Below, one piece after another: positions 1-64,000 of a stretch of DNA of 64,000 nucleotides; within the stretch, counting starts at the first letter, position 1; every line of letters starts with the position of its first letter. Both the position numbers and the translations under genes were made by a program. Origin of the DNA: Nocardioides sp. Root122 (lineage in GTDB: Bacteria; Actinomycetota; Actinomycetes; Propionibacteriales; Nocardioidaceae); NCBI RefSeq assembly GCF_001425025.1, contig NZ_LMDE01000001.1, positions 416,751-480,750 on the forward strand, in the 5' to 3' direction. The notes under the pieces are model-generated. The model did not search any database and was not told where the DNA came from. It saw only the letters and a program-made list of their open reading frames with translations.

Positions 1-1
1 C

Positions 2-142
2 GTCAGCTCGATCCTCAACAAGGACTACCCCGTCGTGCAGGCGATCGTGCTCGTCTACGGCCTCGGCGTGCTGCTGGTCAACACGGCCGTCGACGTCTCC
101 CTGGCCCTGCTCGACCCGCGCTCGATGATCAGGGAGGGCTGA
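2..142 (+). CDS. Peptide ABC transporter permease, C-terminal fragment (DppB-like)
   Basis: Only the last 46 codons are in the window; the gene begins upstream. The visible end reads as the C-terminus of a DppB/OppB-type inner-membrane permease: a hydrophobic helix (VQAIVLVYGLGVLLVNTAVD) and the family's typical end, with D-x-S-L-A-L-L-D-P-R followed by a short basic tail. It would form the transmembrane heterodimer with the permease half of the next protein, whose GTG start lies 3 bases after this stop. Substrate (di- or oligopeptide) is inferred from the family and the downstream peptidases. Confidence 0.85.
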   Translation, partial: VSSILNKDYPVVQAIVLVYGLGVLLVNTAVDVSLALLDPRSMIREG

Positions 143-145
143 GCA

Positions 146-2134
146 GTGGCGAGCGACCACGGTCGGGCCCGACGCTGGCGCGGCGTGCTGACCACTCCCG
201 TCGGTCTGACCGCCGCGGTGCTCCTGGTGGCGGTCGCCGTCCTCACCGTGCTGGGTCCGGTGCTGTGGGGGACGAGCGCCGACGCCGTCGACACCCGTGA
301 CGTGCTGGCCACGCCGTCGCCCGAGCACTGGGCGGGCACCGACAACCTCGGCCGCGACATCCTCGCGCGCACGCTGGTCGCGACCCGGCTCTCCATGGTG
401 CTCGCCGTGTGTGCGATCACCGTGGCCGTGGCGGCCGGGCTGCTGCTCGGCGCCGCGCCCTACCTCCTCGGCGGTCGCGCCGGTCGGCTCGTGTCCGCTG
501 CGGTCAACGTCGCGGTGGCGTTCCCGGGACTGCTGCTCGCCCTGTTCTTCGCCGTCGTGTTCGGCGTGGGTGCGACGGGTGCGGTGATGGCCGTCGGCCT
601 GGCCGGCGCGCCCGTCTTCGCCCGGCTCACCCAGACGCTCGTGGCGCAGGTGGCGGGACGCGACTACGTCTCGGCCGCCCGGGTCGCGGGCGTGGGCCGG
701 CTGCGGATCCTGCTCCGGCACGTGCTGCCCAACATCGCCGAGCCCCTGGTCGTCAACGCGACGATCGGTGCGGGCGGCGCGCTGCTCGCCTTCTCCGGTC
801 TGTCCTTCCTCGGCCTCGGCGTGCAGTCGCCGGCGTACGACTGGGGGCGGCTGCTCTACGACGGCATCAGCGCCATCTACGTCAACCCCGCCGCGGCGCT
901 GGCGCCGGGCCTTGCCGTGCTGCTCGCCGGGCTCGCCTTCAACCTCTTCGGCGAGTCCGTCGCCAAGGGCTTCGGGGTCCCGGTGCTGGTGGGCGCGCCC
1001 GAGCTGCGCAGCCGCGGCCGAGCGGCCGCCGCCGCAGCCGATGCCCCGACAGGGACGGACGGGGACCCGGACGAGGCCGCGGACGACGTCGTCCTGGAGG
1101 TCCGCGACCTCGAGGTGGTCTTCCCGACCGCGACCGGGACGGTGCGCCCGGTGCGCGGCGTCAGCTTCGACGTACGACGGGGTGAGGCGGTCGGGGTGGT
1201 GGGGGAGTCCGGGTCGGGCAAGTCGCTCACCGCCCTCGCCGTCTCCCGCCTCGTCAGCGAGGACGGCACGGTGCGCGCGGGGCGGCTCCGCTTCCTCGAC
1301 CAGGACCTCACCGCGCCGGACTCGCCCGCGCTGCGACGGATGCTCGGCACCAGCCTCGCGATGGTCTTCCAGGACCCGATGACGTCCTTCAACCCGACGC
1401 GGCGCATCGGCCGGCAGCTGGCCGAGGTGGCGACCGAGCACCAGGGACTCGGCCGGGCGGAGGCCCTGGGCCGGGCCGTGGACCGGCTCGACTCGGTGCG
1501 GATCCCCGACGCGGGCCGGCGTGCCCGCCAGTACCCCCACGAGTTCTCCGGCGGCATGCGCCAGCGGGCCATGATCGGCATGGGCCTGATGGGGACGCCC
1601 TCCCTCGTCGTCGCCGACGAGCCCACCACCGCGCTCGACGTGACCGTGCAGCAGCAGGTCCTCGACCTGCTCGCCGAGATCCGCGCGGCCGACGACGTCG
1701 CACTGGTGCTGATCAGCCACGACGTCACCGTCGTCGCCGAGGTCTGCGACCGCGTCCTGGTGATGTACGCCGGCCGCATCGTGGAGGACGTGTCCGCCGC
1801 CGGCCTCGCCACCCGCGCCCAGCACCCCTACACCCGCGCGCTCGTGGCCGCCGTGCCCCACATGGACACCGACCTCGACCAGCCGCTCGCCACCATCCCC
1901 GGCCGGCCCGTCGACCCGGCCGAGGTCCCCGCCGGCTGCGCGTACGCCGCCCGCTGCCCGCTGGCCGACGCCCGCTGCCGTGCCGAGGACCCGCCGCTCG
2001 TGGCCGCCGTCGACGGCAGCCGGGTCGCCTGCTGGCACGCCGGCGAGCCGCTCCCCGACCCGGTGGTGCGCACCGCCGAGGACCGCACGGGCCTCGACGC
2101 GCTGGACGCCGACGAGCTGGTGGAGGCACCGTGA
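146..2134 (+). CDS. Peptide ABC transporter permease/ATP-binding fusion (DppC-DppD)
   Basis: A 662-residue fusion. Residues about 15-280 form a DppC-type permease with five or six hydrophobic segments and the EAA-like loop (AARVAGVGRLRILLRHVLP). After a charged Ala/Asp-rich linker (about 285-315) comes a complete nucleotide-binding domain: Walker A GESGSGKS at 353-360, a signature FSGGMRQR, Walker B VVADEPTTALD and the switch histidine in LISHD. The C-terminus has the oligopeptide-transporter extension with clustered cysteines (GCAYAARCPLADARC). Permease and ATPase are usually separate genes; the fusion is intact, with no frameshift evident. It imports peptides with its neighbours. It overlaps the next gene by 4 bases (GTGA), so translation is coupled. 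Confidence 0.92.
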   Translation: MASDHGRARRWRGVLTTPVGLTAAVLLVAVAVLTVLGPVLWGTSADAVDTRDVLATPSPEHWAGTDNLGRDILARTLVATRLSMVLAVCAITVAVAAGLLLGAAPYLLGGRAGRLVSAAVNVAVAFPGLLLALFFAVVFGVGATGAVMAVGLAGAPVFARLTQTLVAQVAGRDYVSAARVAGVGRLRILLRHVLPNIAEPLVVNATIGAGGALLAFSGLSFLGLGVQSPAYDWGRLLYDGISAIYVNPAAALAPGLAVLLAGLAFNLFGESVAKGFGVPVLVGAPELRSRGRAAAAAADAPTGTDGDPDEAADDVVLEVRDLEVVFPTATGTVRPVRGVSFDVRRGEAVGVVGESGSGKSLTALAVSRLVSEDGTVRAGRLRFLDQDLTAPDSPALRRMLGTSLAMVFQDPMTSFNPTRRIGRQLAEVATEHQGLGRAEALGRAVDRLDSVRIPDAGRRARQYPHEFSGGMRQRAMIGMGLMGTPSLVVADEPTTALDVTVQQQVLDLLAEIRAADDVALVLISHDVTVVAEVCDRVLVMYAGRIVEDVSAAGLATRAQHPYTRALVAAVPHMDTDLDQPLATIPGRPVDPAEVPAGCAYAARCPLADARCRAEDPPLVAAVDGSRVACWHAGEPLPDPVVRTAEDRTGLDALDADELVEAP

Positions 2135-2877
2135 GCGAGCTGCGCTTCGAGGACGTCACCGTCCGCTTCGGCCGGACGACCGCCGTCGACCGGGTGAGCC
2201 TCACCGTGCCCGTCGGCACCGTGGTCGGTCTCGTGGGCGAGTCGGGGTCGGGCAAGTCGACCCTCGCCCGCGCCGCCGTCGGACTGACCGAGCCCGAGTC
2301 CGGCGCCATCACGCTCGGCGGTCGCCCGGTGCCCCACCGCGGCGCGCGACGCCCGCTCCAGATGGTCTTCCAGGACCCCTACTCCTCGCTCGACCCGCGC
2401 ATGTCGATCGGCGACAGCATCGCCGAGGCGCTGCCGCGTGACCTCGACGACGTACGCGGTCGCCGGGCCCGTCGCGACGAGGTGGCCCGGCTGCTGGAGC
2501 TCGTGCACCTCGACCCGCACCGGGCGCGGGACCTCCCGGCCCGGCTCTCCGGCGGTCAGCGCCAGCGGGTCGCCCTGGCCCGGGCGCTCGCAGGCCGACC
2601 GGAGGTCGTCATCGCGGACGAGATCACCTCCGCCCTCGACGTCTCGATCCAGGGCGCGGTGCTCAACCTGGTCCGTGAGCTGCAGGCCGAGCTCGGCCTC
2701 TCGATGCTCTTCATCTCCCACAACCTCGCCGTGGTCCGCTACGTCGCCTCACGCGTCGCCGTGATGCAGGGCGGCCGGATCGTCGAGGAGGGCCCCACGG
2801 CCCAGGTGCTCGGAGCCCCCGAGCACGACTACACGCGCGAGCTGCTCGCGGCCGCCCCCGGAAGGAAGCCCTCATGA
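2131..2877 (+). CDS. Peptide ABC transporter ATP-binding protein (DppF-like)
   Basis: A 248-residue ABC ATPase with Walker A GESGSGKST (about 35), Q-loop VFQDPYSSLDPR, signature LSGGQRQRV, Walker B VIADEITSALD and switch His in FISHN. It is the second ATPase of a Dpp/Opp importer and pairs with the ATPase half of the fusion upstream. It is shorter than typical DppF because the Cys-containing C-terminal oligopeptide extension is missing; only the fusion partner has that extension. GTG start overlaps the upstream stop by 4 bases, and its own stop overlaps the next ATG by 4 bases. Confidence 0.92.
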   Translation: MSELRFEDVTVRFGRTTAVDRVSLTVPVGTVVGLVGESGSGKSTLARAAVGLTEPESGAITLGGRPVPHRGARRPLQMVFQDPYSSLDPRMSIGDSIAEALPRDLDDVRGRRARRDEVARLLELVHLDPHRARDLPARLSGGQRQRVALARALAGRPEVVIADEITSALDVSIQGAVLNLVRELQAELGLSMLFISHNLAVVRYVASRVAVMQGGRIVEEGPTAQVLGAPEHDYTRELLAAAPGRKPS

Positions 2878-5800
2878 GCCACGCCCCCGACACGTCCGAC
2901 ACGTCCGGCGCCGTACGCCGCCTGCGCATCGACGACCTCGGCGAGCTGGCGGTGCCGTCCCAGCCGGCCCTCGCGCCGGACGGGACACGCGTGGCCTACA
3001 CCCTGCGGACGATCGACGTCGCCGGCGACCGCAACGTCGACGAGCTGTGGTGGGTCGGGACCGACGGCGGCCCGGCCCGGCGGCTGACCCACGGACCGGA
3101 GGACTCCTCGCCGGTGTGGGCCCCCGACGCGACGCGGCTGGCGTTCGTGCGCGCCGGCCGGCTCGCGGTCCTGGCGACCGACGGTGGCGAGGTCGAGGTG
3201 CTCGACGGCGTCCCGACCGGTGTCGCGGCGCCCACCTGGAGCCCCGACGGCCGTCGCCTCGCCTTCACCGCGCCCGTCGACCCGGACGGCGCGGGCGGCG
3301 GCGGCCCGATGGTCTCCGACGGCATCGGCTACCAGTCCGACGGCACGGGCCTGCACGGCCGCGTCCGGACCCAGCTGTTCGTCGTCGACGCCGACGGCAC
3401 CGGGCTGCGCCGGCTGACGAGCGGACCGCACGGCGTCGCGTCGCCGGCGTGGTCGCCCGACGGCTCCACGCTCGCCTTCACCCGCGGCTCCGAGGAGCGG
3501 TTCCGCACCCCGGTCCACGTGCTGGCCGTCGACGGCTCCGCGACCGACCTGCGCACCGTCGGGTTCGCGCACGGCGTCGCGCTTGCCGTGACGTGGTCCG
3601 CCGACGGTGACGCGCTGCTCGTCGTGGGGCACCCCGGCGACCCGGTGGGCCACGCCCGACTGGTGCGGGTGCCGCTCGACGGCTCGGACGTCACCGACCT
3701 CGCCGGTGCCCTCGACCGCAACGTGATGCCCGGCGCCCCGGCCTACCCGGGTGGCCTGCCGGTCGAGCAGGAGGGCCGGGTGTGGTTCTGCGTGCGCGAC
3801 CGCGGGTGCACGCACCTGTGGTCCGCCTCCGCGGACGGCACCGAGCACCAGCCGCTGCTCGCCGGCGAGGGCCGGGTCGTGTCGGGGCTGTCCGTGGCGG
3901 CGGCCCGCGCCGCGGTCGTGCTCGCCACCCCGACGTCGTACGGCGAGGTGGTGCTGGTCGACCTCCCCGACGGGCAGGAGCGGGTGCTGACCGACCACGG
4001 GGCCGCGCTGGCCGACGTGGTGCACCACCCCCGTCGCGCGCGCACCTTCACGATCTCCGACGGCACCGAGGTCGAGGCCTGGTTGCTGCACGACGACGAG
4101 CCCGGCCCCAAGCCGCTGCTGCTCGACGTGCACGGCGGCCCCCACAACGCGTGGAACGCCGCCGCCGACGAGATCCACCTCTACCACCAGGAGCTCGTCG
4201 AGCGCGGCTGGGCGGTCCTGCTGGTCAACCCGCGCGGCAGCGACGGCTACGGCGAGCGGTTCTACGACGGCGTCCACGCCGCCTGGGGCGTGGCCGACGC
4301 GGCCGACTTCCTCGAGCCGATCGACGCCCTGGTCGCCGAGGGGCTGGCCGACCCCGCGCGGCTCGCGGTGGGCGGCTACAGCTACGGCGGCTTCATGGCC
4401 TGCTGGCTCACCGGCCACGACGACCGCTTCGCCGCCGCCGTCGCGGGAGGCACGGTCAGCGACCTGGCCAGCATGTACGGCACCAGCGACGACCTCTGCC
4501 TGAGCGCGTACGAGCTCGGCGGCGCGCCCTGGGAGGAGCCGGACCTCTACGCCGCGATGTCGCCGATCACCCGCGTGCAGGACGTGCGCACCCCGACGCT
4601 CGTCTACCACGGCGTCGAGGACCGCACCTGCCCGCTGGGCCAGGCGCAGCAGTGGCACACGGCGCTGTGCGAGCTCGGCGTGCCGACGCGGCTGGTGCTC
4701 TACCCCGACGCCTCGCACGTCTTCGTCCTGCTCGGCCGGCCGTCGCAGCGGCTCGACGTCAACCGCCGCACCCTCGACTGGCTCGTCACCCACACCACGG
4801 GTGGCGGTCGGCCGCGCGCCGACCGCGCGCACTGGGAGCAGCGGCTCGCGGCGCTGGCCGAGCGGCACGGCGTGCCCGGAGCGCAGCTCGGCATCCTGCG
4901 CACCGGCGGGGGCGAGGACGACCTCGTCGTCGCGACGCACGGCGTGCTGCACGTCGGGACGCAGGCGCCGGTCACTCCCGACGCGGTCTTCCAGATCGGC
5001 TCGATCACCAAGGTGTGGACCGCCTCGGTGGTCCTCGCGCTCGTCGACGAGGGCCTGCTCGAGCTCGACACCCCGGTCGTCGAGGTGCTGCCCGAGCTGC
5101 GGCTGGCCGACCCGGAGGTCACCAAGGGCGTCACCGTGCGCCACCTGCTCACCCACACCAGCGGCATCGACGGGGACGTCTTCACCGACACCGGCCGCGG
5201 CGACGACTGCCTCGAGCGCTACGTCGACCAGCTGGGCGACGCGGGGCAGAACCACCCGCTGGGCGTGACCTGGTCCTACTGCAACTCCGGCTTCTCGCTG
5301 CTCGGCCGCGTGATCGAGGTGGTCACCGGCCTCACGTGGGACGAGGCGGTGCGGCAGCGGCTGTCGACGCCGCTCGGTCTCGAGCGGGCGGTGACCCTTC
5401 CGGAGGAGGCGCTGCTCCACGCCGCCGCGGTGGGCCACGACGAGCGCGACGGCGAGACCGTCACGGCCGCCGCGTGGCAGCTGCCCCGCTCGCTCGGACC
5501 CGCCGGGCTGGTCACCTGCTCGGCGGCCGACGTGCTGGCGTTCGCCCGCATGCACCTCACCGGCGGTCGGGCCGCCGACGGCACCCGGGTGCTCTCCGAG
5601 GAGTCGGTCACGGCGATGGCCGCGCACGAGGCGGAGCTGCCCGACCCCTACATCCTCGGCGACTCGTGGGGCCTGGGCTGGATCCGCTTCACGTGGGACG
5701 AGCAGCGCCTGATCGGCCACGACGGCAACACCCTCGGGCAGGCGGCGTTCCTGCGGATGCTGCCCGACCCCGACGGCGACGGCGGTCTCGCCGTCGTGCT

Positions 5801-6203
5801 GCTCACCAACGGCGGGCACACCCGCGACCTCTACGAGGACCTCTACCGCGAGGTCTTCGCCGAGCTCGCGGGCGTCTCCATGCCCGAGCGGTTCGGTCCC
5901 CCCGACGAGCCGGTCGACGTCGACGTCACGCCCTTCCTGGGCCGCTACGAGCGCACGTCGGTGCAGATGGACGTCGAGGACTGCGCCGACGGACCGGTCC
6001 TCCGCACCACGCTCGTGGGTCCGCTGGCCGAGCTCGAGTCCGTCCCGGTCGAGGAACACCCGCTCGTGCCCGTGGGGCCCGGCCTGTTCGCCGTACGCCC
6101 GGAGGGGACCGAGACCTGGGTCCCGGTCACCTTCTACGAGCTGACCACGGGCGAGCCGTACCTCCACATGGGCGCACGCGCCACCCCGCAGGTCCGCCCA
6201 TGA
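2874..6203 (+). CDS. S9 prolyl oligopeptidase-type peptidase fused to a class C beta-lactamase-type serine hydrolase
   Basis: An 1109-residue two-enzyme fusion. Residues about 15-380 are a TolB/PD40-like propeller (repeated PxWSPDG elements). Residues about 395-640 are an S9 alpha/beta hydrolase with nucleophile Ser503 in GGYSYGG, Asp583 (GVEDRTCP) and His615 (DASHVF). Residues about 655-990 are a serine beta-lactamase/D-aminopeptidase fold with Ser710-x-x-Lys713 (SITK) and Tyr802-Cys-Asn804. A C-terminal beta-rich part ends the protein. All key residues of both active sites are present. No signal peptide is seen, so it should act in the cytoplasm on peptides imported by the transporter encoded upstream. 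The second domain's family includes D-amino-acid-specific peptidases, which fits the downstream D-to-L genes. Exact specificity cannot be read from sequence. Confidence 0.88.
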   Translation: MSHAPDTSDTSGAVRRLRIDDLGELAVPSQPALAPDGTRVAYTLRTIDVAGDRNVDELWWVGTDGGPARRLTHGPEDSSPVWAPDATRLAFVRAGRLAVLATDGGEVEVLDGVPTGVAAPTWSPDGRRLAFTAPVDPDGAGGGGPMVSDGIGYQSDGTGLHGRVRTQLFVVDADGTGLRRLTSGPHGVASPAWSPDGSTLAFTRGSEERFRTPVHVLAVDGSATDLRTVGFAHGVALAVTWSADGDALLVVGHPGDPVGHARLVRVPLDGSDVTDLAGALDRNVMPGAPAYPGGLPVEQEGRVWFCVRDRGCTHLWSASADGTEHQPLLAGEGRVVSGLSVAAARAAVVLATPTSYGEVVLVDLPDGQERVLTDHGAALADVVHHPRRARTFTISDGTEVEAWLLHDDEPGPKPLLLDVHGGPHNAWNAAADEIHLYHQELVERGWAVLLVNPRGSDGYGERFYDGVHAAWGVADAADFLEPIDALVAEGLADPARLAVGGYSYGGFMACWLTGHDDRFAAAVAGGTVSDLASMYGTSDDLCLSAYELGGAPWEEPDLYAAMSPITRVQDVRTPTLVYHGVEDRTCPLGQAQQWHTALCELGVPTRLVLYPDASHVFVLLGRPSQRLDVNRRTLDWLVTHTTGGGRPRADRAHWEQRLAALAERHGVPGAQLGILRTGGGEDDLVVATHGVLHVGTQAPVTPDAVFQIGSITKVWTASVVLALVDEGLLELDTPVVEVLPELRLADPEVTKGVTVRHLLTHTSGIDGDVFTDTGRGDDCLERYVDQLGDAGQNHPLGVTWSYCNSGFSLLGRVIEVVTGLTWDEAVRQRLSTPLGLERAVTLPEEALLHAAAVGHDERDGETVTAAAWQLPRSLGPAGLVTCSAADVLAFARMHLTGGRAADGTRVLSEESVTAMAAHEAELPDPYILGDSWGLGWIRFTWDEQRLIGHDGNTLGQAAFLRMLPDPDGDGGLAVVLLTNGGHTRDLYEDLYREVFAELAGVSMPERFGPPDEPVDVDVTPFLGRYERTSVQMDVEDCADGPVLRTTLVGPLAELESVPVEEHPLVPVGPGLFAVRPEGTETWVPVTFYELTTGEPYLHMGARATPQVRP

Positions 6204-7474
6204 GCCGCACGACCCTGGCGGCGGACGCCATCGACCTCGACGCCCTGCTCGACGACGTCCGCACGCTCGTCGAGTGCGAGTCTCCGTCCGCCGACCTCGC
6301 CGCCGTCGCACGCTCGGCGGATGTGGTGGCCGAGGTCGGCACGCGCCGGCTGGGCGTGGCGCCCGAGCGGATCGTGCTCGAGGGCTGCACCCACCTGCGG
6401 TGGCGGCTGGGCAGCGCACCCTCACGCGTCCTGCTGCTCGGCCACCACGACACGGTCTGGCCCGTCGGCACGCTGGCCCGGCGTCCCTTCGCCGTCGACG
6501 ACGGCGTGCTCCGCGGCCCGGGCTGCTTCGACATGCTCACCGGCCTGGCCATGGCGTTCCAGGCCGCTGCCGGGACGGACGGGGTCACCCTCCTCGTCAC
6601 CGGCGACGAGGAGCTCGGCTCGCCCACCTCGCGGGCACTGGTGGAGGAGGAGGGCGCTGCTGCCGAGGCGGTGCTCGTCCTCGAGGCCTCGGCCGACGGC
6701 GGCGCGCTGAAGACCGAGCGCAAGGGCGTCTCGTTGTACGACGTCGACGTGACCGGCCGCGCCGCCCACGCCGGGCTCGAGCCCGAGAGGGGCACCAACG
6801 CCGCCGTCGAGCTCGCCCACGTCGTGCTCGCGCTGTCCGGCCTCGGCGACGCCTCGGTCGGTACGACGGTGACGCCGACCCGCGCCACCGCAGGCACCAC
6901 CACGAACACCGTGCCCGCCGCGGCGAGCGTCGCGGTCGACGTACGCGCGCGGACGGCCGAGGAGCAGCGGCGCGTGGACGCCGCCGTCCGGTCCCTGCGC
7001 CCGGTGCTGCCCGGCGCCGGGCTCGCCGTGCGCGGCGGGCCCAACCGGCCGCCGCTGGAGGCGTCGGCCTCCGCCGCCCTCTTCGACCGGGCGTGCGAGG
7101 TCGCCGCCCGGATGGGCCTCCCGGACCTCACCAGTGCGAGCGTCGGCGGTGCGTCCGACGGCAACTTCACCGCCGGGGTCGGCACCCCCACCCTCGACGG
7201 GCTGGGCGCGGTCGGCGGCGGGGCCCATGCCGAGGACGAGCACGTGCTGGTCGCCGAGCTCCCCGGCCGCACCGCCCTCCTCTGCGCCCTGGTCGCCGAC
7301 CTCCTCGGTACTCCCCTACGTTCTGGACGCGGTGGTGCAGGACGTAGGGGACTACCGGACGGGGCAGACCTGGGTAGTCCCCTACGTTCTGGACGCGGTG
7401 GTGCAGAACGTAGGGGACTACGGCTGGACGAGCGGACGAACCCGGACGCCCCGACTGGTGGGGCACGACCATGA
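6200..7474 (+). CDS. M20 family metallohydrolase, candidate N-succinyl-L-amino acid desuccinylase
   Basis: A 424-residue M20/carboxypeptidase-G2-like enzyme. Zinc and catalytic residues are visible: H and D in LLLGHHDTV (about 79-87), D in GPGCFDMLTG, the EE pair in TGDEELGS, and a late His in GGGAHAEDE. The dimerisation segment has AAHAGLEPERGTNA. The normal family end falls near residue 369; the last 54 residues are low-complexity and come from a palindromic repeat inserted in the 3' end (PLRSGRGGA appears twice). It overlaps both neighbours by ATGA junctions. With the next two genes it completes the set racemase, N-succinyltransferase and desuccinylase. The M20 assignment is firm; the desuccinylase role is inferred from context. 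Confidence 0.87.
   Translation: MSRTTLAADAIDLDALLDDVRTLVECESPSADLAAVARSADVVAEVGTRRLGVAPERIVLEGCTHLRWRLGSAPSRVLLLGHHDTVWPVGTLARRPFAVDDGVLRGPGCFDMLTGLAMAFQAAAGTDGVTLLVTGDEELGSPTSRALVEEEGAAAEAVLVLEASADGGALKTERKGVSLYDVDVTGRAAHAGLEPERGTNAAVELAHVVLALSGLGDASVGTTVTPTRATAGTTTNTVPAAASVAVDVRARTAEEQRRVDAAVRSLRPVLPGAGLAVRGGPNRPPLEASASAALFDRACEVAARMGLPDLTSASVGGASDGNFTAGVGTPTLDGLGAVGGGAHAEDEHVLVAELPGRTALLCALVADLLGTPLRSGRGGAGRRGLPDGADLGSPLRSGRGGAERRGLRLDERTNPDAPTGGARP
7308..7421 (+). repeat. Tandem pair of long-arm palindromes inside the M20 gene 3' end
   Basis: Two 48-base units at 7308-7355 and 7374-7421, repeating with a 66-base period. The second has perfect 18-base arms (GTAGTCCCCTACGTTCTG and its complement) around the loop GACGCGGTGGTG. 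The first has the same loop and two arm mismatches. The reading frame passes through both, adding about 50 residues to the M20 protein. Confidence 0.93.
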
Positions 7475-8379
7475 CGCTGCCCCGCAAGGCGACCAGCATG
7501 GGAGCCATGAGGACGTCGAGCGCTGTCGCCACCGACCTCGACGCCGCGGTCCAGGGGGCCGACGCCGCCGCCCGCGCGGCGGGGGTCACCGTGCGCAGCC
7601 TGGAGGACCTGCCCGACCTCGAGCAGGCGGTCGCGCTGTTCGCCGACATCTGGCGGCGTGAGGCGAGCCCGCCGCTCACCCTCGAGCTGCTGCGCGCCCT
7701 CACGAAGGCGGGGAACTACGTCGGCGGTGCCTTCGTCGACGGTCGCCTCGTCGGGGCGTGCGTCGGCTTCTTCCACGCGCCCGAGGAGGACAGCCTCCAC
7801 AGCCACATCGCCGGCGTCGCGCCCGGTGCCGCCGGGCGCAACATCGGGTTCGCCCTCAAGCTCCACCAGCGCGCGTGGGCGATCGGCCGCGGCGTCGGGG
7901 AGATCGCGTGGACCTTCGACCCGCTCGTGGCCCGCAACGCCTGGTTCAACCTGACCAAGCTCGGCGCCAGCGCGACGGAGTACCTCCCCAACTTCTACGG
8001 GCCGATGGACGACGGCATCAACGGTCGCGACGAGTCGGACCGACTGCTGGTGCGCTGGCGGCTGACCGACCCCGCGGTCGTGCTGGCCTGCGCCGGCGGC
8101 GGCGTCGGCGCGGTCGCGGACGACCTGCGGGCAGGTGGCGCCATCGTCGCCCTCGGCTCCGACGAGGCGGGCCGGCCTGTCCCGGGCCGCCTCGACGGGC
8201 CCGTCTCACTGGTCGCGGTGCCCTCGGACGTCGCGCTCCTGCGCGGCGCCGACCCGGAGACCGCCGCCCGCTGGCGGATCGCCGTGCGCGAGGCGCTCAC
8301 CGCCCTGCTGACCGACGGGGCAGGGCGCATCGAGGGGTTCGACCGGGCAGGTTGGTACGTCGTGAGGAGAGAGCTGTGA
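7471..8379 (+). CDS. GNAT-family acyltransferase, candidate succinyl-CoA:amino acid N-succinyltransferase
   Basis: A 302-residue protein of the large GNAT group that is often encoded next to OSBS/NSAR-type enolase-superfamily genes. Features include a substrate-side strand NYVGGAFVDGRLVGACVGFF, the acyl-CoA-binding region around HSHIAGVAPGAAGRNIGFALKL, and the following segment WTFDPLVARNAWFNLTKLGA with Y-L-P-N-F-Y-G. In the known D-to-L route it would succinylate D-amino acids so that the racemase can epimerise them. The start chosen is ATG 7471, overlapping the M20 stop (ATGA); an internal ATG at 7501 or 7507 is possible because the first dozen residues are not family-like. Family assignment is strong, substrate is inferred. 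Confidence 0.85.
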   Translation: MTLPRKATSMGAMRTSSAVATDLDAAVQGADAAARAAGVTVRSLEDLPDLEQAVALFADIWRREASPPLTLELLRALTKAGNYVGGAFVDGRLVGACVGFFHAPEEDSLHSHIAGVAPGAAGRNIGFALKLHQRAWAIGRGVGEIAWTFDPLVARNAWFNLTKLGASATEYLPNFYGPMDDGINGRDESDRLLVRWRLTDPAVVLACAGGGVGAVADDLRAGGAIVALGSDEAGRPVPGRLDGPVSLVAVPSDVALLRGADPETAARWRIAVREALTALLTDGAGRIEGFDRAGWYVVRREL

Positions 8380-9482
8380 AGATCACCGGCGTCGAGCTGC
8401 GACGCATCGCCATGCCCCTGGTGGCGCCGTTCCGGACGTCGTTCGGCACCGAGACCGCGCGCGACGTGCTCCTCGTGCGTGTCGTGTCGGAGGACTCCGA
8501 GGGCTGGGGGGAGTGCGTGGCGATGTCCGCGCCCCTCTACAGCTCGGAGTACGTCGACGCGGCCGCCGATGTGCTGCGCCGCTACCTGGTGCCCCGCCTG
8601 GTCGCCGACGGCCCGTGCTCGGCGCCCGACGTGGCGCACCGGTTGGCACCGGTGAAGGGCCACCGCATGGCGAAGGCGGCGCTCGAGACGGCGGTGCTGG
8701 ACGCCGAGCTCCGGGCCGAGGGCCGGTCCTTCGCACGCGAGCTCGGTGCGGTGCACGACCGCGTGCCGTGCGGGGTGTCGGTCGGGATCATGGACTCCGT
8801 GCCCGCGTTGCTCGACGCCGTCGACGGCTACCTCGCCGAGGGCTACGTGCGGATCAAGCTGAAGATCGAGCCCGGCTGGGACGTCGACCCGGTGCGGGCG
8901 GTGCGCGAGCGCTTCGGCGACGACGTGCTGCTCCAGGTCGACGCCAACACCGCCTACTCGCTCGCCGACGCGCCCCACCTCGCGCGGCTCGACCCCTTCG
9001 ACCTGCTGCTGATCGAGCAGCCGCTGGAGGAGGAGGACGTGCTCGGCCACGCCGACCTGGCCCGCCGGATCCGGACGCCGGTGTGCCTCGACGAGTCGAT
9101 CACCTCCGCGCGCGACGCCGCGGCAGCCATCCGCCTGGGCGCCTGCAGCATCGTCAACATCAAGCCCGGCCGCGTCGGCGGCTACCTCGAGGCGCGACGC
9201 ATCCACGACGTCTGCGTGGCCGCCGGCGTACCGGTGTGGTGCGGCGGGATGCTCGAGACCGGTCTCGGGCGGGCGGCCAACGTCGCCCTCGCGGCGCTGC
9301 CGGGCTTCACCCTCCCCGGCGACACGTCCGGTTCGGGCCGCTACTACGCCGAGGACATCACCGAGCCGTTCGTGCTCGACGACGGCCACCTCGCCGTCCC
9401 GACCGGGGCGGGCCTCGGGGTCGCCCCGCTGCCCGACCGCCTCGAGGAGGTCACCACCGCGACGGAGTGGCTCGCCCTCTGA
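8376..9482 (+). CDS. menC: o-Succinylbenzoate synthase / N-succinylamino acid racemase (enolase superfamily)
   Basis: A 368-residue enolase-superfamily protein with every catalytic residue of the OSBS/NSAR group: Lys161-x-Lys163 (IKLKIEPG), metal ligands Asp189 (VDANT), Glu214 (IEQPL) and Asp239 (LDESI), and Lys263 (NIKPG). These sit at nearly the same positions as in the characterised actinobacterial NSAR. No other menaquinone gene is nearby, while an M20 hydrolase and GNAT acyltransferase are directly upstream in one coupled operon (GTGA overlap). N-succinylamino acid racemase is therefore more likely than a menaquinone role. The symbol reflects family only. OSBS activity as a side or main activity cannot be excluded from sequence. 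Confidence 0.88.
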   Translation: MKITGVELRRIAMPLVAPFRTSFGTETARDVLLVRVVSEDSEGWGECVAMSAPLYSSEYVDAAADVLRRYLVPRLVADGPCSAPDVAHRLAPVKGHRMAKAALETAVLDAELRAEGRSFARELGAVHDRVPCGVSVGIMDSVPALLDAVDGYLAEGYVRIKLKIEPGWDVDPVRAVRERFGDDVLLQVDANTAYSLADAPHLARLDPFDLLLIEQPLEEEDVLGHADLARRIRTPVCLDESITSARDAAAAIRLGACSIVNIKPGRVGGYLEARRIHDVCVAAGVPVWCGGMLETGLGRAANVALAALPGFTLPGDTSGSGRYYAEDITEPFVLDDGHLAVPTGAGLGVAPLPDRLEEVTTATEWLAL

Positions 9483-9553
9483 GGTTCGTCGGAACGCACC
9501 AGTCCGGACCGTGAATTCGTCGTGCCGCACTGGCTACTGCCCCGACGGCTCCC

Positions 9554-9559
9554 TACGGT
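9554..9559 (+). promoter_or_regulatory. -10 element TACGGT, leaderless promoter of the PucR-type gene
   Basis: TACGGT is followed by exactly 6 bases and then ATG 9566, so transcription probably begins at the start codon. It implies that the regulator has its own promoter despite lying 83 bases after the operon above. Confidence 0.6.
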
Positions 9560-9565
9560 GGAGGC

Positions 9566-11224
9566 ATGAGCGACGAGGCGGCGGGCGCGAGCCTCGCGCG
9601 GCTGCTGGACGACCTGGGTACGACGTTCCTCGACCTCGCCCACGGTGACGTGTCAGCCGCGCGCGGCATCGGCGGGGTCGTCATCCACGACCCGCTCGAC
9701 CCGCCGTCGCTGCCGCCCCGCGCGATCGTGCTCGGCGTCGGGGTCGACTCCGCCGCCCAGGTGGTCGAGCTGCTCCGTGGCCTCGGCCCCGGGGGTGCGG
9801 CCGGCCTGGTGCTGCGGGCTCCCGTCCCGCTCACCGCCGAGGTGCGCGCTGCCGCCGACGAGGCCGGGGTCGCCGTGCTCGGCCTCAGCCGTGGCGCGTC
9901 GTGGGCCCAGCTGAGCGAGATGCTCCGGTCGCTGCTTGTCGCGGGGGACACCGGTCCGGCCACCGGCGAGCCCGACTCGCTCGGCGGTCTGCCTTCGGGC
10001 GACCTGTTCGCGGTCGCCAACGCGCTGTCGGCCCTGCTCGACGCGCCGATCACCATCGAGGACCGCAGCTCGCGCGTGCTGGCGTTCTCAGGGCGACAGG
10101 ACGAGGCCGACCCCTCGCGGGTCGAGACGATCCTCGGCCGTCAGGTGCCGGGGCACTACATGAAGGTGCTGCAGGAGCGCGGCGTCTTCCGCGACCTCCA
10201 CCGCTCCGACCGGCCGGTCGTCGTCGACCCGTTGCCGGGCGTCGACGGGGAGATGACGCTGCCCCGGGTGGCGGTGTCCGTGCGCGCCGGTGACGAGGTG
10301 CTCGGGTCGATCTGGGCGGTCGTCCCGGAGCCGTTGAGCCCCGAGCGCCTCGGCGCGCTCACCGACTCCGCCAAGCTCGTGGCGCTGCACCTGCTGCGGG
10401 TGCGTGCCGGCGCCGACGTACGCCGCGGGGTGCGCGCCGACCTCCTCGCCTCCGCCCTCGCCGGCGGCGCCTCCGCCCCCGACGCGCTCGAGCGCCTCGG
10501 GCTCGCCGGGCAGCCCCTGCTGGTGGTCGGGATGACCCTCGACGAGGTGCACGCGGTCGGGCACGACATCGACGACGCGTCGCTCACCCACGAGCGGCAG
10601 CGGCTCGGCGACGCGTTCGCGCTGCACCTCGCCGCGGTCCACCCGCGCTCGGCGGCCGCGTCCCTGGGCGACGTGACCTACGGGCTCCTGGCGATCTCCG
10701 GCGAGGTCGACCTCGCCGAGGAGCGGGCGACGCGACTGGTGCGCGACTTCATCGACCGGATCGGCGAGCGGATGCGGCCGGTCGCCGCGGTCGGCACCGT
10801 CGCCGCCGACTTCTCGGGCATCGCGCGCAGCCGCACCAGCGTCGACCGGGCGCTGCGGGTGCTGCGCCGCGGCGGGGGCGAGCGCCGCATCGGCCGGCTC
10901 GAGGACCTCCAGGGCGAGGCGCTCGTGCTCGAGCTGCAGGACCTCGCCTCGGCCCGCGGCGACGAGCCGACCGGGCCGCTCGCCCGCCTCGTGGCGTACG
11001 ACGCCCGGCACCGCTCCGCGCTCGTCGACACCCTGCGGGCGTGGCTCGACCACTTCGGCGACGCGGTCGCCGCGGCCGACTCGCTCTTCGTCCACCCCAA
11101 CACCTTCCGCTACCGCCTCCGCCGCGCTGCCGAGGTCGGCCGGGTCGACCTCGACGACGCCGACCAGCGGTTCGCGCTGATGCTGCAGCTGCGGGTGCTG
11201 ACCGCTCCGTCCGGATCGCGCTGA
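9566..11224 (+). CDS. PucR/CdaR-family transcriptional regulator
   Basis: A 552-residue regulator. The N-terminal region (about 1-150) is a PucR-like sensing domain, the middle (about 150-300) a GAF-like region, and the C-terminus (about 485-545) the PucR helix-turn-helix with the family motif around FVHPNTFRYRLRRAAEVG. This group usually responds to small metabolites such as purine breakdown products, proline, GABA or sugar acids. It lies directly downstream of the peptide/D-amino acid operon and is the obvious candidate for its control, although no operator can be identified. Start ATG 9566 is supported by a leaderless -10 element 6 bases upstream. Confidence 0.9.
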   Translation: MSDEAAGASLARLLDDLGTTFLDLAHGDVSAARGIGGVVIHDPLDPPSLPPRAIVLGVGVDSAAQVVELLRGLGPGGAAGLVLRAPVPLTAEVRAAADEAGVAVLGLSRGASWAQLSEMLRSLLVAGDTGPATGEPDSLGGLPSGDLFAVANALSALLDAPITIEDRSSRVLAFSGRQDEADPSRVETILGRQVPGHYMKVLQERGVFRDLHRSDRPVVVDPLPGVDGEMTLPRVAVSVRAGDEVLGSIWAVVPEPLSPERLGALTDSAKLVALHLLRVRAGADVRRGVRADLLASALAGGASAPDALERLGLAGQPLLVVGMTLDEVHAVGHDIDDASLTHERQRLGDAFALHLAAVHPRSAAASLGDVTYGLLAISGEVDLAEERATRLVRDFIDRIGERMRPVAAVGTVAADFSGIARSRTSVDRALRVLRRGGGERRIGRLEDLQGEALVLELQDLASARGDEPTGPLARLVAYDARHRSALVDTLRAWLDHFGDAVAAADSLFVHPNTFRYRLRRAAEVGRVDLDDADQRFALMLQLRVLTAPSGSR

Positions 11225-11253
11225 GGGGGCGTACGTCGTGGGTCGCGTGCCGT

Positions 11254-11259
11254 TAGGCT
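11254..11259 (+). promoter_or_regulatory. -10 element TAGGCT, leaderless promoter of purC
   Basis: TAGGCT, then 6 bases, then GTG 11266. It supports the GTG start and a transcript with no 5' leader. Confidence 0.65.
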
Positions 11260-11265
11260 CGGCGC

Positions 11266-12168
11266 GTGGCCGAGCTGAACATCCCCGCAGCGCCCGTCAT
11301 CGACGGCACCACCCACCTCCACTCGGGCAAGGTGCGTGACCTCTACCGGATCGACTCCGGCGAGCACGAGGGGCGGTTGCTGATGGTGGCCAGCGACCGC
11401 ATCTCCGCCTACGACTTCGTCCTCGACACGACCATCCCCGACAAGGGCGAGATCCTCACCCGCATGTCGCTGTGGTGGTTCGACCAGCTCGCCGGCCTGG
11501 TCGGCAACCACGTCGTGTCCACCGACGTGCCCGCGTCCGTGGCCGGTCGCGCCGTGGTCTGCGAGCAGCTCGACATGTTCCCGGTCGAGTGCGTGGCCCG
11601 CGGCTACCTCACCGGCTCCGGCCTGCTCGACTACCAGCGGACCGGCGAGGTCTGCGGGATCCCGCTGCCCGCGGGCCTGCAGGACGGCAGCCACCTCCCC
11701 GAGCCGATCTTCACCCCGGCCACGAAGGCCGCCCTCGGCGACCACGACGAGAACGTCGACTACGAGGCCGTCGTCGAGGCCATCGGCGACGACGCCGCCG
11801 CCGAGCTGCGGATGCTGACCATGGAGGTCTACGACCGGGCCCACGCGATCGCCCGGGAGCGCGGGATCATCCTGGCCGACACCAAGCTGGAGTTCGGCCG
11901 CCGCCCGGCGTCCGAGGGCGGCACCACGATCCTCGCCGACGAGGTCCTCACCCCCGACTCGAGCCGCTTCTGGCCCGCCGACCAGTGGCAGCCCGGCCGC
12001 GCCCAGCCGTCGTACGACAAGCAGATCGTGCGCGACTGGCTCACCGGCGAGTCGGGGTGGGACCGCACCTCGGGCGAGGCGCCACCGCCGCTGCCCGACG
12101 CCGTCGTGGAGCGCACCCGTGCGCGCTACGTCGAGGCCTACGAGCTCCTGACCGGGGAGACGTTCTGA
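11266..12168 (+). CDS. purC: Phosphoribosylaminoimidazole-succinocarboxamide synthase
   Basis: A 300-residue SAICAR synthetase that condenses CAIR with aspartate using ATP, in de novo purine synthesis. Family motifs are clear: HSGKVRDLY near the N-terminus, [34 protein letters not shown], the ADTKLEFG element and [11 protein letters not shown] near the C-terminus. Length is normal for the long actinobacterial type. GTG start follows a TAGGCT -10 by 6 bases. The 3' end overlaps an SRPBCC gene by 4 bases if that gene starts with CTG. Other purine genes follow at intervals in the same orientation. Confidence 0.97.
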
Positions 12169-12617
12169 CCACCCGGCGCTTCTCCGCCACCGAGGAGATG
12201 CCGCACACGGCGGAGCAGGCGTTCACCTATCTCGTCGACCCGCGGCTGCGCCCGGAGTGGCAGTCAAGCCTGCTCTCGACCGACGTGCCGGAGGACGAGG
12301 AGCCGCACCTCGGCCAGGCGTGGACCGAGCTGACCGTGGTCGGCGTACGCCCCAGCCTGGTCGTCTTCGAGTTCGTGCCCTACCGGTCGTGGGCCGAGCG
12401 CGGCACCTGGCGCGGCGTCGAGGCGACGCTGCGGCTGCGCTTCACCGAGACCGCGCGCGGTTGCCGGGTCGTCGCCGAGGGCGAGGTGACCGGCTCCGGC
12501 GTCTACGCCGTGGCGGCCGGGAGCTCCGGCCTGCTGGCCGGCCGCGCGATCGCCGCCGACCTCCGCACCGCCACCCACCGCATCGCGCAGCGCAAGGAGC
12601 GCCCGGCAGACGGGTGA
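12165..12617 (+). CDS. SRPBCC-fold protein (polyketide cyclase/START-like)
   Basis: About 150 residues with the pattern of an SRPBCC lipid/ligand-binding fold: a first strand ([10 protein letters not shown]), helix [12 protein letters not shown] with the RPEW turn, a central strand run, and a long C-terminal helix ending IAQRKE. Ligand is unknown. The start is uncertain. The first in-frame ATG (12198) would remove the first strand; no ATG, GTG or TTG lies just upstream. CTG 12165 has GGGGAG five bases before it and overlaps the purC stop as CTGA, so I prefer it. This would be translationally coupled to purC. Confidence 0.72.
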
Positions 12618-12636
12618 CGCACTCGTGACTGGTGAG

Positions 12637-12642
12637 TAGGTT
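12637..12642 (+). promoter_or_regulatory. -10 element TAGGTT, leaderless promoter
   Basis: TAGGTT, 6 bases, then ATG 12649 of the acyl-CoA ligase gene. No Shine-Dalgarno sequence is present, in line with leaderless translation. Confidence 0.62.
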
Positions 12643-12648
12643 GGCGCC

Positions 12649-14214
12649 ATGCCGAACCTCTCCTCGCTCCTCGAAGGCACCGCCACTGCGCACCCGGACC
12701 GTACGGCGGTGGTGCTGGGCGACACCCGGCTGACCTATGCCCAGGTCAACGCCGCCGCCAGCCAGGTCGCCAACCTGCTGGTCTCGCGCGGCATCGAGCC
12801 GGGCGACAAGGTCGCGCTGAGCTGCCCCAACCTGCCGTACTTCCCGATCGTCTACTACGGCATCCTCAAGGCCGGCGCGACCGTGGTGCCGCTCAACGTG
12901 CTGCTGAAGGGCCGCGAGGTGGCCTACCACCTCGACGACTCGGATGCGAAGGCCTACTTCTGCTTCCAGGGCACGCCCGAGCTGCCGATCGGGGCGGAGG
13001 GCCACGCCGGCTTCCAGCAGGCCGACGGATGCGAGCACTTCTTCGTCATCACCGCCGACCCCACGGCCGCGTCGCCGATCGAGGGTGCCGAGACGCTCGG
13101 CCAGGCCCTCGTCGGCCAGTCGCCGGTCTTCGAGAGCGTCGAGGTCGGTGCCGACGACACCGCCGTCATCCTCTACACCTCGGGCACCACCGGCCAGCCC
13201 AAGGGCGCCGAGCTGATGCACCGCAACATGATCAGCAACGCCCTGGCCAGCGACGCCCTCTTCGGCGCCGACCCCGAGCGGCCCGACACCCTGCTGTGCG
13301 TCCTGCCGCTCTTCCACTCCTTCGGCCAGACGGTGATCATGAACGCCGGCTTCGCCTTCGGTGGCACCGTGGTGATGCTGCCGCGCTTCGAGGCCGGCGC
13401 CGCCCTGTCGCTGATGGACAAGGAGGGCGTCACCTTCTTCGCCGGCGTGCCGACGATGTACTGGGGCCTGCTCGGCGCCCTCGACGACTCCGGCGTCGAC
13501 GTGAAGAAGCTGGCCGAGCAGATGCGGGTCGCCGTCGCGGGCGGCTCCGCGTTGCCGGTCGAGGTGCACAAGGAGTTCGAGCGCCGCTTCGGCGTCACCA
13601 TCCTGGAGGGCTACGGCCTGTCGGAGACCTCGCCGGTGGCGAGCTTCTCGGTGTGGGGCGAGCCGGTGCGGGTCGGGTCGATCGGCAAGCCGATCCCCGG
13701 CGTCGAGATGAAGCTGATCAGCCCGGAGCCCGGCGTGCGCGAGGACGTCGAGGACGCCGCGGACGTGGTCGGCGAGATCGCGATCAAGGGCCCGAACATC
13801 ATGAAGGGCTACTACGGCCGACCCGACGCGACCGCCGAGGCCATCGTCGACGGCTGGTTCCGCTCCGGCGACCTCGGCCGCAAGGACGCCGACGGCTGGT
13901 ACTACATCGTCGACCGGTCCAAGGACATGATCATCCGCGGCGGCTACAACGTGTACCCGCGCGAGGTCGAGGAGGTGCTGCTCACGCACCCCGACGTCTC
14001 GCTCGCGGCCGTCATCGGCGTGCCCGACCCGAGCCACGGCGAGGAGGTCAAGGCGGTCGTGATCCGCAACGAGGGCGCCACCGTCACCGAGGACGAGCTG
14101 GTGGCGTGGGCCAAGGAGCAGATGGCGGGCTACAAGTACCCCCGCATCGTCCAGTTCGTCGACGCCCTCCCGATGACCGCGACCGGCAAGATCCTCAAGC
14201 GGGAGCTCACCTGA
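12649..14214 (+). CDS. AMP-dependent acyl-CoA synthetase (long-chain fatty acid-CoA ligase type)
   Basis: A 521-residue ANL-superfamily enzyme that activates a carboxylic acid to an acyl-AMP and then a CoA thioester. Motifs: P-loop YTSGTTGQPKG (about 178), the substrate region FHSFGQTV, EGYGLSETSP, SGDLGRKDADG, hinge DRSKDMIIRGGYNVYP and the catalytic lysine in TGKILKRE near the C-terminus. Length and order are normal. Its stop shares one base with the ATG of a small membrane protein gene. Chain-length preference cannot be read from sequence. Confidence 0.92.
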   Translation: MPNLSSLLEGTATAHPDRTAVVLGDTRLTYAQVNAAASQVANLLVSRGIEPGDKVALSCPNLPYFPIVYYGILKAGATVVPLNVLLKGREVAYHLDDSDAKAYFCFQGTPELPIGAEGHAGFQQADGCEHFFVITADPTAASPIEGAETLGQALVGQSPVFESVEVGADDTAVILYTSGTTGQPKGAELMHRNMISNALASDALFGADPERPDTLLCVLPLFHSFGQTVIMNAGFAFGGTVVMLPRFEAGAALSLMDKEGVTFFAGVPTMYWGLLGALDDSGVDVKKLAEQMRVAVAGGSALPVEVHKEFERRFGVTILEGYGLSETSPVASFSVWGEPVRVGSIGKPIPGVEMKLISPEPGVREDVEDAADVVGEIAIKGPNIMKGYYGRPDATAEAIVDGWFRSGDLGRKDADGWYYIVDRSKDMIIRGGYNVYPREVEEVLLTHPDVSLAAVIGVPDPSHGEEVKAVVIRNEGATVTEDELVAWAKEQMAGYKYPRIVQFVDALPMTATGKILKRELT

Positions 14215-14399
14215 TGCGGGCCCTCCTCATCGCCCTCGGGGTGGTGATGGTGGCGACCGGTGTGGTGTGGACCGCGCAGGGCCTCGGCTACCTCGAGGGC
14301 AGCCTGATGACCGACCAGAGCATCTGGGCGATCCTCGGCCCCCTCGTCGCCGGGCTCGGCGTCGGCCTGGTGGTCGTCGCCGCCCGCCGCCGGGAGTGA
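14214..14399 (+). CDS. Small two-helix membrane protein
   Basis: A 61-residue protein with two predicted membrane helices (about residues 2-20 and 34-55) separated by a short loop (LEGSLMTDQ) and ending in a basic tail (ARRRE). ATG overlaps the ligase stop by one base (TGATG), so it is very likely translated. No function is recognised. The hydrophobic pattern and conserved coupling argue it is real rather than a chance frame. Confidence 0.65.
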
Positions 14400-14423
14400 G
14401 GCGGCCCGGTCGCGCACCCGGGA

Positions 14424-14488
14424 AGGCAGTTCGCGTCCATCGCCGTCGTGCTCACGCTCAGCGTCGGTGCTCCACGCCCGAACTGCCT
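14424..14488. repeat. Long palindrome with AGGCAGTTCG arms
   Basis: Arms AGGCAGTTCG (14424-14433) and CGAACTGCCT (14479-14488) enclose about 45 bases that contain a smaller dyad (ACGCT-C-AGCGT). It lies between convergent genes. The stop of the minus-strand DUF72 gene (14458) is in the loop. The same arms and inner dyad recur at 31884-31957. Possible bidirectional terminator. Confidence 0.8.
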
Positions 14489-15327
14489 GCCTGGTGCTCG
14501 CGCCCGGACGGTGCGATCCCCAGCCGCTCCTGGAGGGCGATGGCGTCGAACGGCGCGTGCACCTTGGCGTCGTTGTCGAAGTAGACCAGGACGTCGAGCC
14601 CCTGGGCGTCCCACTGGCGCACCTTCTCGGCCCAGTGGTCGAGAGCCTTCTCCGAGTAGCCGCTGGTGTAGAGCTCCTGGTCGCCGTGGAGCCGGACGTA
14701 CGCCAGGTCGCTGGTGACCTCGTCGAACATCGGCCACGTCCCCGCGGAGTCGGCGACCACCATCCCGATGTCGTGCGCGCGCAGCAGCTCGCAGAACTCC
14801 GGCGTCCAAAAGGACTGGTGGCGCACCTCGAGCACGTGGCGCAGTGGCCGGTCCTCGGGACTCGCGGTGTCGGCGGGCTCCTTGAGCTTGGACGCGTCGT
14901 GGTGGGCCGCCGCGAACGCGGACGCCTCCGACGTACGTCGTGGGAGCAGGTCGAAGAACGCGGCGAGCCGGTCGGGGTGGAACCCGAGGTTCGGGGGCAG
15001 CTGCCACAGCAGCGGGCCGAGCCGCGCGCCGAGGGAGAGCACGCCCGAGGCGAGGAACGTGCCCAGGGGGGCCTCGACGTCGACCAGCTTCTTCATGTGC
15101 GTGATGTAGCGCGGGCCCTTGACCGCGAAGAGGAAGTCCTCGGGCACCTCCGCGGCCCACGCCCGCCAGCTCGACGGTCGCTGCAGCGAGTAGAACGAGC
15201 CGTTGACCTCGATCGTGGTGAGCCGTCCGGCCGCGTGCTCGAGCTCGCGACGCTGGGGGAGACCGGTCGGGTAGAAGACGCCGCGCCAGCCGGCGTACCG
15301 CCAGCCGGAGATGCCGACCCGGATCAT
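14458..15327 (-). CDS. DUF72 (YecE-like) family protein
   Basis: A 289-residue DUF72 protein, a TIM-barrel-like family of unknown function. Hallmarks: N-terminal [18 protein letters not shown], the [13 protein letters not shown] segment, [11 protein letters not shown] and later LEVRHQSFW and YVRLHGD. The start chosen (MIRVGIS) matches the family N-terminus; the frame stays open upstream but without family similarity. The C-terminal dozen residues run into the palindrome between this gene and the small membrane protein gene and may not be conserved. It is divergent from purS. Confidence 0.88.
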
Positions 15328-15395
15328 GGGCTCCGCGTACCCGCGCAGCTGTCCGCGCATGCGTGCCCCGCGCGGCGCGCGCTGCGGGACGTCAC

Positions 15396-15401
15396 TAGAA
15401 T
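15396..15401 (+). promoter_or_regulatory. -10 element TAGAAT of the purSQ promoter
   Basis: TAGAAT lies about 39 bases before GTG 15440. Unlike the leaderless genes in this window, purS has a short leader with a Shine-Dalgarno sequence (CAGGAG) 6 bases before the start. Confidence 0.55.
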
Positions 15402-15439
15402 CGAGCACGCCCCCTCCAGCCTGTCCCCAGGAGCACTCC

Positions 15440-15724
15440 GTGGCCCGAGTCGTCGTCGACGTCATGCCCAAGCCCGAGATCCTCGACCCCCAGGGCAAGG
15501 CGGTGCTCGGAGCGCTGCCCCGCCTCGGGTTCGACCTCGTCACCGATGTCCGCCAGGGCAAGCGGTTCGAGCTCCAGGTCGACGGCGAGATCACCGACGC
15601 GGTGCTCGCCGAGATCGAGCGGGTCGCCGGGACGCTGCTGTCCAACCCGGTCATCGAGGACTACGAGGTCCACGTCGAGGAGCACTCGGTCGCCGAGGTC
15701 GCGCACGAGGCCGGCCGCGCATGA
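15440..15724 (+). CDS. purS: Phosphoribosylformylglycinamidine synthase subunit PurS
   Basis: A 94-residue PurS, the small scaffold subunit of the three-part FGAM synthase with PurQ and PurL. Typical features are [19 protein letters not shown] at the N-terminus, the V-x-Q-G-K-R-F-E-L motif and the C-terminal [16 protein letters not shown] start has CAGGAG upstream. The stop overlaps the purQ start as ATGA, coupling the two subunits. Confidence 0.96.
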
Positions 15725-16389
15725 AGGTCGGGGTCGTCACCTTCCCCGGCTCGCTCGACGATGTCGACGCGCGCCGGGCGGTGCGCATCGGCGGCAACGA
15801 GGCGGTCGCGCTGTGGCACGGCGACGAGGGCCTGCAGGGCGTCGACGCGGTCGTGCTGCCCGGCGGCTTCTCCTACGGCGACTACCTCCGCTGCGGTGCC
15901 ATCTCCCGCTTCGCGCCGGTGATGACCGCGGTGATCGAGGCGGCCGGCAAGGGGATGCCGGTCCTGGGCATCTGCAACGGCTTCCAGATCCTCTGCGAGT
16001 CGCACCTGCTGCCTGGCGCGCTGATCCGCAACGACCACCGCAAGTTCGTGTGCCGCGACCAGCGGCTGCGCATCGAGCGCGTCGACACCCCGTGGACCTC
16101 GGCCTACGCCGCAGGCGCCGAGGTGACGATCGTGCTCAAGAACGGTGAGGGCGGCTACGTCGCCGACGAGGCGACGCTCGACCGGCTCGAGGGCGAGGGC
16201 CGCGTGGTCGCGCGCTACCTCGACGACAACCCCAACGGATCGCTGCGCGACATCGCCGGCGTCTCCAACGAGCGCGGCAACGTCGTCGGCCTGATGCCGC
16301 ACCCCGAGCACGCCGTCGAGGACCTCACCGGCCCCGGCACCGACGGGCTCGGCTTCTTCACCTCCCTGGCGGAGAAGGCGTTCGCATGA
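15721..16389 (+). CDS. purQ: Phosphoribosylformylglycinamidine synthase subunit PurQ (glutaminase)
   Basis: A 222-residue class I glutamine amidotransferase that supplies ammonia to PurL. It shows [13 protein letters not shown] at the N-terminus, [15 protein letters not shown], the nucleophile Cys in [10 protein letters not shown], and the late His/Glu pair in [13 protein letters not shown] overlaps link it to purS before it and to a DUF3817 gene after it. The partner PurL is encoded 7.4 kb downstream. Confidence 0.97.
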
Positions 16390-16829
16390 CGCCGGTCCGC
16401 CTCTACCGCCTCGTCGCGCGCGCCGAGGCCGTCACCTGGGCGCTGCTGCTGACGGGCATGTTCCTCAAGTACGTCACCGAGACCACCGAGCTCGGCGTCC
16501 AGGTCTTCGGGATGGTCCACGGCGTCGTCTTCATCGCCTACTGCCTGACCACGGTGCTGCTCTGGATCGACCAGAGGTGGGCGCTGAGCCGGGTCGCGCT
16601 CGGCCTGCTGGCCGCGATCCCGCCGTTCGCGACGGTGCCCTTCGAGCGCTATGCCGAGCGCGCCGGGCTCCTCGGTGACACGTGGCGCCTGCGCACCGCG
16701 GCCCCCGCCGGTCTCCTCGAGCGGCTCGCTGCCTCGCTGCTCCGCCGGCCCGCCCAGGGCCTGGTCGTCGGGCTCCTCGCCGTCGCCGGCCTCACCGGCG
16801 TCGCGCTCGTCGTCGGCCCGCCCGCCTGA
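16386..16829 (+). CDS. DUF3817 family membrane protein
   Basis: A 147-residue membrane protein of the DUF3817 group, common in Actinobacteria. Features: a short N-terminal helix with [22 protein letters not shown], the H in [13 protein letters not shown], further hydrophobic segments ([20 protein letters not shown]), and a C-terminal helix ([20 protein letters not shown]). No activity is known. It is coupled to purQ by ATGA, though no link to purine synthesis is evident. Confidence 0.85.
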
Positions 16830-16833
16830 CTCC

Positions 16834-16920
16834 AGTGATCCCCGGCCAGCCGGGGATCACTGAACTTGTCAGGCGTTGCAGGGGCCGACAAGTTCAGCGA
16901 TACCCGGTCAGCCGGGGATC
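16834..16920. repeat. Nested inverted repeat between convergent genes
   Basis: A hairpin with AGTGATCCCCGGC arms (16834-16861) is followed by TGAACTTGTC (16861-16870) and its complement GACAAGTTCA (16887-16896), then a second GATACCCGG/CCGGGGATC hairpin (16899-16920). Together the two halves form an imperfect inverted repeat of about 34 bases per arm, each arm itself a palindrome. It is a likely bidirectional terminator for DUF3817 and the DUF1906 gene. Confidence 0.85.
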
Positions 16921-16940
16921 CCGAACGATGACCGTCGCGC

Positions 16941-18296
16941 TCAGAGGCCGCGCTGGAGCTTGTTCCAGGTCTGGGTCGTGGCCACGCCGGAGACGGTGAT
17001 CCGCAGCCGCGCCTGGTAGGTCCGCAGGGCGGTCTCGGTCTTCGCATCGAACACGCCCGTCGCCCGGAAGCGTCCGGCCCCGGCCGCGTTGAGCGCCCGC
17101 TGGAGGCGGTGGACCGACTCGTCGGCGGAGCCGCGCTTGATCGTCGTACGCGCTCCGGCTGCGAGCAGGGCGGTCCAGTGCCGCTTCTCGAAGGTGTCGG
17201 ACGGCGTGAACCGCCGCGCCGCCTGCCAGGCACGAGCCGCGGCGATCGTGGCCGCGTCGTAGCTGCCGTTGACGGGGCCGGCGTAGGTGCCCTGCTCGGT
17301 CAGCAGGCACTGCAGCACCTTCACGCGGGTCGTCCGTGCGGAGGTGGGGGAGAGCCTGGGGTACTTCCAGTAGCCCAGCCGCGTCCCCGGGCACCGGCCC
17401 TCGGCCACGGGCTGCGAGCCGGCGCCGAGGTCGATGAAGTTGCTGTCGATGTTGATCGTGACGCCGCCCCACGACTCGTTGTGGCCGCCGCGGTACTGCT
17501 TCATCCGGCCGCCGGGACGCCAGCCGTCCTCGGGGATGTAGGTCGTCGAGGTGTTGGCCGCGCCGTCCCACCGCGCGATCCAGATGCGGTCCGGCAGCGC
17601 GAACTGGCCCGGTCGCTGCACCCGTGCGTCGTCGATCATCTTGATGCCGGAGCTGGCGCTGGAGTAGAAGCCGGCGACGTAGCCGTGCTCCTTGATCCGC
17701 GTCACCCAGCCGGACACGAACACCAGCGCGGACTCGCGGCACGCGGTGTTGGTGAGGTCGAAGCCCTCGAGGTCGTACCAGATCGTGCTGCCCGGCCCGA
17801 TGCCGTACGCCGTCGCGTCCGCGGCGTTCTTGTCGGCCTCGGCCGCGCCCTGGGCGGCGGCCGTGGCGTAGCCGCCGGCGGCCTTGTTCGAGATCGTGAA
17901 GTCGTCCTGGTAGCGCGGGAAGCGCGGCTGGCACGAGGCCTGGGGGCCGAGCGCGATCGGGAGCAGCCGCCAGCCGCGGGCCACCTGGGCGGCGACCCAG
18001 GTGGAGCTCAGGTTGGGCTGCGACCGGCACGCGCGGGAGTCACCCGAGATGTAGATCCCGACCGCGGAGAACGGCGACTTCGCCCACCACCGGTCCATCG
18101 CCGACTGGGTCGGCGCGAGGCACTGGTCGAAGCCGTAGCCCGTGAAGTCGCCGGGCGTGGCAAGGGCGATCTGCCGCTGGCTCGCGAGCCGAGGGCTGGC
18201 GCTCGACGGCTCGGCACCCGCCGGGGTCGACCCGACGAGGGGCGCGGTGAGCAGCAGCGCGAGGGCGGCGAGGAGCGTACGGGACAGGCGACGCAT
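16941..18296 (-). CDS. Secreted DUF1906 (glycoside hydrolase-like) protein with two peptidoglycan-binding domains
   Basis: A 451-residue exported protein. Residues 1-29 are a Sec signal peptide (RRLSRTLLAALALLLTAPLVG, cleavage near AGA-EP). Residues about 50-310 match the DUF1906 TIM-barrel, related to GH25-type hydrolases (GYGFDQCLAPTQSAMDRWW, WYDLEGFD, FYSSASS, MKQYRGG). The C-terminus holds two PG_binding_1-like repeats (about 320-385 and 390-450, with HRLQRALNAAG and TQTWNKLQ). It is likely to act on or anchor to the cell wall. Catalytic activity of DUF1906 proteins is not established; the acidic residues in YDLEGFD are the candidate centre. Confidence 0.87.
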   Translation of the reverse strand: MRRLSRTLLAALALLLTAPLVGSTPAGAEPSSASPRLASQRQIALATPGDFTGYGFDQCLAPTQSAMDRWWAKSPFSAVGIYISGDSRACRSQPNLSSTWVAAQVARGWRLLPIALGPQASCQPRFPRYQDDFTISNKAAGGYATAAAQGAAEADKNAADATAYGIGPGSTIWYDLEGFDLTNTACRESALVFVSGWVTRIKEHGYVAGFYSSASSGIKMIDDARVQRPGQFALPDRIWIARWDGAANTSTTYIPEDGWRPGGRMKQYRGGHNESWGGVTINIDSNFIDLGAGSQPVAEGRCPGTRLGYWKYPRLSPTSARTTRVKVLQCLLTEQGTYAGPVNGSYDAATIAAARAWQAARRFTPSDTFEKRHWTALLAAGARTTIKRGSADESVHRLQRALNAAGAGRFRATGVFDAKTETALRTYQARLRITVSGVATTQTWNKLQRGL

Positions 18297-18379
18297 GGGT
18301 GACTCCAGCAGGGCGGGGAAGGGCGAGGCGACCGCCAGACAACCACACCAGTCACACGGGTAACAGGGCTTCGGATGAA

Positions 18380-18811
18380 CTACAGCGGTGTAGTTCTGTC
18401 GCTGGTCGGCACCTCGTCGAGGAGGAAGTTGCCGTTGGCCTCTTCCTCCTCGATCAGCTCCTCGAAGGCCAGCGCGATGTCCTCCTTGTGCTCCTCGAAC
18501 ATCCGCGTGAGGTGGCCCTGCAGGAGGGTGCCGTGGGGCGACTCGCCCGAGAAGACCTGCTCCCAGGTGTCCTCGCCGTCCTTGATCTTGCCCACGAGGG
18601 TCAACATCTCCTCGCCGAGCTCACCCGACTCCGCCTGCTCCTCGAGTGCCTCCTTCTCCTCGTCGGTGAGGAGGGGGCGCGCGTTCAGCTGGTCGACGGT
18701 CGCCTTGAGGTCGGCCAGGCTCGCGGTGAGGTCCGCGCGGGACTCGGCGATCGCCGCCAGGATCTCGGCCTGGCTGCGGAGCTCGTCGCTCGGCTCGCGG
18801 GGTGCGGTCAT
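18380..18811 (-). CDS. Acidic protein encoded with an ESX-like gene
   Basis: A 143-residue, strongly acidic, predicted helical protein with no signal peptide or membrane segment. It has a coiled-coil-like N-terminal half (AIAESRADLTASLADLKATV) and Glu-rich stretches (EEKEALEEQAESGELGEE; ELIEEEEANGN). I recognise no family. Its ATG overlaps the stop of the WXG-type gene by 4 bases (ATGA), so the two are coproduced. A chaperone or adaptor for that protein is possible but not shown. Confidence 0.75.
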   Translation of the reverse strand: MTAPREPSDELRSQAEILAAIAESRADLTASLADLKATVDQLNARPLLTDEEKEALEEQAESGELGEEMLTLVGKIKDGEDTWEQVFSGESPHGTLLQGHLTRMFEEHKEDIALAFEELIEEEEANGNFLLDEVPTSDRTTPL

Positions 18812-19902
18812 GCGAGTGCGGGAGCGACAGGCGCGACGGGCGCCGCCGGCGCACGCTGGCCGATCGTCGGCGTGGCGACCGAGCCGGGGTCGCGAATCAC
18901 GCTGCTCGGCGTGCCCGTCGCCGTCGGCGCGGTGGGCGTGGAGACCGGGGCCTTGTCACCGTCGAAGAAGCTCTTCACCGTCTCGATGAAGGACCTCACC
19001 TGCTTGAGGATGGTGATCAGCTTCATGATCGCCTTGTAGGCCTTCATCACGGCCTGGAAGGCCTGCCACACCGCCTGCACCACGCGCGCCCAGCCGACGC
19101 CCGGGATGCTCATCGTGGCGAGCGCCGAGGAGACGGTCTGGACGGCGGACTTCACGCACTGCACGACCGCGAGCGCGGTCTGCCACGCGTCGCGGCAGAT
19201 CTGCACGATGTTCTGACCCATCTGCACGAGCTGGCCGGCCTGCCGGTCCAAGGACCCGACCCAGGTGCCGATCTGCGCGATCGCCGCGTCGGACGCGCCG
19301 CCCTGCCAGGTCCGGGAGATCGTCTCGCCGCCGCTCTGGAGGTTGGCGGCGACGCCCCTCATCGAGGTGCCGAGGCAGCCGAAGGACGATCCCTGCGAGG
19401 ACGCACCGACGACGTCGCCGCCGATCTTCTCCGCGAGCTCGGCGCGGATGTCGAAGCCGGTGAGCATGCGGACGAGGTCGCACACGGTGTCGTAGGGGAA
19501 GCCGAAGCTGATCTGCGGCAGGCTCGTCTCGGTCGGTCCGGCCCGACGGATCGTCGTGTCGGCGACGTCGTAGAAGCTGCTCGACCCGTCGCGGCCGTCG
19601 ATGCCGGCGGCCCGGTGGCGGCGTACGACGCCGTCCTCGGTCAGCGTGAAGTCGCGGGCCGTCGCACGCAGCGCCTCGGCGTGGTCGCCGACGCCGGTGC
19701 CGTTGTCGGTCAGCGACTGGTGCACCGACGGGAGGAGGGAGTTGTAGGCGCCCATCATCGTCTCGAGGATCGGCCCGAAGTCGGTCTGCACGAGGCTGTG
19801 ACCGCCGTTGCGCGCGATGCCGGTGAGGTCGTCGCTGGCGCGCTGCACCTGCGCGGACCATGCGTCGAGCTCCGAGAGGTCGACGGTCATCACGGCGTTC
19901 AT
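18808..19902 (-). CDS. WXG100/ESX-like helical protein with Pro/Ala-rich tail
   Basis: A 364-residue helical protein. The N-terminal about 80 residues resemble ESX-associated helical proteins (LDAWSAQVQRASDDL, then LVQTDFGPILETMMGAYN). The middle holds a clear WXG motif, W-Q-G at about residues 199-201 (SRTWQGGASDAAIAQIG), in a WXG100-like hairpin. A hydrophobic helical segment follows (about 245-300), then a Pro/Thr/Ala-rich tail. No signal peptide is seen. It has an AGGAG ribosome binding site 7 bases before ATG. A type VII secretion substrate is the best reading; no ESX secretion machinery gene is in the window. Confidence 0.72.
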   Translation of the reverse strand: MNAVMTVDLSELDAWSAQVQRASDDLTGIARNGGHSLVQTDFGPILETMMGAYNSLLPSVHQSLTDNGTGVGDHAEALRATARDFTLTEDGVVRRHRAAGIDGRDGSSSFYDVADTTIRRAGPTETSLPQISFGFPYDTVCDLVRMLTGFDIRAELAEKIGGDVVGASSQGSSFGCLGTSMRGVAANLQSGGETISRTWQGGASDAAIAQIGTWVGSLDRQAGQLVQMGQNIVQICRDAWQTALAVVQCVKSAVQTVSSALATMSIPGVGWARVVQAVWQAFQAVMKAYKAIMKLITILKQVRSFIETVKSFFDGDKAPVSTPTAPTATGTPSSVIRDPGSVATPTIGQRAPAAPVAPVAPALA

Positions 19903-20053
19903 TCGCGTCTCCTGGGGGCCGAGGGGAGGAGGTCGAGCTGTGCCGGTCCACGTTCCCCGAAGTCATGGCTGCGAAACCGCCGGCCGCCATTTGTTTGCCC
20001 ACAGGCTCCGGCGAGGGGTGTTTGGACCCTGTCGACGCGGGTATCCCGCAGGG

Positions 20054-20434
20054 GTGAGCGAGAGCGGCAAGCGGTCCCTGATGCAGGTCGAGCCGACCAG
20101 GCTGGTCGAGCTCGCCGCGTCCTCGGAGGCCGTCCTGTCCGCGATGGCCCACGACTGGTCGATGGCCCTCGACGACCTCGCCGGCGCCTGCGCGGCGCTC
20201 GGTGACGCCGCCGGCACGCGCAACGTCGCCGCCTCCTACGCCGACTCGCTGGCCGACGCCGGTGAGGTCGTCGCCGCACTGACCCATGCCCTCGCCCTCG
20301 GCGTGGACGGCCTGGTCGACGCCGCGCACGACGCGGTGAGCACTGACGAGACCGCCGCGTCCGAGCTCGACCGCGCGACCCACCGGATGGGCGACGGCGG
20401 CTTCGGCCGACTGCCCGGGCACGGGGGGCGCTGA
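20054..20434 (+). CDS. Small ESX-associated helical protein (EspC/WXG100-like)
   Basis: A 126-residue, Ala-rich, helical protein whose pattern (LMQVEPTRLVELAASSEAVL, then AASYADSLADAGEVVAALTHAL) resembles EspC/DUF2580-like secretion-associated proteins. Start GTG 20054 follows GCAGGG; ATG 20081 is an alternative that would begin exactly at MQVEP. It ends one base before the next gene and diverges from the minus-strand WXG pair, so the four genes look like one module read from a shared 151-base region. Confidence 0.68.
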   Translation: MSESGKRSLMQVEPTRLVELAASSEAVLSAMAHDWSMALDDLAGACAALGDAAGTRNVAASYADSLADAGEVVAALTHALALGVDGLVDAAHDAVSTDETAASELDRATHRMGDGGFGRLPGHGGR

Positions 20435-20435
20435 C

Positions 20436-21620
20436 GTGCCGGCCAACCTCTGGGAGCTGCGCTCCGACGTGCGACCGCTCGACGTGGCCGCGGTGCGATG
20501 GGGCGAGGTCGCGGCCCTGATGACCAGGCGCGGCGACGAGATCGTCGCCGCCGCCCTGCGCGCGACCGAGGGCTGGGACTCCGCGGCGGCCGAGAGCTAT
20601 GACCGGTTCCGGCGCCAGGTGCTGGTCAACCTCGACCGCTTCACCACTCTCGCCACCCAGATCGCCGGGTCGCTGCAGGCGGTCAGCAGCATCATCACCG
20701 CGGCGCAGAAGGAGCTCGACCAGGCCTGGACGAAGGTCGAGCTGGTGCCCCACGAGGTCGTGGGCGAGACCCGCTACCTCGTGTTCCGGCCCGACGCGGA
20801 CGAGGACCGCGCCACGGTGAGCGCGGGCGAGCAGGAGGCCGAGGAGATCCGCCGGCGGCTGACGCTCTCGCTCGACCAGGAGAGCACCCGGCTGCGCTCG
20901 GCCCGCGCGGAGTTCGTCATGGTCCGCACCGAGCTGGTCACGCTGACCGGGGGCACCTTCGCCCGTGGCCTCCAGATCGGTGAGGACGAGTCCGGGGTGG
21001 GCACGGTCCCGGTCCCCAGCACCTCCGTCCTGGGCTCCGCCCAAGGTGGAGCCGGGGGAGCGGGCGGGGTCGCCGGGGCGGCCGGGTTGCCGCCGATCGC
21101 CCCGATCTCGGTCTCCGTGCCGCACCTCAGCGGGATCACGGCCGCGGGCCTGGCCCCCATCATCGCGACCGCCGCCGGCGGTGCCCCCGGGCTCCGCGGC
21201 GCGTCCCGGCCGCCCGCGACCGGCGCTCCGGCGACGGGCGGCATGGCCGGGGGCATGGGCGTGCGGGCCGGGACGATGTCGCGCGGCATGGCCGGTGGCC
21301 GCGGCGGTTCGCAGCGGCTGGCGACGTCCCGGCTGTCGGGCCAGGACGACGACTCCCGGCCCGTCCGCGACAAGGACCTCGCGCGCGACGCGGCGAAGGA
21401 GGCCAAGCGTGCTGCGCTGGAGGAGAAGCGGGCCGCGCGGGCCGCGCGCAAGGCCGAGCGCGAGGCGGGCAAGGACGAGCGGGCCCGGCTCGCGGAGCCG
21501 GAGGTCGAGGAGACCGACGAGACCCGGGACGTCCTCACCGTCGTGGAGGCAGGCGAGGCCGCCCACGACGACGCCCCCGCCATCGGCCGGGAGGCCGACG
21601 ACAGGGGCGCGGGTCGCTGA
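20436..21620 (+). CDS. PPE/WXG-like helical protein with disordered Gly/Ala- and charge-rich C-terminus
   Basis: A 394-residue protein. Residues about 1-110 are helical and resemble PPE/WXG100 proteins, with G-W-D-S-A-A-A-E-S-Y at the turn between helices and a second long helix. Residues 110-180 are mixed. Residues 190-300 are Gly/Ala/Pro-rich, including GGAGGAGGVAGAAG and a Met/Gly-rich stretch. Residues 310-394 are highly charged (repeated AKEAKRAALEEKRAARAARK). GTG start is 1 base after the upstream stop. No signal peptide. It probably partners with the 126-residue protein; function unknown. Confidence 0.7.
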   Translation: MPANLWELRSDVRPLDVAAVRWGEVAALMTRRGDEIVAAALRATEGWDSAAAESYDRFRRQVLVNLDRFTTLATQIAGSLQAVSSIITAAQKELDQAWTKVELVPHEVVGETRYLVFRPDADEDRATVSAGEQEAEEIRRRLTLSLDQESTRLRSARAEFVMVRTELVTLTGGTFARGLQIGEDESGVGTVPVPSTSVLGSAQGGAGGAGGVAGAAGLPPIAPISVSVPHLSGITAAGLAPIIATAAGGAPGLRGASRPPATGAPATGGMAGGMGVRAGTMSRGMAGGRGGSQRLATSRLSGQDDDSRPVRDKDLARDAAKEAKRAALEEKRAARAARKAEREAGKDERARLAEPEVEETDETRDVLTVVEAGEAAHDDAPAIGREADDRGAGR

Positions 21621-21632
21621 TCGGTCGAGGGG

Positions 21633-23111
21633 TCAGGCCGCCTCGGCGACCACCTCCGGTTCGAGGTCGCGCACGTCCGGCTCGACCTCGGCCCGCGGCG
21701 TACGGATGACGACCGTCACCACCAGCAGGGCGAGGGCCGCGAAGCCGGCCGAGGTGAGGAAGGCCGCCTGGAGCCCGGGCACGAACTGGCCCGGCACCGC
21801 GCCGGCGGCGTACACCGAGACGATCACCGCGACGCCGACGGCGCTGCCGAGCTGCTGCGTGGTCTGCAGCAGGCCCGACGCCGAGCCGGCGTGCTCGTGC
21901 TCGACGCCCGCGAGCACGGTGACGGTGATCGGCATGAACACCAGTCCGGTGGCCAGGCCGGCGATCAGCATCGGGCCGAACACGGCGCCGAGGTAGGTGC
22001 CGGTCGCGTCCGCGCCGCTGAGCCAGGCGTAGCCGACCGTGAGGGCGGCCGTGCCGGTCATCAGCATCGCGCGCGGGCCGACCCTCGCGATCAGCCACGG
22101 GGTGATCCGCGACATCCCGAAGATGCCCAGGCTGAAGGGCAGGAACGCGAACCCGGACATCAGCGGGCCGAAGCCGAGCACGGTCTGGACGTACTGGACG
22201 ACCAGGAAGAACATCGACAGGTTCGCGCCGATGACCAGGGCCATCGCGGCGAGCGCGCCGATGCGGCGACGGCTGCGGACCAGGTGCGGCTGCACCATGG
22301 GGTGCGGGTGCCGGGTCTCCGTGCGGGCCAGCAGCACCAGGAGGGCCGCGCTGAGGACGAAGCCGCCGACGGTGCGGGCCGAGCCCCACCCGTGCTCGGG
22401 AGCTCCGATGAGCGCCCAGACCAGCGAGACGGCGCCGATCGTCGCGCTCGCGGCGCCGACCAGGTCGAAGCGGCCGGGACGCCGCGGGGTCTCGTCGACG
22501 AAGCGGCCGACGAGCAGCAGCACGGCGATGCCGAGCGGCACGTTGATGAAGAGCGTCCAGCGCCACGAGCCGACGTCGGTCAGCAGGCCGCCGAGGATGA
22601 GGCCGATGGACGCGCCACCGGAGGAGACGGCGCCGAACAGCGCGAAGGCGCGGTTGCGGGCGGCCTCGTCGGGGGCGCTGGTGGTGAGCAGCGCCAGCAC
22701 GCTCGGTGCGGCGAGCGCGGCGCCGACGCCCTGGAGGGCGCGGGTCGCGACCAGCTGGCCGGGCGTCTGCGCCAGTCCGCCGAGCGCGGAGGCGAGGGTG
22801 AACACGGCCAGGCCGGCCTCGAAGGCGCGGCGGCGGCCGAAGACGTCGCCCAGGCGGCCGCCGAGGAGCAGCAGTCCGCCGAAGGCGAGGGTGTAGGCGT
22901 TCAGCACCCACGACAGGGATGCCGGGCCGAAGCCCAGGTCGCCGTCGATGCGGGGGAGCGCGACGTTCACGACGGTCGCGTCGAGCACGATCATCAGCTG
23001 GGCGACCAGGACGATCGCGATGCCGGCGGCGGCGCGGCCGGCCTGGGGCGGGAGGTCCACGGGAAGGTCCCGGTGGGATCCCTGCGGACGCAGGGAGGTG
23101 GTGGATGACAT
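21633..23111 (-). CDS. MFS transporter, DHA2 (EmrB/QacA) drug:H+ antiporter type
   Basis: A 492-residue transporter with the 14-helix DHA2 pattern. Motifs: D in LVAQLMIVLDATVVNVALP in helix 1 (motif D1), motif A LGGRLGDVFGRRR after helix 2, and motif C-like glycine-rich GLILGGLLTD in helix 5. It exports drugs or other toxic compounds with protons. It is divergent from a TetR gene, and two matching dyads lie in the shared region, one of them in its promoter spacer. Substrate unknown. Confidence 0.92.
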   Translation of the reverse strand: MSSTTSLRPQGSHRDLPVDLPPQAGRAAAGIAIVLVAQLMIVLDATVVNVALPRIDGDLGFGPASLSWVLNAYTLAFGGLLLLGGRLGDVFGRRRAFEAGLAVFTLASALGGLAQTPGQLVATRALQGVGAALAAPSVLALLTTSAPDEAARNRAFALFGAVSSGGASIGLILGGLLTDVGSWRWTLFINVPLGIAVLLLVGRFVDETPRRPGRFDLVGAASATIGAVSLVWALIGAPEHGWGSARTVGGFVLSAALLVLLARTETRHPHPMVQPHLVRSRRRIGALAAMALVIGANLSMFFLVVQYVQTVLGFGPLMSGFAFLPFSLGIFGMSRITPWLIARVGPRAMLMTGTAALTVGYAWLSGADATGTYLGAVFGPMLIAGLATGLVFMPITVTVLAGVEHEHAGSASGLLQTTQQLGSAVGVAVIVSVYAAGAVPGQFVPGLQAAFLTSAGFAALALLVVTVVIRTPRAEVEPDVRDLEPEVVAEAA

Positions 23112-23157
23112 GAGGTGCGGTCCTGTTCTGGCCTCGTGGGCCGAGGTACAGTAGATC

Positions 23158-23172
23158 CGGAGGGTGACTCCG
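23158..23172. promoter_or_regulatory. Second operator copy CGGAG-N5-CTCCG
   Basis: CGGAG GGTGA CTCCG has the same half-sites and spacing as the stronger dyad centred 32 bases away, about three helical turns. It lies in the 5' leader of the MFS gene. A second TetR binding site is likely. Confidence 0.6.
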
Positions 23173-23183
23173 CTTCCTCCACG

Positions 23184-23212
23184 ACAATACGGAGACTGTC
23201 TCCGTTTAGCAA
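23184..23212 (-). promoter_or_regulatory. Promoter of the MFS exporter gene
   Basis: On the minus strand, TTGCTA (23212-23207) and TATTGT (23189-23184) are separated by exactly 17 bases. The operator palindrome occupies the spacer, an arrangement typical of TetR repression by steric block. Confidence 0.6.
23189..23205. promoter_or_regulatory. TetR operator palindrome
   Basis: A perfect inverted repeat ACGGAGAC-T-GTCTCCGT, 8-base arms around one base. It lies between the divergent MFS and TetR genes, inside the spacer of the MFS promoter. The likely ligand is the TetR protein encoded next to it. Confidence 0.75.
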
Positions 23213-23230
23213 GCCCGAGGTGAAATTTCC

Positions 23231-23779
23231 TTGCGAGCCGACGCCCAGCGCAATCGCGACCGCATCGTCGAGGTCGCCCGTCAGGTGTTCCGTGAGCAGG
23301 GCTACGACGCCTCCCTCGACCTCATCGCCAAGCAGGCGGGCGTCGGTCCGGGAACCCTCTACCGGCACTTCCCTACCCGCGACGACCTCATCGACGCCGT
23401 CATGCAGGCCTGGGTCCACCACGTGGAGGAGACGGCCGACAAGGCGCTCGCCCACGAGGGCGGGCCGCGCGAGCGACTGCTCAACTGGTTCGAGGAGTAC
23501 GTCCGGCTGATCAGCGTGCACAAGGGTGGCCCGGCGAAGATCACCGGCGCGATGGGTGACGAGGCCTCGCCGATCCGCACCAAGTGCCAGGTCCTCCAGT
23601 CCGCGGGCGGGCGGGTCCTCGACCAGCTGCGCGCGGAGGACGCCGTACGCGACGACGTCACCTCGCTCCAGGTCGCGCGCCTCGTCGGCGGTGTCGCCAC
23701 CGTCGCCGACGCCTCCGAGCTCGACCTCGAGGCCGTGCGGCCGATGCTCGAGGTCGTCGCCGACGGACTGCTGAAGTAG
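23231..23779 (+). CDS. TetR family transcriptional regulator
   Basis: A 182-residue TetR regulator. The N-terminal helix-turn-helix reads DRIVEVARQVFREQGYDASLD, then KQAGVGPGTLYRHFPTRDDLI. The C-terminal two-thirds is the ligand-binding part with the conserved region RLLNWFEEYV. TTG start 23231 is chosen because it gives the short basic N-terminal arm usual in the family; no better start follows before the first helix. It is divergent from the MFS exporter and most likely represses it and itself through the two CGGAG-N5-CTCCG dyads. Confidence 0.9.
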   Translation: MRADAQRNRDRIVEVARQVFREQGYDASLDLIAKQAGVGPGTLYRHFPTRDDLIDAVMQAWVHHVEETADKALAHEGGPRERLLNWFEEYVRLISVHKGGPAKITGAMGDEASPIRTKCQVLQSAGGRVLDQLRAEDAVRDDVTSLQVARLVGGVATVADASELDLEAVRPMLEVVADGLLK

Positions 23780-23796
23780 GCAGGCGCACGCGCCGG

Positions 23797-23802
23797 TAGA
23801 TT
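23797..23802 (+). promoter_or_regulatory. -10 element TAGATT, leaderless promoter of purL
   Basis: TAGATT, 6 bases, then GTG 23809. It supports the GTG start and separate transcription of purL from the TetR gene, whose stop is 29 bases before purL. Confidence 0.62.
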
Positions 23803-23808
23803 GGTGCC

Positions 23809-26139
23809 GTGCCCGACACGAGCGCCCCGCAGTCCGCTTCTCCCACCGGCTCCGGCCTGACGACGTCCGGCGCGACCGGCACCCTCGACACGGTGGCCCA
23901 CGCGGCCGCCGACGCCGAGCGCGAGCAGCCGTGGGCCGAGCTCGGTCTCAAGGCCGACGAGTACGCCCGGATCCGCGAGATCCTCGGCCGTCGTCCCACG
24001 AGCTCCGAGCTCGCGATGTACTCGGTGATGTGGAGCGAGCACTGCTCCTACAAGTCCACCAAGGTGCACCTCAAGCAGTTCGGGGAGATCCCGCAGGAGA
24101 CGCCGGTGGGCAAGATGCTGGCCGGCATCGGGGAGAACGCCGGCGTGCTCGACATCGGCCAGGGCTACGCGGTGACCTTCAAGGTCGAGAGCCACAACCA
24201 CCCGTCCTTCGTGGAGCCCTACCAGGGCGCGGCGACCGGCGTCGGCGGCATCGTCCGCGACATCCTCGCCATGGGCGCGCGCCCCGTCGCGGTCATGGAC
24301 CCGCTGCGCTTCGGCCCGCTCGACGCCCCCGACACCGCGCGGGTGCTGCCCGGGATCGTGGCCGGCGTGGGCGGCTACGGCAACTGCCTCGGCCTGCCCA
24401 ACATCGGTGGCGAGGCGGTCTTCGACGAGACCTACGCCGGCAACCCGCTCGTCAACGCCCTCTGTGTCGGCGTGCTCCGCCACGAGGACCTCCACCTCGC
24501 CAACGCCACCGGAACGGGCAACCAGGTGGTGCTCTACGGCGCCCGCACCGGCGGCGACGGCATCGGCGGGGTGTCCGTGCTCGCGAGCGAGACCTTCGAC
24601 GAGACGGGTCCCGCGAAGCGGCCCAGCGTGCAGGTCGGCGACCCCTTCATGGAGAAGCTGCTCATCGAGTGCACGCTCGAGCTCTTCGCCGCCGGCGTCA
24701 TCGCCGGCATCCAGGACCTCGGCGGGGCCGGCCTCTCCTGCGCCACCTCCGAGCTGGCGTCGGCCGGCGACGGCGGCATGCACGTCGAGCTCGACCGGGT
24801 GCCGCTGCGCGACTCCACGCTCGCGCCGGAGGAGATCCTGATGAGCGAGTCGCAGGAGCGGATGATGGCGGTCGTCGAGCCCGGCGACGTCGCCGCGTTC
24901 ATGGCGATCTGCGAGAAGTGGGACGTCGAGGCCGTGGTCGTCGGCGAGGTCACCGACACCGGCCGGCTGCACATCGACTGGCACGGCGAGCGCGTCGTCG
25001 ACGTACCCCCGCGGTCGGTGGCGCACGACGGCCCGACCTACCAGCGGCCCTTCGCTCGCCCCGACTGGCAGGACGCGCTGCAGGCCGACGACGCCTCGGG
25101 CCTGGCGCGTCCGGCGTCCGGCGACGAGCTGCGCGACACGCTGCTGCGGCTGGTCGCCTCGCCCAACCTCTGCGACAAGTCGTGGATCACCGACCAGTAC
25201 GACCGCTACGTCCAGGGCAACACCGTCCTGGCCCAGCCGTCCGACTCGGGCATGGTGCGCGTCGACGCCGACACCAACCTCGGCGTCTCGGTCTCGACCG
25301 ACTGCAACGGTCGCTTCGCCAAGCTCGACCCCTACACCGGTGCGCAGCTGGCGCTGGCCGAGTCCTTCCGCAACGTCGCGACCGGCGGCGCCCGCCCGCT
25401 GGCCGTCTCCGACTGCCTCAACTTCGGCTCGCCCGAGGACCCCGACGTGATGTGGCAGTTCGCCGAGGCCTGCCGGGGCCTCAAGGACGCCTGTCTCGAG
25501 CTCGGCGTCCCCGTCACCGGCGGCAACGTCAGCCTCTACAACCAGACCGGAGAGACGGCGATCCTGCCGACCCCGGTCGTGGCGGTCCTCGGCGTCATCG
25601 ACGACGTCACCCGTCGTACGCCGACCGGCTTCGGGGCTGCGGGTGAGCGGGTCTTCCTGCTCGGCGAGACCCGCGACGAGCTCTCCGGGTCGGAGTGGGC
25701 GCACGTCGTCCACGGCCACCTCGGCGGGATGCCGCCCCGCCTCGACCTGGCCGCGGAGCAGGCCCTGGCCTCGCTGCTGCAGGACGCCTCGCGCGATCGC
25801 GTCGTCACCAGCGCCCACGACCTGTCCGAGGGCGGGTTGGCGCAGGCGCTGGCCGAGTCGACCTTCGGCAACGGCGTCGGCGTCTCGGTGTCGCTGTCCG
25901 GCGTGGCCGACGACCCGTTCGTCGCGCTGTTCTCCGAGTCGACCGCCCGCGTCCTCGTCACGGTGACCGAGGAGCAGGCCGACGCGCTGGTCGCGCTCGC
26001 CCAGCGCCACGGCGTACCCGTCGCGCCCCTCGGGCGCACCGGCGGCGACACGATCTCCGTCGAGGGCGCCTTCGACCTCCCCGTCGCCGAGGCCAAGGCG
26101 GCCTGGCAGGCGACGTTGCCGGCGGTCCTCGGCTCCTGA
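23809..26139 (+). CDS. purL: Phosphoribosylformylglycinamidine synthase subunit PurL
   Basis: A 776-residue small-type PurL, the ATP-dependent catalytic subunit that needs PurS and PurQ. Motifs: [15 protein letters not shown] near residue 70, [10 protein letters not shown] (metal/ATP site), [18 protein letters not shown], and the second-half repeat [27 protein letters not shown]. The N-terminal 30 residues are Ser/Thr/Ala-rich and not conserved. Length is normal. A long open frame on the opposite strand is a shadow of codon bias. Confidence 0.97.
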
Positions 26140-26150
26140 GGGCCTGGCTC

Positions 26151-26224
26151 CGGAGTCCCCGGACAGCCGGGGACTCCAGCCGCACCGTGGAGTCCCCGCG
26201 CCACCAGGCGGCCCGCGGACTCCA
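26151..26224. repeat. Two hairpins after purL with GGAGTCCCC arms
   Basis: Hairpin 1: GGAGTCCCCGG (26152-26162), loop ACAG, CCGGGGACTCC (26167-26177). Hairpin 2: TGGAGTCCCCGCG (26188-26200) and CGCGGACTCCA (26214-26224). They lie between the convergent purL and ABC-2 permease genes and probably terminate both. The GTCCCC core resembles the arms at 7308-7421. Confidence 0.8.
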
Positions 26225-26255
26225 TGGTGTCCGCCGACAGGCGGCGCGCCCGGTC

Positions 26256-27002
26256 CTAGCTCGAGCGGCGCATCGCCCGTACGCCGACCCAGAGCCCGAG
26301 GGCCGCGACCACGGCCGCGCCCGCGACACCCTGGGCGACGACGTCGACCGGGAAGGTGCCGGCGAACAGCACCCGCACCGCGTCGACGACGTACGTCATC
26401 GGGTTGAGGGTCGAGACCACCTCGAGCCAGCGCGGGGCGCCGTCCATCGGCAGCAGCACCCCGGCCGTCAGCAGGGCCGGGAAGAGCAGCGTCTGCTGGA
26501 CCGTCCAGAACATCCAGTCCTGGCCCTTCGACGCCAGCGCGAGCGCGAACGACAGCGCGCCAACCCCGATGCTGAAGAGGGACAGCACGGCCGCAGCCGT
26601 GAGGACGCCGGCGAGGTGCAGGTCGAAGCTGAAGGGGGTCACGACCGCGACGATGATCGCGACCTGCATGAGCATGGGCACGACCTCCTTCAGTGCGCGG
26701 CCGACGAGCAGCGACGAACGGCCGAGGGGCGAGACGAGCTGGCGCTCGTGGGAGCCCGACTGCATCTCCTCCATGAGGTTGGCGCCGGTGAACGACGCGC
26801 CCATCAGGGCGGTCATCGCCACGATGCCGGGCACGAACCACTGGAGCGCGGACCCGGACGCCATCTGCGGCAGCAGCGGTGCGAAGAGGCCGAGGAAGAC
26901 GAGCGGCTGGATCATCGCGAAGACGACCGCCATGGGCTCGCGCCAGACCGGCTTGAGCTCGCGGTTCATCACGTTGACGGTGTCGGACACGAACGTGCTC
27001 AT
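26256..27002 (-). CDS. ABC-2 type exporter permease
   Basis: A 248-residue six-helix permease of the DrrB/NodJ type. It has a cytoplasmic N-terminus (VNVMNRELKPVWREP), a first helix VFAMIQPLVFLGLFAPLL, the conserved EEMQSGSHERQLVSPLGRSSLLVGRALKE segment and the C-terminal NPMTYVVDAVRVLFAGTFP. It forms an efflux pump with the ATPase encoded just upstream, which overlaps it by 4 bases. Drug or lipid export is likely; substrate not known. Confidence 0.92.
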   Translation of the reverse strand: MSTFVSDTVNVMNRELKPVWREPMAVVFAMIQPLVFLGLFAPLLPQMASGSALQWFVPGIVAMTALMGASFTGANLMEEMQSGSHERQLVSPLGRSSLLVGRALKEVVPMLMQVAIIVAVVTPFSFDLHLAGVLTAAAVLSLFSIGVGALSFALALASKGQDWMFWTVQQTLLFPALLTAGVLLPMDGAPRWLEVVSTLNPMTYVVDAVRVLFAGTFPVDVVAQGVAGAAVVAALGLWVGVRAMRRSS

Positions 27003-28012
27003 GCTGCGACCTCACTGGTGGTCTCGGTGTCGGAAGGGGTGGACTGGGTCTCGCGGAGGCTGCGACCGGTCAGGTCGAGGAAGACGTCGTCGAGGGTCGG
27101 GCGGGCGACCTCCACCCGCGTCGGCGGTACGCCGTCCGCCGCAAGGTCGGCGAGCAGCTCGCCGACCATCACGGAGCCGTCCTTGACCCGCAGGTCGACC
27201 GAGGTGTCGGTGACCTCGACCCGTGACTCCGGCACCCGCGACAGCCGGCTGGCGGCGCGCGCCGCGGAGGCAGGGGAGGCGAAGCCCAGCCTGAGCAGGT
27301 CGCCCAGGCCGCTCTTGAGCTGCGCGGCCGTGTCGTCGGCGATGACCCGGCCGTGGTCGACCACGATCACCCGGCCGGCGAGGGCATCGGCCTCCTCGAG
27401 GTAGTGCGTGGTCAGCACGACCGTGCTGCCGCTCTCCGCGTGCAGGCGCTGGATCAGCCCCTGCAGGTTCGCCCGGTTCTGCGGGTCGAGCCCGGTCGAG
27501 GGCTCGTCGAGGAAGAGCACGCGCGGCAGGTGCACGAGGCCCATCGCGATGTCGAGCCGCCGGCGCTGGCCGCCGGAGAGCGAGGAGACCTTGCGGTCGG
27601 CGACCGCCCCGAGGTCGAGGTCGTCGATGAGCTCGCCCGCTCGCCGCTGGGCGTCGGTGCGGGAGAGGCCGTGGGCGCGGCCCTGGCTGACCAGCTCGTC
27701 GCGGCCGAGCTGGCGGTGGCCGGCGCCGTTGCCCTGCCCGACGAAGCCGATGGCGTGGCGTACGTCGCGCTGGCCGGTCACCACGTCGTGCCCGGCCACG
27801 CTGGCGGTGCCCGACGTGGGCGGGATGAGGGTGGTCAGCATCCGCAGGGTGGTCGACTTCCCCGCCCCGTTGGGGCCGAGGAAGGCGACCAGCTCGCCCT
27901 GCCCGATCTCGAGGTCGAGGCCCTGGACGGCCTCGACGGTCTGCTTGCGCGAGGTGAAGTGGCGGGTCAGGCCACGCGTCACGATCGCCGGTCCGGAGTT
28001 GTTGTAGGTCAT
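26999..28012 (-). CDS. ABC-2 type exporter ATP-binding protein (DrrA-like)
   Basis: A 337-residue ATPase: Walker A GPNGAGKST, Q-loop FVGQGNGAGHRQLGRDEL, signature LSGGQRRRL, Walker B VLFLDEPSTGLD and switch His in LTTHY, then a C-terminal DrrA-type extension of about 100 residues. The Q-loop glutamine region is unusual (GQGNGAGHRQ). ATG 28012 is chosen over two upstream GTG codons because a TAGCGT -10 lies 7 bases before it. It is divergent from a WYL regulator gene with a strong palindrome between them. Confidence 0.92.
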   Translation of the reverse strand: MTYNNSGPAIVTRGLTRHFTSRKQTVEAVQGLDLEIGQGELVAFLGPNGAGKSTTLRMLTTLIPPTSGTASVAGHDVVTGQRDVRHAIGFVGQGNGAGHRQLGRDELVSQGRAHGLSRTDAQRRAGELIDDLDLGAVADRKVSSLSGGQRRRLDIAMGLVHLPRVLFLDEPSTGLDPQNRANLQGLIQRLHAESGSTVVLTTHYLEEADALAGRVIVVDHGRVIADDTAAQLKSGLGDLLRLGFASPASAARAASRLSRVPESRVEVTDTSVDLRVKDGSVMVGELLADLAADGVPPTRVEVARPTLDDVFLDLTGRSLRETQSTPSDTETTSEVAA

Positions 28013-28019
28013 GACCACC

Positions 28020-28025
28020 ACGCTA
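28020..28025 (-). promoter_or_regulatory. -10 element TAGCGT of the ABC exporter operon
   Basis: On the minus strand TAGCGT is followed by 7 bases and ATG 28012. It lies just beside the palindrome at 28034-28054, which would cover the -35 side of this promoter. Confidence 0.55.
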
Positions 28026-28033
28026 GGAAGCCA

Positions 28034-28054
28034 TGCGGTCAGTTCCTGACCGCA
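28034..28054. promoter_or_regulatory. Operator palindrome between ABC exporter and WYL regulator
   Basis: A perfect dyad TGCGGTCAG-TTC-CTGACCGCA with 9-base arms, located between the two divergent -10 elements (28020-28025 and 28062-28067). It is well placed to control both genes and is the likely site of the WYL-domain regulator. Confidence 0.75.
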
Positions 28055-28061
28055 ATCGAAC

Positions 28062-28067
28062 TAAAGT
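28062..28067 (+). promoter_or_regulatory. -10 element TAAAGT, leaderless promoter of the WYL regulator
   Basis: TAAAGT, 6 bases, then ATG 28074. The operator palindrome ends 7 bases upstream of it. Confidence 0.6.
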
Positions 28068-28073
28068 GGGGAC

Positions 28074-29030
28074 ATGAGCACGAGCGAACGGATGCTGCGG
28101 TTGCTGTCCTTGCTCCAGACCCACCGCTACTGGCCCGGCCCCGAGCTCTCCGAGCGACTCGAGGTCAGCCCGCGGACGCTGCGCCGTGACGTCGACCGCC
28201 TGCGCGACCTCGGCTACACCGTCGACGCGGTCCGCGGCGCCGCCGGCGGCTACCAGCTGCGCGCCGGCGGCTCCCTCCCGCCGCTGCTCCTCGAGGACGA
28301 GGAGGCCGTCGCGGTGGCGGTCGGGCTGCGCACCGCCGCGGCGGGCGCGGTCGCGGGGATGGACGACTGGTCGGTCCAGGCGCTCTCCAAGGTGCTGTCG
28401 CTGATGCCGCCGCGGCTGCGCCGCCAGATGGACGCGGTCGCCAGCCAGACCGACTCGCCCGGGCCGTGGGAGGGCGCCCCGGTCTTCGACGCCGCCGTGC
28501 TCACCACTCTCGCCCAGGCCTGCCGCGACAGCGAGCTGCTCCGCTTCGACTACACCGCCCGCGAGGGCGAGGCGTCCCACCGACGGATCGAGCCCCTGCG
28601 CCTGGTCTCGCTGGGACGCCGGTGGTACCTCGTCGCCTGGGACCGCGACCGGATGGACTGGCGCAGCTTCCGCCTCGACCGCATCGCCGACCCGGAGCCC
28701 ACCGGGCAGCGGTTCCGGCCCCGCGACCTCCCGGCCGACGACGCCCTCGCCTTCGTGCGGCAGGGCATCTCGCGCATGCCCCAGCGGTACGCCGTACGCG
28801 CGCGGGTCGCGATGTCCGCCGACGACCTCGCCGCTCACGTCGGGCGCTGGGGCACCGTCACGCCCGACGGTGCCGGCTGCGTCCTGGAGATGAACGTCGA
28901 CGACCTCGGCTGGCCGGTCATGGTGCTGGCCGGGACGGGTGCCGACTTCGTGGTCGAGTCGCCGCCCGAGCTGGTGGAGAGGGTCGCCGAGGTGGGGGCC
29001 CGCTTCTCCCGCTCGGCCGGGCCGGGGTAG
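28074..29030 (+). CDS. WYL-domain, YafY-type transcriptional regulator
   Basis: A 318-residue regulator with an N-terminal winged helix (SERMLRLLSLLQTHRYW; ELSERLEVSPRTLRRDVDRLRDLGYTV) and a WYL domain (about residues 160-220: RRIEPLRLVSLGRRWYLVAWDRDR, with FRLDRI). A C-terminal WCX-like extension follows. It is likely to sense a small ligand and control the adjacent exporter. Its stop codon TAG is part of the left arm of the palindrome at 29024-29090. Confidence 0.92.
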   Translation: MSTSERMLRLLSLLQTHRYWPGPELSERLEVSPRTLRRDVDRLRDLGYTVDAVRGAAGGYQLRAGGSLPPLLLEDEEAVAVAVGLRTAAAGAVAGMDDWSVQALSKVLSLMPPRLRRQMDAVASQTDSPGPWEGAPVFDAAVLTTLAQACRDSELLRFDYTAREGEASHRRIEPLRLVSLGRRWYLVAWDRDRMDWRSFRLDRIADPEPTGQRFRPRDLPADDALAFVRQGISRMPQRYAVRARVAMSADDLAAHVGRWGTVTPDGAGCVLEMNVDDLGWPVMVLAGTGADFVVESPPELVERVAEVGARFSRSAGPG

Positions 29031-29090
29031 TCCACCGGCGAACGGTCGTCCTGGGGGCTTCGGGACAGCCACTTCCCGGTGGACTACCCC
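29024..29090. repeat. Palindrome that supplies both stop codons of convergent genes
   Basis: Perfect 15-base arms GGGGTAGTCCACCGG (29024-29038) and CCGGTGGACTACCCC (29076-29090). The TAG in the left arm (29028-29030) ends the WYL gene. The complement of CTA in the right arm (29084-29086) ends the MFS gene on the other strand. Probably also a bidirectional terminator. Confidence 0.9.
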
Positions 29091-30352
29091 GCCAGGAGCG
29101 CGGCCGGGGCGGGCTCGGGATCGTCCACGTCCTCGACCTCCCACTCGGAGGGGCGGGGCACCGACCGGATGGAGCGGCTGGACGTCAGCAGGAGCGCGAG
29201 CAGGGCCGAGGCCAGGACGAGCGCGGTGACCGCGGTGGTGCCGCCCTGGTGCTCGAGGAGCCAGCCGCCGAGCAGCGGGGCGAGCGGCATGACCGACATC
29301 GACACGAACTGGCTGGTCGACCCCACCCGACCCTGGAGGTGGGCAGGCGTGACCGCCATCCGGTACGAGCTGATCCCGGCGTTGCCGACCGGGTTGAGCA
29401 GCAGCAGGAGGAACGTGCTCACGCACGCGGTCGCCACGCTGTCGGACAGCGTCAGCGGCACGAGCGGCAGGCAGCACGCCCACCCGATGAGCACGGTCAG
29501 CCGGCCGGTCGGCATCCGGTGGATCAGGCTCGGGGCGATCATCGACCCGAGGATCCCGCCGACCCCGGCGGCGGTCGAGACCAGGCCGATCTGCGCGGCC
29601 GGCACCCCGCCGGCCACCATCCGCAGCACGACCACGAAGAACAGCGCGTTGACCACGAGGTTGGTCAGCGACGACCACACCATGAGCGTGCGGAAGAACG
29701 GGCGCGCCCACATGAAGCGGAAGCCCTCGGTGAGCTGCCGGCGCAGCGGCTCGCTGCGGCGGTGCGGGGCGGACAGGTCGGTCCGGACCCGGCTCACGGT
29801 CACGCAGGCGAGGGCGTACGACGCCGCGTCGACGGCGAACGGCAGCCAGCGGGTGACGGCGTACAGCGCGCCGCCGAGCGGGCCGCCGAGCAGCGAGGCG
29901 ACGTGCTGCCGGGCCTGGTTCTGGCTGAGGGCGGTCGGGAGGTCCTCGGTGGACACGACCGATCGGATCGCCGACATCTGGGCCGGGCTGAACGCGCCGG
30001 CCGCGATGCCGCTGACGAGCGCGACGGCGACCAGGTGCGGGAGCGTGAGCGCACCGAGAGCCCCGGCGACGGCGAGCGAGGTGTAGGCCAGGCACCCGGT
30101 CGCGCTGGAGGCGAGCATGATCCGCCTCCGGTCGACCCGGTCGGCGAGCACGCCTGCGGGCAGGAGGGTCGCGCACAGCCCGCCGAGGTACGCCGCCTCG
30201 ACGAGGGCCGCGACGAGAGCCGAGCCGCTGAGGGCGTAGGCGATGAGCGGGAAGACGAACATCGACAGCGCGCTGCCGAGCTCGCTTGCGGTGTCACCGA
30301 TCCAGAGGACGGTGAAGTCACGGTTCTTCGAGAGCTGGCGGTATCCGGGCAC
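29084..30352 (-). CDS. MFS transporter (EntS/MFS_3 type exporter)
   Basis: A 422-residue 12-helix transporter of the MFS_3 group: N-terminal LSKNRDFTVLWIGDTASELGSALSMFVFPL, motif A LPAGVLADRVDRRR and the region SAIRSVVSTEDLPTALSQNQARQ, all typical. GTG 30352 is chosen because a TATGGT -10 lies 6 bases before it and the family N-terminus starts here; the frame is open further upstream but without support. It is divergent from an ArsR-type gene with spaced TGCGCAA repeats between them. Substrate unknown. Confidence 0.9.
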   Translation of the reverse strand: MPGYRQLSKNRDFTVLWIGDTASELGSALSMFVFPLIAYALSGSALVAALVEAAYLGGLCATLLPAGVLADRVDRRRIMLASSATGCLAYTSLAVAGALGALTLPHLVAVALVSGIAAGAFSPAQMSAIRSVVSTEDLPTALSQNQARQHVASLLGGPLGGALYAVTRWLPFAVDAASYALACVTVSRVRTDLSAPHRRSEPLRRQLTEGFRFMWARPFFRTLMVWSSLTNLVVNALFFVVVLRMVAGGVPAAQIGLVSTAAGVGGILGSMIAPSLIHRMPTGRLTVLIGWACCLPLVPLTLSDSVATACVSTFLLLLLNPVGNAGISSYRMAVTPAHLQGRVGSTSQFVSMSVMPLAPLLGGWLLEHQGGTTAVTALVLASALLALLLTSSRSIRSVPRPSEWEVEDVDDPEPAPAALLAG

Positions 30353-30358
30353 ATCCGC

Positions 30359-30364
30359 ACCATA
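30359..30364 (-). promoter_or_regulatory. -10 element TATGGT of the MFS_3 exporter
   Basis: On the minus strand TATGGT is followed by 6 bases and GTG 30352. It sits 3 bases from the first TGCGCAA repeat, so a protein bound there would block it. Confidence 0.55.
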
Positions 30365-30367
30365 AAG

Positions 30368-30402
30368 TGCGCAAGCAATGTTGCGCAATAGAGCGTGCGC
30401 AA
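30368..30402. promoter_or_regulatory. Three TGCGCAA repeats at exact 14-base spacing
   Basis: TGCGCAA occurs at 30368, 30382 and 30396. The core TGCGCA is itself palindromic. The repeats fill the space between the divergent -10 elements of the MFS gene and the ArsR-type gene. They are the likely binding sites of that regulator. Confidence 0.7.
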
Positions 30403-30407
30403 TTGGG

Positions 30408-30413
30408 TAGGGT
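30408..30413 (+). promoter_or_regulatory. -10 element TAGGGT of the ArsR-type regulator
   Basis: TAGGGT, 7 bases, then ATG 30421, with the third TGCGCAA repeat ending 5 bases upstream. Confidence 0.55.
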
Positions 30414-30420
30414 GGCGCAC

Positions 30421-30993
30421 ATGGCCGAGCCGCAACCGCTGAGCGACCCGCGCGTCCTGCGCGCCATCGCGCACCCCGTCCGCACCCGGATCCTCGACGA
30501 GATCTCCGCCACCGGTCCGGTCCGTGCCGCCGACATCGCCCGCGAGCTCGGCATCCCGGCCAACCAGGCCAGCTTCCACCTGCGCCAGCTCGCGAAGTAC
30601 GGCCTGGTCGAGGAGGCGCCGGAGGAGGCGCGCGACAAGCGCGACCGGGTCTGGCGGGCGACGGCGGAGCAGGGGTTCAGCGTCAACCTGAGCCAGCTCG
30701 CCGAGGCCCCGGGGGGTCGCGCCGCGGTGGAGGTCTTCCGCAGCACCAAGACGGCCTCGCTCCACGAGGTGGTCGATCGCGCGTTCGCGATGGGCCGGCA
30801 GGAGGGTCGGGGGGTCTTCGCCGTGTCCGACCACGCGGTCAGGCTCACCGACGAGGAGGCTCACGAGCTGCGCGGCGAGATCGACGCCGTGATCGAGGCG
30901 TGGGCCGAACGCACACGGGGCCGCGAGCCGGGTCGCCGGACCTACCAGGTCGTGCAGATCGTCCAGCCGCGCGCGGACGGGGCCGGGGACTGA
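30421..30993 (+). CDS. ArsR-type winged helix transcriptional regulator
   Basis: A 190-residue regulator with an N-terminal ArsR/HTH_20-type winged helix (LRAIAHPVRTRILDEIS; ADIARELGIPANQASFHLRQLAKYGLVEEA) and a longer C-terminal part (about 90-190) seen in non-metal ArsR homologues. No cysteine pair for metal binding is visible. ATG 30421 fits the helix-turn-helix start. It is divergent from the MFS_3 exporter and most likely controls it through the TGCGCAA repeats. Confidence 0.88.
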   Translation: MAEPQPLSDPRVLRAIAHPVRTRILDEISATGPVRAADIARELGIPANQASFHLRQLAKYGLVEEAPEEARDKRDRVWRATAEQGFSVNLSQLAEAPGGRAAVEVFRSTKTASLHEVVDRAFAMGRQEGRGVFAVSDHAVRLTDEEAHELRGEIDAVIEAWAERTRGREPGRRTYQVVQIVQPRADGAGD

Positions 30994-31039
30994 CGCGGCG
31001 GCGACCGAGCCGCCGACCGTTCTGCTCCGAACCACGGGC

Positions 31040-31879
31040 ATGCGCCGTCGTACGCTTCTGGCCCTGCCCGCGCTCGGGCTGGTCACGCCCGCCCTGCTGA
31101 GCGCCTGTTCCGAGGAGTCGCCCGTGCCCACCTCCGAGCCAGCACCCGCCGCGCCGGCGGGGGCCGACGGTGCCGAGGTCGTCACCTACGGCGCCGACCC
31201 CTCGCAGCTCGCCGAGCTGTACCGCCCGGCAGGGGCCTCCCGCGGCGTCGTGGTCGTCATCCACGGCGGCTTCTGGAAGTCCGCCTACGACCTCACCCTC
31301 GGCCAGCCGCTGGCCCGGGCGCTGGCCGACCGGGGCTGGACGGCGTGGAACATCGAGTACCGCCGGGTCGGCAACGGCGGCGGCACCCCGGAGACGTTCG
31401 ACGACGTCGCTGCGGCCATCGACGCGCTCGCCGACGTGGCGGACCTCGACCTGACTACGGTCGTCACCCTCGGGCACTCCGCCGGCGGCCACCTCGCCGT
31501 CTGGGCCGCCGGGCGCGAAGGGCCGCGGGTGCGCGTCACCCACGCGATCTCCCAGGCCGGCGTCCTCGACCTCGTCATGTCCGAGCGGATGGGCCTGGGT
31601 GGCGGCGCGGCCGCTGCCCTCCTCGGCCACGTGCCCGGGCCCGACGACGCGCGGTGGGACCCGCAGCAGCAGATCCCCCTCGACGTACCCGTGTGGTGCG
31701 TGCACGGCATCGACGACGAGGTCGTCCCGCTCGGCCAGTCCGAGGGATACGTCGTCGACGCGCAGGCCGCCGGCGCGACCGCCGAGGTCATCCGGGTGGC
31801 CGGCGACCACTTCGTCGTCATCGACCCGGACTCGCCCGCCTGGCAGGCCCAGCTGGAGATCCTCGACTCGATCGCCTGA
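31040..31879 (+). CDS. Alpha/beta hydrolase lipoprotein (kynurenine formamidase/esterase-like)
   Basis: A 279-residue exported hydrolase. An N-terminal RRR and hydrophobic stretch end in the lipobox LLSAC with Cys23, so the mature protein should be lipid-anchored outside the membrane. The fold has the HGGFWK oxyanion motif, nucleophile Ser in GHSAGGHLAVWA, Asp in HGIDDEVVP and His in GDHFVVI. The HGG-F-W and GHSAGGHLA motifs are those of formamidase/esterase-type enzymes. Substrate unknown. It follows the ArsR-type gene by 46 bases. Confidence 0.87.
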   Translation: MRRRTLLALPALGLVTPALLSACSEESPVPTSEPAPAAPAGADGAEVVTYGADPSQLAELYRPAGASRGVVVVIHGGFWKSAYDLTLGQPLARALADRGWTAWNIEYRRVGNGGGTPETFDDVAAAIDALADVADLDLTTVVTLGHSAGGHLAVWAAGREGPRVRVTHAISQAGVLDLVMSERMGLGGGAAAALLGHVPGPDDARWDPQQQIPLDVPVWCVHGIDDEVVPLGQSEGYVVDAQAAGATAEVIRVAGDHFVVIDPDSPAWQAQLEILDSIA

Positions 31880-31883
31880 GCAC

Positions 31884-31957
31884 CGTGCAGGCAGTTCGCG
31901 TCCGACTGGGTCGGGTCGACGCTCGAGCGTGCGCGACCTGGCGCGAGCTGCCTGCAC
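31884..31957. repeat. Long palindrome with GGCAGTTCG arms, second copy
   Basis: Arms GTGCAGGCAGTTCGCG (31884-31899) and CGCGAGCTGCCTGCAC (31942-31957) pair with one mismatch. The loop contains ACGCTCGAGCGT, a perfect 12-base palindrome. Both outer arms and inner dyad match the element at 14424-14488. Here the flanking genes run in the same direction. Confidence 0.85.
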
Positions 31958-31967
31958 CATGTCCGTC

Positions 31968-31973
31968 TAGCCT
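31968..31973 (+). promoter_or_regulatory. -10 element TAGCCT, leaderless promoter
   Basis: TAGCCT, 6 bases, then GTG 31980 of the sterol carrier-like gene. Confidence 0.58.
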
Positions 31974-31979
31974 CGGTGT

Positions 31980-32327
31980 GTGCCCGCCCGACTCAAGGTC
32001 CTGACCCCCGACCAGCTGGCGACCGCGGCCGCCGCGGCCGACACCAAGGCCCTGGTCAAGCACTACCTCGCCGTCCTCGAGGAGCGCGCGCCCGGCCGCT
32101 CGGTCGAGGTGCGCGTCCCGCCCTTCGCCGCCGTCCAGGCGATCCCCGGCGTGCGGCACACGCGCGGCACGCCGCCGGCGGTCGTCGAGACCGACGCCGA
32201 GACCTGGCTGGCGGTCGCCACCGGACGTACGACGTGGGCCGAGGCGCTGGACTCGGGGCGGGTCGCGGCCAGCGGCGAGCGCACCGACCTGACGCCCTAC
32301 CTCCCGCTCACGGGGGAGCAGGCGTGA
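31980..32327 (+). CDS. Sterol carrier family (SCP-3-like) protein
   Basis: A 115-residue protein of the small bacterial sterol-carrier-like family found in Actinobacteria: basic start, a helix with LVKHYLAVLEERAPGRSVEVRVPP, the segment AVQAIPGVRHTRGTPPAVVETDAETWL and a short C-terminal helix. No signal peptide. Ligand unknown. The GTG start is fixed by the leaderless promoter, and the stop overlaps the next gene by 4 bases (GTGA). Confidence 0.82.
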   Translation: MPARLKVLTPDQLATAAAAADTKALVKHYLAVLEERAPGRSVEVRVPPFAAVQAIPGVRHTRGTPPAVVETDAETWLAVATGRTTWAEALDSGRVAASGERTDLTPYLPLTGEQA

Positions 32328-33226
32328 AGGCTGCGCTCGCGACGCAGGAGCTCGTCGAGGCCGTCGGGCCGGTCGACGGCGTCGAGGTCGTGGTGTGGAA
32401 CGGCGACGGACCCCCGCCCGAGGGTGACGTCGACTTCTGGGTCCCCCACTACGCGACCCGCGCCGACGTCATCGACCGCGGTCACCTCCTCCGCGGGCTG
32501 CGGGTGGTGCAGCTGCAGAGCGCCGGCTACGACGGCGTGGCCGGCCGCCTCCCCGACGGGATCACCCTCTGCAACGCGACCGGCGTCCACGACGACGCCA
32601 CGGCTGAGCACGCGGTCGGGCTGGTCCTGGCCAGCCTGCGCGGCATCCCGGAGGCCGTGCGGAGCCACGGGCACTGGACCTCCGACAAGATGCGGCGATC
32701 GCTCGCGGACTCGCGCGTGCTGGTCCTGGGCTACGGCTCGATCGGCCGGGCGCTGGCCGAGCGGCTGCTGCCGATGAAGACCTCGATCACGGCCGTCGCC
32801 ACGCGCGAGCGCGACGACGACCTGATGGGCCGGGTGCGCGCGATCGCCGACCTGGGCGACCTCCTGCCCGATCAGGACGTCGTGGTCGTGCTCGTCCCGC
32901 TCACCGACGCCACCCGGGGCCTGCTGGACGGCGACGCCCTCGCGCTGCTGCCCGACGGCGCGCTCGTGGTCAACGTGGCGCGCGGTCCCGTGCTCGACAC
33001 GGACGCCGTGCTCGCGCACGCCGGACGGCTGCGCTTCGCCCTCGACGTCACCGACCCCGAGCCGCTCCCCGACGGCCACCCGCTCTGGGACGCCCCCGAC
33101 GTGCTCATCACCCCGCACGTCGCAGGAGGTACGACGGCGATGCTGCCGCGGGTCTCCGCGCTGGTCCGCGACCAGCTCCGCCGGATGGTCGCAGGCGAGC
33201 CGCTGGCCAACGTGGTGAGCGGCTGA
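32324..33226 (+). CDS. D-isomer-specific 2-hydroxyacid dehydrogenase family protein
   Basis: A 300-residue NAD(P)-dependent oxidoreductase. The Rossmann motif is [13 protein letters not shown] (about 130). Catalytic elements include NVARGPVLD with the substrate-binding Arg, the Glu in [13 protein letters not shown] and the His in ITPHVAGG. It interconverts a 2-keto acid and a D-2-hydroxy acid, or a related substrate such as phosphoglycerate; specificity is not evident. It is coupled to the sterol carrier-like gene by GTGA. Confidence 0.9.
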
Positions 33227-33285
33227 GGCGTCCAGCGCGGCACCGGAGGGGATGCGCGAGGCGCCGGGTTCCGGTACGAAGGACC

Positions 33286-35703
33286 ATGGCGTCCCTCACC
33301 GATGACGAGGTCCAGGACCTCGACCTGTGGTTCCGCGCGGCCAACTACCTCGCCGTCGGGCAGATCTACCTGCTCGGCAACGCGCTGCTCGAGCGCCCGC
33401 TCGAGCGCGACGACATCAAGCCCCGGCTGCTCGGCCACTGGGGCACGACACCCGGGCTCAACCTCGTCTGGACCCACCTCAACCGGCTGATCCGCGAGCG
33501 CGACACCAACGCGATCATCCTGTGCGGGCCGGGGCACGGCGGTCCCGCGGCCGTGGCCAACGCCTGGCTCGAGGGCACCTACTCCGAGGTGTTCCACGCC
33601 GTCAGCCACGACGGCGACGGGATGTCCCGGCTCTTCCGGCAGTTCTCCTTCCCCGGCGGCATCCCCAGCCACGTCGCTCCGGAGACACCGGGGTCCATCC
33701 ACGAGGGCGGCGAGCTGGGCTACGTCCTCTCGCACGCCTATGGCGCCGCGATGGACAACCCCGACCTCCTGGTGACCGCGGTCGTCGGCGACGGCGAGTT
33801 CGAGACCGGCCCGCTCGCCGCGAGCTGGCACGCCAACAAGTTCGTCGACCCCGTGCACGACGGTGCCGTGCTGCCGATCCTGAGCCTCAACGGCTGGAAG
33901 ATCGCCAACCCGACGATCCCCGCACGCATCCACCGCGACGAGCTCGAGAGCCTGCTGCGCGGCTACGGGCACCACGTGCTCACGGTGGAGGGCGATGACC
34001 CTGCCGACGTGCACCGCCAGATGGCCGCCGCCCTCGACGAGGCGCACGACATGATCCGCGACATCTGGCGGGCCGCCCGCGAGGACGGCGACGTGGAGCG
34101 TCGGCCGTGGCCGATGATCCTGCTCGTCACGCCCAAGGGCTGGACCGGGCCCGCCGAGGTCGACGGCAAGCCGGTCGAGGGGACCTGGCGGGCGCACCAG
34201 GTGCCGCTTGCGGGCACCCGCGAGAACGACGACCACCGGGCGCAGCTCGAGGAGTGGCTGCGGTCCTACCGCCCGGACGAGCTCTTCGACGACGACGGCC
34301 GCCCGGTCGAGGCGATCCGGGCGCAGGCGCCGGTCGGTACCCGCCGGATGAGCGCCAACCCCCATGCCAACGGCGGTCTGCTCAAGCGCCCGTTGCGGCT
34401 GCCGGACTGGCGCGGGTCGGCGGTCGAGGTGGAGCGACCGGGCGCCTCGGTGCACGAGCCCACCCGCGTGCTCGGGCAGTACCTCGTCGACGTGGTGCGC
34501 GACAACGACACCAACTTCAAGATCTTCGGCCCCGACGAGACCGCGTCCAACCGCCTCGACGCGGTCTACGAGGTGACCGACAAGGTGTGGGCCGCGGACC
34601 TCATCGACGTCGACGAGCACCTGGGGCGGTCCGGCCGCGTCGTCGAGATCCTCTCCGAGCACACCTGCCAGGGCTGGCTCGAGGGCTATCTCCTGACCGG
34701 CCGGCACGGCCTCTTCAGCTGCTACGAGGCCTTCATCCACATCGTCGACTCGATGCTCAACCAGCACGCCAAGTGGCTCAAGACGACCCGCGAGATCGAG
34801 TGGCGACCGCGGATCGCGAGCCTCAACTACCTGCTGAGCTCGCACGTGTGGCGCCAGGACCACAACGGCTTCTCCCACCAGGACCCCGGCTTCATCGACC
34901 ACGTCGTGAACAAGAAGGCCGAGGTCGTCCGGGTCTACCTGCCGCCGGACGCCAACACCCTGCTCTCGACGATGGCGCACTGCCTCGAGAGCGAGCACTA
35001 CGTCAACGTCGTGGTGTCGGGCAAGCAGCCCAGCTTCGACTGGCTCGGCCCCCAGCAGGCCGACCTGCACTGCGCCCGGGGGCTCGGCATCTGGGACTGG
35101 GCCTCGAACGACGAGGGCGATCCCGACGTCGTCATCGCGGCCGCGGGCGACGTACCCACCCTGGAGGCGCTCGCCGCGACCTCGATCCTGCGCGAGCACC
35201 TGCCGGAGCTGAAGATCCGGTTCGTCAACGTGGTCGACCTGATGCGGTTGCAGGACGAGCGCGAGCACCCGCACGGGCTGGGCAGCCGGGAGTTCGACAC
35301 GCTCTTCACCACCGACAAGCCGGTGATCTTCGCCTACCACGGCTATCCGTGGTTGATCCACCGGCTGACCTACCGCCGCACCAACCACGACAACATCCAC
35401 GTGCGCGGCTACAAGGAGGAGGGCACGACCACCACGCCCTTCGACATGGTGATGATGAACGACATGGACCGCTACCACCTGGTGATCGACGTCATCGACC
35501 GCGTGCCCGGTCTCGGCCAGCGTGCCGCCGAGGTGCGCCAGCTGATGACCGACACCCGCAGGCGGGCGCGTCAGTGGACCCGGGACCACGGTGACGACCT
35601 CCCCGAGGTGCGCGACTGGCGGTGGGACCCCGGGGCCCAGCCCGAGCGGGGCGAGTCCCCGTCGACGACGGCCGACCCGGACACCTCGGCCGACAACCTG
35701 TAG
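33286..35703 (+). CDS. Phosphoketolase (xylulose-5-P/fructose-6-P)
   Basis: An 805-residue ThDP enzyme that cleaves xylulose-5-phosphate or fructose-6-phosphate to acetyl-phosphate and an aldose phosphate. Motifs: the N-terminal [41 protein letters not shown], the ThDP/Mg site GDGEFETGP with [11 protein letters not shown], and a C-terminal [13 protein letters not shown]. Length is normal. No acetate kinase or phosphotransacetylase gene is adjacent. The last 30 residues are a hydrophilic extension. Confidence 0.96.
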
Positions 35704-35747
35704 CAGGCGCTGTAGCGGGCGCGCTCGGAGGCCGGGTGCCGAGGGGC

Positions 35748-35753
35748 TAGCGT
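35748..35753 (+). promoter_or_regulatory. -10 element TAGCGT, leaderless promoter
   Basis: TAGCGT, 6 bases, then ATG 35760 of the acetyltransferase gene. Confidence 0.58.
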
Positions 35754-35759
35754 GCGGCC

Positions 35760-36566
35760 ATGCATGTCACCTCACTCGGCTTCCGGACCGACCTGGCCCT
35801 CCTGACCTCGTCCGGGAGCGTCGTCGAGGACCGCGGCACGCACCTCGTGGTGCGCTCGCCCGAGAACCCGTCCTACTTCTGGGGCAACTTCATCCTGCTC
35901 GCGCAGCCGCCAGCGCCGGGCGGCGAGAAGGAGGTCACGGCCGCGTTCCACACCGAGTTCCCGGCCGCCGACCACGTCAGCATCGGCATCGACGCCGCCG
36001 ACCTCTCCGACGAGTCGCGCGCGGCGTTCGAGGCCGCCGGGATGACCGTCGACGTGGCGACGGTGCTGACCACGGGCACGCTGCAGCCGCCGCGCGAGGT
36101 CGAGGCCGAGGTGCGTGAGCTCGTGGGCGACGAGGACTGGGAGGCGCGGGCGCGGCTGAGCCAGCAGCTCTACCCGCAGACGTCCGAGCAGTCGTTCATG
36201 CGGTTCGCCCGCCAGAAGAACGCCCAGGAGCGCCGCCTCGTCGACGCCGGCCGCGGCACCCGGTTCGGCGCCTTCGTCGACGGGGTCCTCGCCTCGACGG
36301 CGGGGATCTTCGTGACCGACGACGGCATCGCGCGCTTCCAGAGCGTCGAGACCCACCCCGACCACCGCCGCCAGGGCCTCGCCGCCGCGGTCGTGCACGC
36401 GGCCGGCCAGCACGCGCTCGACCAGCTCGGCGTACGCACGCTCGTGATCGTCGCGGACACCGACGGTGACGCGATCGGCGTCTACCGCCGGCTCGGCTTC
36501 ACCGACTCCGAGCGCCAGCTGATGATGGAGCAGCGGAGCGGCGACTGGGCGACGTCGGACGCCTGA
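35760..36566 (+). CDS. GNAT family N-acetyltransferase
   Basis: A 268-residue protein. The C-terminal half is a GNAT fold: FGAFVDGVLASTAGIFVTDDGIARFQSVETHPDHRRQGLAAAVVHA, where HRRQGLAAA is the acetyl-CoA pyrophosphate loop, then YRRLGFTDSERQL. The N-terminal half (about 1-120) is a second, degenerate acyltransferase-like domain or an unrelated extension. Substrate unknown. It stands alone, with its own leaderless promoter, and a promoter for the next operon follows. Confidence 0.87.
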   Translation: MHVTSLGFRTDLALLTSSGSVVEDRGTHLVVRSPENPSYFWGNFILLAQPPAPGGEKEVTAAFHTEFPAADHVSIGIDAADLSDESRAAFEAAGMTVDVATVLTTGTLQPPREVEAEVRELVGDEDWEARARLSQQLYPQTSEQSFMRFARQKNAQERRLVDAGRGTRFGAFVDGVLASTAGIFVTDDGIARFQSVETHPDHRRQGLAAAVVHAAGQHALDQLGVRTLVIVADTDGDAIGVYRRLGFTDSERQLMMEQRSGDWATSDA

Positions 36567-36631
36567 CCGCCGACGCCGGCACCGCCCGTAGCGATCCAGC
36601 GCCGCACCCCTCCCCGGGTGACAGGCGATGC

Positions 36632-36660
36632 TTGACAGCGCCTGCCTACCGCACTAGTTT
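36632..36660 (+). promoter_or_regulatory. Consensus promoter of the Liv/acyl-CoA ligase operon
   Basis: TTGACA (36632-36637), 17-base spacer, TAGTTT (36655-36660). It is the closest match to a housekeeping sigma promoter in the window. Start of transcription would fall near 36667, at the edge of a dyad. Confidence 0.72.
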
Positions 36661-36665
36661 TCCAA

Positions 36666-36687
36666 AACCTGAATCAGGTCTCAGGTT
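36666..36687. promoter_or_regulatory. Operator-like TCAGGT/ACCTGA repeats at the transcription start
   Basis: ACCTGA-A-TCAGGT (36667-36679) is a perfect dyad. A further TCAGGTT (36681-36687) pairs with AACCTGA (36666-36672). The repeats lie just after the -10, where repressor binding would block transcription. The TetR protein encoded in the operon is the candidate ligand. Confidence 0.6.
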
Positions 36688-36707
36688 GGAGACCTCGAGC
36701 GAAAGGC

Positions 36708-37907
36708 ATGGGAGACATGCGGATCACCACACACCACGTCCTCGGCCCGGTCGCCGCGGCGGCCGTCCTGGTCCTGTCCGCGTGCGCGCCCAGCGCCGAC
36801 GACGGGGCGGCGGGAGCGGACGCCGAGACCATCGAGGTCGGGGTCATCACCTCCGAGACCGGCCCGTTGGCGGCATACGGCCAGGCGTTCCTCGACGGCT
36901 TCGACGCCGGCCTCGACTACGCCACCGACGGCACCGGCGAGGTCGACGGCATCACGATCGAGGTGCGCAACGGCGACGACGCCGGCGACCCCGACAAGGC
37001 CGTCCAGCTCACCAAGGAGTACATCGGTGACGGCGTGAAGGTCCTCACCGGCACCGTGTCGTCCGGCGTCGCGCTGGGCATGGCCGAGCAGGCCGAGCAG
37101 AACAAGGTCCTCTACGTCTCCGGTGCCGCGGCCGCCGACGCCATCACCGGCCTCAACGGCTACACCTTCCGCTCGGGTCGCCAGAGCATGCAGGACGTCG
37201 CCACCGCGGGCACGTTCCTCGACGACGTCGACGGCCAGAAGGTCGTCGTCTTCGCCCAGGACAACGCCTTCGGGCAGGGCAACGCCGCGGCCGTCGACGC
37301 GCTCCTCGGCGCCCAGGGCGCGACCGTCGAGCCGCTCCTGGTCGGCGAGGACATCAAGGAGTTCACCTCCTTCGCCCAGCAGCTCAAGGACGCCGAGCCC
37401 GACCTGGTCTTCGTGGCCTGGGCCGGCGAGACGACCGGCTCGATGTGGCAGTCGCTGGAGCAGCAGGGCGTCTTCGACGCCGCCCCGGTCGTGACCGGCC
37501 TCGGCGACGTGGCGTCGTACGGTGCTTACGGCCCGGTCGCAGGGAAGATCAGCTTCCTCAGCCACTACTTCGCCACCGCGCCCGACAACGACGTCAACGC
37601 CGCGATGGTCGAGGCCGTCGAGGGGGCCGGCTCGACCGCCGACCTCTTCACGCCGGACGGCTTCACCGCCGCCCAGATGATCGTGCACGCGATCGAGGAG
37701 GGCCAGGGTGACGTCGACGCGATGGTCGACGCGCTCGAGGGCTACACCTTCGACGCGCCCAAGGGCTCGGTGACCGTCCGCGAGGGCGACCACGCGCTCC
37801 TGCAGGACATGTACCAGGCGCGGCTGGTCAAGGACGGCGACACCTGGACGCCCGAGCTCGTCGAGACGGTCGCCGCCGCCGACGTCGCCCCGCCCGAGGC
37901 AGGCTGA
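36708..37907 (+). CDS. Branched-chain amino acid-type ABC transporter substrate-binding lipoprotein
   Basis: A 399-residue type 1 periplasmic-binding-fold protein (Peripla_BP_6). A signal peptide ends in the lipobox LSAC with Cys26. The start of the mature domain shows VGVITSETGPLAAYGQAFLDGFDAG, and the region VLTGTVSSGVALGMAEQAEQNKV follows. It would deliver its ligand to the LivHM permease encoded downstream. An acyl-CoA ligase in the same operon suggests an organic acid such as an aromatic or fatty acid. ATG 36708 has GAAAGG upstream; ATG 36717 is an alternative. Confidence 0.92.
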   Translation: MGDMRITTHHVLGPVAAAAVLVLSACAPSADDGAAGADAETIEVGVITSETGPLAAYGQAFLDGFDAGLDYATDGTGEVDGITIEVRNGDDAGDPDKAVQLTKEYIGDGVKVLTGTVSSGVALGMAEQAEQNKVLYVSGAAAADAITGLNGYTFRSGRQSMQDVATAGTFLDDVDGQKVVVFAQDNAFGQGNAAAVDALLGAQGATVEPLLVGEDIKEFTSFAQQLKDAEPDLVFVAWAGETTGSMWQSLEQQGVFDAAPVVTGLGDVASYGAYGPVAGKISFLSHYFATAPDNDVNAAMVEAVEGAGSTADLFTPDGFTAAQMIVHAIEEGQGDVDAMVDALEGYTFDAPKGSVTVREGDHALLQDMYQARLVKDGDTWTPELVETVAAADVAPPEAG

Positions 37908-37913
37908 GCGACG

Positions 37914-38678
37914 GTGACGAAGTCCGCCACGCCCGCGCTGCAGGTGAAGGACCTCGGTCTCAGGATCGGGGGCGCCACGATCCTCGAGCAGGTCGACCTC
38001 GAGATCGAGAAGGGCGCCTTCATCGGCGTGATCGGCCCCAACGGTGCCGGCAAGACGACGCTCTTCAACGTCGTCTCCGGCATCTCCAGGCCGACCTCCG
38101 GCACCGTGCACCTCGACGGCCGGGACATCACCGGCATGTCGGTGCACCGCCGCGCGCGGGCGGGGCTGGGACGTACGTTCCAGACCTCCAGCCTCTTCCC
38201 CCAGCTCACCCTGCGGGAGAACGTCCGGATCGCCAGCCAGGTCGCGCTCGGCGGCAGCCTGTCGCCGTGGCGCTTCCCGCGACCGGGCGATGCCGCCACG
38301 CGCGCCGCCGAGGAGCACCTCGCCGAGGTGGGCCTCGGCGACAGGCTGGACCTGCTCGCCGGAGGGCTGTCCCACGGCGACAAGCGCAAGCTCGAGATCG
38401 CCGTGCTGCGCGCCACCGACGCGCACGTCGTGCTCCTCGACGAGCCGATGGCCGGCGTGGGCTCGGGCGACGTGGGCGCCCTGTCCGAGACGATCCGCGA
38501 GGTGCACCGAGAGCAGGGCTCGACGGTGCTGATGGTCGAGCACCACATGGAGGTCCTGCTCGGCCTCGTCGACAAGGTGGCCGTCATGTACTTCGGCACG
38601 ATCATCGCCTTCGACACCCCGGAGGCCGTGATGGCCGACGCCCGGGTGCAGAGCGCCTACCTCGGGAGCACGGCATGA
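37914..38678 (+). CDS. livG: Branched-chain amino acid-type ABC transporter ATP-binding protein LivG
   Basis: A 254-residue ABC ATPase: Walker A GPNGAGKTT, Q-loop RTFQTSSLFPQLTLRENV, a signature region GGLSHGDKRKLEIA (LSHGD in place of LSGGQ, usual in LivG), Walker B VVLLDEPMAGVG and switch His in VEHHME. The C-terminus has the LivG-type AYLG ending. The symbol denotes family; the substrate is probably not leucine. It starts 6 bases after the binding-protein stop. Confidence 0.9.
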   Translation: MTKSATPALQVKDLGLRIGGATILEQVDLEIEKGAFIGVIGPNGAGKTTLFNVVSGISRPTSGTVHLDGRDITGMSVHRRARAGLGRTFQTSSLFPQLTLRENVRIASQVALGGSLSPWRFPRPGDAATRAAEEHLAEVGLGDRLDLLAGGLSHGDKRKLEIAVLRATDAHVVLLDEPMAGVGSGDVGALSETIREVHREQGSTVLMVEHHMEVLLGLVDKVAVMYFGTIIAFDTPEAVMADARVQSAYLGSTA

Positions 38679-39436
38679 GGATCACCCCCGACAACAGAGC
38701 CCCGGCGAGCTCCCCGGTCCTGGTCGTCGAGCACCTGTCGGCGTCCGTCGCCGGCCAGCAGGTCGTCGAGGACGTGTCCTTCACCGTGCCCGCCACCGGC
38801 ATCACCGCCGTCCTCGGGCGCAACGGCGTCGGCAAGACCTCCACGCTCAAGGGCCTGATGGGGCTCTACCGGCGCTCGGGTGCGGTCACCCTCGCCGGCG
38901 AGCGCATCGACGCCCTCCCGACGCACAAGGTCGTCCAGCGCGGCGTCGGCTACGTCCCGGAGGACCGCGAGGTCTTCGCTCGGCTGACGGTCGCGGAGAA
39001 CCTCCGCCTCGCCGAGCGGGCGGGCAGTGCCACGCCCGAGCGCCGCGAGCTCGTGAAGCGGCTGTTCCCCGACCTGGTGCAGCGCCGCCACCAGATGGCC
39101 GGCACCCTCTCCGGTGGCCAGCAGCAGATGGTCGCGCTGGCCCGGGTGCTCCTCAACGACAACCGCGTCCTCCTCGTGGACGAGCCGACGAAGGGCCTCG
39201 CCCCGCTGATCGTCGAACAGGTCGCCGAGGCGCTGCGCGAGGCGTCGGTGACGGTGCCGATCCTGCTGGTCGAGCAGAACCTCGAGGTCGTACGCCACCT
39301 CGCCGGCGAGGCCGTCGTCATCGCCGGCGGCCGGGTCGTCCACACCGGCTCCGCGACCGAGCTGCTCTCCGACGAGTCCCTGACCCGGCGGCTGCTGGGC
39401 GTCCACACCGACACCGACCGGGAGGTGCACCCGTGA
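38675..39436 (+). CDS. livF: Branched-chain amino acid-type ABC transporter ATP-binding protein LivF
   Basis: A 253-residue ABC ATPase with Walker A GRNGVGKTS, the GYVPEDREVFARLTVAENL Q-loop region of LivF proteins, signature LSGGQQQMVALARVL, Walker B LLVDEPTKGLAP and the switch region VEQN. ATGA overlap with livG and GTGA overlap with livH show translational coupling. The N-terminal 10 residues are not conserved. Confidence 0.9.
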   Translation: MRITPDNRAPASSPVLVVEHLSASVAGQQVVEDVSFTVPATGITAVLGRNGVGKTSTLKGLMGLYRRSGAVTLAGERIDALPTHKVVQRGVGYVPEDREVFARLTVAENLRLAERAGSATPERRELVKRLFPDLVQRRHQMAGTLSGGQQQMVALARVLLNDNRVLLVDEPTKGLAPLIVEQVAEALREASVTVPILLVEQNLEVVRHLAGEAVVIAGGRVVHTGSATELLSDESLTRRLLGVHTDTDREVHP

Positions 39437-40308
39437 GCACCGTCGTGCTGCTGCTCGCCACCGGCCTCGGCCTCGGCGCGCTCTACTTCCTCGTCGCGTC
39501 GGGCCTGTCCCTGATCTACGGCCTCATGCACGTGCTCAACTTCGCGCACGGCTCGTTCCTCACCCTGGGCGCGTTCCTCGGCTGGGCCGCCGCGCAGCGG
39601 CTCGATGCCACCAGCTGGACCGGCTTCGTCGCCTCGATCCTCGTGGGCGCCCTTGTCGGGGCGGTGGTCGCGGCGCTGACCGAGCTGCTGCTGATCCGCC
39701 CGCTCTACGAGCGCCACATCGAGCAGGTGCTGGTCACCGTCGGTCTGTCGCTGGCCACGGTCGCGCTGTTCGAGGGCATCTGGGGCACCGACCCCGACTT
39801 CATCCGCGGCCCCGCGTGGATGGACCGCACGACCGGCGTCCTCGGCGCGCGGATCCCCAACGACCGCTTCGTCATCATCGGGATCGCCGTGCTCGTGCTG
39901 GTCGCGATCGTGGTGTTCCTCCGGAAGACGCGCTACGGCATGGTCATCCGCGCCGGCGTCGAGAACCGGGCGATGGTCACCGCCCTGGGCATCGACGTAC
40001 GCCGCTCGTTCACCCTCGTCTTCGCCATCGGCGGCGCGGCGGCCGGGCTCGGCGGCGTGCTCGCGGCCCACTACTTCGGCTACGTCTCACCGTCCCTCGG
40101 TGGCAGCCTGCTGATCTTCGCGTTCATCGTGACGGTCATCGGCGGCCTCGGCTCGCTCACCGGCGCCGCGATCGCGTCGGTGCTGGTCGCGCTGCTCCAG
40201 CAGTTCGCCAACTACTACGCAGGCGGCACGGGTGACTTCGTCATCGTGCTGGCCCTGGCCGGGGTCCTGCTCGTCCGGCCGTCCGGACTCCTGGGGAAGG
40301 CAGCCTGA
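39433..40308 (+). CDS. livH: Branched-chain amino acid-type ABC transporter permease LivH
   Basis: A 291-residue permease with about eight hydrophobic helices and LivH landmarks: SLIYGLMHVLNFAHGSFLTLGA near the N-terminus, RAGVENRAMVTALGIDVRRSFTLVFAIGGAAAGLGGVL, and the C-terminal GSLTGAAIASVL. It forms the membrane channel with LivM. GTG start overlaps the livF stop; its stop shares one base with the livM ATG. Confidence 0.92.
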   Translation: MSTVVLLLATGLGLGALYFLVASGLSLIYGLMHVLNFAHGSFLTLGAFLGWAAAQRLDATSWTGFVASILVGALVGAVVAALTELLLIRPLYERHIEQVLVTVGLSLATVALFEGIWGTDPDFIRGPAWMDRTTGVLGARIPNDRFVIIGIAVLVLVAIVVFLRKTRYGMVIRAGVENRAMVTALGIDVRRSFTLVFAIGGAAAGLGGVLAAHYFGYVSPSLGGSLLIFAFIVTVIGGLGSLTGAAIASVLVALLQQFANYYAGGTGDFVIVLALAGVLLVRPSGLLGKAA

Positions 40309-41402
40309 TGCGCGCCAAGATCGTCCCGCTCGGACTGGGCGCGGCCCTGGTCGTCGTCCTGGCCGTCCTGCCCCTGCTCTCCATCCAGGTCCCCGGGATC
40401 CTGCCGGGGCCGACGTACACACCGGGATCGCTGCAGCTGCTCGCGCTGTGCATGGTCTACGCCGCCCTCGCGCTGTCCTACAACCTGCTGCTCGGCACGG
40501 GCGGGCAGCTGTCCTTCGGGCACGCCCTCTACTTCGGGGGCGGCGCCTATGGGCTCGGCATCCTCCTGGAGCGCACCGACCTGGCGCTGTGGCCGGCGGT
40601 CGCGCTGACGCTGGCGGGCGTGGGCGCCATCGCCGTCGTCACGGGAGCCGTCAGCCTCCGGGTCACGGGCATCCCGTTCGCGATGGTCACGCTCGCCTTC
40701 GCGCAGGCCGGATCGGTGCTCGTGCGCCGCAACCCCGACGGGCTGACCGGGGGAGACGAGGGCCTCTCCGTCGACACCGAGCACGTCCCGGCCGCCCTCG
40801 TCGGCGTGGTCCACACGCGCAACCTCTACTGGCTGGCCCTCGCCGTCGTGGTGGTCGCCTACCTGGTCGTCCTGTGGATCGACCGCTCGCGCGTGGGCCA
40901 CGTCGCCGCGGCGGCGCGGGAGAACGAGCTGCGCGTGCGCGCGCTCGGCCTGCAGCCCTACGCCGCCAAGCTCGTCGTGTTCGTCGCAAGCGGCCTGCTC
41001 GCCGCGCTGGCCGGGGTGGCCTACATGCTCCTCCAGTCGGGCACGGTCCCGCGCTCGGTGGGTGCCGACCTGACGATCACGGTGCTGGTGATGGTCGTGC
41101 TCGGTGGCGTGGGGTCGCGCTGGGGCGCGATCATCGGCGGCGTGCTCTACACGCTGCTCAACCAGCGGCTCACGCTGCTCGCCCGGTCCGACGCCGTCGA
41201 GTCGCTTCCGTCCTGGCTGCACGTCCCGCTCTCCGAGCCGATGTTCATCCTCGGGGGGCTCTTCGTCCTCGTCGTCCTCTTCGTCCCGGGCGGCATCGCC
41301 GGTACGGCGACGCGGCTGACCGGTCGCCGACGGACGCGCACCGGCGTCGCGGTCCTGGAGGCCGCGGACTCCGAGGAGCGCGCCCTGGAGCCGCAGCCGT
41401 GA
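40308..41402 (+). CDS. livM: Branched-chain amino acid-type ABC transporter permease LivM
   Basis: A 364-residue permease of the LivM type: LALSYNLLLGTGGQLSFGHALYFGGGAYGLGI, TGIPFAMVTLAFAQ, RVGHVAAAARENELRVRALGLQPYAAKLVVFVASG and VLGGVGSRWGAIIGG. The C-terminal 30 residues are a hydrophilic Arg/Thr-rich tail. It is coupled to livH and to the ligase gene that follows (GTGA). Confidence 0.92.
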   Translation: MRAKIVPLGLGAALVVVLAVLPLLSIQVPGILPGPTYTPGSLQLLALCMVYAALALSYNLLLGTGGQLSFGHALYFGGGAYGLGILLERTDLALWPAVALTLAGVGAIAVVTGAVSLRVTGIPFAMVTLAFAQAGSVLVRRNPDGLTGGDEGLSVDTEHVPAALVGVVHTRNLYWLALAVVVVAYLVVLWIDRSRVGHVAAAARENELRVRALGLQPYAAKLVVFVASGLLAALAGVAYMLLQSGTVPRSVGADLTITVLVMVVLGGVGSRWGAIIGGVLYTLLNQRLTLLARSDAVESLPSWLHVPLSEPMFILGGLFVLVVLFVPGGIAGTATRLTGRRRTRTGVAVLEAADSEERALEPQP

Positions 41403-42958
41403 ACGACTCCCACACCCTCGGCCGCTGGCTCGTCGACAGCGCGCGCCGCCATCCCGGCAAGGTCGCGATCGACGACCGCGGCGTGACGGTGACGTACGCC
41501 GAGCTCGAGAGGCGCAGCGACGAGCTGGCCCGCTCCTTCGCGCGGGCCGGCTTCGGCATCGGCGACCGGGTGGTGACCCTGTCGGGAAACTCCGCCGACC
41601 ACGTCGTGCTGTTCTTCGCCTGCGCGAAGGCCGGACTGGTGCTGGTGCCGCTGTCGTGGCGGCTCACCCCCTCCGAGCTCGGCCCGCTCGTGCGGACCGC
41701 GCAACCGGTCCTGGTGGTCGCCGAGGAGGCCCTGGCCCGCCTCGCGCGCGAGGCGATGGAGGTGGCCGCCGTGACCGCGCCCCTGGCTACGCCCGGCACC
41801 ACGGGCGTCGAGGCCACGGTGCCCACGCGCGAGCCCGAGCCCGGCGGGACCTGGCCGCCCGCCCGCGGTCCCGTCGACGACGAACCGGTCCTGGTCATCT
41901 TCACCTCGGGCAGCGAGGCCATGCCCAAGGGCGTGGTGCTGAGCCACGCGAACTGCTTCTGGAACAGCCTGGCGATGGCCCAGGCGATGGGCCTCTCGGA
42001 GCACGACGTCGTGCTCGCGACGCTGCCCCAGTTCCACGTCGCCGCGTGGAACTGCCAGCCGTTGGCGGCCTGGTGGCACGGGGCCACCGTGGTGCTCGAG
42101 CGGTCCTTCGAACCATCGCGCGTGCTGCGCCTGGTGAGCGACCGACGGGTCACCACCACGATGACCGTGCCGACCCAACTGCACCTCCTGGCCTCCGACC
42201 CGGGCTTCGCCGACGCCGACCTCTCCTCGCTGCGCCAGGTCGTGGTCGGTGGCGACTCGCTGTCCGAGTCGCTGCGCGCGACGTGGGCCGCGCACGGCGT
42301 GGAGGTCGCCCACGGCTACGGACTGACCGAGGCGTCGCCCAACGTGCTCTACCTGCCGCCGAGCCGCGCGGCCGACCACGCTGGCGCCGTCGGGTGGCCC
42401 TACCCGTACGTCGAGGTGCGCCTCGTCGAGCCGGCCGGTGGGTCGGCCGGGGCGGTCGTCGACGGCCCGGGCACCGGCGAGCTCCAGGTGCGTGGCCCGG
42501 GTGTCTTCTCCGGCTACCTCCACGACCCCGAGCGCACCACGACGGCGTTCTCCGGCGACTGGCTGCGCACCGGCGACCTCGCCGAGCGCGACTCCGACAA
42601 CTGCTACCGCATCGTCGACCGGCTGAAGAGCATCTACATCTCCGGCGGCGAGAACGTGGCCCCGGCCGAGGTGGAGGCCGCGCTGGTGCGGCACCCGCTG
42701 GTGGCGGACGCCGCCGTGGTCGCGGTGCCCGACGAGGTGTGGGGCCAGGTCGGCATCGCCTTCGTCGAGCCGGTCGCGGGGGTCGGCCTGACCGAGCGCG
42801 AGGTGCTCGACCACGCCCGCCGGCACCTAGCGGACTTCAAGCTGCCGCGTCGCGTCCACGTCCTCGCCGAGCTGCCCCGCACCGGCATCGGCAAGATCTC
42901 GCGCACCGACCTGCAGGACGCCGCCCACCCATCCGTCGTACGAGGAGCGCAGCCGTGA
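41399..42958 (+). CDS. AMP-dependent acyl-CoA synthetase in the Liv-type operon
   Basis: A 519-residue ANL-superfamily ligase: P-loop FTSGSEAMPKGVVL (about 165), the region FHVAAWNCQPL, HGYGLTEASPN, TGDLAERDSDN, hinge RLKSIYISGGENVAPAEVE and catalytic Lys in GIGKISRTDL. The TSGSEAMPKG loop differs from the usual TSGTTGxPKG and resembles ligases for aromatic or unusual acids. It would trap the acid brought in by the transporter as a CoA ester. GTG start overlaps the livM stop. Confidence 0.9.
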   Translation: MNDSHTLGRWLVDSARRHPGKVAIDDRGVTVTYAELERRSDELARSFARAGFGIGDRVVTLSGNSADHVVLFFACAKAGLVLVPLSWRLTPSELGPLVRTAQPVLVVAEEALARLAREAMEVAAVTAPLATPGTTGVEATVPTREPEPGGTWPPARGPVDDEPVLVIFTSGSEAMPKGVVLSHANCFWNSLAMAQAMGLSEHDVVLATLPQFHVAAWNCQPLAAWWHGATVVLERSFEPSRVLRLVSDRRVTTTMTVPTQLHLLASDPGFADADLSSLRQVVVGGDSLSESLRATWAAHGVEVAHGYGLTEASPNVLYLPPSRAADHAGAVGWPYPYVEVRLVEPAGGSAGAVVDGPGTGELQVRGPGVFSGYLHDPERTTTAFSGDWLRTGDLAERDSDNCYRIVDRLKSIYISGGENVAPAEVEAALVRHPLVADAAVVAVPDEVWGQVGIAFVEPVAGVGLTEREVLDHARRHLADFKLPRRVHVLAELPRTGIGKISRTDLQDAAHPSVVRGAQP

Positions 42959-43650
42959 CCGCACCCGACTTCAGCGAGCTCGAGCGCCGCGCCGACCCGC
43001 TGGCACCCGAGGCCCCCCGACGTACCAAGCGGGGCGAGGCCACGCAGCGCAAGCTCCTCGAGGCGGCCGAGGCCGTCTTCGCCGAGATGGGCTACCACGA
43101 GGCCTCGATCGTCAAGATCACCGAGCGGGCCGGCATCGGGCTCGGCACGTTCTACCTCTACTTCGACAGCAAGCAGACGATCTTCGAGGCGCTGGTCATC
43201 GACCTCAACCGCCGCGTGCGCCACTCGATGGCCGAGGCGATGGCCGGTGCGTCGTCCCGCCTCGAGGCCGAACGGGCGGGCTTCGCCGGCTTCTTCCGGT
43301 TCACCGCCGAGCACCCCGCCCTCTACCGCGTCGTGCGCGAAGCCGAGCTCGTGTCGCCCGAGGCGTTGCGGCTGCACTACACGCGCATCGTCGAGGGGTA
43401 CGTCGAGGGCCTGCGCAAGGCACAGGCCGCCGGCGAGGTCTCCGACATCGACCCCGAGGTGGCGGCGTGGGCGCTGATGGGCATCGGCGAGCTGGTCGGG
43501 GCGCGCTACATCCTCTGGGAGCGCGACGACGACGACCGTCGCCCGACCGAGCTGGACCCCCACGTCTTCGCCCACATGATGCGGTTCATCGAGACCGCCC
43601 TGGCCCCGCGACCCCCCAAGGGCGTCGCCGACGAGAAGGCAACGCCATGA
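42955..43650 (+). CDS. TetR family regulator within the Liv/ligase operon
   Basis: A 231-residue regulator. An N-terminal arm of about 20 residues precedes the helix-turn-helix (TQRKLLEAAEAVFAEMGYHEASI; ITERAGIGLGTFYLYFDSKQTIFEAL). The C-terminal ligand domain includes FFRFTAEHPALYRVVREAEL. GTG start overlaps the ligase stop and its own stop overlaps the next ATG, so it is made with the enzymes it probably controls. An acyl-CoA ligand is plausible. The TCAGGT dyad downstream of the operon promoter is its candidate site. Confidence 0.9.
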   Translation: MTAPDFSELERRADPLAPEAPRRTKRGEATQRKLLEAAEAVFAEMGYHEASIVKITERAGIGLGTFYLYFDSKQTIFEALVIDLNRRVRHSMAEAMAGASSRLEAERAGFAGFFRFTAEHPALYRVVREAELVSPEALRLHYTRIVEGYVEGLRKAQAAGEVSDIDPEVAAWALMGIGELVGARYILWERDDDDRRPTELDPHVFAHMMRFIETALAPRPPKGVADEKATP

Positions 43651-44558
43651 GCAAGCGCTACCGCACCACCGACGTCCCGGTCTCCGGTGGGACGCTGCGG
43701 GTCGGCGTCTGGGAGGCGGACGTCCCCGACCCTGCGACGGCGCCCACGGTCGTGCTCGTGCACGGCATCACGGCGTCCCACCGCTCGTGGCAGGTCCTGG
43801 CCGGCCTGCTTCCCGGCGTCCGGCTCGTCGCGCCGGACCTGCGCGGCCGCGGCCGCAGCCACCCCGAGACGGTGCCCGGGAGCCCGACCGGCATGTCGGC
43901 GCACGCCGACGACCTCGCGGCGGTCCTCGACCACCTCGACGTCGACCGGACCCTCGTCGTCGGCCACTCCATGGGTGCGTTCGTCGCCGTGGTGCTCGCT
44001 GACCGCCACCCCGAGCGGGTGTCGCGACTGCTGCTGGTCGACGGCGGGCTGCCCCTCGCCGTGCCCAACGACCTGTCCGCCGACGAGGTGATCTCGCTGG
44101 TGCTGGGACCCGTCGCCGAGCGGCTGGCGATGCGGTTCGCGTCCGTCGAGGAGTACTACGACTTCTGGCGGCGCCACCCGGCGTTCGCCCGCGACTGGAC
44201 GCCGGCGCTGGAGGACTACCTCGCCTATGACCTGGTTGGCGAGGAGCCCGAGCTGCGTCCGGCCACGAGCTACGACGCGATGGCCGCCGACACCGTCGAC
44301 ATGAACACCGGCACGGCCCTGCGCGACGCGCTCGGCCGGATGCACCACTCCGCCCTGCTGCTGACTGCCCCGCGCGGGCTCTTCGACGAGACGCCCGGGC
44401 TCTACGAGACCTCCCGCCTGGCCGGGATGCTGGAGGCGCTGCCGACGCTCAACGCCCGTGAGGTGCCAGACGTCAACCACTACACGATCACCATGGCCGA
44501 GGCCGGCGCGAAGGTGGTCGCCGAGGCGGTGCTGGCCGAGCTCTCGGCTGACCGCTGA
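43647..44558 (+). CDS. Alpha/beta hydrolase, last gene of the Liv/ligase operon
   Basis: A 303-residue alpha/beta hydrolase: LVHGITASHRSWQVLA with the oxyanion HG, LRGRGRS, nucleophile Ser in VVGHSMGAFVA (about 111) and a late His in DVNHYTITM. No signal peptide, so cytoplasmic. It may cleave an ester to release the acid used by the ligase, or act later in breakdown of the CoA ester. Its place at the end of the operon (ATGA overlap) supports a shared pathway. Confidence 0.87.
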   Translation: MSKRYRTTDVPVSGGTLRVGVWEADVPDPATAPTVVLVHGITASHRSWQVLAGLLPGVRLVAPDLRGRGRSHPETVPGSPTGMSAHADDLAAVLDHLDVDRTLVVGHSMGAFVAVVLADRHPERVSRLLLVDGGLPLAVPNDLSADEVISLVLGPVAERLAMRFASVEEYYDFWRRHPAFARDWTPALEDYLAYDLVGEEPELRPATSYDAMAADTVDMNTGTALRDALGRMHHSALLLTAPRGLFDETPGLYETSRLAGMLEALPTLNAREVPDVNHYTITMAEAGAKVVAEAVLAELSADR

Positions 44559-44589
44559 CGCTGATGTCGTCGTCGTCCTGACTGGCCCC

Positions 44590-44595
44590 TAGGGT
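44590..44595 (+). promoter_or_regulatory. -10 element TAGGGT, leaderless promoter
   Basis: TAGGGT, 6 bases, then ATG 44602 of the M20 dipeptidase gene. Confidence 0.6.
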
Positions 44596-44601
44596 GACGT
44601 C

Positions 44602-45963
44602 ATGACTGTCGACATCAGCGCTCGTCTCGCCGAGGTCATGCCCGGCATCCGCCGTGACCTCGAGGACCTGGTCCGCATCGAGTCGGTGTCCGCCGACCCG
44701 GCTCGCGCGGGAGAGGTCGAGCGCAGCGCCGAGGCCACGCGCGACCTGTTCGCGGCGGAGGGCTTCGAGTGCGAGATCGTCCGCGCCCACGACGGCGCGC
44801 CGCCGGCCGTGATCGCGAAGAAGGCCGGCCCCGAGGGTGCGCCGACGGTCCTGCTCTACGCCCACCACGACGTCCAGCCCGAGAACGACCACGCGGACTG
44901 GGACTCTGCGCCGTGGGAGCCCACGGCACGGGAGGACGCGCGCGGCGACCTCCGTCTGTATGCGCGCGGTGCCGCCGACGACAAGGCCGGCATCGCCGCC
45001 CACCTGGGCGCGGTCCGGATCTTCGGCGACGAGCTCCCGGTCAACCTGGTGATGTTCATCGAGGGCGAGGAGGAGGTCGGTTCCGACACCCTCGTCGAGC
45101 TGCTCACCACCTACCAGGACCGCCTCGCCGCCGACGTCATCGTCATCGCCGACTCCGGAAACTGGGACATCGGCGAGCCCGCCCTGACCACCAGCCTGCG
45201 CGGCCTGGTCCGGATGGACGTCGAGGTCCGCACGCTCACCCACGCCGTGCACAGTGGCATGTGGGGCGGCCTGGTGCCCGACTCGATCATGGCCCTGAGC
45301 AGGCTGATCGCCAGCCTCAACGACGATGCCGGTGACGTCGCCGTCGAGGGCCTGCACTCCGGCCCGGCGGCCGACGTGGAGTACCCCGAGGCTCGCCTGC
45401 GCGCCGAGTCCGGCGCCGCCGAGGGCATCGAGTGGATCGGCTCCGGCTCGGTCGTCGAGCGGCTCTGGACCAAGCCGTCGATCAGCATCACCGGCTTCGA
45501 CGCGCCCAAGGTCGACGGGGCCTCCAACACCCTCATCCCCACCGCCCGCTGCCGGATCAGCATGCGCATCGCCCCCGGCGACACCACCGCCAACGCGGTG
45601 GCCTGCCTGCAGGCGCACCTCGAGAAGCACACGCCGTGGGGCGCCACGCTGAGCACGACCGTCGTCGACACCGGTGAGGCCACCCAGATCGACGCGACCG
45701 GACCGGCGTACGACGCCGCGCGGGCCGCGTTCGCCGAGGCGTGGGACGGCACCGCGCCGGTCGACATGGGCGTGGGCGGCTCGATCCCGTTCATCGCCGA
45801 GTTCCTCGAGGCCTTCCCGCAGGCCAGCGTGCTGGTCACGGGCGTGGAGGACCCCGACACCCGGGCCCACGGCGCCAACGAAGGCCTGCACCTCGCCGAG
45901 TTCGAGAAGGTCGTCAAGGCTGAGGCCCTGCTGCTCCGCAACCTCGGCGAGCTGTCCCGCTGA
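44602..45963 (+). CDS. M20 family dipeptidase
   Basis: A 453-residue M20 dipeptidase (PepV/CNDP-like). Metal and catalytic residues: H-D in YAHHDVQPEND (about 90), D in RGAADDKAGIAAHL, the EE pair in EGEEEVGS, D in VIADSGNWD, the dimer-domain H in LTHAVHSGMWGG and a final metal ligand in THGANEGLH-like AHGANEGLHL. Length and motif order are normal. It is distinct from the shorter M20 enzyme at 6200 and probably cleaves dipeptides in the cytoplasm. Confidence 0.93.
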   Translation: MTVDISARLAEVMPGIRRDLEDLVRIESVSADPARAGEVERSAEATRDLFAAEGFECEIVRAHDGAPPAVIAKKAGPEGAPTVLLYAHHDVQPENDHADWDSAPWEPTAREDARGDLRLYARGAADDKAGIAAHLGAVRIFGDELPVNLVMFIEGEEEVGSDTLVELLTTYQDRLAADVIVIADSGNWDIGEPALTTSLRGLVRMDVEVRTLTHAVHSGMWGGLVPDSIMALSRLIASLNDDAGDVAVEGLHSGPAADVEYPEARLRAESGAAEGIEWIGSGSVVERLWTKPSISITGFDAPKVDGASNTLIPTARCRISMRIAPGDTTANAVACLQAHLEKHTPWGATLSTTVVDTGEATQIDATGPAYDAARAAFAEAWDGTAPVDMGVGGSIPFIAEFLEAFPQASVLVTGVEDPDTRAHGANEGLHLAEFEKVVKAEALLLRNLGELSR

Positions 45964-46016
45964 TCCACGCCGTCCGTCCACCGCCCAGGGGTGAGCCCCG
46001 CCCTCGGGCACGTCGG

Positions 46017-46022
46017 TAGGTT
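46017..46022 (+). promoter_or_regulatory. -10 element TAGGTT, leaderless promoter
   Basis: TAGGTT, 6 bases, then ATG 46029. Confidence 0.6.
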
Positions 46023-46028
46023 GACGCC

Positions 46029-46493
46029 ATGGCGACCTTCCGAGCCGGCGACCGATCCACAGCCGTGCTGCGCTCCCCGCGCAGCGAGGTATGGGCCGCC
46101 CTGGTCGATGCCGACCTGATCGCGCGCATGACGCCCTACGTCACCGGGATCGAGGTCGACGGCGAGCGGTGGACCTGGCGGATGGGCACGATCCCGGTGC
46201 TGGGCGTCTCGGTGGCACCGCGGTTCACCGAGGTGATGACCTTCGCGCCCCAGGACCGCATCGACTTCACCCACGACCCAGCGCGCCCCGACGAGATGGC
46301 CGCGGTCGAGGGCACCTACCTCCTCTCCGACCACGACGACGGCACGCAGGTGAGCATCGAGCTCGACATCTCCTGCACCCTCCCGCTCCCCGGCCTGACG
46401 CGACCCGCCGTCGAGCGGGTGATGGCCGGGGTCGTGAAGCACATGGGCACCGTCTTCTCCCGCAACCTCCTCAAGCACCTGGGTGAAGCGTGA
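46029..46493 (+). CDS. SRPBCC family protein (DUF2505-like)
   Basis: A 154-residue SRPBCC-fold protein: RSPRSEVWAALVDADLIARMTPYVTGIEVDGERWTW in the first half, the FTEVMTFAPQDRIDFTHDP strands and a long C-terminal helix ending RNLLKHLGEA. Such proteins bind hydrophobic ligands; the target is unknown. Its stop overlaps the GTG of the next gene (GTGA). Confidence 0.82.
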   Translation: MATFRAGDRSTAVLRSPRSEVWAALVDADLIARMTPYVTGIEVDGERWTWRMGTIPVLGVSVAPRFTEVMTFAPQDRIDFTHDPARPDEMAAVEGTYLLSDHDDGTQVSIELDISCTLPLPGLTRPAVERVMAGVVKHMGTVFSRNLLKHLGEA

Positions 46494-47527
46494 GGGTCCT
46501 CGTCCTCGGGGCGACCGGCTACGTCGGGTCCCGCCTCGTGCCGCACCTGCTCGAGCACGGCCACGACGTCGTGGCCGCGTCGTCGTCCGTGCCCGACCCC
46601 GACCGGTTCGGCTGGGACGAGCGGGTCGAGGCGATCCGCTGCGACGTCACCGACGCGGAGGCCGTCGCAGCGGCGGTCGACGGCGCCGACGCGATGGTCT
46701 ACCTCGTCCACTCGCTCGACCGCACCGACTTCAGCGACCGCGACCGCCGGGCAGCCGACACCGTGGCCCGCGCCGCCGAGGCGGCCGGCGTACGCCGCAT
46801 CGTCTACCTGTCCGGCCTGGTCCCCGACGTGCCCGAGTCCGAGCTCTCCGCCCACATCGCCTCGCGCCTCGAGGTCGAGCGGATCCTGCTCGACGCGGGC
46901 ACCAGCGCGGTCGCGCTGCGGGCAGGCGTCGTCCTCGGCGCCGGGTCGACCTCGTTCGAGATCATCCGGCAGATCGCGACGCTCTTCCTCGTCCAGCCGG
47001 TGCCGACCTGGATGTACCACTCGGTCCAGCCGGTCGCGGTCTCCGACGTGCTCCGTGCGGTCCGCGAGCTCCTCGGCTCGACCGTCGAGGGCGACGTCGA
47101 CCTCGGCGGTCCCGACGTGCTGTCCTACCCCGACCTGATGAGCACCTGCGCCCGCGAGGCCGGCCTGTCGCGCGTCAGCGTCCCCACGCCGGTCGCGCCC
47201 CCCGGGCTCGTCGGCCTGGCGACGGCCCTCGTGACCACCGCGCCGTTCCACACCGTCACCGCGCTCATCGAGTCGCTGCACCACGACATGGTGTGCCGTC
47301 CCGGACACACGTGGGTGCCGGCGCAGGGTGGCGAGCTGCTCGACGTGGGGGAGGCGGTCCGCCGCGCGTCCACCCCGCTGTACGCCGGCCCGGAGGGCGC
47401 GCTGCCCTCCGACCCGGCCTGGACCCGGCCGCTGCCCGCGCTGGACGTCGTACCCCTCCCGGCGGTCGGGAAGGCCGCCGCCCGGCTCGCCGTGCACCGG
47501 CTCCGGTCCCTGCTCCCCGGCACCTGA
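46490..47527 (+). CDS. NAD(P)-binding epimerase/NmrA-like oxidoreductase
   Basis: A 345-residue atypical short-chain dehydrogenase-like protein with the N-terminal Rossmann motif GATGYVGSRLVPHL, DVTDAEAVAAAVDGAD, YLVHSLDRTDF and RRIVYLSGLVPD. The usual YxxxK pair is not evident, as in NmrA-like proteins. The rest matches DUF2867-less homologues of this group. Cofactor binding is likely, the reaction unknown. It is coupled to the SRPBCC gene. Confidence 0.85.
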   Translation: MRVLVLGATGYVGSRLVPHLLEHGHDVVAASSSVPDPDRFGWDERVEAIRCDVTDAEAVAAAVDGADAMVYLVHSLDRTDFSDRDRRAADTVARAAEAAGVRRIVYLSGLVPDVPESELSAHIASRLEVERILLDAGTSAVALRAGVVLGAGSTSFEIIRQIATLFLVQPVPTWMYHSVQPVAVSDVLRAVRELLGSTVEGDVDLGGPDVLSYPDLMSTCAREAGLSRVSVPTPVAPPGLVGLATALVTTAPFHTVTALIESLHHDMVCRPGHTWVPAQGGELLDVGEAVRRASTPLYAGPEGALPSDPAWTRPLPALDVVPLPAVGKAAARLAVHRLRSLLPGT

Positions 47528-47572
47528 CGTACCGACGTACGTCGTCAGTGCGGCGATGCCGCCCGACGCCCG

Positions 47573-47578
47573 TAGACT
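47573..47578 (+). promoter_or_regulatory. -10 element TAGACT of purF
   Basis: TAGACT, 7 bases, then GTG 47586, in keeping with leaderless transcription of purF. Confidence 0.58.
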
Positions 47579-47585
47579 GCAGACC

Positions 47586-49130
47586 GTGCCTCAGCCGATG
47601 AGCAAGCGGACGGGCGGCGACGGCCGCCTGACCACGGCAATCGATCCCCAGGACCAGGGCCCGCAGGACGCATGCGGCGTCTTCGGTGTCTGGGCCCCCG
47701 GCGAGGACGTCGCCAAGCTGACCTACTTCGGGCTCTACGCGCTGCAGCACCGCGGCCAGGAGTCTGCGGGCATCGCGGTCAGCAACGGGCGCCAGATCCT
47801 GGTCTACAAGGACATGGGCCTGGTCTCCCAGGTCTTCGACGAGTCGACGCTGGAGTCCCTCAAGGGGCACCTCGCGATCGGCCACTCGCGCTACTCCACG
47901 ACCGGCGCGTCCACGTGGCAGAACGCCCAGCCGACGTTCCGGCCCACCGTGGACGGGTCGATCGCCCTCGGCCACAACGGCAACCTGATCAACACCCACG
48001 AGCTCGCCCAGATGGTCGCCGACCTGCCCGGTCCCGACGGTGAGCTGGAGCTGCACACCCGTCCGGTCGAGGAGTCGACCAACGACACCAGCCTCGTCAC
48101 CGCGCTCCTGGCGCACCACCCCGACACCTCGCTCGAGCAGCGCGCGCTCGAGGTGCTGCCGCAGGTCCGCGGCGCCTTCTGCTTCGTGTGGATGAACGAG
48201 GGCACCCTCTACGCCGCCCGTGACCCGCAGGGCATCCGTCCGCTCGTGCTCGGCCGCCTCGACCGCGGCTGGGTGGTCGCCAGCGAGGACGCCGCGCTCG
48301 CCACGATCGGCGCGAGCGTGGTCCGCGAGGTCGAGCCCGGCGAGATGGTCGTCATCGACGAGAACGGCCTGCGCTCGCACCGGTTCGCCGAGGCCGACCG
48401 CAAGGGCTGCGTCTTCGAGTACGTCTACCTCGCCCGCCCCGACGCCACCATCAGCGCCCGCAGCGTCCACGAGTCGCGGGTCGAGATGGGTCGTCAGCTC
48501 GCGCGCGAGTTCCCCGTCGAGGCCGACCTCGTCATCCCGGTGCCCGAGTCGGGGACGCCGGCCGCGGCGGGCTACGCCGAGGAGTCGGGGATCCCGTTCG
48601 GCCAGGGCTTCGTCAAGAACGCCTACGTCGGGCGCACCTTCATCCAGCCCAGCCAGACGCTGCGCCAGCTCGGCATCCGGCTCAAGCTCAACGCCCTCGA
48701 GCACATGATCCGCGGCAAGCGGATCGTCGTGGTCGACGACTCGATCGTGCGCGGCAACACCCAGCGCGCCCAGGTGCGGATGCTGCGCGAGGCGGGCGCG
48801 CTCGAGGTGCACGTGCGGATCTCCAGCCCGCCGGTGAAGTGGCCGTGCTTCTACGGCATCGACTTCGCCACCCGGGCCGAGCTGATCGCCAACGGCCTGA
48901 CCCCCGAGGAGATCGCCGCCAGTGTCGGGGCCGACACGCTGGGCTACATCTCCCTCGACGGGATGATCGACGCGACCAAGCAGTCGCGCGAGACCCTCTG
49001 CACGGCCTGCTTCACCGGCGAGTACCCCGTCGAGCTGCCCGACGAGAGCCTGCTCGGCAAGCACCTGCTCGAGGCGACGCTGCAGTCGCCCACGATGGGC
49101 CGGGCGCTGCCGGTCCTCAACAACCCCTGA
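47586..49130 (+). CDS. purF: Amidophosphoribosyltransferase
   Basis: A 514-residue PurF, the first committed enzyme of purine synthesis. The N-terminal nucleophile Cys lies in [12 protein letters not shown], after a propeptide of about 28 residues that would be removed. Further motifs: [23 protein letters not shown], the PRPP loop [11 protein letters not shown] and the [10 protein letters not shown] cysteines of the Fe-S type enzyme. GTG 47586 is chosen over ATG 47598 because of the -10 element upstream. purM follows by 28 bases. Confidence 0.96.
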
Positions 49131-49158
49131 TCCGCACGCCGCCAGTCTGAGGAGCCCC

Positions 49159-50256
49159 GTGTCCGACCAGCAGCCCACCGCAGCCGAGGGGGCCTATGCC
49201 GCCGCCGGAGTGTCGATCGAGGCGGCCGACCGCGCGATCGACCTGATGAAGGGCTGGGTCGAGAAGGCCCGTCGCCCGGAGATGATCGGTGGGCTCGGCG
49301 GCTTCGCCGGCCTCTTCGACGCCTCCGCGCTCACCCGCTACGAGCGTCCGCTGCTGGCCACGTCCACCGACGGCGTCGGCACCAAGGTCGCGATCGCCCA
49401 GCTGATGGACGTCCACGACACGATCGGCTTCGACCTCGTCGGCATGGTCGTCGACGACCTCGTGGTGTGCGGCGCCGAGCCGCTGTTCATGACCGACTAC
49501 ATCGCCTGCGGCCGGGTCGTCCCCGAGCGCATCGCGGCGATCGTCAAGGGCATCGCGGAGGCCTGCGTCGTCGCCGGCTGCGCGCTCATCGGCGGCGAGA
49601 CCGCCGAGCACCCCGGCCTGCTCGACCCCGACGACTACGACGTCGCCGGCGCGACCACCGGCGTCGTCGAGGCCAGCAAGCTGCTCGGCCCCGGCCGCGT
49701 GCGCCCCGGCGACGTGGTCATCGCGATGGAGGCCAGCGGACTGCACTCCAACGGCTACTCCCTCGTGCGCCACGTGCTGCTCGGCTCGCCCGGGTCCGGC
49801 GGCGCCGGCTGGACCGTCGAGCGCCACGTCGACGACTTCGGCCGCACCCTCGGTGAGGAGCTGCTCGAGCCGACCCGCATCTACGCCAAGGCCTGCCTCG
49901 ACCTGGCCGAGCGCACCGAGACCCACGCCATGTCGCACGTGACCGGCGGAGGTCTCGCCGCCAACCTCGAGCGGGTGCTCCCCGAGGAGCTGTCGGTCCG
50001 CATCGACCGCTCGACGTGGACGCCGCAGCCGGTCTTCGACGTCGTACGCCAGGTGGGCGGGGTGCCGCAGGCCGACCTCGAGGCGACGCTCAACTGCGGC
50101 GTGGGCATGGTCGCGCTGACCGCACCCGAGTCGGTCGACACCGCCATCTCCGTGCTCGCCGGGCACGGCATCCGCGCGTGGGTCGCCGGTGAGGCGCGCA
50201 CCGACGCCGACCAGGGCGGCCGCGTCCTGCTCGAGGGCCAGCACCCCGGCTGGTGA
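49159..50256 (+). CDS. purM: Phosphoribosylformylglycinamidine cyclo-ligase
   Basis: A 365-residue AIR synthetase: YAAAGVSIEAADRAIDLMK, GGFAGLFD, TSTDGVGTKVAIAQLM, GMVVDDLVVCGAEPLFMTDYIACG, IGGETAEHPG and the VTGGGLAANLERVLP motif near residue 260. It uses ATP to close the imidazole ring, two steps after FGAM synthase substrates from PurF. GTG start follows a GAGGAG ribosome binding site. It ends 9 bases from the convergent lipoprotein gene. Confidence 0.97.
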   Translation: MSDQQPTAAEGAYAAAGVSIEAADRAIDLMKGWVEKARRPEMIGGLGGFAGLFDASALTRYERPLLATSTDGVGTKVAIAQLMDVHDTIGFDLVGMVVDDLVVCGAEPLFMTDYIACGRVVPERIAAIVKGIAEACVVAGCALIGGETAEHPGLLDPDDYDVAGATTGVVEASKLLGPGRVRPGDVVIAMEASGLHSNGYSLVRHVLLGSPGSGGAGWTVERHVDDFGRTLGEELLEPTRIYAKACLDLAERTETHAMSHVTGGGLAANLERVLPEELSVRIDRSTWTPQPVFDVVRQVGGVPQADLEATLNCGVGMVALTAPESVDTAISVLAGHGIRAWVAGEARTDADQGGRVLLEGQHPGW

Positions 50257-50265
50257 CGCCAGGGG

Positions 50266-51300
50266 TCAGCGCGAGAGCGCGGCCTCGACCTGGTCGACGA
50301 ACTCCTGCGTGGCCACCGACGAGTGGGTCAGGGTGCGCTGCGCCACCTCGATCACGACGGTGTCGGCCGCCGCGACCTGGCGCGCCAGCACGCCGGTGTC
50401 GAGGTACTGGAACCACGCGAACGCGCCACGCTCGACCAGCGGCATGGTGAGGTCGAGCCCGGCGTAGGAGAACGAGTCGCCGATGAGCAGCGTGCGGCCC
50501 GGCAGCGTGCCGTCGCCCGTGACGGTCTTCCAGAGCAGCGGGCCGAACGACTCAGTGGCCGGGTCGAACGGGGTCGGTCCGGGGATCGCCTCGAGCGTGT
50601 TGCCCGTGCTGAAGGCCCGCGACGGCGCGGACTCCACGTCGTCGCGCCCGGCCATCACATAGAGGTCGCCGTTGCGCTCGAGGATGCCGTCGGTGACCTC
50701 GACCCCGTCGGCGACCGCTGGGTCGAGCCGGTCGAGCACCTCGAGCAGCCACAGGCTCGCGCCGTACGACGTCCAGTGCGAGTCGCCACGCCAGTAGACC
50801 TGCTCGCCGTCGGCGTCTGCCCCGCGCAGCAGCGCGAGCGTGTCGACGTAGTGCTGCTCGTCGACCGTGCCGAGGAGGCGCTCCTGCCAACGCTGGTTCT
50901 CTCGGAAGCAGGCGTCCTGCGGCACCGTGTCGGGCAGCCGGTCGACCAGGGTCGTGGACTTGTCGGGGACGACCGTCCACGCCACGTCGCGCCCGGACCC
51001 GGCGATCACCTCGGCCAGGTCGCTGAGCGAGGCGAGGTAGTCGTCGAAGTGCTCACCGCTGCCGCAGGACAGGTCGAAGTCGGTGCCGATGAAGAGGTAG
51101 CCGTCGCGGCCCTCGACGGTCTGCGGCGCGGAGCCGTCCAGCTCGTGCAGGCGCGGTGACGGTACGTCGCTGGGGGCGCCCGTCCGGCCGTCGCCGGCGT
51201 CGCTGTCGGGGCCCGTGGCGTCCGAGGAGCAGCCGGCGAGGCCGAGGACGATCGTGGCCAGGAGGGTCACGAGGGCGGGGGGCCCGGGGCGGCGCAGCAC
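50266..51300 (-). CDS. AlgX/AlgJ-like SGNH-fold lipoprotein
   Basis: A 344-residue exported protein. The N-terminal signal ends in the lipobox LAGC with Cys24. The rest resembles AlgX/AlgJ-type SGNH domains, which take part in polysaccharide O-acetylation: VEGRDGYLFIGTDF, W-R-G-D-S-H-W-T (Asp-x-His pair) and the nucleophile in LLIGDSFSYAG. GTG 51300 is chosen because it gives the signal peptide directly. No polysaccharide or MBOAT gene is nearby, so the substrate is unknown. Confidence 0.83.
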   Translation of the reverse strand: MLRRPGPPALVTLLATIVLGLAGCSSDATGPDSDAGDGRTGAPSDVPSPRLHELDGSAPQTVEGRDGYLFIGTDFDLSCGSGEHFDDYLASLSDLAEVIAGSGRDVAWTVVPDKSTTLVDRLPDTVPQDACFRENQRWQERLLGTVDEQHYVDTLALLRGADADGEQVYWRGDSHWTSYGASLWLLEVLDRLDPAVADGVEVTDGILERNGDLYVMAGRDDVESAPSRAFSTGNTLEAIPGPTPFDPATESFGPLLWKTVTGDGTLPGRTLLIGDSFSYAGLDLTMPLVERGAFAWFQYLDTGVLARQVAAADTVVIEVAQRTLTHSSVATQEFVDQVEAALSR

Positions 51301-51489
51301 GGGGGCAGTGTGCCCCAGCAGGGCCCCGGCTGCGGTATTTCGCTCCCGGCGGAACGAAAAGCGGTGTCGTGGTGTGCGGGAACAGCCACCGCTCAGGTAG
51401 CGTTGTCCCCACGATATGTAACCGATCAGACCGGGCGCGTCGAGGATCTCCTCGACAGCCCCGGCCAAGTGTGCGAGGGGGTCGACCCT

Positions 51490-51681
51490 ATGGGGCGCGG
51501 CCGAGCGAAGGCGAAGCAGACGAAGGTCGCACGCGACCTGAAGTACCGGACCCACGAGACGGACTTCGGCGCGTTGGCGAAGGAGCTGCACGGTGAGGAC
51601 ACCCATCCCCGGCCGACGGAAGTCGAGCCGGACGACGACGAATGGTCGGACTATGCCGATCCGCGTCGTCGCGCAGACTGA
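51490..51681 (+). CDS. DUF3073 domain-containing protein
   Basis: A 63-residue protein with the family's conserved basic N-terminus (GRGRAKAKQTKVARDLKY), a short middle and an acidic C-terminus (DDDEWSDYADP). The family is widespread in Actinobacteria and without known role. ATG 51490 has a GAGGGGG-type ribosome binding site. The leader of about 80 bases contains a perfect TCGAGGATCTCCTCGA dyad near 51440. Confidence 0.9.
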   Translation: MGRGRAKAKQTKVARDLKYRTHETDFGALAKELHGEDTHPRPTEVEPDDDEWSDYADPRRRAD

Positions 51682-51749
51682 CCCACGCGCTGCCTGATCG
51701 AGCGCAGCTCCACCCCGGGACACCGGGCGTACGACCGCGCCCTCACACC

Positions 51750-51855
51750 GACCGGGCACTTCATCCCCGTCAGACATGACGACCGGGCCCTTCGTCGCGC
51801 GCGAGGCGGGACGAAGCGCCCGGTCAGTGGCCAGGACGGGGACGAAGCGCCGGTC
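51750..51855. repeat. Doubly nested palindrome with GACCGGGC arms
   Basis: Outer arms 51750-51771 and 51835-51855, inner arms 51781-51796 and 51810-51825; the inner pair has one mismatch. All four arms are versions of GACCGGGC-N-CTTCGTC. The stop of the dehydrogenase gene (minus strand, complement of TCA 51854-51856) is formed at the end of the outer right arm. Likely bidirectional terminator between convergent genes. Confidence 0.85.
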
Positions 51856-52945
51856 AGCCGAGGTAGAGGCCGCGCAGGCGGCCGACCTCGCGCATCCGGC
51901 GCTCGGCCAGGCGGTCGGCTGCGGCCGCGGTGGTGACGCCGTCGGCCTTGGCGAGCTCGAAGACCTTGCGGGTCGTCTCGAAGATCCCGGTCGCGCGCTG
52001 CTTGGCGCGCTCGAAGGAGAAGCCCTCGAGCTCGTCGGCGACCTGGATCACGCCGCCGGAGTTCACGCAGTAGTCGGGGGCGTAGAGGATGCCGCGCTCG
52101 TCGACCTGCTTCTCGATGCCCGGGTGGGCGAGCTGGTTGTTGGCGGCGCCGCAGATGATCGTCGCCTGCAGCACCTCGAGGACCTCGTCGCTGATCGCCC
52201 CGCCCATGGCGCACGGCGCGTAGACGTCGATCTCGCTCGCGACGAGCTCGTCGGTGGAGGCGACGGCCTGCACCTGCGGGAACTCAGCGCGGATCGCCTC
52301 GACGGAGGGAGCGTGCACGTCGGTGACGACGACCGTGGCGCCGTCCTCGATCAGGTGGCGGACCAGGTGGCGCCCGACCTTGCCGACGCCGGCGATGCCG
52401 ACGGTGCGGCCGGCGAGCGTCGGCTCGCCCCAGACCTGCTCGGCGGCGGCGCGCATGCCCTGGAAGGTGCCGAAGGCGGTCAGCACCGAGCTGTCGCCCG
52501 CGCCGCCGTGGGCGACGGTGCGGCCGGTGACGAAGTCGCACTCGCGGGCGATGTGGTCCATGTCCGGAGAGTTGGTGCCCACGTCGCAGGCGGTGAAGTA
52601 GCGCCCGTCGAGCGACTGCACGAAGCGGCCGTAGGCACGCAGCAGCGCCTCGGTCTTGAGCGCCGCCGGGTCGCCGATGATGACGGCCTTGCCGCCGCCG
52701 AGGTCGAGGCCGGCGAGCGCGTTCTTGTAGGACATGCCGCGCGAGAGGTTGAGGACGTCGACGATCGCGTCATCGGTGCTGGCGTAGGGGTAGAACCGCG
52801 TCCCGCCCAGGGCCGGGCCCAGTGCCGTGGAGTGGATGGCGATGATGGCCTTGAGGCCCGTCGCCTGGTCATTGCAGAAGACGACCTGCTCGTGCTCGCT
52901 CCCGAGCTCGAAGACGTCGACTCCCGAACTGCGTGCTCCTGACAT
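51854..52945 (-). CDS. Glu/Leu/Phe/Val dehydrogenase (valine/leucine dehydrogenase type)
   Basis: A 363-residue amino acid dehydrogenase. The catalytic region reads [23 protein letters not shown], with the catalytic Lys in GGGK, followed by an Asp in [11 protein letters not shown] and the NAD motif [13 protein letters not shown]. This short type deaminates branched-chain amino acids to 2-keto acids with NAD. It may supply starter units for branched fatty acids. ATG has AGAAAAGGATCCAGGA upstream. A TACCCT -10 (53036-53031) and a GGTGAC dyad precede it. Confidence 0.9.
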
Positions 52946-53011
52946 TCCTGGATCCTTTTCTGGTGGGTGCGGCCGCGGGGTGTGCGGACCTGGTCAGCGC
53001 GGTCGAGGGGT

Positions 53012-53036
53012 GGTGACCGCCGTCACCCTCAGGGTA
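53012..53036 (-). promoter_or_regulatory. -10 element and overlapping dyad of the amino acid dehydrogenase gene
   Basis: On the minus strand TACCCT (53036-53031) is followed by a perfect dyad GGTGAC-N4-GTCACC (53012-53027) at the expected start of transcription, about 80 bases before the ATG. The position suits a repressor site. Confidence 0.5.
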
Positions 53037-53047
53037 GACCCGCGCAC

Positions 53048-54358
53048 TCACCGCGACCGCATCACCACGAGGTCCCCGTGGGTGCCGTAGCCGAGCAGCT
53101 TCCCGCCGGCCGGGCGCCCGTTGAAGGAGGCCATCAGCCACGCCCCGTCGAGGTGCGCGAGGGTCGGCCACGGCAGGTTGGTGGGGTACGGCGCGTCGAG
53201 CACGCCGCGGTCCTGCATCGCCAGGTCGAAGACGGGGAACCGGGCCCGGCGGCCCCGTTGCGAGTCGCGACCGTCGCTGGCCAGGACGACCAGCTCGCCG
53301 TCCACGTCGAGCAGCGTGGTGCCCTCCGTGGCGGTGCGGTCGGCGGCCGCGCCGAGCAGGTGCAGCTCCTCGAGCGCGGGTCCACCGGCGACGGCGGGGT
53401 GGAAGTCGAAGAACCTCCGCGCGCTCACGAAGCCGACCAGCCACCGCCCGTCGCGGCGCACGAGGTGCGGGTCCCAGGTGGCGATCGAGTCAAGCCCGTC
53501 GGTGGGCAGCGGCAGCTCGCGGGTGTCGAGGACGTGGCGGCCGTGGAGCAGGTCGTCGTCCGAGCCGGCGAGGGTGACCCGCAGCCCCGACGGCGTACGT
53601 CGCCCGACGCGCGTGCGCGGTTGCTCGAAGTCGCCCCACGTGCTGGTCGCCACCAGCCAGCGGCCCTCGCTGCGGAGCAGGTGGGTGGCGTGGTCGCCGA
53701 AGACGCCCGGCCGGTCGGGGCGTCGGAAGAACAGGTCGGCAGTGTGGGTCACCTCGACGGCGTCGGGGTCGAAGCGCCACACGCTGGTGTGCGCGGTGTC
53801 GAAGAAGCCCGGCCCGGCCGAGGTCGCGGTGAGCCAGAGGCTGTCGTCGTCGCGCAGCGGCGTACCGTCCTCGTCGGTCACGAACCGCACGTCGCGCACG
53901 CCGAGCTGGCCGAACCCGCCGGCGGTGCCGCCCCCGGCCGGGAGCTCGACCTGCAGCCCCGCCAGGGCCGCCTCGTCGCGGGTGTCGACCACCCCACGGA
54001 GGTCGTGGCGGGCGCGGGCCACCCATCGGTCGCCCTCACGGCACCACGCGGTGACGTGGGTGCCGGTGAGGGACAGCCCGAGGCCGGTCGGGGACTCGGC
54101 GCGGTGGAAGCGCCGGCTGCGCAGCGTCCCGCTACCGGTGACCTCGAGCGCGACCGACCCGTCGTCGACGCGGGCCGTGAGGCGGTGCCCGCCGAGGTGC
54201 AGGGCGAGCGCGCCCTCGGGGCCCGACGTCGCGGCGACGTACGGCGCCGGGCTGGGCAGCGGCGACGTCCCTGCCACGTCCGTGGTCACCTGGACGGCGC
54301 TGGGTGCGACGAGGTCGATCGGGCGGAGTCGGCGCACGATCTCGAGGCGGGGGAGCAC
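53048..54358 (-). CDS. Unassigned protein, possible beta-propeller
   Basis: A 436-residue protein without signal peptide. It is rich in beta-strand patterns and repeats short W-x-A/V motifs (DDSLWLTATSAGPG, EGRWLVATSTWGD, DGRWLVGFVSARRF, DGAWLMASFNGRP), suggesting a five-bladed propeller similar in outline to GH43/GH32 folds. An acidic WDPHLVRRDGRW segment sits where such enzymes carry catalytic residues. I cannot assign a family. It starts close to the tRNA-Phe region and has no partner genes. Confidence 0.7.
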   Translation of the reverse strand: MLPRLEIVRRLRPIDLVAPSAVQVTTDVAGTSPLPSPAPYVAATSGPEGALALHLGGHRLTARVDDGSVALEVTGSGTLRSRRFHRAESPTGLGLSLTGTHVTAWCREGDRWVARARHDLRGVVDTRDEAALAGLQVELPAGGGTAGGFGQLGVRDVRFVTDEDGTPLRDDDSLWLTATSAGPGFFDTAHTSVWRFDPDAVEVTHTADLFFRRPDRPGVFGDHATHLLRSEGRWLVATSTWGDFEQPRTRVGRRTPSGLRVTLAGSDDDLLHGRHVLDTRELPLPTDGLDSIATWDPHLVRRDGRWLVGFVSARRFFDFHPAVAGGPALEELHLLGAAADRTATEGTTLLDVDGELVVLASDGRDSQRGRRARFPVFDLAMQDRGVLDAPYPTNLPWPTLAHLDGAWLMASFNGRPAGGKLLGYGTHGDLVVMRSR

Positions 54359-54428
54359 CGGGCCATTGTGGCGGGAGACACCGCAGGGCCCCGATCGGGA
54401 CGCGATCGGGGCCCTGCGGCGTGTGTGG

Positions 54429-54502
54429 TGGCCAGGGGCGGGGTCGAACCGCCGACCTACCGATTTTCAGTCGGTCGCTCGTACCAACTGAGCTACCTGG
54501 CC
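54429..54502 (-). tRNA. tRNA-Phe (GAA)
   Basis: A 74-base cloverleaf on the minus strand: acceptor GGCCAGG paired with CCTGGCC plus discriminator A, D-arm GCTC...GAGC, anticodon loop CTGAAAA with anticodon GAA between ACCGA and TCGGT, T-arm GGCGG-TTCGACC-CCGCC. No CCA is encoded. Confidence 0.96.
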
Positions 54503-54552
54503 AACGCGGAGGAGACTACCGCAGCCCCCTGGGGTGGCGGGAATCGGCCGTC

Positions 54553-55887
54553 TCACACGCCGTACGGCGCCTTCGCTGGCAGCTCGAGCCAGAAGGACGA
54601 GCCCACGCCGACCGTCGAGGTGCCCTGCACCGCGCCGCCGTCGCGCTCGGCGATCGTGCGCGAGATCGAGAGGCCGAGGCCGCTGCCCTTGGTCGCCGAG
54701 CCGGCGAAGCGCACGAAGGGCTCGAAGACCCGCTCGACCTGGTCCGGGGTGAGGCCCGGTCCGTCGTCGCGGACGATGATGCGCACCATCTCCTGGCCGC
54801 TCTCGCCGAGCAGCGACTCCGCCGACAGGTGCACCGACCCGCCGGCGGACCGGTGGTAGGCGATCGCGTTGCCGACGAGGTTGGTGAGCACCTGGCGTAC
54901 GGCGGAAGGGTGCGCCCAGACCGTGAGCGCCGGGTCGACGTCGACCCGGATCCGCACACTGGCGTTGAGCGCCGGGACGCGGTGCCAGTGGACGACGTCG
55001 GCGATGGCGTCGGCGACCACGACGTCCTGGCGCTTGTCGTCGTTGGAGAAGGCGCGCCCGGCGCCCAGCAGGCTGTCGACGACGGAGACCAGCTGCTCGC
55101 AGGCGCGCAGGATCACGGGGCCGTCCTTGAGGAGCCCGGCGGACACCGGCTCCTGCGGGTTGTCGGCGGCGTCGTCCATCAGCACCTCGGTGTAGCCCAT
55201 GATCGCCGCCAGCGGTGTGCGCAGCTCGTGGCCCACGGCGGCGAAGAAGTGCTGGTTGGCCAGCTGGGCCTCGTTGCCGGCCTCGATGGCCTCGACCAGC
55301 GCGCGCCGGGAGTGCTCGAGCTGGAGGCGGGAGGAGATCGCCGCGTTGAGGAGGTGCAGGTCGTCGATCAGCGCGGCGGGCCACGCACCCGGGCTCGTGC
55401 TGCCGACGGACAGGCTCCCGAACATGGTGCCCGCGGACGAGTAGATGGTCGCGATCAGGCTGCGGACGCCGACGCCGGCGAGCTCCCTGCGGTCCTGCTC
55501 GGCCTCCGGTGGCAGCAGGTCGGTGTCGAGCAGGACGACCAGGTCGTCGCGGCGGGCGAACTGCGATAGCCACGGCATGCTCAGCGCTGCCTCGGGCCCG
55601 GCGCCGGGGTCGGGGAGGATCGAGGACGGTGACCCCGGCCGTACCCACTCCCGGACCCAGGCGCGGCCGCCCAGCATCATCCAGACCGAGGGGTCCACGG
55701 GTGTGAAGCCGACCAGTGACGTCGCCACGGCGTCGACGCGCGGGTAGGTCAGCAGGTGGGTGGCCGCCAGCTCGATGGCCTCGTCCAGCGCAATCTCGCT
55801 GGCGAGGACGGCGGCGGTGAGGATGGCGACGGCAGGGGAGACCTCGCCCTGCGCGGTGGCGTCCTGGAGGGCGGGGTGGTCGCTCAC
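54553..55887 (-). CDS. Soluble GAF-type sensor histidine kinase
   Basis: A 444-residue kinase without membrane segments. Residues about 30-200 look like a GAF-type sensory domain. The H-box FFAAVGHELRTPLAAIMGY has its His near residue 219. The ATPase domain has N-box LVGNAIAYH (about 336), G1 DDGPGLTP (about 376) and G2 KGSGLGLSIS (about 404). GTG start overlaps the P450 stop by 4 bases (GTGA). The neighbouring receiver protein encoded 1.3 kb upstream on the same strand is the likely partner. The kinase could sense a cytoplasmic signal linked to the peptide product. Confidence 0.88.
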   Translation of the reverse strand: MSDHPALQDATAQGEVSPAVAILTAAVLASEIALDEAIELAATHLLTYPRVDAVATSLVGFTPVDPSVWMMLGGRAWVREWVRPGSPSSILPDPGAGPEAALSMPWLSQFARRDDLVVLLDTDLLPPEAEQDRRELAGVGVRSLIATIYSSAGTMFGSLSVGSTSPGAWPAALIDDLHLLNAAISSRLQLEHSRRALVEAIEAGNEAQLANQHFFAAVGHELRTPLAAIMGYTEVLMDDAADNPQEPVSAGLLKDGPVILRACEQLVSVVDSLLGAGRAFSNDDKRQDVVVADAIADVVHWHRVPALNASVRIRVDVDPALTVWAHPSAVRQVLTNLVGNAIAYHRSAGGSVHLSAESLLGESGQEMVRIIVRDDGPGLTPDQVERVFEPFVRFAGSATKGSGLGLSISRTIAERDGGAVQGTSTVGVGSSFWLELPAKAPYGV

Positions 55888-56993
55888 CGTGCCCCACCTC
55901 CTGCCGCCTCGGTCGTGAACCTGCACGGTAGCGGTGCGAGCCCCCGGGTCTGGTCGATTTCGACGTCCGCGGCCAACCGCACCCCGTGTGCGAGGGCCCA
56001 CTCCGCCAGCTCGACGAGGACGGCGAGCCCGAGCGTACGTCCGGGGCAGGAGTGCGGCCCCGCGCCGAACGGCAGCCACGCCCCGGGACGCCGGGTCTCG
56101 TCGCCCCACCGTCCGGGGTCGAAGTCCGCGAGGCCGTCCGGTTCGCCGGGCACGAGCTCGGGGAGGCGACCCAGCAGCAGTGGACTGACGAGGACGACCG
56201 CACCGGCCGACAGGTGCTGACCGGCGAGGTCCACCTCGGTGGTGGTGAGGCGGGCGGTGATCCAGGTCGGTGGCGTCACCCGCAGCGACTCCCAGACGGC
56301 GTGGAGCGCCTCGACGTCCGGCGACGGCTCACGACCGAGCCAGGCGAGGAGCCACGACCCGGCCGCGATGGGCACCTGGATCCCGGCGGCGAGCATGGTC
56401 GCCGCCTGCTGGGGCGTGCCGGGGAGGTCCTCGATCGGCGCGAGGGTGTCCTCGAGCCGGAGGCGGGCGTCCCGCTCGCCGCGGCGGGTGCGGCTCCAGC
56501 GCCGCGGCGCCCTGGCCGCCGAGATCACGGGTGCGAGCGCGTCGATCCACGCCAGCACACCCTCGGCCACGGCCTCGCGCTGTGCGGGGCTCGCCCCGGG
56601 GAGGAGCGCGTCGCAGGTGGAGCGGGCCACCGGCCGTCGCAGCAGCACCATCGCGTCGTACGCCTCGCCGGGCCTCGCGCGGTCGTGCGCAGCGATCGCC
56701 TCGGGCCAGAGCTCGGCGAACGTGGCCACGCCGCGGGCCACCTGGGCCGGCGTCAGGGGCGCGAAGGTGAGATGACCCGAACGGGTCTCCCCGCGGCTGG
56801 CCGAGAGGTCGCCGCTGCGGCTCACGTCGCTGGGGAAGTCGAAGTGGTCGACGTCGGTGAGGACCTGCCTGGCCTGTGCCGGCGTGGTGGTGAGCCACGG
56901 GCCGTGCGGGCCCAGGGCGACGATCCCGGACCGAGGGGCCGCGAGGACAGCGCCGAGCCGACCGCCGGCCGACTCGGCGCTGCCCACGTGCAT
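55884..56993 (-). CDS. Cytochrome P450, candidate RiPP cross-linking enzyme
   Basis: A 369-residue P450 with the heme motif FGAGPHSCPG (Cys about 316) and ExxR in ESLRV (about 234). The I-helix region reads AAGIQVP (about 198-204) in place of A-G-x-D/E-T-T, so the acid-alcohol pair used for normal oxygen activation is missing. ATG 56993 (or GTG 56996) has AAGGGTG upstream and lies 35 bases after the stop of a 31-codon gene; GTG 57056 would overlap that gene and gives a low-complexity N-terminus. It probably oxidatively links aromatic side chains of that peptide. Redox partners are not encoded nearby. Confidence 0.88.
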   Translation of the reverse strand: MHVGSAESAGGRLGAVLAAPRSGIVALGPHGPWLTTTPAQARQVLTDVDHFDFPSDVSRSGDLSASRGETRSGHLTFAPLTPAQVARGVATFAELWPEAIAAHDRARPGEAYDAMVLLRRPVARSTCDALLPGASPAQREAVAEGVLAWIDALAPVISAARAPRRWSRTRRGERDARLRLEDTLAPIEDLPGTPQQAATMLAAGIQVPIAAGSWLLAWLGREPSPDVEALHAVWESLRVTPPTWITARLTTTEVDLAGQHLSAGAVVLVSPLLLGRLPELVPGEPDGLADFDPGRWGDETRRPGAWLPFGAGPHSCPGRTLGLAVLVELAEWALAHGVRLAADVEIDQTRGLAPLPCRFTTEAAGGGAR

Positions 56994-57028
56994 CACTGGT
57001 GGTGCGTCACCCTTCGGGTGCCGTGCGC

Positions 57029-57124
57029 TCAGCGGCCGCCGGGGGCGGGGCGCCACATGTACATCGCCTGCAGCTGGTTGGCGGAACGCTTGGACTCGAT
57101 GTGGGTGCGGATGCGCTTCATCAT
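57029..57124 (-). CDS. Candidate RiPP precursor peptide (31 aa)
   Basis: A short gene with GGAGAACACC before tandem ATG codons. The peptide has a basic leader-like part (MMKRIRTH, then IESKRSANQ), a segment AMYMWR at residues 20-25 with Tyr22 and Trp24 in Y-x-W spacing, and a tail PAPGGR. It is followed at once by a P450 gene. This is the layout of P450-modified RiPPs: tryptorubin has a short aromatic core (AWYIWY), and biarylitide enzymes join Tyr to His or Trp two residues away. Tyr and Trp are its only aromatic residues apart from one His in the leader. The peptide is too short for most gene finders. Function is inferred; expression and modification are not shown. Confidence 0.72.
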   Translation of the reverse strand: MMKRIRTHIESKRSANQLQAMYMWRPAPGGR

Positions 57125-57149
57125 GGTGTTCTCCAGGGTTGGGGTTGGC

Positions 57150-57169
57150 GCACGTCTGGGGAGACGTGC
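57150..57169. terminator. Hairpin between receiver gene and peptide gene
   Basis: A perfect stem GCACGTCT-GGGG-AGACGTGC. It lies 51 bases after the receiver stop and 26 bases before the peptide ATG on the minus strand. No T-run follows. It could weaken read-through (attenuator) or set the 5' end of the peptide mRNA. Confidence 0.55.
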
Positions 57170-57219
57170 AGGTGTGACACCACCCGGAGGCCAGGACCCG
57201 GTGTTGCTTCAGGGACGGG

Positions 57220-57612
57220 TCAGGACCCCACGTCGCGCAGTGTCTCCTCGATCAAATCAGTCAATTGCTGAATACGCAGCGGCTTCTGCATCACAGTTTC
57301 GACTCCGAGCTCCTGGAGGACCGCTCGGTGCTCGCCCGCCCAGGCGCTGATCACGACCACCTTGGTGGCCGGAGCGACGTCGGCGTGCTCCCGCATCCAC
57401 CGCACCACGTCGACGCCGTTCATGCGCGGCATGGTGAGGTCGAGGAGCATCACGTCGAAGGAATCGCGCTGGAGGATCTCCACGGCGTCCTGGCCGTCGA
57501 CCGCCGTCGAGGCGACGTGACCGGCCCTCTCGACGAGGCGACAGAAGACGTCCCTGATGTCCTCGTTGTCATCGACGACGAGGAAGCGCAACTGCCGAGA
57601 CGCGGTGCCCAC
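57220..57612 (-). CDS. Single-domain response regulator (CheY-like)
   Basis: A 130-residue stand-alone receiver: acidic pair in LVVDDNEDIRDVF, phosphorylated Asp in MLLDLTMPRMNG (about 55), Thr/Ser in VVVISAWAG and Lys in MQKPLR. There is no output domain, so it must act by protein contact or phosphotransfer. GTG 57612 follows a TAGCCT -10 by 6 bases. It is first in the minus-strand run receiver, peptide, P450, histidine kinase. Confidence 0.92.
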   Translation of the reverse strand: MGTASRQLRFLVVDDNEDIRDVFCRLVERAGHVASTAVDGQDAVEILQRDSFDVMLLDLTMPRMNGVDVVRWMREHADVAPATKVVVISAWAGEHRAVLQELGVETVMQKPLRIQQLTDLIEETLRDVGS

Positions 57613-57618
57613 GGGGCA

Positions 57619-57624
57619 AGGCTA
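57619..57624 (-). promoter_or_regulatory. -10 element TAGCCT, leaderless promoter of the receiver/RiPP unit
   Basis: On the minus strand TAGCCT is followed by 6 bases and GTG 57612. It is the only promoter-like element found upstream of the receiver-peptide-P450-kinase run. Confidence 0.58.
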
Positions 57625-57767
57625 GTGAACTCCGGCCGGTCGCGGCGCATCATCTGGACAACTGACCAAATTTCGCGTGTCGGGACCGCTCGTCCGGGTT
57701 GGGTGGGCGGTGCGTGCTGCCCCTATGCTGTACGACGCCCGACCCGGGCTCGTCCCGGGCCGAGCTG

Positions 57768-57840
57768 GCCCCCATCGTCTAGCGGCCCAGGACCCCGCCC
57801 TTTCACGGCGGTAGCGCCGGTTCGAATCCGGTTGGGGGTG
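57768..57840 (+). tRNA. tRNA-Glu (TTC)
   Basis: A 73-base cloverleaf: acceptor GCCCCCA/TGGGGGT with a G-T first pair, D-arm GTC...GGAC, anticodon stem CCGCC/GGCGG around CTTTCAC with anticodon TTC, T-arm CCGG-TTCGAAT-CCGG, discriminator G. CCA is not encoded. A TATGCT -10 lies about 40 bases upstream. Confidence 0.95.
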
Positions 57841-57922
57841 CGACCGGGCCCGTGGTTCCCGCCGATTTGGTGGACTGCGACGGGCATGGGTTACAGTTCC
57901 ACCCGCTTCACAACAAGCACCT

Positions 57923-57999
57923 GGCCCCGTAGCGCAGTTGGTTAGCGCGCCGCCCTGTCACGGCGGAGGCCGCGGGTTCGAGTCCCGTCGGGGTCGCCA
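57923..57999 (+). tRNA. tRNA-Asp (GTC)
   Basis: A 77-base tRNA including encoded CCA: acceptor GGCCCCG/CGGGGTC with discriminator G, D-arm GCGC...GCGC, anticodon stem CCGCC/GGCGG around CTGTCAC with anticodon GTC, T-arm GCGGG-TTCGAGT-CCCGT. A strong hairpin terminator follows. Confidence 0.96.
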
Positions 58000-58004
58000 A
58001 CGCA

Positions 58005-58046
58005 TGCAGGAATCAGGGAGAGCCACCAGGCTCTCCCTGATCTGCA
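58005..58046 (+). terminator. Terminator hairpin after tRNA-Asp
   Basis: Stem ATCAGGGAGAGCC (58012-58024), loop ACCA, GGCTCTCCCTGAT (58029-58041), extended by TGCAG/CTGCA on the outside and followed by TTTC. It likely ends the tRNA-Glu/Asp transcript. Confidence 0.85.
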
Positions 58047-58073
58047 TTTCAGCCCGCCCTTCGCCCCCTTCCC

Positions 58074-58079
58074 TAGGCT
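58074..58079 (+). promoter_or_regulatory. -10 element TAGGCT, leaderless promoter
   Basis: TAGGCT, 6 bases, then ATG 58086 of the small metallopeptidase gene. Confidence 0.6.
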
Positions 58080-58085
58080 GACGGC

Positions 58086-58439
58086 ATGCCGATCGACCTC
58101 GACCCCGACGCCTTCGACGCGATGGTGGGCCGGGCGCTCGACGACCTGCCCGACGACCTGGTCCGGCTCGTGGACAACGTCGTGGTCCTGGTCGAGCCGG
58201 AGGCGCCGGCCGACGATCCCGACCTCCTCGGGCTCTACGACGGACTCGCGCTCACCGAGCGTCCTGCCAACCACGCGGGCGAGCTCCCCGACCGGATCCT
58301 GCTGTTCCGCGGCCCCTTGCTGGACATGGCCGACACGGTCGAGCAGCTCGAGGAGGAGGTGCGGATCACCGTGGTGCACGAGGTGGCCCACCACTTCGGG
58401 CTCGATGACGCCCGGCTCCACGAGCTCGGGTGGGGCTAG
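58086..58439 (+). CDS. Small zincin-like metallopeptidase family protein
   Basis: A 117-residue protein of the short actinobacterial metallopeptidase (MMP-like) family. The zinc motif HEVAHHFGLDD is near the C-terminus, with the third ligand probably the Asp after the second His (HExxH-x5-D type). The N-terminal half has DPDAFDAMVGRALDDLPDDLVRLVDNVVVLVE and the RILLFRGPL strand. Peptidase activity is assumed from the motif. Its ATG is placed by a -10 element 6 bases upstream. Confidence 0.87.
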   Translation: MPIDLDPDAFDAMVGRALDDLPDDLVRLVDNVVVLVEPEAPADDPDLLGLYDGLALTERPANHAGELPDRILLFRGPLLDMADTVEQLEEEVRITVVHEVAHHFGLDDARLHELGWG

Positions 58440-58482
58440 CCGCCGACGCGGACCAGGTCGGTGCCGCGCAGCCGCGCCGGGC

Positions 58483-59415
58483 TCACCCGACCTGGCTGGT
58501 GGAGTGCGTCCCGCCCTGGCGCCCCGCCCAGGGCGTGGCCTCGGCGCCGTCGAGCTGGTGCACCAGCTCGCGAAGCAGCCAGTTCTGGAGGTCGCGCTGG
58601 CCCGGGGTGCGGGCCATCGAGAGCAGCCGCTCGGCACGGCAGAACGCGTCCGCCACGTCGAACATCTCGGTCATCGTCACGAAGATCGGGGCGGCCTCGC
58701 GGACCATGGTGAAGGACAGGTCGGCACGCGGGCGGCCCTCCTGCTCGGCGGTGCGGATCTGGGTGCGATAGGTCTCGGGGAACTGGCGCTCGAAGCTGGC
58801 GAACATCGCCGTCAGGTCGCCGGCCAGGGGGTAGTCGGACTGGTGGGAGAGGGACAGCAGGCGCAGCTCGCGCCGCAGCTCGTTGTACTGCCGGTGCAGC
58901 GAGGTGTAGAGGGGGACGTCGATGCCGAGGAGGCGGATGTCCACCGCGGCGTCGCTGGTGGGCTCGGAGCCCTCCTGGGAGTGGTGGTCGATGACCCACT
59001 CCGCGGCGCCGTCGTCGCGCATGTGCGGTGCCGGCTCGAACCAGACGATCTTGCCGTCGTTCTCGATCGTGGCGCCCCAGGCGATGGCGCACTGCGCCAC
59101 CATCGCGAGCCCGCGGCCGAAGGTGAGCAGCAGGTCGAGGTCGTCGTCACCGGGCATCCGCACGGGCGGCACCGGGGGGCTGGTGGAGCCGTCGGCCACC
59201 TCGATCCGGGGATGGCTCGCGGTGCCGCGGACCCGCACCTTGAAGGGCGCGTTGGCGTGGATGATCGCGTTGGCCACGAGCTCCGAGACGCCCAGCTCGG
59301 CACACTCCACGAGGTCGGTGCGCTCGAGCCGGTGGCAGATGTCGCCCACCCATCGCCGGGCGTCGGCCGCGGCGCGCGGCGACGGCGCCAGGGTCAGCTC
59401 GGAGGTCAGCGGCAC
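58483..59415 (-). CDS. Anti-sigma/RsbW-like ATP-binding protein with helical C-terminal domain
   Basis: A 310-residue protein. The N-terminal 130 residues are an HATPase_c_2 (RsbW/SpoIIAB-like) domain with N-box ELGVSELVANAIIHA and a G-box region MLP-less LTFGRGLAMVAQCA. The C-terminal 170 residues are helical and unrecognised. GTG 59415 is chosen since it has GAAAAGAG upstream; ATG 59454 is an alternative but places the start inside a hairpin. It may bind a sigma factor or anti-anti-sigma partner not encoded here. Confidence 0.8.
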   Translation of the reverse strand: MPLTSELTLAPSPRAAADARRWVGDICHRLERTDLVECAELGVSELVANAIIHANAPFKVRVRGTASHPRIEVADGSTSPPVPPVRMPGDDDLDLLLTFGRGLAMVAQCAIAWGATIENDGKIVWFEPAPHMRDDGAAEWVIDHHSQEGSEPTSDAAVDIRLLGIDVPLYTSLHRQYNELRRELRLLSLSHQSDYPLAGDLTAMFASFERQFPETYRTQIRTAEQEGRPRADLSFTMVREAAPIFVTMTEMFDVADAFCRAERLLSMARTPGQRDLQNWLLRELVHQLDGAEATPWAGRQGGTHSTSQVG

Positions 59416-59436
59416 TGGGACTCTTTTCGGGGGCGT

Positions 59437-59463
59437 GGGTAGTCCAGCGGGCATTCACTACCC
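59437..59463. repeat. Short palindrome GGGTAGT/ACTACCC
   Basis: GGGTAGT (59437-59443) and ACTACCC (59457-59463) with a 13-base loop, just upstream of the anti-sigma-like gene. The arms resemble those at 29024-29090 and 7374-7421. Confidence 0.6.
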
Positions 59464-59618
59464 GGTTCGGCAGTGGCCGAAACCTGGTTGAGACCCTAAC
59501 TTCTCGAGGGGCCCACTGGGGCGTGTGAGCAACCAGACGCGTACGGCGTTTCGCATCTGGCGGGTGCACAAGAGGACAATGGGTACCCAGAGATGGACCT
59601 ACGACCCTAGGAGCTTCC

Positions 59619-61100
59619 ATGGCCACGACGCAGGCGACCCGCCACAAGGTGGTCGTGATCGGCTCGGGCTTCGGCGGCCTGTTCGGCACCAAGGCGCTGC
59701 GCCGGGCCGACGTGGACGTCACGGTCATCGCCAAGACCACCCACCACCTCTTCCAGCCGCTGCTCTACCAGGTCGCGACCGGCATCCTGAGCGAGGGCGA
59801 GATCGCCCCGCCCACCCGCGAGGTCCTCAGCGGGCAGGACAACGCCAATGTCATCCTCGGCGAGGTCACCGGCATCGACCTCGAGGCCCGCACCGTCACC
59901 TCGCAGGTGCTCGGCCGCGACACCGTGACGTCCTACGACTCACTGCTCGTCGCCGCCGGCGCCAGCCAGTCCTACTTCGGCAACGACCACTTCGCCGAGT
60001 TCGCCCCGGGCATGAAGAGCATCGACGACGCCCTCGAGCTGCGCGGGCGAATCTTCGGCGCCTTCGAGATGGCCGAGCTCGGCGCCACCCGCGGCGACGA
60101 CGTCGACCACCTGCTGACCTTCGTGGTCGTGGGCGCCGGCCCGACCGGCGTGGAGATGGCCGGCCAGATCGCCGAGCTGGCCCACAACACCCTGCGCAAG
60201 GACTTCCGCGCCATCAACACCCGGCAGGCACGCGTCGTCCTCGTCGACGCCGCACCGCAGGTGCTGCCGCCCTTCGGCGCCAAGCTCGGCGAGAAGGCCA
60301 AGAAGGAGCTCGAGAAGCTCGGCGTCGAGGTCATGCTCGGCGGCATGGTGACCGAGGTCGACGAGCGCGGCCTCGAGGTGAAGTTCAAGGACGGCCGCGT
60401 CGAGCGGATCAACTCCGTCGCCAAGATCTGGGCCGCCGGCGTGCAGGCCAACCCGCTCGGCCGCACCCTGTCGGAGCAGACCGGTGCCCCGCTCGACCGC
60501 GCGGGCCGGATCGCGGTCAACCCCGACCTCACCCTCCCCGGACACCCCGAGGTCTTCGTGGTGGGCGACATGATCGCGCTCGACAACCTCCCCGGTGTCG
60601 CGCAGGTCGCCATCCAGGGCGCGAAGTACGCCGCCAAGGAGATCCGCAACCGCGTCGAGGGCAAGCAGCCGCAGCAGCCGTTCAAGTACTTCGACAAGGG
60701 CTCGATGGCGATCATCAGCCGCTTCCGTGCCGTCGCGATGGTCGGCAAGCTCCGCCTCACCGGCGTGGTCGCGTGGCTGATGTGGCTCGGTGTGCACCTC
60801 GTCTACCTGACCGGCTTCAAGAACCAGGTCTCCGCGCTGATGCGGTGGGCGATCACCTTCATCAGCAACAACCGGTCCGAGCGCACCACCACGGAGCAGC
60901 AGATCTTCGCGCGTGCCGCCCTCGCCCGGCTGCGCCGCGGTGCGGCCGACCTGGTGTCCGACCCGGGCATCTACGACGCGACCCGCGCGATGGTCGAGGA
61001 GACCCGGCGCCAGGAGCTCGAGGCTGCTGCCGTGCGCGAGGCCGAGCTCACCGACTCCGGAGTCCGAGGCGTGCCGGCCGATCGCGTCGGCGGCGCCTGA
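59619..61100 (+). CDS. ndh: Type II NADH dehydrogenase (NDH-2)
   Basis: A 493-residue single-subunit NADH:quinone oxidoreductase. The FAD site is VVIGSGFGGLFG at the N-terminus, the NAD site VVVGAGPTGVEMAGQIAEL (about 168), with the HLFQPLLYQVATGIL segment, and the second FAD motif EVFVVGDMI. A C-terminal amphipathic region (VVAWLMWLGVHLVYLTGF) would attach it to the membrane. ATG has AGGAG 5 bases upstream. It passes electrons to menaquinone without pumping protons. Confidence 0.94.
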   Translation: MATTQATRHKVVVIGSGFGGLFGTKALRRADVDVTVIAKTTHHLFQPLLYQVATGILSEGEIAPPTREVLSGQDNANVILGEVTGIDLEARTVTSQVLGRDTVTSYDSLLVAAGASQSYFGNDHFAEFAPGMKSIDDALELRGRIFGAFEMAELGATRGDDVDHLLTFVVVGAGPTGVEMAGQIAELAHNTLRKDFRAINTRQARVVLVDAAPQVLPPFGAKLGEKAKKELEKLGVEVMLGGMVTEVDERGLEVKFKDGRVERINSVAKIWAAGVQANPLGRTLSEQTGAPLDRAGRIAVNPDLTLPGHPEVFVVGDMIALDNLPGVAQVAIQGAKYAAKEIRNRVEGKQPQQPFKYFDKGSMAIISRFRAVAMVGKLRLTGVVAWLMWLGVHLVYLTGFKNQVSALMRWAITFISNNRSERTTTEQQIFARAALARLRRGAADLVSDPGIYDATRAMVEETRRQELEAAAVREAELTDSGVRGVPADRVGGA

Positions 61101-61122
61101 CCCGCAGCCCGGTCCGACCGGC

Positions 61123-61143
61123 CCCGCGCCACGTGGGCGCGGG
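61123..61143. terminator. Bidirectional hairpin between ndh and the DadA-like gene
   Basis: Stem CCCGCGCC (61123-61130), loop ACGTG, GGCGCGGG (61136-61143), 23 bases after the ndh stop and 17 bases before the end of the convergent gene. Confidence 0.7.
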
Positions 61144-61160
61144 AGCCGGTCGTACGCCGC

Positions 61161-62417
61161 TCAGCGCAGCGGGTCGAACGCCACCAGCTCGGGCGGCGTG
61201 GACCCCGAGGCGATCCGGTGCGCCAGCAGCTTGCCGGTGAGGGGGCCGAGCGCGATGCCCCACATGCCGTGCCCGCCGGCGACGAACACGGCGGGCGCCT
61301 TCGTGCGGCCGATGAGGGGCAGCCCGTCGGCGGTGCACGGACGGGAGCCGACCCACTCGTCGCGCCGGTCGTCGAGGTCGACACCGTCCAGGAGCGGACG
61401 GGCGGCGTCGACGATCGCACCGATGCGACGCTGGTCGAGAGCGGCGTCGGGAGCGCGGAACTCCATCATCCCGGCGACCCGCAGGCGCGGACCCTCGGCG
61501 GCCTCGATGGGCGTGCAGGCCACCCGCTGGGCCGGGAAGTAGACCGGCGACTGGGGCAGCCGGTCGCCGGTGACGCTGAACGAGTAGCCCCGCCCCGCCT
61601 GCACCGGCTGGCGTACGCCGAACTGGCGGGCGAGGTGGCCGACCCAGGCGCCGTTGGCGAGGACCACGTGGTCGTAGCCGCCCGGCTCGTGGTACTGCTC
61701 GCGCGTCGTGACGTACGCCCCGCGCGCGGTCTCGCTCACCCGGTCCACGGTGGCGCCCTCGACGAGCTGCCCGCCGCGCGCCACGAAGGAGGCGGCGAGG
61801 GCCGCGAGGAACTGCGGCGGGTTGAGGTAGCGCTGGTCGTGCAGCAGCACCGCGGAGGCGACGGTGGGCGACAGCGACGGCTCCACGACGCGGGCCTCGG
61901 GCCCCGACAGGACGTCGTACTTCACGTCCTGTCCGGCGTCACGGATCTGCTCGAGCTCGTGGACGAACGGCTCCTGGTCCTCGAGCGTGCGGAAGGCCGC
62001 CACGAACGGGTGCGCCTCGTGGACGGCGGACGCGACCCCGCCTGCGGTGAGCTCGTCGAAGGCGGTCAGGGCGCGTCGGTTCATCGGCTCGTAGGCGCGC
62101 ATCCCCAGGCCCCACCGGCGCGCGGTGCTGTGCCGGGCGAACCCGGCGAGGAACCGGAGGAGGCGGGGGTCGGGCCGCAGCGGCAGGTAGACCGGCGACG
62201 AGGGGCGCCCGATGGCGCGGATGCCGTAGCCGAGGACCGCCGGCTCGGGCAGCGGCGCGGTCAGGGCGGGGGTCAGCCAGCCGGCGTTGCCCCACGAGGA
62301 GCCGGCGGCGACGTGGTCGCGCTCGTAGACGGTGACGTGGAAGCCGTGCTCCTGGAGGAACCAGGCGGTCGACAGGCCGACCATCCCGGCTCCGACGACG
62401 GCAGCGCGCTGGGACAT
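61161..62417 (-). CDS. DadA-like FAD-dependent D-amino acid dehydrogenase/oxidase
   Basis: A 418-residue DAO-superfamily flavoprotein. N-terminal FAD motif AVVGAGMVGLSTAWFLQEHG, then YERDHVAAGSSWGNAGWLTPAL, the substrate-domain segment and the C-terminal GLPLIGRTKAPAVFVAGGHGMWGIALGPLTGKLLA. The family oxidises D-amino acids, glycine or related amines; electrons from DadA go to the quinone pool. It could complement the D-amino acid operon at the start of the window, but they are 52 kb apart. ATG 62417 is preferred over TTG 62426. Confidence 0.85.
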   Translation of the reverse strand: MSQRAAVVGAGMVGLSTAWFLQEHGFHVTVYERDHVAAGSSWGNAGWLTPALTAPLPEPAVLGYGIRAIGRPSSPVYLPLRPDPRLLRFLAGFARHSTARRWGLGMRAYEPMNRRALTAFDELTAGGVASAVHEAHPFVAAFRTLEDQEPFVHELEQIRDAGQDVKYDVLSGPEARVVEPSLSPTVASAVLLHDQRYLNPPQFLAALAASFVARGGQLVEGATVDRVSETARGAYVTTREQYHEPGGYDHVVLANGAWVGHLARQFGVRQPVQAGRGYSFSVTGDRLPQSPVYFPAQRVACTPIEAAEGPRLRVAGMMEFRAPDAALDQRRIGAIVDAARPLLDGVDLDDRRDEWVGSRPCTADGLPLIGRTKAPAVFVAGGHGMWGIALGPLTGKLLAHRIASGSTPPELVAFDPLR

Positions 62418-62474
62418 GGGGACCAACTTTCTACGGAGAGCTGTCGGGGGAGAGCTGTCTGGGAGGGGAGGGCG

Positions 62475-62924
62475 TCAGCGGACGCCGGGGTCGCACGAGG
62501 TGCAGGCGTCCTGCCACGGCTCGCGGTCGAGCACCCGGGCGGGGATCACGGTCCCGCAGTGGGCGCACGTCCCATAGGTGCCGGTGCGGATCCGGGCGCG
62601 GGCGTCGCGGACCTGGTCGACGAAGCGGGCGACGATGCGGCGGTGCGCGGCGGCGACGACGTGGTCGGGCGTCGGTGGCAGGGCGTCCAGCTGGGCCTGC
62701 CGGGCCCGCTCGAGGCGGGCCAGGTGCTCGTCGACCTCGGCGAGGGTCGGCGGCAGGCCGTCCTCGAGCTGGGGAAGCGCGACGAGCCGGGCGGCGGGCC
62801 CGTCGTCCCGCGCGGTCCGGCGCGGGGTGTCCGGTCCCGGACCGTCCGCGGGCGGACGGTGCGCGCCTGGGGTGCCAGTGGTGATCTCAGCGGTGGTGCG
62901 GGGTGGGGCAGTGTCGATGGTCAT
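62475..62924 (-). CDS. DksA/TraR-type zinc finger protein
   Basis: A 149-residue protein with a C-terminal four-cysteine zinc finger (CAHCG and CTSC) within the DksA/TraR-like G-T-Y-G-T-C-A-H-C-G-x-x-I-P-x-x-R-L-type motif, here GTYGTCAHCGTVIPARVLD. A coiled-coil helix (LAEVDEHLARLERARQAQLDAL) precedes it, and the first 60 residues are Pro/Thr-rich and disordered. It probably binds RNA polymerase. ATG 62924 follows a short open region; upstream in-frame codons have no support. Confidence 0.85.
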   Translation of the reverse strand: MTIDTAPPRTTAEITTGTPGAHRPPADGPGPDTPRRTARDDGPAARLVALPQLEDGLPPTLAEVDEHLARLERARQAQLDALPPTPDHVVAAAHRRIVARFVDQVRDARARIRTGTYGTCAHCGTVIPARVLDREPWQDACTSCDPGVR

Positions 62925-63011
62925 GGTGCGGTCCTCGGCCGACGCTGCGCAGCCCCGGTCCGGGGCTGCGCGATGGACGGGTGCCGCGACGCGGTGCACC
63001 CGGTGGTCAGC

Positions 63012-63185
63012 TCAGCGGACGGGCGGGGCGCGGTCGACGCTGCGACGCAGCACGTCGAGTCCGCGGATGCCCCGGGCCTCCTCGCTCAGCTCGATCGCGA
63101 GCAGCGCGGCACCGGACGGCACGTGGGAGGGCAGGTGGCAGCGGTCGGCCGTGTGGGCCGTTCCGAGTGCCGTGATCGCCTCCAT
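63012..63185 (-). CDS. Small protein of unknown function (57 aa)
   Basis: A 57-residue protein, no family recognised. It has a moderately hydrophobic middle (SHVPSGAALLAIELSEEARG) and basic C-terminus. ATG 63185 is supported by a TAGGGT -10 (63198-63193) 7 bases before it, as in other leaderless genes of the window. It precedes the DksA/TraR-type gene by 87 bases. Moderate confidence that it is real. Confidence 0.5.
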   Translation of the reverse strand: MEAITALGTAHTADRCHLPSHVPSGAALLAIELSEEARGIRGLDVLRRSVDRAPPVR

Positions 63186-63192
63186 GCACTGG

Positions 63193-63198
63193 ACCCTA
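63193..63198 (-). promoter_or_regulatory. -10 element TAGGGT of the 57-residue gene
   Basis: On the minus strand TAGGGT is followed by 7 bases and ATG 63185. Confidence 0.45.
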
Positions 63199-63260
63199 GC
63201 AACGTTCCTGCGCAAAGCCAGTCGGCGACGTGGGCGGCGCCGGGCGCCGCGTCGGAGGGG

Positions 63261-63860
63261 TCAGGTGCGGGCTGCGGGGGGAAGGTCGGCGTCCGCCGCT
63301 GCGGGCGCGTGAGCCGGGTCCTCCGGCAGCTGGAGCACCTGCTCGCGGCACCAGTGCGAGACCTCGCGGCTCCCGCCGATCACCTCGTCGCGGAAGGACG
63401 TCCACGGCTCCCAGGCCGCGTCGGCCACCTCGTCGGGGTCGGGGCGCAGGGCCTCTGCGTCGGGCACCCGCGCCACGAAGACCGGGCACATCTCGTTCTC
63501 CACGATCCCGTCCTGCTCGGCGCGGTAGCGGAAGGCCGGCAGCACGAGCCGGAGGTCCTCGACGTCCGTCCCGAGCTCCTGGCGCACCCGGCGGCGTACG
63601 GCGTCCGCGAGCCGCTCGCCCGGACCGGGGTGGCCGCAGCACGCGTTGGTCCACACCCCCGCGAAGGTGCGCTTGTGCAGTGCCCGACGGGTGAGGAGGA
63701 CCCGTCCCGCGTCGTCGAAGAGGTAGCAGGAGAAGGCGAGGTGGAGCGGGGTGTCGGCATGGTGCACCGACGCCTTGTCCTGCGTGCCGACGGCGTGCCC
63801 GGCCTCGTCGAGCAGGACGACGGACTCGAGGCTGGTCGGGCTGGTCGGGGTGGCGGTCAT
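63261..63860 (-). CDS. idi: Isopentenyl-diphosphate delta-isomerase, type I
   Basis: A 199-residue Nudix-fold IPP isomerase that interconverts IPP and DMAPP. Catalytic Cys lies in FAGVWTNACCGHPGPGE (about 75), with metal ligands in the H-x-A-F-S-C-Y-L-F segment and the Glu pair in ENEMCPVF. ATG 63860 gives the family N-terminus (SVVLLDEAGHAVG follows); the frame stays open upstream without similarity. It may head or belong to a terpenoid/carotenoid cluster continuing beyond the window. The 140 bases after it show nothing I can assign. Confidence 0.93.
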   Translation of the reverse strand: MTATPTSPTSLESVVLLDEAGHAVGTQDKASVHHADTPLHLAFSCYLFDDAGRVLLTRRALHKRTFAGVWTNACCGHPGPGERLADAVRRRVRQELGTDVEDLRLVLPAFRYRAEQDGIVENEMCPVFVARVPDAEALRPDPDEVADAAWEPWTSFRDEVIGGSREVSHWCREQVLQLPEDPAHAPAAADADLPPAART

Positions 63861-64000
63861 GCGGGCACCTCGTTCGATCGGACGGGTCGGTGGGCAGCGG
63901 TGGCGGGGCACAGGGGCGGGCATGGTGGCCCGGGGCGTCGGCGGGACCCCGCTCATCGTGCACCGCCGGGGGACGGGTCGGGGTCGCGGGGCGGGGCCAG

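Follow-up and report, generated by a model that had tools for sequence, protein, structure and literature searches.

A conserved actinobacterial operon proposed to catabolize D-residue-containing peptides through N-acylated amino acid intermediates

We analyzed a 64,000-nucleotide stretch of the Nocardioides sp. Root122 genome (hereafter, the window). Three genes lie there in the order M20 metallohydrolase, GNAT acyltransferase and N-succinylamino acid racemase/o-succinylbenzoate synthase (NSAR/OSBS), all on the forward strand (Table 1). The sequence-only reading had described these genes as joined by overlaps, and we found the overlaps at the gene borders: ATGA at 6200-6203, ATGA at 7471-7474 and GTGA at 8376-8379. 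That reading also gave the trio its correct coordinates but missed the wider peptide-uptake and hydrolysis unit to which it belongs, of which 6200-9482 is only the 3' part. The whole unit starts approximately 4 kb before the window and comprises a stand-alone S12 hydrolase, a peptide-binding protein, a Dpp-type transporter, an S9+S12 fusion hydrolase and the terminal trio, followed by the gene for a PucR-type regulator.

Table 1. Genes of the unit and the adjoining regulator, with window coordinates except where a record is named
Feature	Coordinates	Strand	Evidence or position
Substrate-binding protein of peptide ABC transporter	L009 13235-14869		Just upstream of the window
DppB	L009 14874-15893		Just upstream of the window
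DppC-type permease fused to DppD-type ATPase	146-2134	+	Pfam BPD_transp_1, ABC_tran, oligo_HPY; top NCBIfam hits to Opp/Dpp transporter families
DppF/OppF-type ATPase	2131-2877	+	Pfam ABC_tran; oligopeptide transporter models; GTGA overlap with preceding gene
S9 prolyl-oligopeptidase-family + S12 beta-lactamase-fold fusion	2874-6203	+	Pfam Peptidase_S9, Beta-lactamase
CPG2-like M20 metallohydrolase, proposed to be an N-succinyl-amino acid desuccinylase specific for L-forms	6200-7474	+	CPG2 match, Pfam
GNAT acyltransferase; proposed amino acid N-succinyltransferase	7471-8379	+	PF13480/PF00583, AlphaFold model
N-succinylamino acid racemase (NSAR/OSBS subfamily)	8376-9482	+	TIGR01928, residues, 1sja identity
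PucR/CdaR-type transcriptional regulator; probable operon controller	9566-11224	+	Pfam HTH_30; trio neighbor on same strand

The fusion hydrolase combines a Peptidase_S9 domain (residues 441-641) with a Beta-lactamase domain (residues 655-990), as defined by Pfam. It carries the S9 motif GYSYGG at 501 and the S12 motifs SITK at 710, YCN at 802 and HDGN at 949; no signal peptide was evident on this protein. The S12 relatives in the PDB include the alkaline D-peptidase 4y7p, but the top matches are not D-peptidases, being proteins deposited as IS11 and as an alpha/beta hydrolase, which counts against a role in D-peptide cleavage. Against the S12 D-aminopeptidase model PRK13128, the score was 49.6 bits, below the cut-off of 443, and the SxxK, YxN and HDG motifs are present. 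A literature search turned up no actinobacterial pathway of D-amino acid catabolism that uses an S12 D-aminopeptidase.

The NSAR/OSBS gene has a GTG start and encodes a protein of 368 amino acids with the N- and C-terminal MR_MLE domains (Pfam). The protein scored 306.7 bits against the NSAR/OSBS subfamily model TIGR01928, above the cut-off of 200.65. Every residue previously claimed for it (K161-x-K163, D189, E214, D239 and K263) was verified, giving the catalytic pair K163/K263, K161 and the three metal ligands at their NSAR positions; R266, which we take to be a further mark of NSAR/OSBS membership, is also in place. Over its full length, the protein is 75% identical to the NSAR/OSBS of Amycolatopsis T-1-60 (1sja), with which it shares these catalytic residues, including R266. 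In a phylogeny, the two fell into one supported actinobacterial clade (98/96), so that the window protein sided with the characterized NSAR. The MenC of the host itself lay far outside that clade on a long branch; the placement of the long-branch sequences (this MenC, a paralog on contig C10, L079 and a Nitratireductor sequence) is uncertain, and no conclusion rests on these. Scores against the actinobacterial MenC model NF002782 (76.7 bits, cut-off 288) and the DgcA N-acetyl-D-Glu racemase model NF042940 (93.3 bits, cut-off 400) both fell below the thresholds. We propose that the protein racemizes N-succinyl-amino acids.

As automatic annotation has it, the same gene would instead encode the OSBS of menaquinone synthesis (MenC), with its neighbors being incidental. 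Indeed, the protein passes an NCBIfam model named o-succinylbenzoate synthase, and a relative 45% identical to 1sja sits within a complete men operon (record L174). However, the host genome carries a dedicated actinobacterial MenC elsewhere, on contig C9, which scored 451 bits against NF002782 (cut-off 288) and directly adjoins MenD, and a search of the genome did not detect MqnC of the futalosine route. Because this separate MenC stands beside MenD and MqnC is absent, the window gene is not needed for menaquinone, as the sequence-only reading had held; a men pathway lacking only menC, which would have spoken against that reading, is not what the genome contains. Across the sampled genomes, NSAR presence showed no tie to MenC (Fisher p 0.08), with NSAR similarly frequent in genomes with and without MenC, and ten NSAR genomes without an NF002782-type MenC have MqnC above the cut-off. 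Six further genomes (G307, G363, G407, G423, G537 and G549) have neither an NF002782-type MenC nor MqnC, and NSAR may act as the OSBS there if they possess MenD. In Nonomuraea gerenzanensis, NSAR and GNAT lie apart, and MenC adjoins MenD. We considered a move of NSAR into the men operon in genus g42, which is without an NF002782-type MenC, and rejected it: NSAR there follows a GntP permease gene and a gene for a metallo-beta-lactamase-fold protein, and we recognized no men genes nearby. A menaquinone role for the window gene, already contradicted by the dedicated MenC, is thus very improbable.

The M20 protein has Peptidase_M20 and M20_dimer domains (Pfam), and its best PDB match is carboxypeptidase G2 (CPG2; 119 bits). 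It retains every zinc, catalytic and carboxylate-binding position of CPG2 that we compared (H112, D114, D141, E175, E176, E200, H229, N275, R288, R324 and H385), and the equivalents of the zinc ligands and catalytic glutamate (H112, D141, E175, E176, E200 and H385) place it among CPG2-like M20 enzymes. Its score against the NCBIfam glutamate carboxypeptidase model NF004788 was 213 bits, below the cut-off of 349. We propose that it may serve as an L-specific N-succinyl-amino acid desuccinylase.

The GNAT protein, for which an alternative ATG start at 7507 is possible, matches PF13480 and PF00583, and no homologs were found in viral contigs. Its AlphaFold model (pLDDT 92.5) has a fold resembling other GNATs, among them N-acetyltransferases that act on phosphinothricin, itself an amino acid. 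We propose that it is an amino acid N-succinyltransferase. The same chemistry could run on another acyl group, with the GNAT using acetyl-CoA or a different acyl-CoA: the closest GNAT structures are acetyltransferases, the substrates of NSAR enzymes include N-acetyl as well as other N-acyl amino acids (PMC8142540; PMC7431475), and the DgcN-DgcA route provides a precedent by turning D-Glu into L-Glu (PMC10845958). By contrast, the window racemase scores far below the DgcA cut-off, and its Amycolatopsis relative is some 40-fold or more better on a succinyl substrate (kcat/Km of approximately 42,000 M-1 s-1 for N-succinyl-phenylglycine versus 350-1,111 for N-acetyl-methionine), in a comparison in which the amino acids differ (PMC8142540). 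We therefore regard another acyl group as unlikely and succinyl as the probable one.

The trio is conserved across actinobacteria. In a first set of GNAT-centered loci, the GNAT gene lay beside NSAR in 36 out of 40. Among 80 such loci from named actinobacteria, NSAR was adjacent, directly downstream, in 77 and M20 in 69. All three genes occurred together in 68 of the 80, from many orders, which argues that the grouping is not due to chance; the 80 loci are phylogenetically related, so that such counts overstate independence. In 67 out of 80 loci, the PucR regulator gene adjoins the trio and shares its strand, and S9 and S12 are fused in a single open reading frame in 72 loci. Of 246 sampled genomes, 60 have the GNAT, all of them within the 74 that have NSAR. 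Ten genomes have a trio that is interrupted or runs off a contig; each of them has an M20 homolog, with 59-76% identity in nine cases and 42% in one. Some loci (for example, L121, L130 and L155) have the trio without same-strand transporter or S12/S9 genes nearby, and peptides may therefore not be the sole source of substrate.

Taking these results together, we give a probability of roughly three in four to the reading that this is a catabolic operon for D-residue-containing peptides, combining import, cutting and D-to-L inversion via N-acylated intermediates. The Dpp-type ABC transporter would bring peptides in, and the S9+S12 fusion, presumably cytoplasmic, and the stand-alone S12 hydrolase would cleave them, freeing amino acids including D-forms. 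The GNAT would then N-acylate the amino acid, with succinyl-CoA as the most likely donor, and NSAR would racemize the N-succinyl-amino acid via K163/K263, using a divalent metal held by D189/E214/D239. Hydrolysis of the L-form alone by the CPG2-like M20 enzyme would pull the sequence from D to L and recycle succinate, the whole unit probably being under the control of the PucR-type regulator. The sequence data establish the gene content and order, the catalytic residues, the conservation and the independence from menaquinone synthesis; from there we infer the substrates, the acyl group, the stereospecificity and this direction.

Because the racemase is reversible, the genes might conceivably run the other way and make D-amino acids, or they might take up and degrade N-acyl-amino acids or amides, with the GNAT merely a protective acyltransferase. 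A predicted D-aminoacylase in Deinococcus clusters and the occurrence of M20 and NSAR without an annotated GNAT in some clusters (Cytobacillus L169) fit such purposes. Catabolism is favored instead by the presence of a peptide importer, peptidases and a PucR regulator, and substrates that arrive already acylated need no GNAT, yet NSAR is present in every sampled genome with the GNAT; we consider these purposes quite unlikely. If peptide catabolism is correct, the operon points to possible recycling by soil bacteria of peptides containing D-amino acids, with cell walls and peptide antibiotics as examples of a source.

Catalytic promiscuity and misannotation have a standard example in the Amycolatopsis enzyme, named first as an N-acylamino acid racemase and later regarded as an OSBS in biology. 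In Amycolatopsis orientalis DSM 43388, a gene product 97% identical to the T-1-60 enzyme has the neighbors M20-GNAT-NSAR-PucR as in the window, and a separate MenC was present in 8 out of 8 Amycolatopsis genomes searched. Since the gene sits in the trio cluster and the genome has its own MenC, the published role, reviewed with OSBS as the biologically relevant function (PMC4215206), looks wrong. Taken with the separate MenC, the genomic surroundings of GNAT and M20 hydrolase genes indicate that racemization is the selected activity in actinobacteria. By implication, a large group of genes is misnamed when automatic annotation calls them "menC: o-succinylbenzoate synthase".

The DgcN-DgcA route likewise proceeds from D- to L-amino acid via an enolase-superfamily N-acyl racemase, although DgcA is only distantly related and the window unit adds a deacylase, a peptide transporter and peptidases. 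In Deinococcus (L161, L162 and L168), NSAR, GNAT, peptide-type permeases, a binding protein and S12 hydrolases are clustered in a separate layout of similar gene kinds, to which a D-aminoacylase or another amidohydrolase is added, as is a membrane dipeptidase in one case. The homologs are 33-47% identical to those in the window (GNATs, 33-35%), and no M20 gene was seen in the Deinococcus stretches fetched.

Geobacillus kaustophilus reportedly turns D- into L-amino acids irreversibly with a succinyltransferase, NSAR and an L-specific desuccinylase (Sakai and colleagues are said to have described this in 2006), the same three activities that we propose for the window trio. We found no text in the open literature uniting the three enzymes, and we made the comparison with Bacillota through Lysinibacillus, Priestia and Cytobacillus clusters. 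Lysinibacillus L164 has the order peptide transporter-M20-GNAT-NSAR, with the trio arranged as in the window. The window GNAT is homologous to those of the Lysinibacillus (26.5%, E 9e-22) and Priestia (30%, E 2e-38) clusters, each adjacent to NSAR. By contrast, the window M20 is CPG2-like, whereas the Bacillota clusters have the TIGR01891 type: it gave no match to the Lysinibacillus M20 and 30% identity over only 82 residues to that of Cytobacillus. The D-to-L conversion set put forward earlier thus stands as a conserved trio with homologous GNAT-NSAR pairs in Bacillota and Deinococcus, but not as a set with an M20 orthologous to that of Bacillota, a feature that is not strictly defining. Unlike the G. 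kaustophilus set, the window set stands at the end of an operon for taking up and hydrolyzing peptides, which has a PucR regulator. We think it rather probable that actinobacteria share a dedicated D-peptide operon, with uptake, cleavage and stereo-inversion encoded in a single transcription unit conserved across Actinomycetota, in which NSAR is the physiological activity of the Amycolatopsis enzyme and the deacylase comes from an M20 subfamily other than that of Bacillota.

The sequence-only reading had described three overlap-joined genes, encoding an M20 metallohydrolase, a GNAT acyltransferase and an N-succinylamino acid racemase (NSAR/OSBS), the last with residues K161, K163, D189, E214, D239 and K263. 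The coordinates, the overlaps and all six residues were verified, and R266 is also present. The operon is best read as a route in which peptides would be imported by the transporter and cleaved inside the cell, and amino acids would be N-succinylated, racemised as N-succinyl-amino acids and desuccinylated L-specifically. The proposed D-to-L conversion set was supported and extended to a peptide-uptake and hydrolysis operon, for which we infer the acyl group, the stereospecificity, in which direction it runs and that the imported substrates are D-peptides.

Genes of the operon (window positions, or positions in L009, a fetched locus that reaches before the window)
Feature	Position	Strand	Remarks
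Stand-alone S12 hydrolase	L009 11814-13202		before window
Substrate-binding protein	L009 13235-14869		before window
DppB-type permease	L009 14874-15893		before window
Permease-ATPase fusion	146-2134	+	overlap-coupled like the trio
Second ATPase	2131-2877	+	overlap-coupled
S9+S12 fusion hydrolase	2874-6203	+	overlap-coupled; domain search
M20	6200-7474	+	ATGA overlaps with S9+S12 gene and with GNAT
GNAT	7471-8379	+	ATGA overlap with M20, GTGA with NSAR/OSBS
NSAR/OSBS	8376-9482	+	GTGA overlap with GNAT
PucR-type regulator	9566-11224	+	downstream of NSAR/OSBS

The S9 prolyl-oligopeptidase-family and S12 beta-lactamase-fold domains form a single protein of 1109 amino acids; this fusion was kept in 72 loci, and an S12 gene without S9 occurred in 8. 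Structure matches of the S12 domain included enzymes acting at D-residues (alkaline D-peptidase, DD-carboxypeptidase and D-amino acid amidase), with other hydrolases as the two top matches. Inspection by eye showed no N-terminal signal peptide in either S12 protein, fused or stand-alone, which fits imported peptides being cleaved inside the cell. Carboxypeptidase G2 is the best PDB match for the window M20, which in alignment keeps equivalents of its zinc ligands and catalytic glutamate, and of H229, N275, R288 and R324. The GNAT structure model was confident (pLDDT 92.5), and its nearest structures, covering only about half of the chain, included several phosphinothricin N-acetyltransferases and also protein N-acetyltransferases. 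Phosphinothricin N-acetyltransferases acylate a free amino acid.

In 36 of 40 NSAR-centred loci of the family, GNAT and NSAR are same-strand neighbours. An independent GNAT-alignment search yielded 80 named GNAT-centred loci from many actinobacterial orders. NSAR was a neighbour in 77 of them, M20 in 69 and the two together in 68; PucR was present in 67 and an S12 domain in 52. Because the two sets overlap in some genomes and their loci share ancestry, the counts do not represent independent events. Among 246 genomes sampled across the class and scored for NSAR, MenC and GNAT, every genome with GNAT had NSAR (60/60; hypergeometric 3e-44, phylogeny ignored), which lay immediately downstream at 49 of 69 GNAT places. 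Where the trio was incomplete or the locus cut by a contig end, an M20 homologue was found in 10 out of 10 genomes (59-76% identity in nine); for L119, it was the M20 of the cluster itself. Umezawaea tangerina (L092) has a full transporter-S9-S12-GNAT-PucR operon, with NSAR and M20 absent from the fetched stretch and an M20 homologue (70%) elsewhere in the genome.

The racemase gene is automatically named menC, and the claim that it does not serve menaquinone synthesis held at the genome level. Profile searches of the Nocardioides sp. Root122 genome revealed a separate actinobacterial MenC (C9:234009-234938; 451 bits against a cut-off of 288), with MenD directly after it at C9:234974, and did not find MqnC; the men pathway is therefore not one lacking only menC. 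The window protein scored 76.7 bits with the actinobacterial MenC model versus 306.7 bits with TIGR01928. Among the 74 of 246 genomes with NSAR, 60 had actinobacterial MenC and 14 did not; the NSAR-MenC association across the sample was not significant (Fisher p 0.08), and MqnC was above cut-off in 8 of the 14. Thus, the distribution of NSAR does not follow the requirement for OSBS in the sampled genomes. In the annotated loci inspected, essentially all the racemase genes carry the automatic name 'menC: o-succinylbenzoate synthase', even where they lie in evident GNAT/peptidase clusters, so the misannotation is systematic.

Context matters, since the subfamily can serve menaquinone synthesis: in L174, an NSAR/OSBS-type gene lies inside a complete men operon. 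This record (NZ_CP100662.1, 'Pseudomonas fluorescens' plasmid pZL222) also carries a yteA-family sporulation gene and cspD, and looks like a fragment of a Bacillus-type genome. NSAR may likewise act as OSBS in genus g42, because neither MenC (NF002782) nor MqnC was above cut-off in profile searches of G423, G307 and G407. In the loci of this genus (L186, L187 and L189), NSAR stands apart from GNAT, after a GntP-type permease; a metallo-beta-lactamase-fold gene also precedes it in L187 and probably L189.

The window NSAR shares 75% identity over its full length with the Amycolatopsis T-1-60 enzyme (PDB 1sja), whose kcat/Km is ~42,000 M-1 s-1 with N-succinyl-phenylglycine as substrate and 350-1,111 M-1 s-1 with N-acetyl-methionine (review table in PMC8142540). 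OSBS has been reviewed as the biologically relevant function of that enzyme (PMC4215206). In A. orientalis DSM 43388, an NSAR 97.3% identical to 1sja is flanked by M20, GNAT and PucR genes, and all eight Amycolatopsis genomes searched (8/8) had their own MenC above cut-off. This gene context argues against OSBS as the biological role, a view that later specialist literature may already have left.

The 3' end of the M20 gene contains two copies of a near-perfect palindrome (TAGTCCCCTACGTTCTG...CAGAACGTAGGGGACTA; window 7310-7423; folding z-score -9.6), and the encoded protein has 424 amino acids versus 389 in its closest relative (L040). The half-site, with 44 genomic copies in pairs and short arrays (reversed control, 0), is a dispersed REP-like family. 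At G000:C9:259000-262100 (L175), half-site arrays, four one way and two opposite, stand ~1.2 kb apart around a 350-aa ORF (1114-2166).

Related clusters occur in other phyla. Those of Deinococcus are plasmid-borne and combine NSAR, a GNAT (33-35% identity to the window GNAT), two permeases, a binding protein, S12 hydrolases and a D-aminoacylase or other amidohydrolase, with a membrane dipeptidase in addition in D. ficus. Lysinibacillus has the order peptide transporter-M20-GNAT-NSAR, and Priestia has an amidohydrolase with GNAT and NSAR. The M20 of the Bacillota clusters is a TIGR01891-group member to which the window M20 is not orthologous, so the deacylase has been recruited at least twice, if both M20 types serve this role.

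Follow-up and report, generated by a model that had tools for sequence, protein, structure and literature searches.

Four adjacent minus-strand genes in the 64-kb window (the whole stretch of Nocardioides sp. Root122 DNA that was analysed) encode, in this order, a receiver-only response regulator, a 31-residue peptide, a cytochrome P450 and a histidine kinase with a GAF-type domain. The explanation that we consider fairly probable is that the peptide and the P450 yield a RiPP with a P450-made Tyr-x-Trp cross-link, and that the dedicated two-component pair encoded on either side reads this product.

In the proposed mechanism, the P450 would recognise the 31-residue precursor, probably via its basic N-terminal leader, and would oxidatively couple Tyr22 and Trp24 (-2 Da) to give a small cyclophane, which a protease of the host would probably trim. 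Either this product or the act of forming it would be coupled to the soluble GAF histidine kinase and the receiver-only response regulator. The GAF domain would most likely bind the cross-linked peptide as its ligand, either within the cell or after re-import, with phosphoryl flow via the receiver setting some cell state.

These parts carry different weights. It is very likely that the P450 acts on the peptide. A Tyr22-Trp24 cross-link made by the P450 is likely, and is inferred from P450-RiPP chemistry without a mass spectrum or structure. A signalling role for the product is at best slightly favoured over its absence. It is inferred from gene architecture only, that is, from an output-less receiver and a cytosolic GAF kinase that are inseparable from the peptide and P450 genes and come without an exporter or protease gene. 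That a P450-made cyclophane is an intracellular signal or cofactor for the GAF kinase/receiver pair, in a cassette carried at several chromosomal sites, is put forward only tentatively, with less than even confidence.

The two-component pair, the four-gene unit and its site

The response regulator (57220..57612, minus strand; 130 aa) matches Pfam Response_reg with an E-value of 9.7e-23 and has no output domain. Being receiver-only, it cannot itself be a transcription factor. The histidine kinase (54553..55887, minus strand; 444 aa) has HisKA and HATPase_c domains and no clear membrane span, and is predicted to be soluble. Its N-terminus is assigned as a GAF-type domain: 20 of 40 homologues have a Pfam GAF match there, and the AlphaFold model (pLDDT 89.4) is confident over this domain. 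The HELRTP, N and G boxes are invariant or nearly so. The criteria for a two-component system are met, with a phospho-acceptor His and an ATPase in the kinase and a receiver domain in the regulator.

The sequence-only reading had treated these genes as mere flanks of the peptide and the P450. They proved to be invariable parts of a four-gene cassette. The sample comprised 58 Nocardioides loci with the P450, each from its own genome, namely the source and 57 homologues from a family-wide search. A kinase homologue adjoins the P450 at 58/58 loci (L090, described below, included), and a response regulator homologue lies 5' of the peptide gene at 57 of them, the exception being a contig end. The GTG start of the kinase overlaps the P450 stop by 4 nt, an overlap that is usual among the 58 loci. 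Kinase homologues at E<1e-50 were found in cassette genomes only, bar one contig-end fragment (G742), and the protein distances of the four genes correlate with r between 0.79 and 0.91, as expected of a unit inherited together. As far as sequence comparison can establish it, response regulator, peptide, P450 and kinase are thereby shown to be one evolutionary unit. Beyond these four, the cassette holds no protease, exporter, ferredoxin, immunity or other RiPP gene. A promoter and terminator scan of the locus found nothing, which is uninformative at 73% GC.

Some individual loci deserve mention. At L039 (G070:C2:864884-867655) the histidine kinase gene is duplicated in tandem 3' of the P450. 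At L090 (G734) the kinase 3' of the P450 looks frame-broken or fragmentary, and the assembly is 61% complete. Lone GAF kinase paralogues L145 (G687:C1) and L146 (G087:C1) have no P450, response regulator homologue or Y-x-W peptide nearby, and the genomes of both also hold a full cassette.

The borders of the cassette were located with ARAGORN and by empty-site comparison. A tRNA-Phe gene (54426..54502, minus strand) forms the left border and a tRNA-Glu gene (57768..57841, plus strand) the right one, with tRNA-Asp (57923-57999, ARAGORN) next. The gap of 3265 bases between tRNA-Phe and tRNA-Glu is filled by the four cassette genes alone. The same tRNA borders, or the sole border left on the contig, were found at the seven other main-clade loci scanned (L027, L028, L031, L035, L038, L042 and, at a contig end, L041). 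In 11 cassette-free Nocardioides (L162, L163, L165-L172, L174) the same tRNA-Phe and tRNA-Glu/Asp are present, with Phe and Glu only 100-255 bases apart. The distant cassettes L043-L046 have different neighbours, with tRNA-Arg(TCT) nearby, and the cassettes L047-L048 have no tRNA within the stretch examined. Given a tRNA gap that is filled in some genomes and empty in others, and the other sites used in distant clades, the unit of gain and loss is the block from response regulator to kinase, and the tRNA-Phe/tRNA-Glu gap is interpreted as an insertion site. No integrase was seen next to the cassette.

One genome, G013 (L173), carries the cassette elsewhere, and its tRNA-Phe/tRNA-Glu gap holds other sequence of about 1.2 kb. 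Further along the window, the minus-strand gene at 58483-59454 encodes a protein with an RsbW-like HATPase_c_2 domain. Since its homologues occur near the cassette only in the tRNA-Phe-site clade, this gene is regarded as lying outside the cassette.

The linkage of the four genes does not by itself settle what the kinase senses. The peptide-kinase link is undemonstrated, and gene linkage can mean co-regulation only. The two-component genes might thus only regulate an ordinary cross-linked RiPP with an extracellular action, as an antibiotic or plant-active compound, a reading that departs from our explanation in its signalling half only. Regulators are common in biosynthetic clusters, and biarylitide-related peptides may affect plants (PMC13417212). 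Yet a receiver-only regulator without a DNA-binding domain and a cassette without an exporter or immunity gene count against this reading, and the 4-nt overlap of kinase and P450 genes with their strict co-occurrence is tighter than usual for cluster-situated regulators. We hold mere regulation of such a product to be rather unlikely, and prefer a peptide read by the pair.

The precursor gene and its conservation in Nocardioides

The 31-codon ORF between the response regulator and P450 genes is almost certainly a real, precursor-like gene. It occupies 57029..57124 of the minus strand (31 codons plus stop, MMKRIRTHIESKRSANQLQAMYMWRPAPGGR), from an ATG at 57124 to a stop that ends at 57029, and is laid out as a basic leader of about residues 1-20, a Y22-x-W24 core and an R-P-rich follower. 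The bases directly 5' of the ORF are CCCTGGAGAACACC, and a GGAG ribosome binding site (57131..57134, minus strand) lies six bases 5' of the ATG. From the peptide stop to the P450 ATG at 56993 there are 35 bases. The frame, the binding site, the spacing of Tyr22 and Trp24 and the 35-base gap had been proposed from the source sequence alone, and all were confirmed, the last with the proviso that an in-frame GTG at 56996 is also a possible P450 start.

As a chance control, the 116 ATG-initiated ORFs of 22-40 codons in the 64-kb window, and in this window only, were searched for Y.W within the last 14 residues. The single ORF that has it is the peptide ORF (counted twice, with two ATGs). At the homologous loci, an ORF of 24-31 residues with Y-x-W behind a basic leader lies just 5' of the P450 in 58/58 cases, ending 5-52 nt before the aligned P450 start, and is preceded by a Shine-Dalgarno-like core in 57. 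When all short ORFs upstream were listed unfiltered for the first 24 loci, the same ORF type was present at each. The uniqueness of the motif in the window and the retention of the ORF at every locus argue against a chance ORF.

The motif extends to Y-x-W-R in 56 of the 58 peptides and to Y-x-W-R-P in 50. Its middle residue may be M, A, S, L, G, T, V, F or P, and the residue preceding the Tyr is freely variable. In an ungapped comparison of 25 in-register ORFs, nucleotide identity was 0.75 within the peptide ORF against 0.34-0.36 in the flanks. In the same ORFs, frame 0 had the best amino acid conservation of the frames and never a stop. Synonymous changes occur at the conserved codons Arg25, Pro26 and Pro28. 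The pattern of these substitutions shows protein-level selection on the peptide gene. The sequence-only reading had named two outcomes that would refute it, the lack of a conserved short frame upstream of the P450 homologues and the lack of coding constraint. Both are excluded by the conservation of the peptide across loci, and the conserved frame, aromatic motif and ribosome binding site that would support it were found.

The P450 of the cassette is single-copy in the source genome, and all 57 homologues, 43-73% identical to it, fall within Nocardioides. A contig search returned a single relative, N. baculatus. Outside Nocardioides, no homologue was found in the phylum (396 genomes from 237 genera, E<1e-40), in the order (36 other sampled genera, E<1e-30) or in the family (25 other genera, E<1e-20), and a plasmid search gave distant P450s only. 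The cassette is therefore genus-restricted among the genomes searched. At one locus (L018/L041, G021) the precursor gene is present in three tandem near-identical copies with one P450 behind them.

The cytochrome P450 and its inferred reaction

The P450 (55884..56996, minus strand; 369-370 aa) starts at ATG 56993 or at the GTG directly before it. Since GTG 56996 is common to relatives without the ATG, the protein may start one codon earlier. The Pfam p450 match (residues 232-322) covers only the C-terminal half, and the AlphaFold model, made with 55 homologues, has a complete P450 fold with a mean pLDDT of 87.5. The heme motif is FGAGPHSCPG, with Cys316 and the heme loop conserved, and ExxR is present as WESLR. 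ExxR, the Cys and much of the core are invariant among homologues. Judged by its sequence, the P450 is intact.

The I-helix reads AAGIQVP, within a family pattern of L-A-A-G-x-Q-V-P in which Q206 is invariant and V207 is found in 54/55 members. In a profile alignment, the same position of a solved P450 has G-x-E-T, and ordinary P450s have A-G-x-E/D-T. The missing acid/alcohol pair is compatible with radical coupling instead of oxygen insertion, and is no proof of it. The AGxQV helix could instead signal altered catalysis or a non-catalytic P450.

Searches for closer kin of the P450 gave no specific candidate. The best fold match is CYP175A1 (Z 29.3, rmsd 3.2 over 333 residues); many P450s are tied at Z 29-28, and no cross-linking P450 stands out. 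The best NCBIfam match is the ApyO model NF050147, to which the source P450 scores 78.6 bits against a cut-off of 525, with a best E-value of 3.4e-25 among the 55 family members. Many ordinary P450s score higher, in 96/396 actinobacterial genomes and in control genomes. Given that unrelated, ordinary P450s match this model better, the similarity to ApyO is not specific, and kinship was rejected. A second P450 gene of the source genome lies about 10 kb off, just outside the window (G000:C1:483303-484301).

Precedents for the proposed reaction are available. Cross-links in YxY, WxY and YLW are made by P450s from RiPP pathways; for ApyO the motif is YLY, with WLY and YLW joined in variants (PMC13192836). 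The biarylitide P450s P450Blt and BytO accept Tyr-Trp (PMC12951456, PMC13417212), and a link from Tyr C6 to Trp N1' is known among cyptides (PMC12299652). A P450 for a YPW motif, MpoB, is cited in PMC13383641. The coupling step proposed here is inferred from the precedents of ApyO and P450Blt.

The P450 might alter the peptide otherwise, by hydroxylation, nitration or intramolecular oxidation of Tyr or Trp. RufO nitrates Tyr in a biarylitide-type peptide (PMC13417212), and a recognition motif would likewise be expected to keep its Y and W strictly. However, the invariance of both aromatics in all 58 peptides at i and i+2 is the usual cross-link spacing, and the tRNA borders enclose no gene for a nitric oxide synthase or another partner. 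We regard another modification as quite improbable.

Alternatively, the P450 could serve the two-component system as a heme sensor without catalysis, with the peptide as a small regulatory subunit and no RiPP precursor at all. An I-helix without the usual pair would suit this role, as would the constant company of P450, kinase and regulator in the absence of maturation genes. The invariance of ExxR, Cys and much of the core speaks for an enzyme instead, and a conserved Y-x-W-R-P with variable length and leader looks more like an enzyme substrate than like a binding helix. The three tandem peptide genes at one locus likewise count against a regulatory subunit, and we think a heme sensor improbable to a still greater degree. 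An attenuation leader peptide, or an untranslated ORF, is hardly credible: the ORF is short, lies directly 5' of a gene and has Tyr and Trp codons, yet its amino acids are conserved over the whole length with synonymous changes at the three codons named, a good ribosome binding site precedes it at 57/58 loci, and no terminator-like hairpin was found in the region by the scan, uninformative as that is at this GC content. A Tyr-x-Trp cross-link by the P450 remains the preferred reading.

Relation to known P450-RiPP families and significance

The sequence-only reading had inferred a RiPP of the same kind as atropopeptides, cittilin and biarylitides. A precursor gene beside a P450 is supported, whereas membership in the atropopeptides or the biarylitides fails by published criteria and the cross-link is still an inference. 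Three features define the atropopeptides (PMC11450843): the P450 of the class, a leader motif of the KSLK type, and a core whose second residue is Trp. Like tryptorubin and scabrirubin, the Nocardioides system has a precursor and a P450 as its minimal core and a long leader, but it lacks the KSLK-type motif and the xWxxxx core and has a follower after the aromatic pair. None of KSLK, RSLK, ESLK, KSRK, KPLK and PSLK occurs in the 58 peptides, in which the single Trp comes after the Tyr and is followed by 4-7 non-aromatic residues.

In comparison with the biarylitides (BytA/BytO, P450Blt, myxarylin), a short peptide gene beside one P450 and an aromatic-x-aromatic core are shared. Biarylitide precursors are five (5-8) residues long, and their aromatics stand at positions 3 and 5 (PMC13417212), whereas the 58 Nocardioides peptides have 24-31 residues and do not meet this criterion. 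They further differ in a long leader, a follower of 4-7 residues, a core that is always YxW and the linked regulator and kinase.

The P450 of aminopyruvatide (ApyA/ApyO) also acts on an aromatic-x-aromatic motif near the C-terminus, with YLW among ApyA homologues, and its need for a basic residue of the substrate was listed as a shared feature (PMC13192836). In contrast, the Nocardioides precursor is half the size and has no C-terminal Asp, ending in PAPGGR at the source locus, and the four cassette genes between the tRNA borders include no MNIO or other maturation gene. The P450 criterion, the NF050147 cut-off, is unmet as well.

The cyptides (rubrin, lapparbin, roseovertin and MpoB with YPW) are an umbrella for P450 aryl-cross-linked RiPPs. 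Their broad criterion, a short precursor gene with a conserved aromatic motif and an adjacent P450 gene, is met at 58/58 loci. By the published criteria checked, the predicted cassette is thus outside the atropopeptides, biarylitides and aminopyruvatides, and only the loose umbrella of P450-cross-linked RiPPs accommodates it. The literature searched gave no account of the cassette, this Nocardioides P450 clade or a dedicated two-component pair, although a mention in the 2023 cyptide survey, the MpoB paper or the biarylitide review is not excluded.

P450-cross-linked RiPPs are now turning up by the hundred. In standard screens, most of them are inactive or nearly so (PMC13417212). With the Nocardioides cassette come a P450 clade whose I-helix is unusual and another precursor type, one that finders keyed to 5-8 residue or KSLK precursors are expected to miss. 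Its constant partnership with a two-component pair hints at a purpose of such peptides, and, with a sensor kinase and a receiver bound gene by gene to the product throughout the genus, this purpose is open to a simple genetic and biochemical test. If the proposed role is true, the peptide would be, to our knowledge, the first P450-cross-linked RiPP that comes with its own receptor and has a defined function in signalling.
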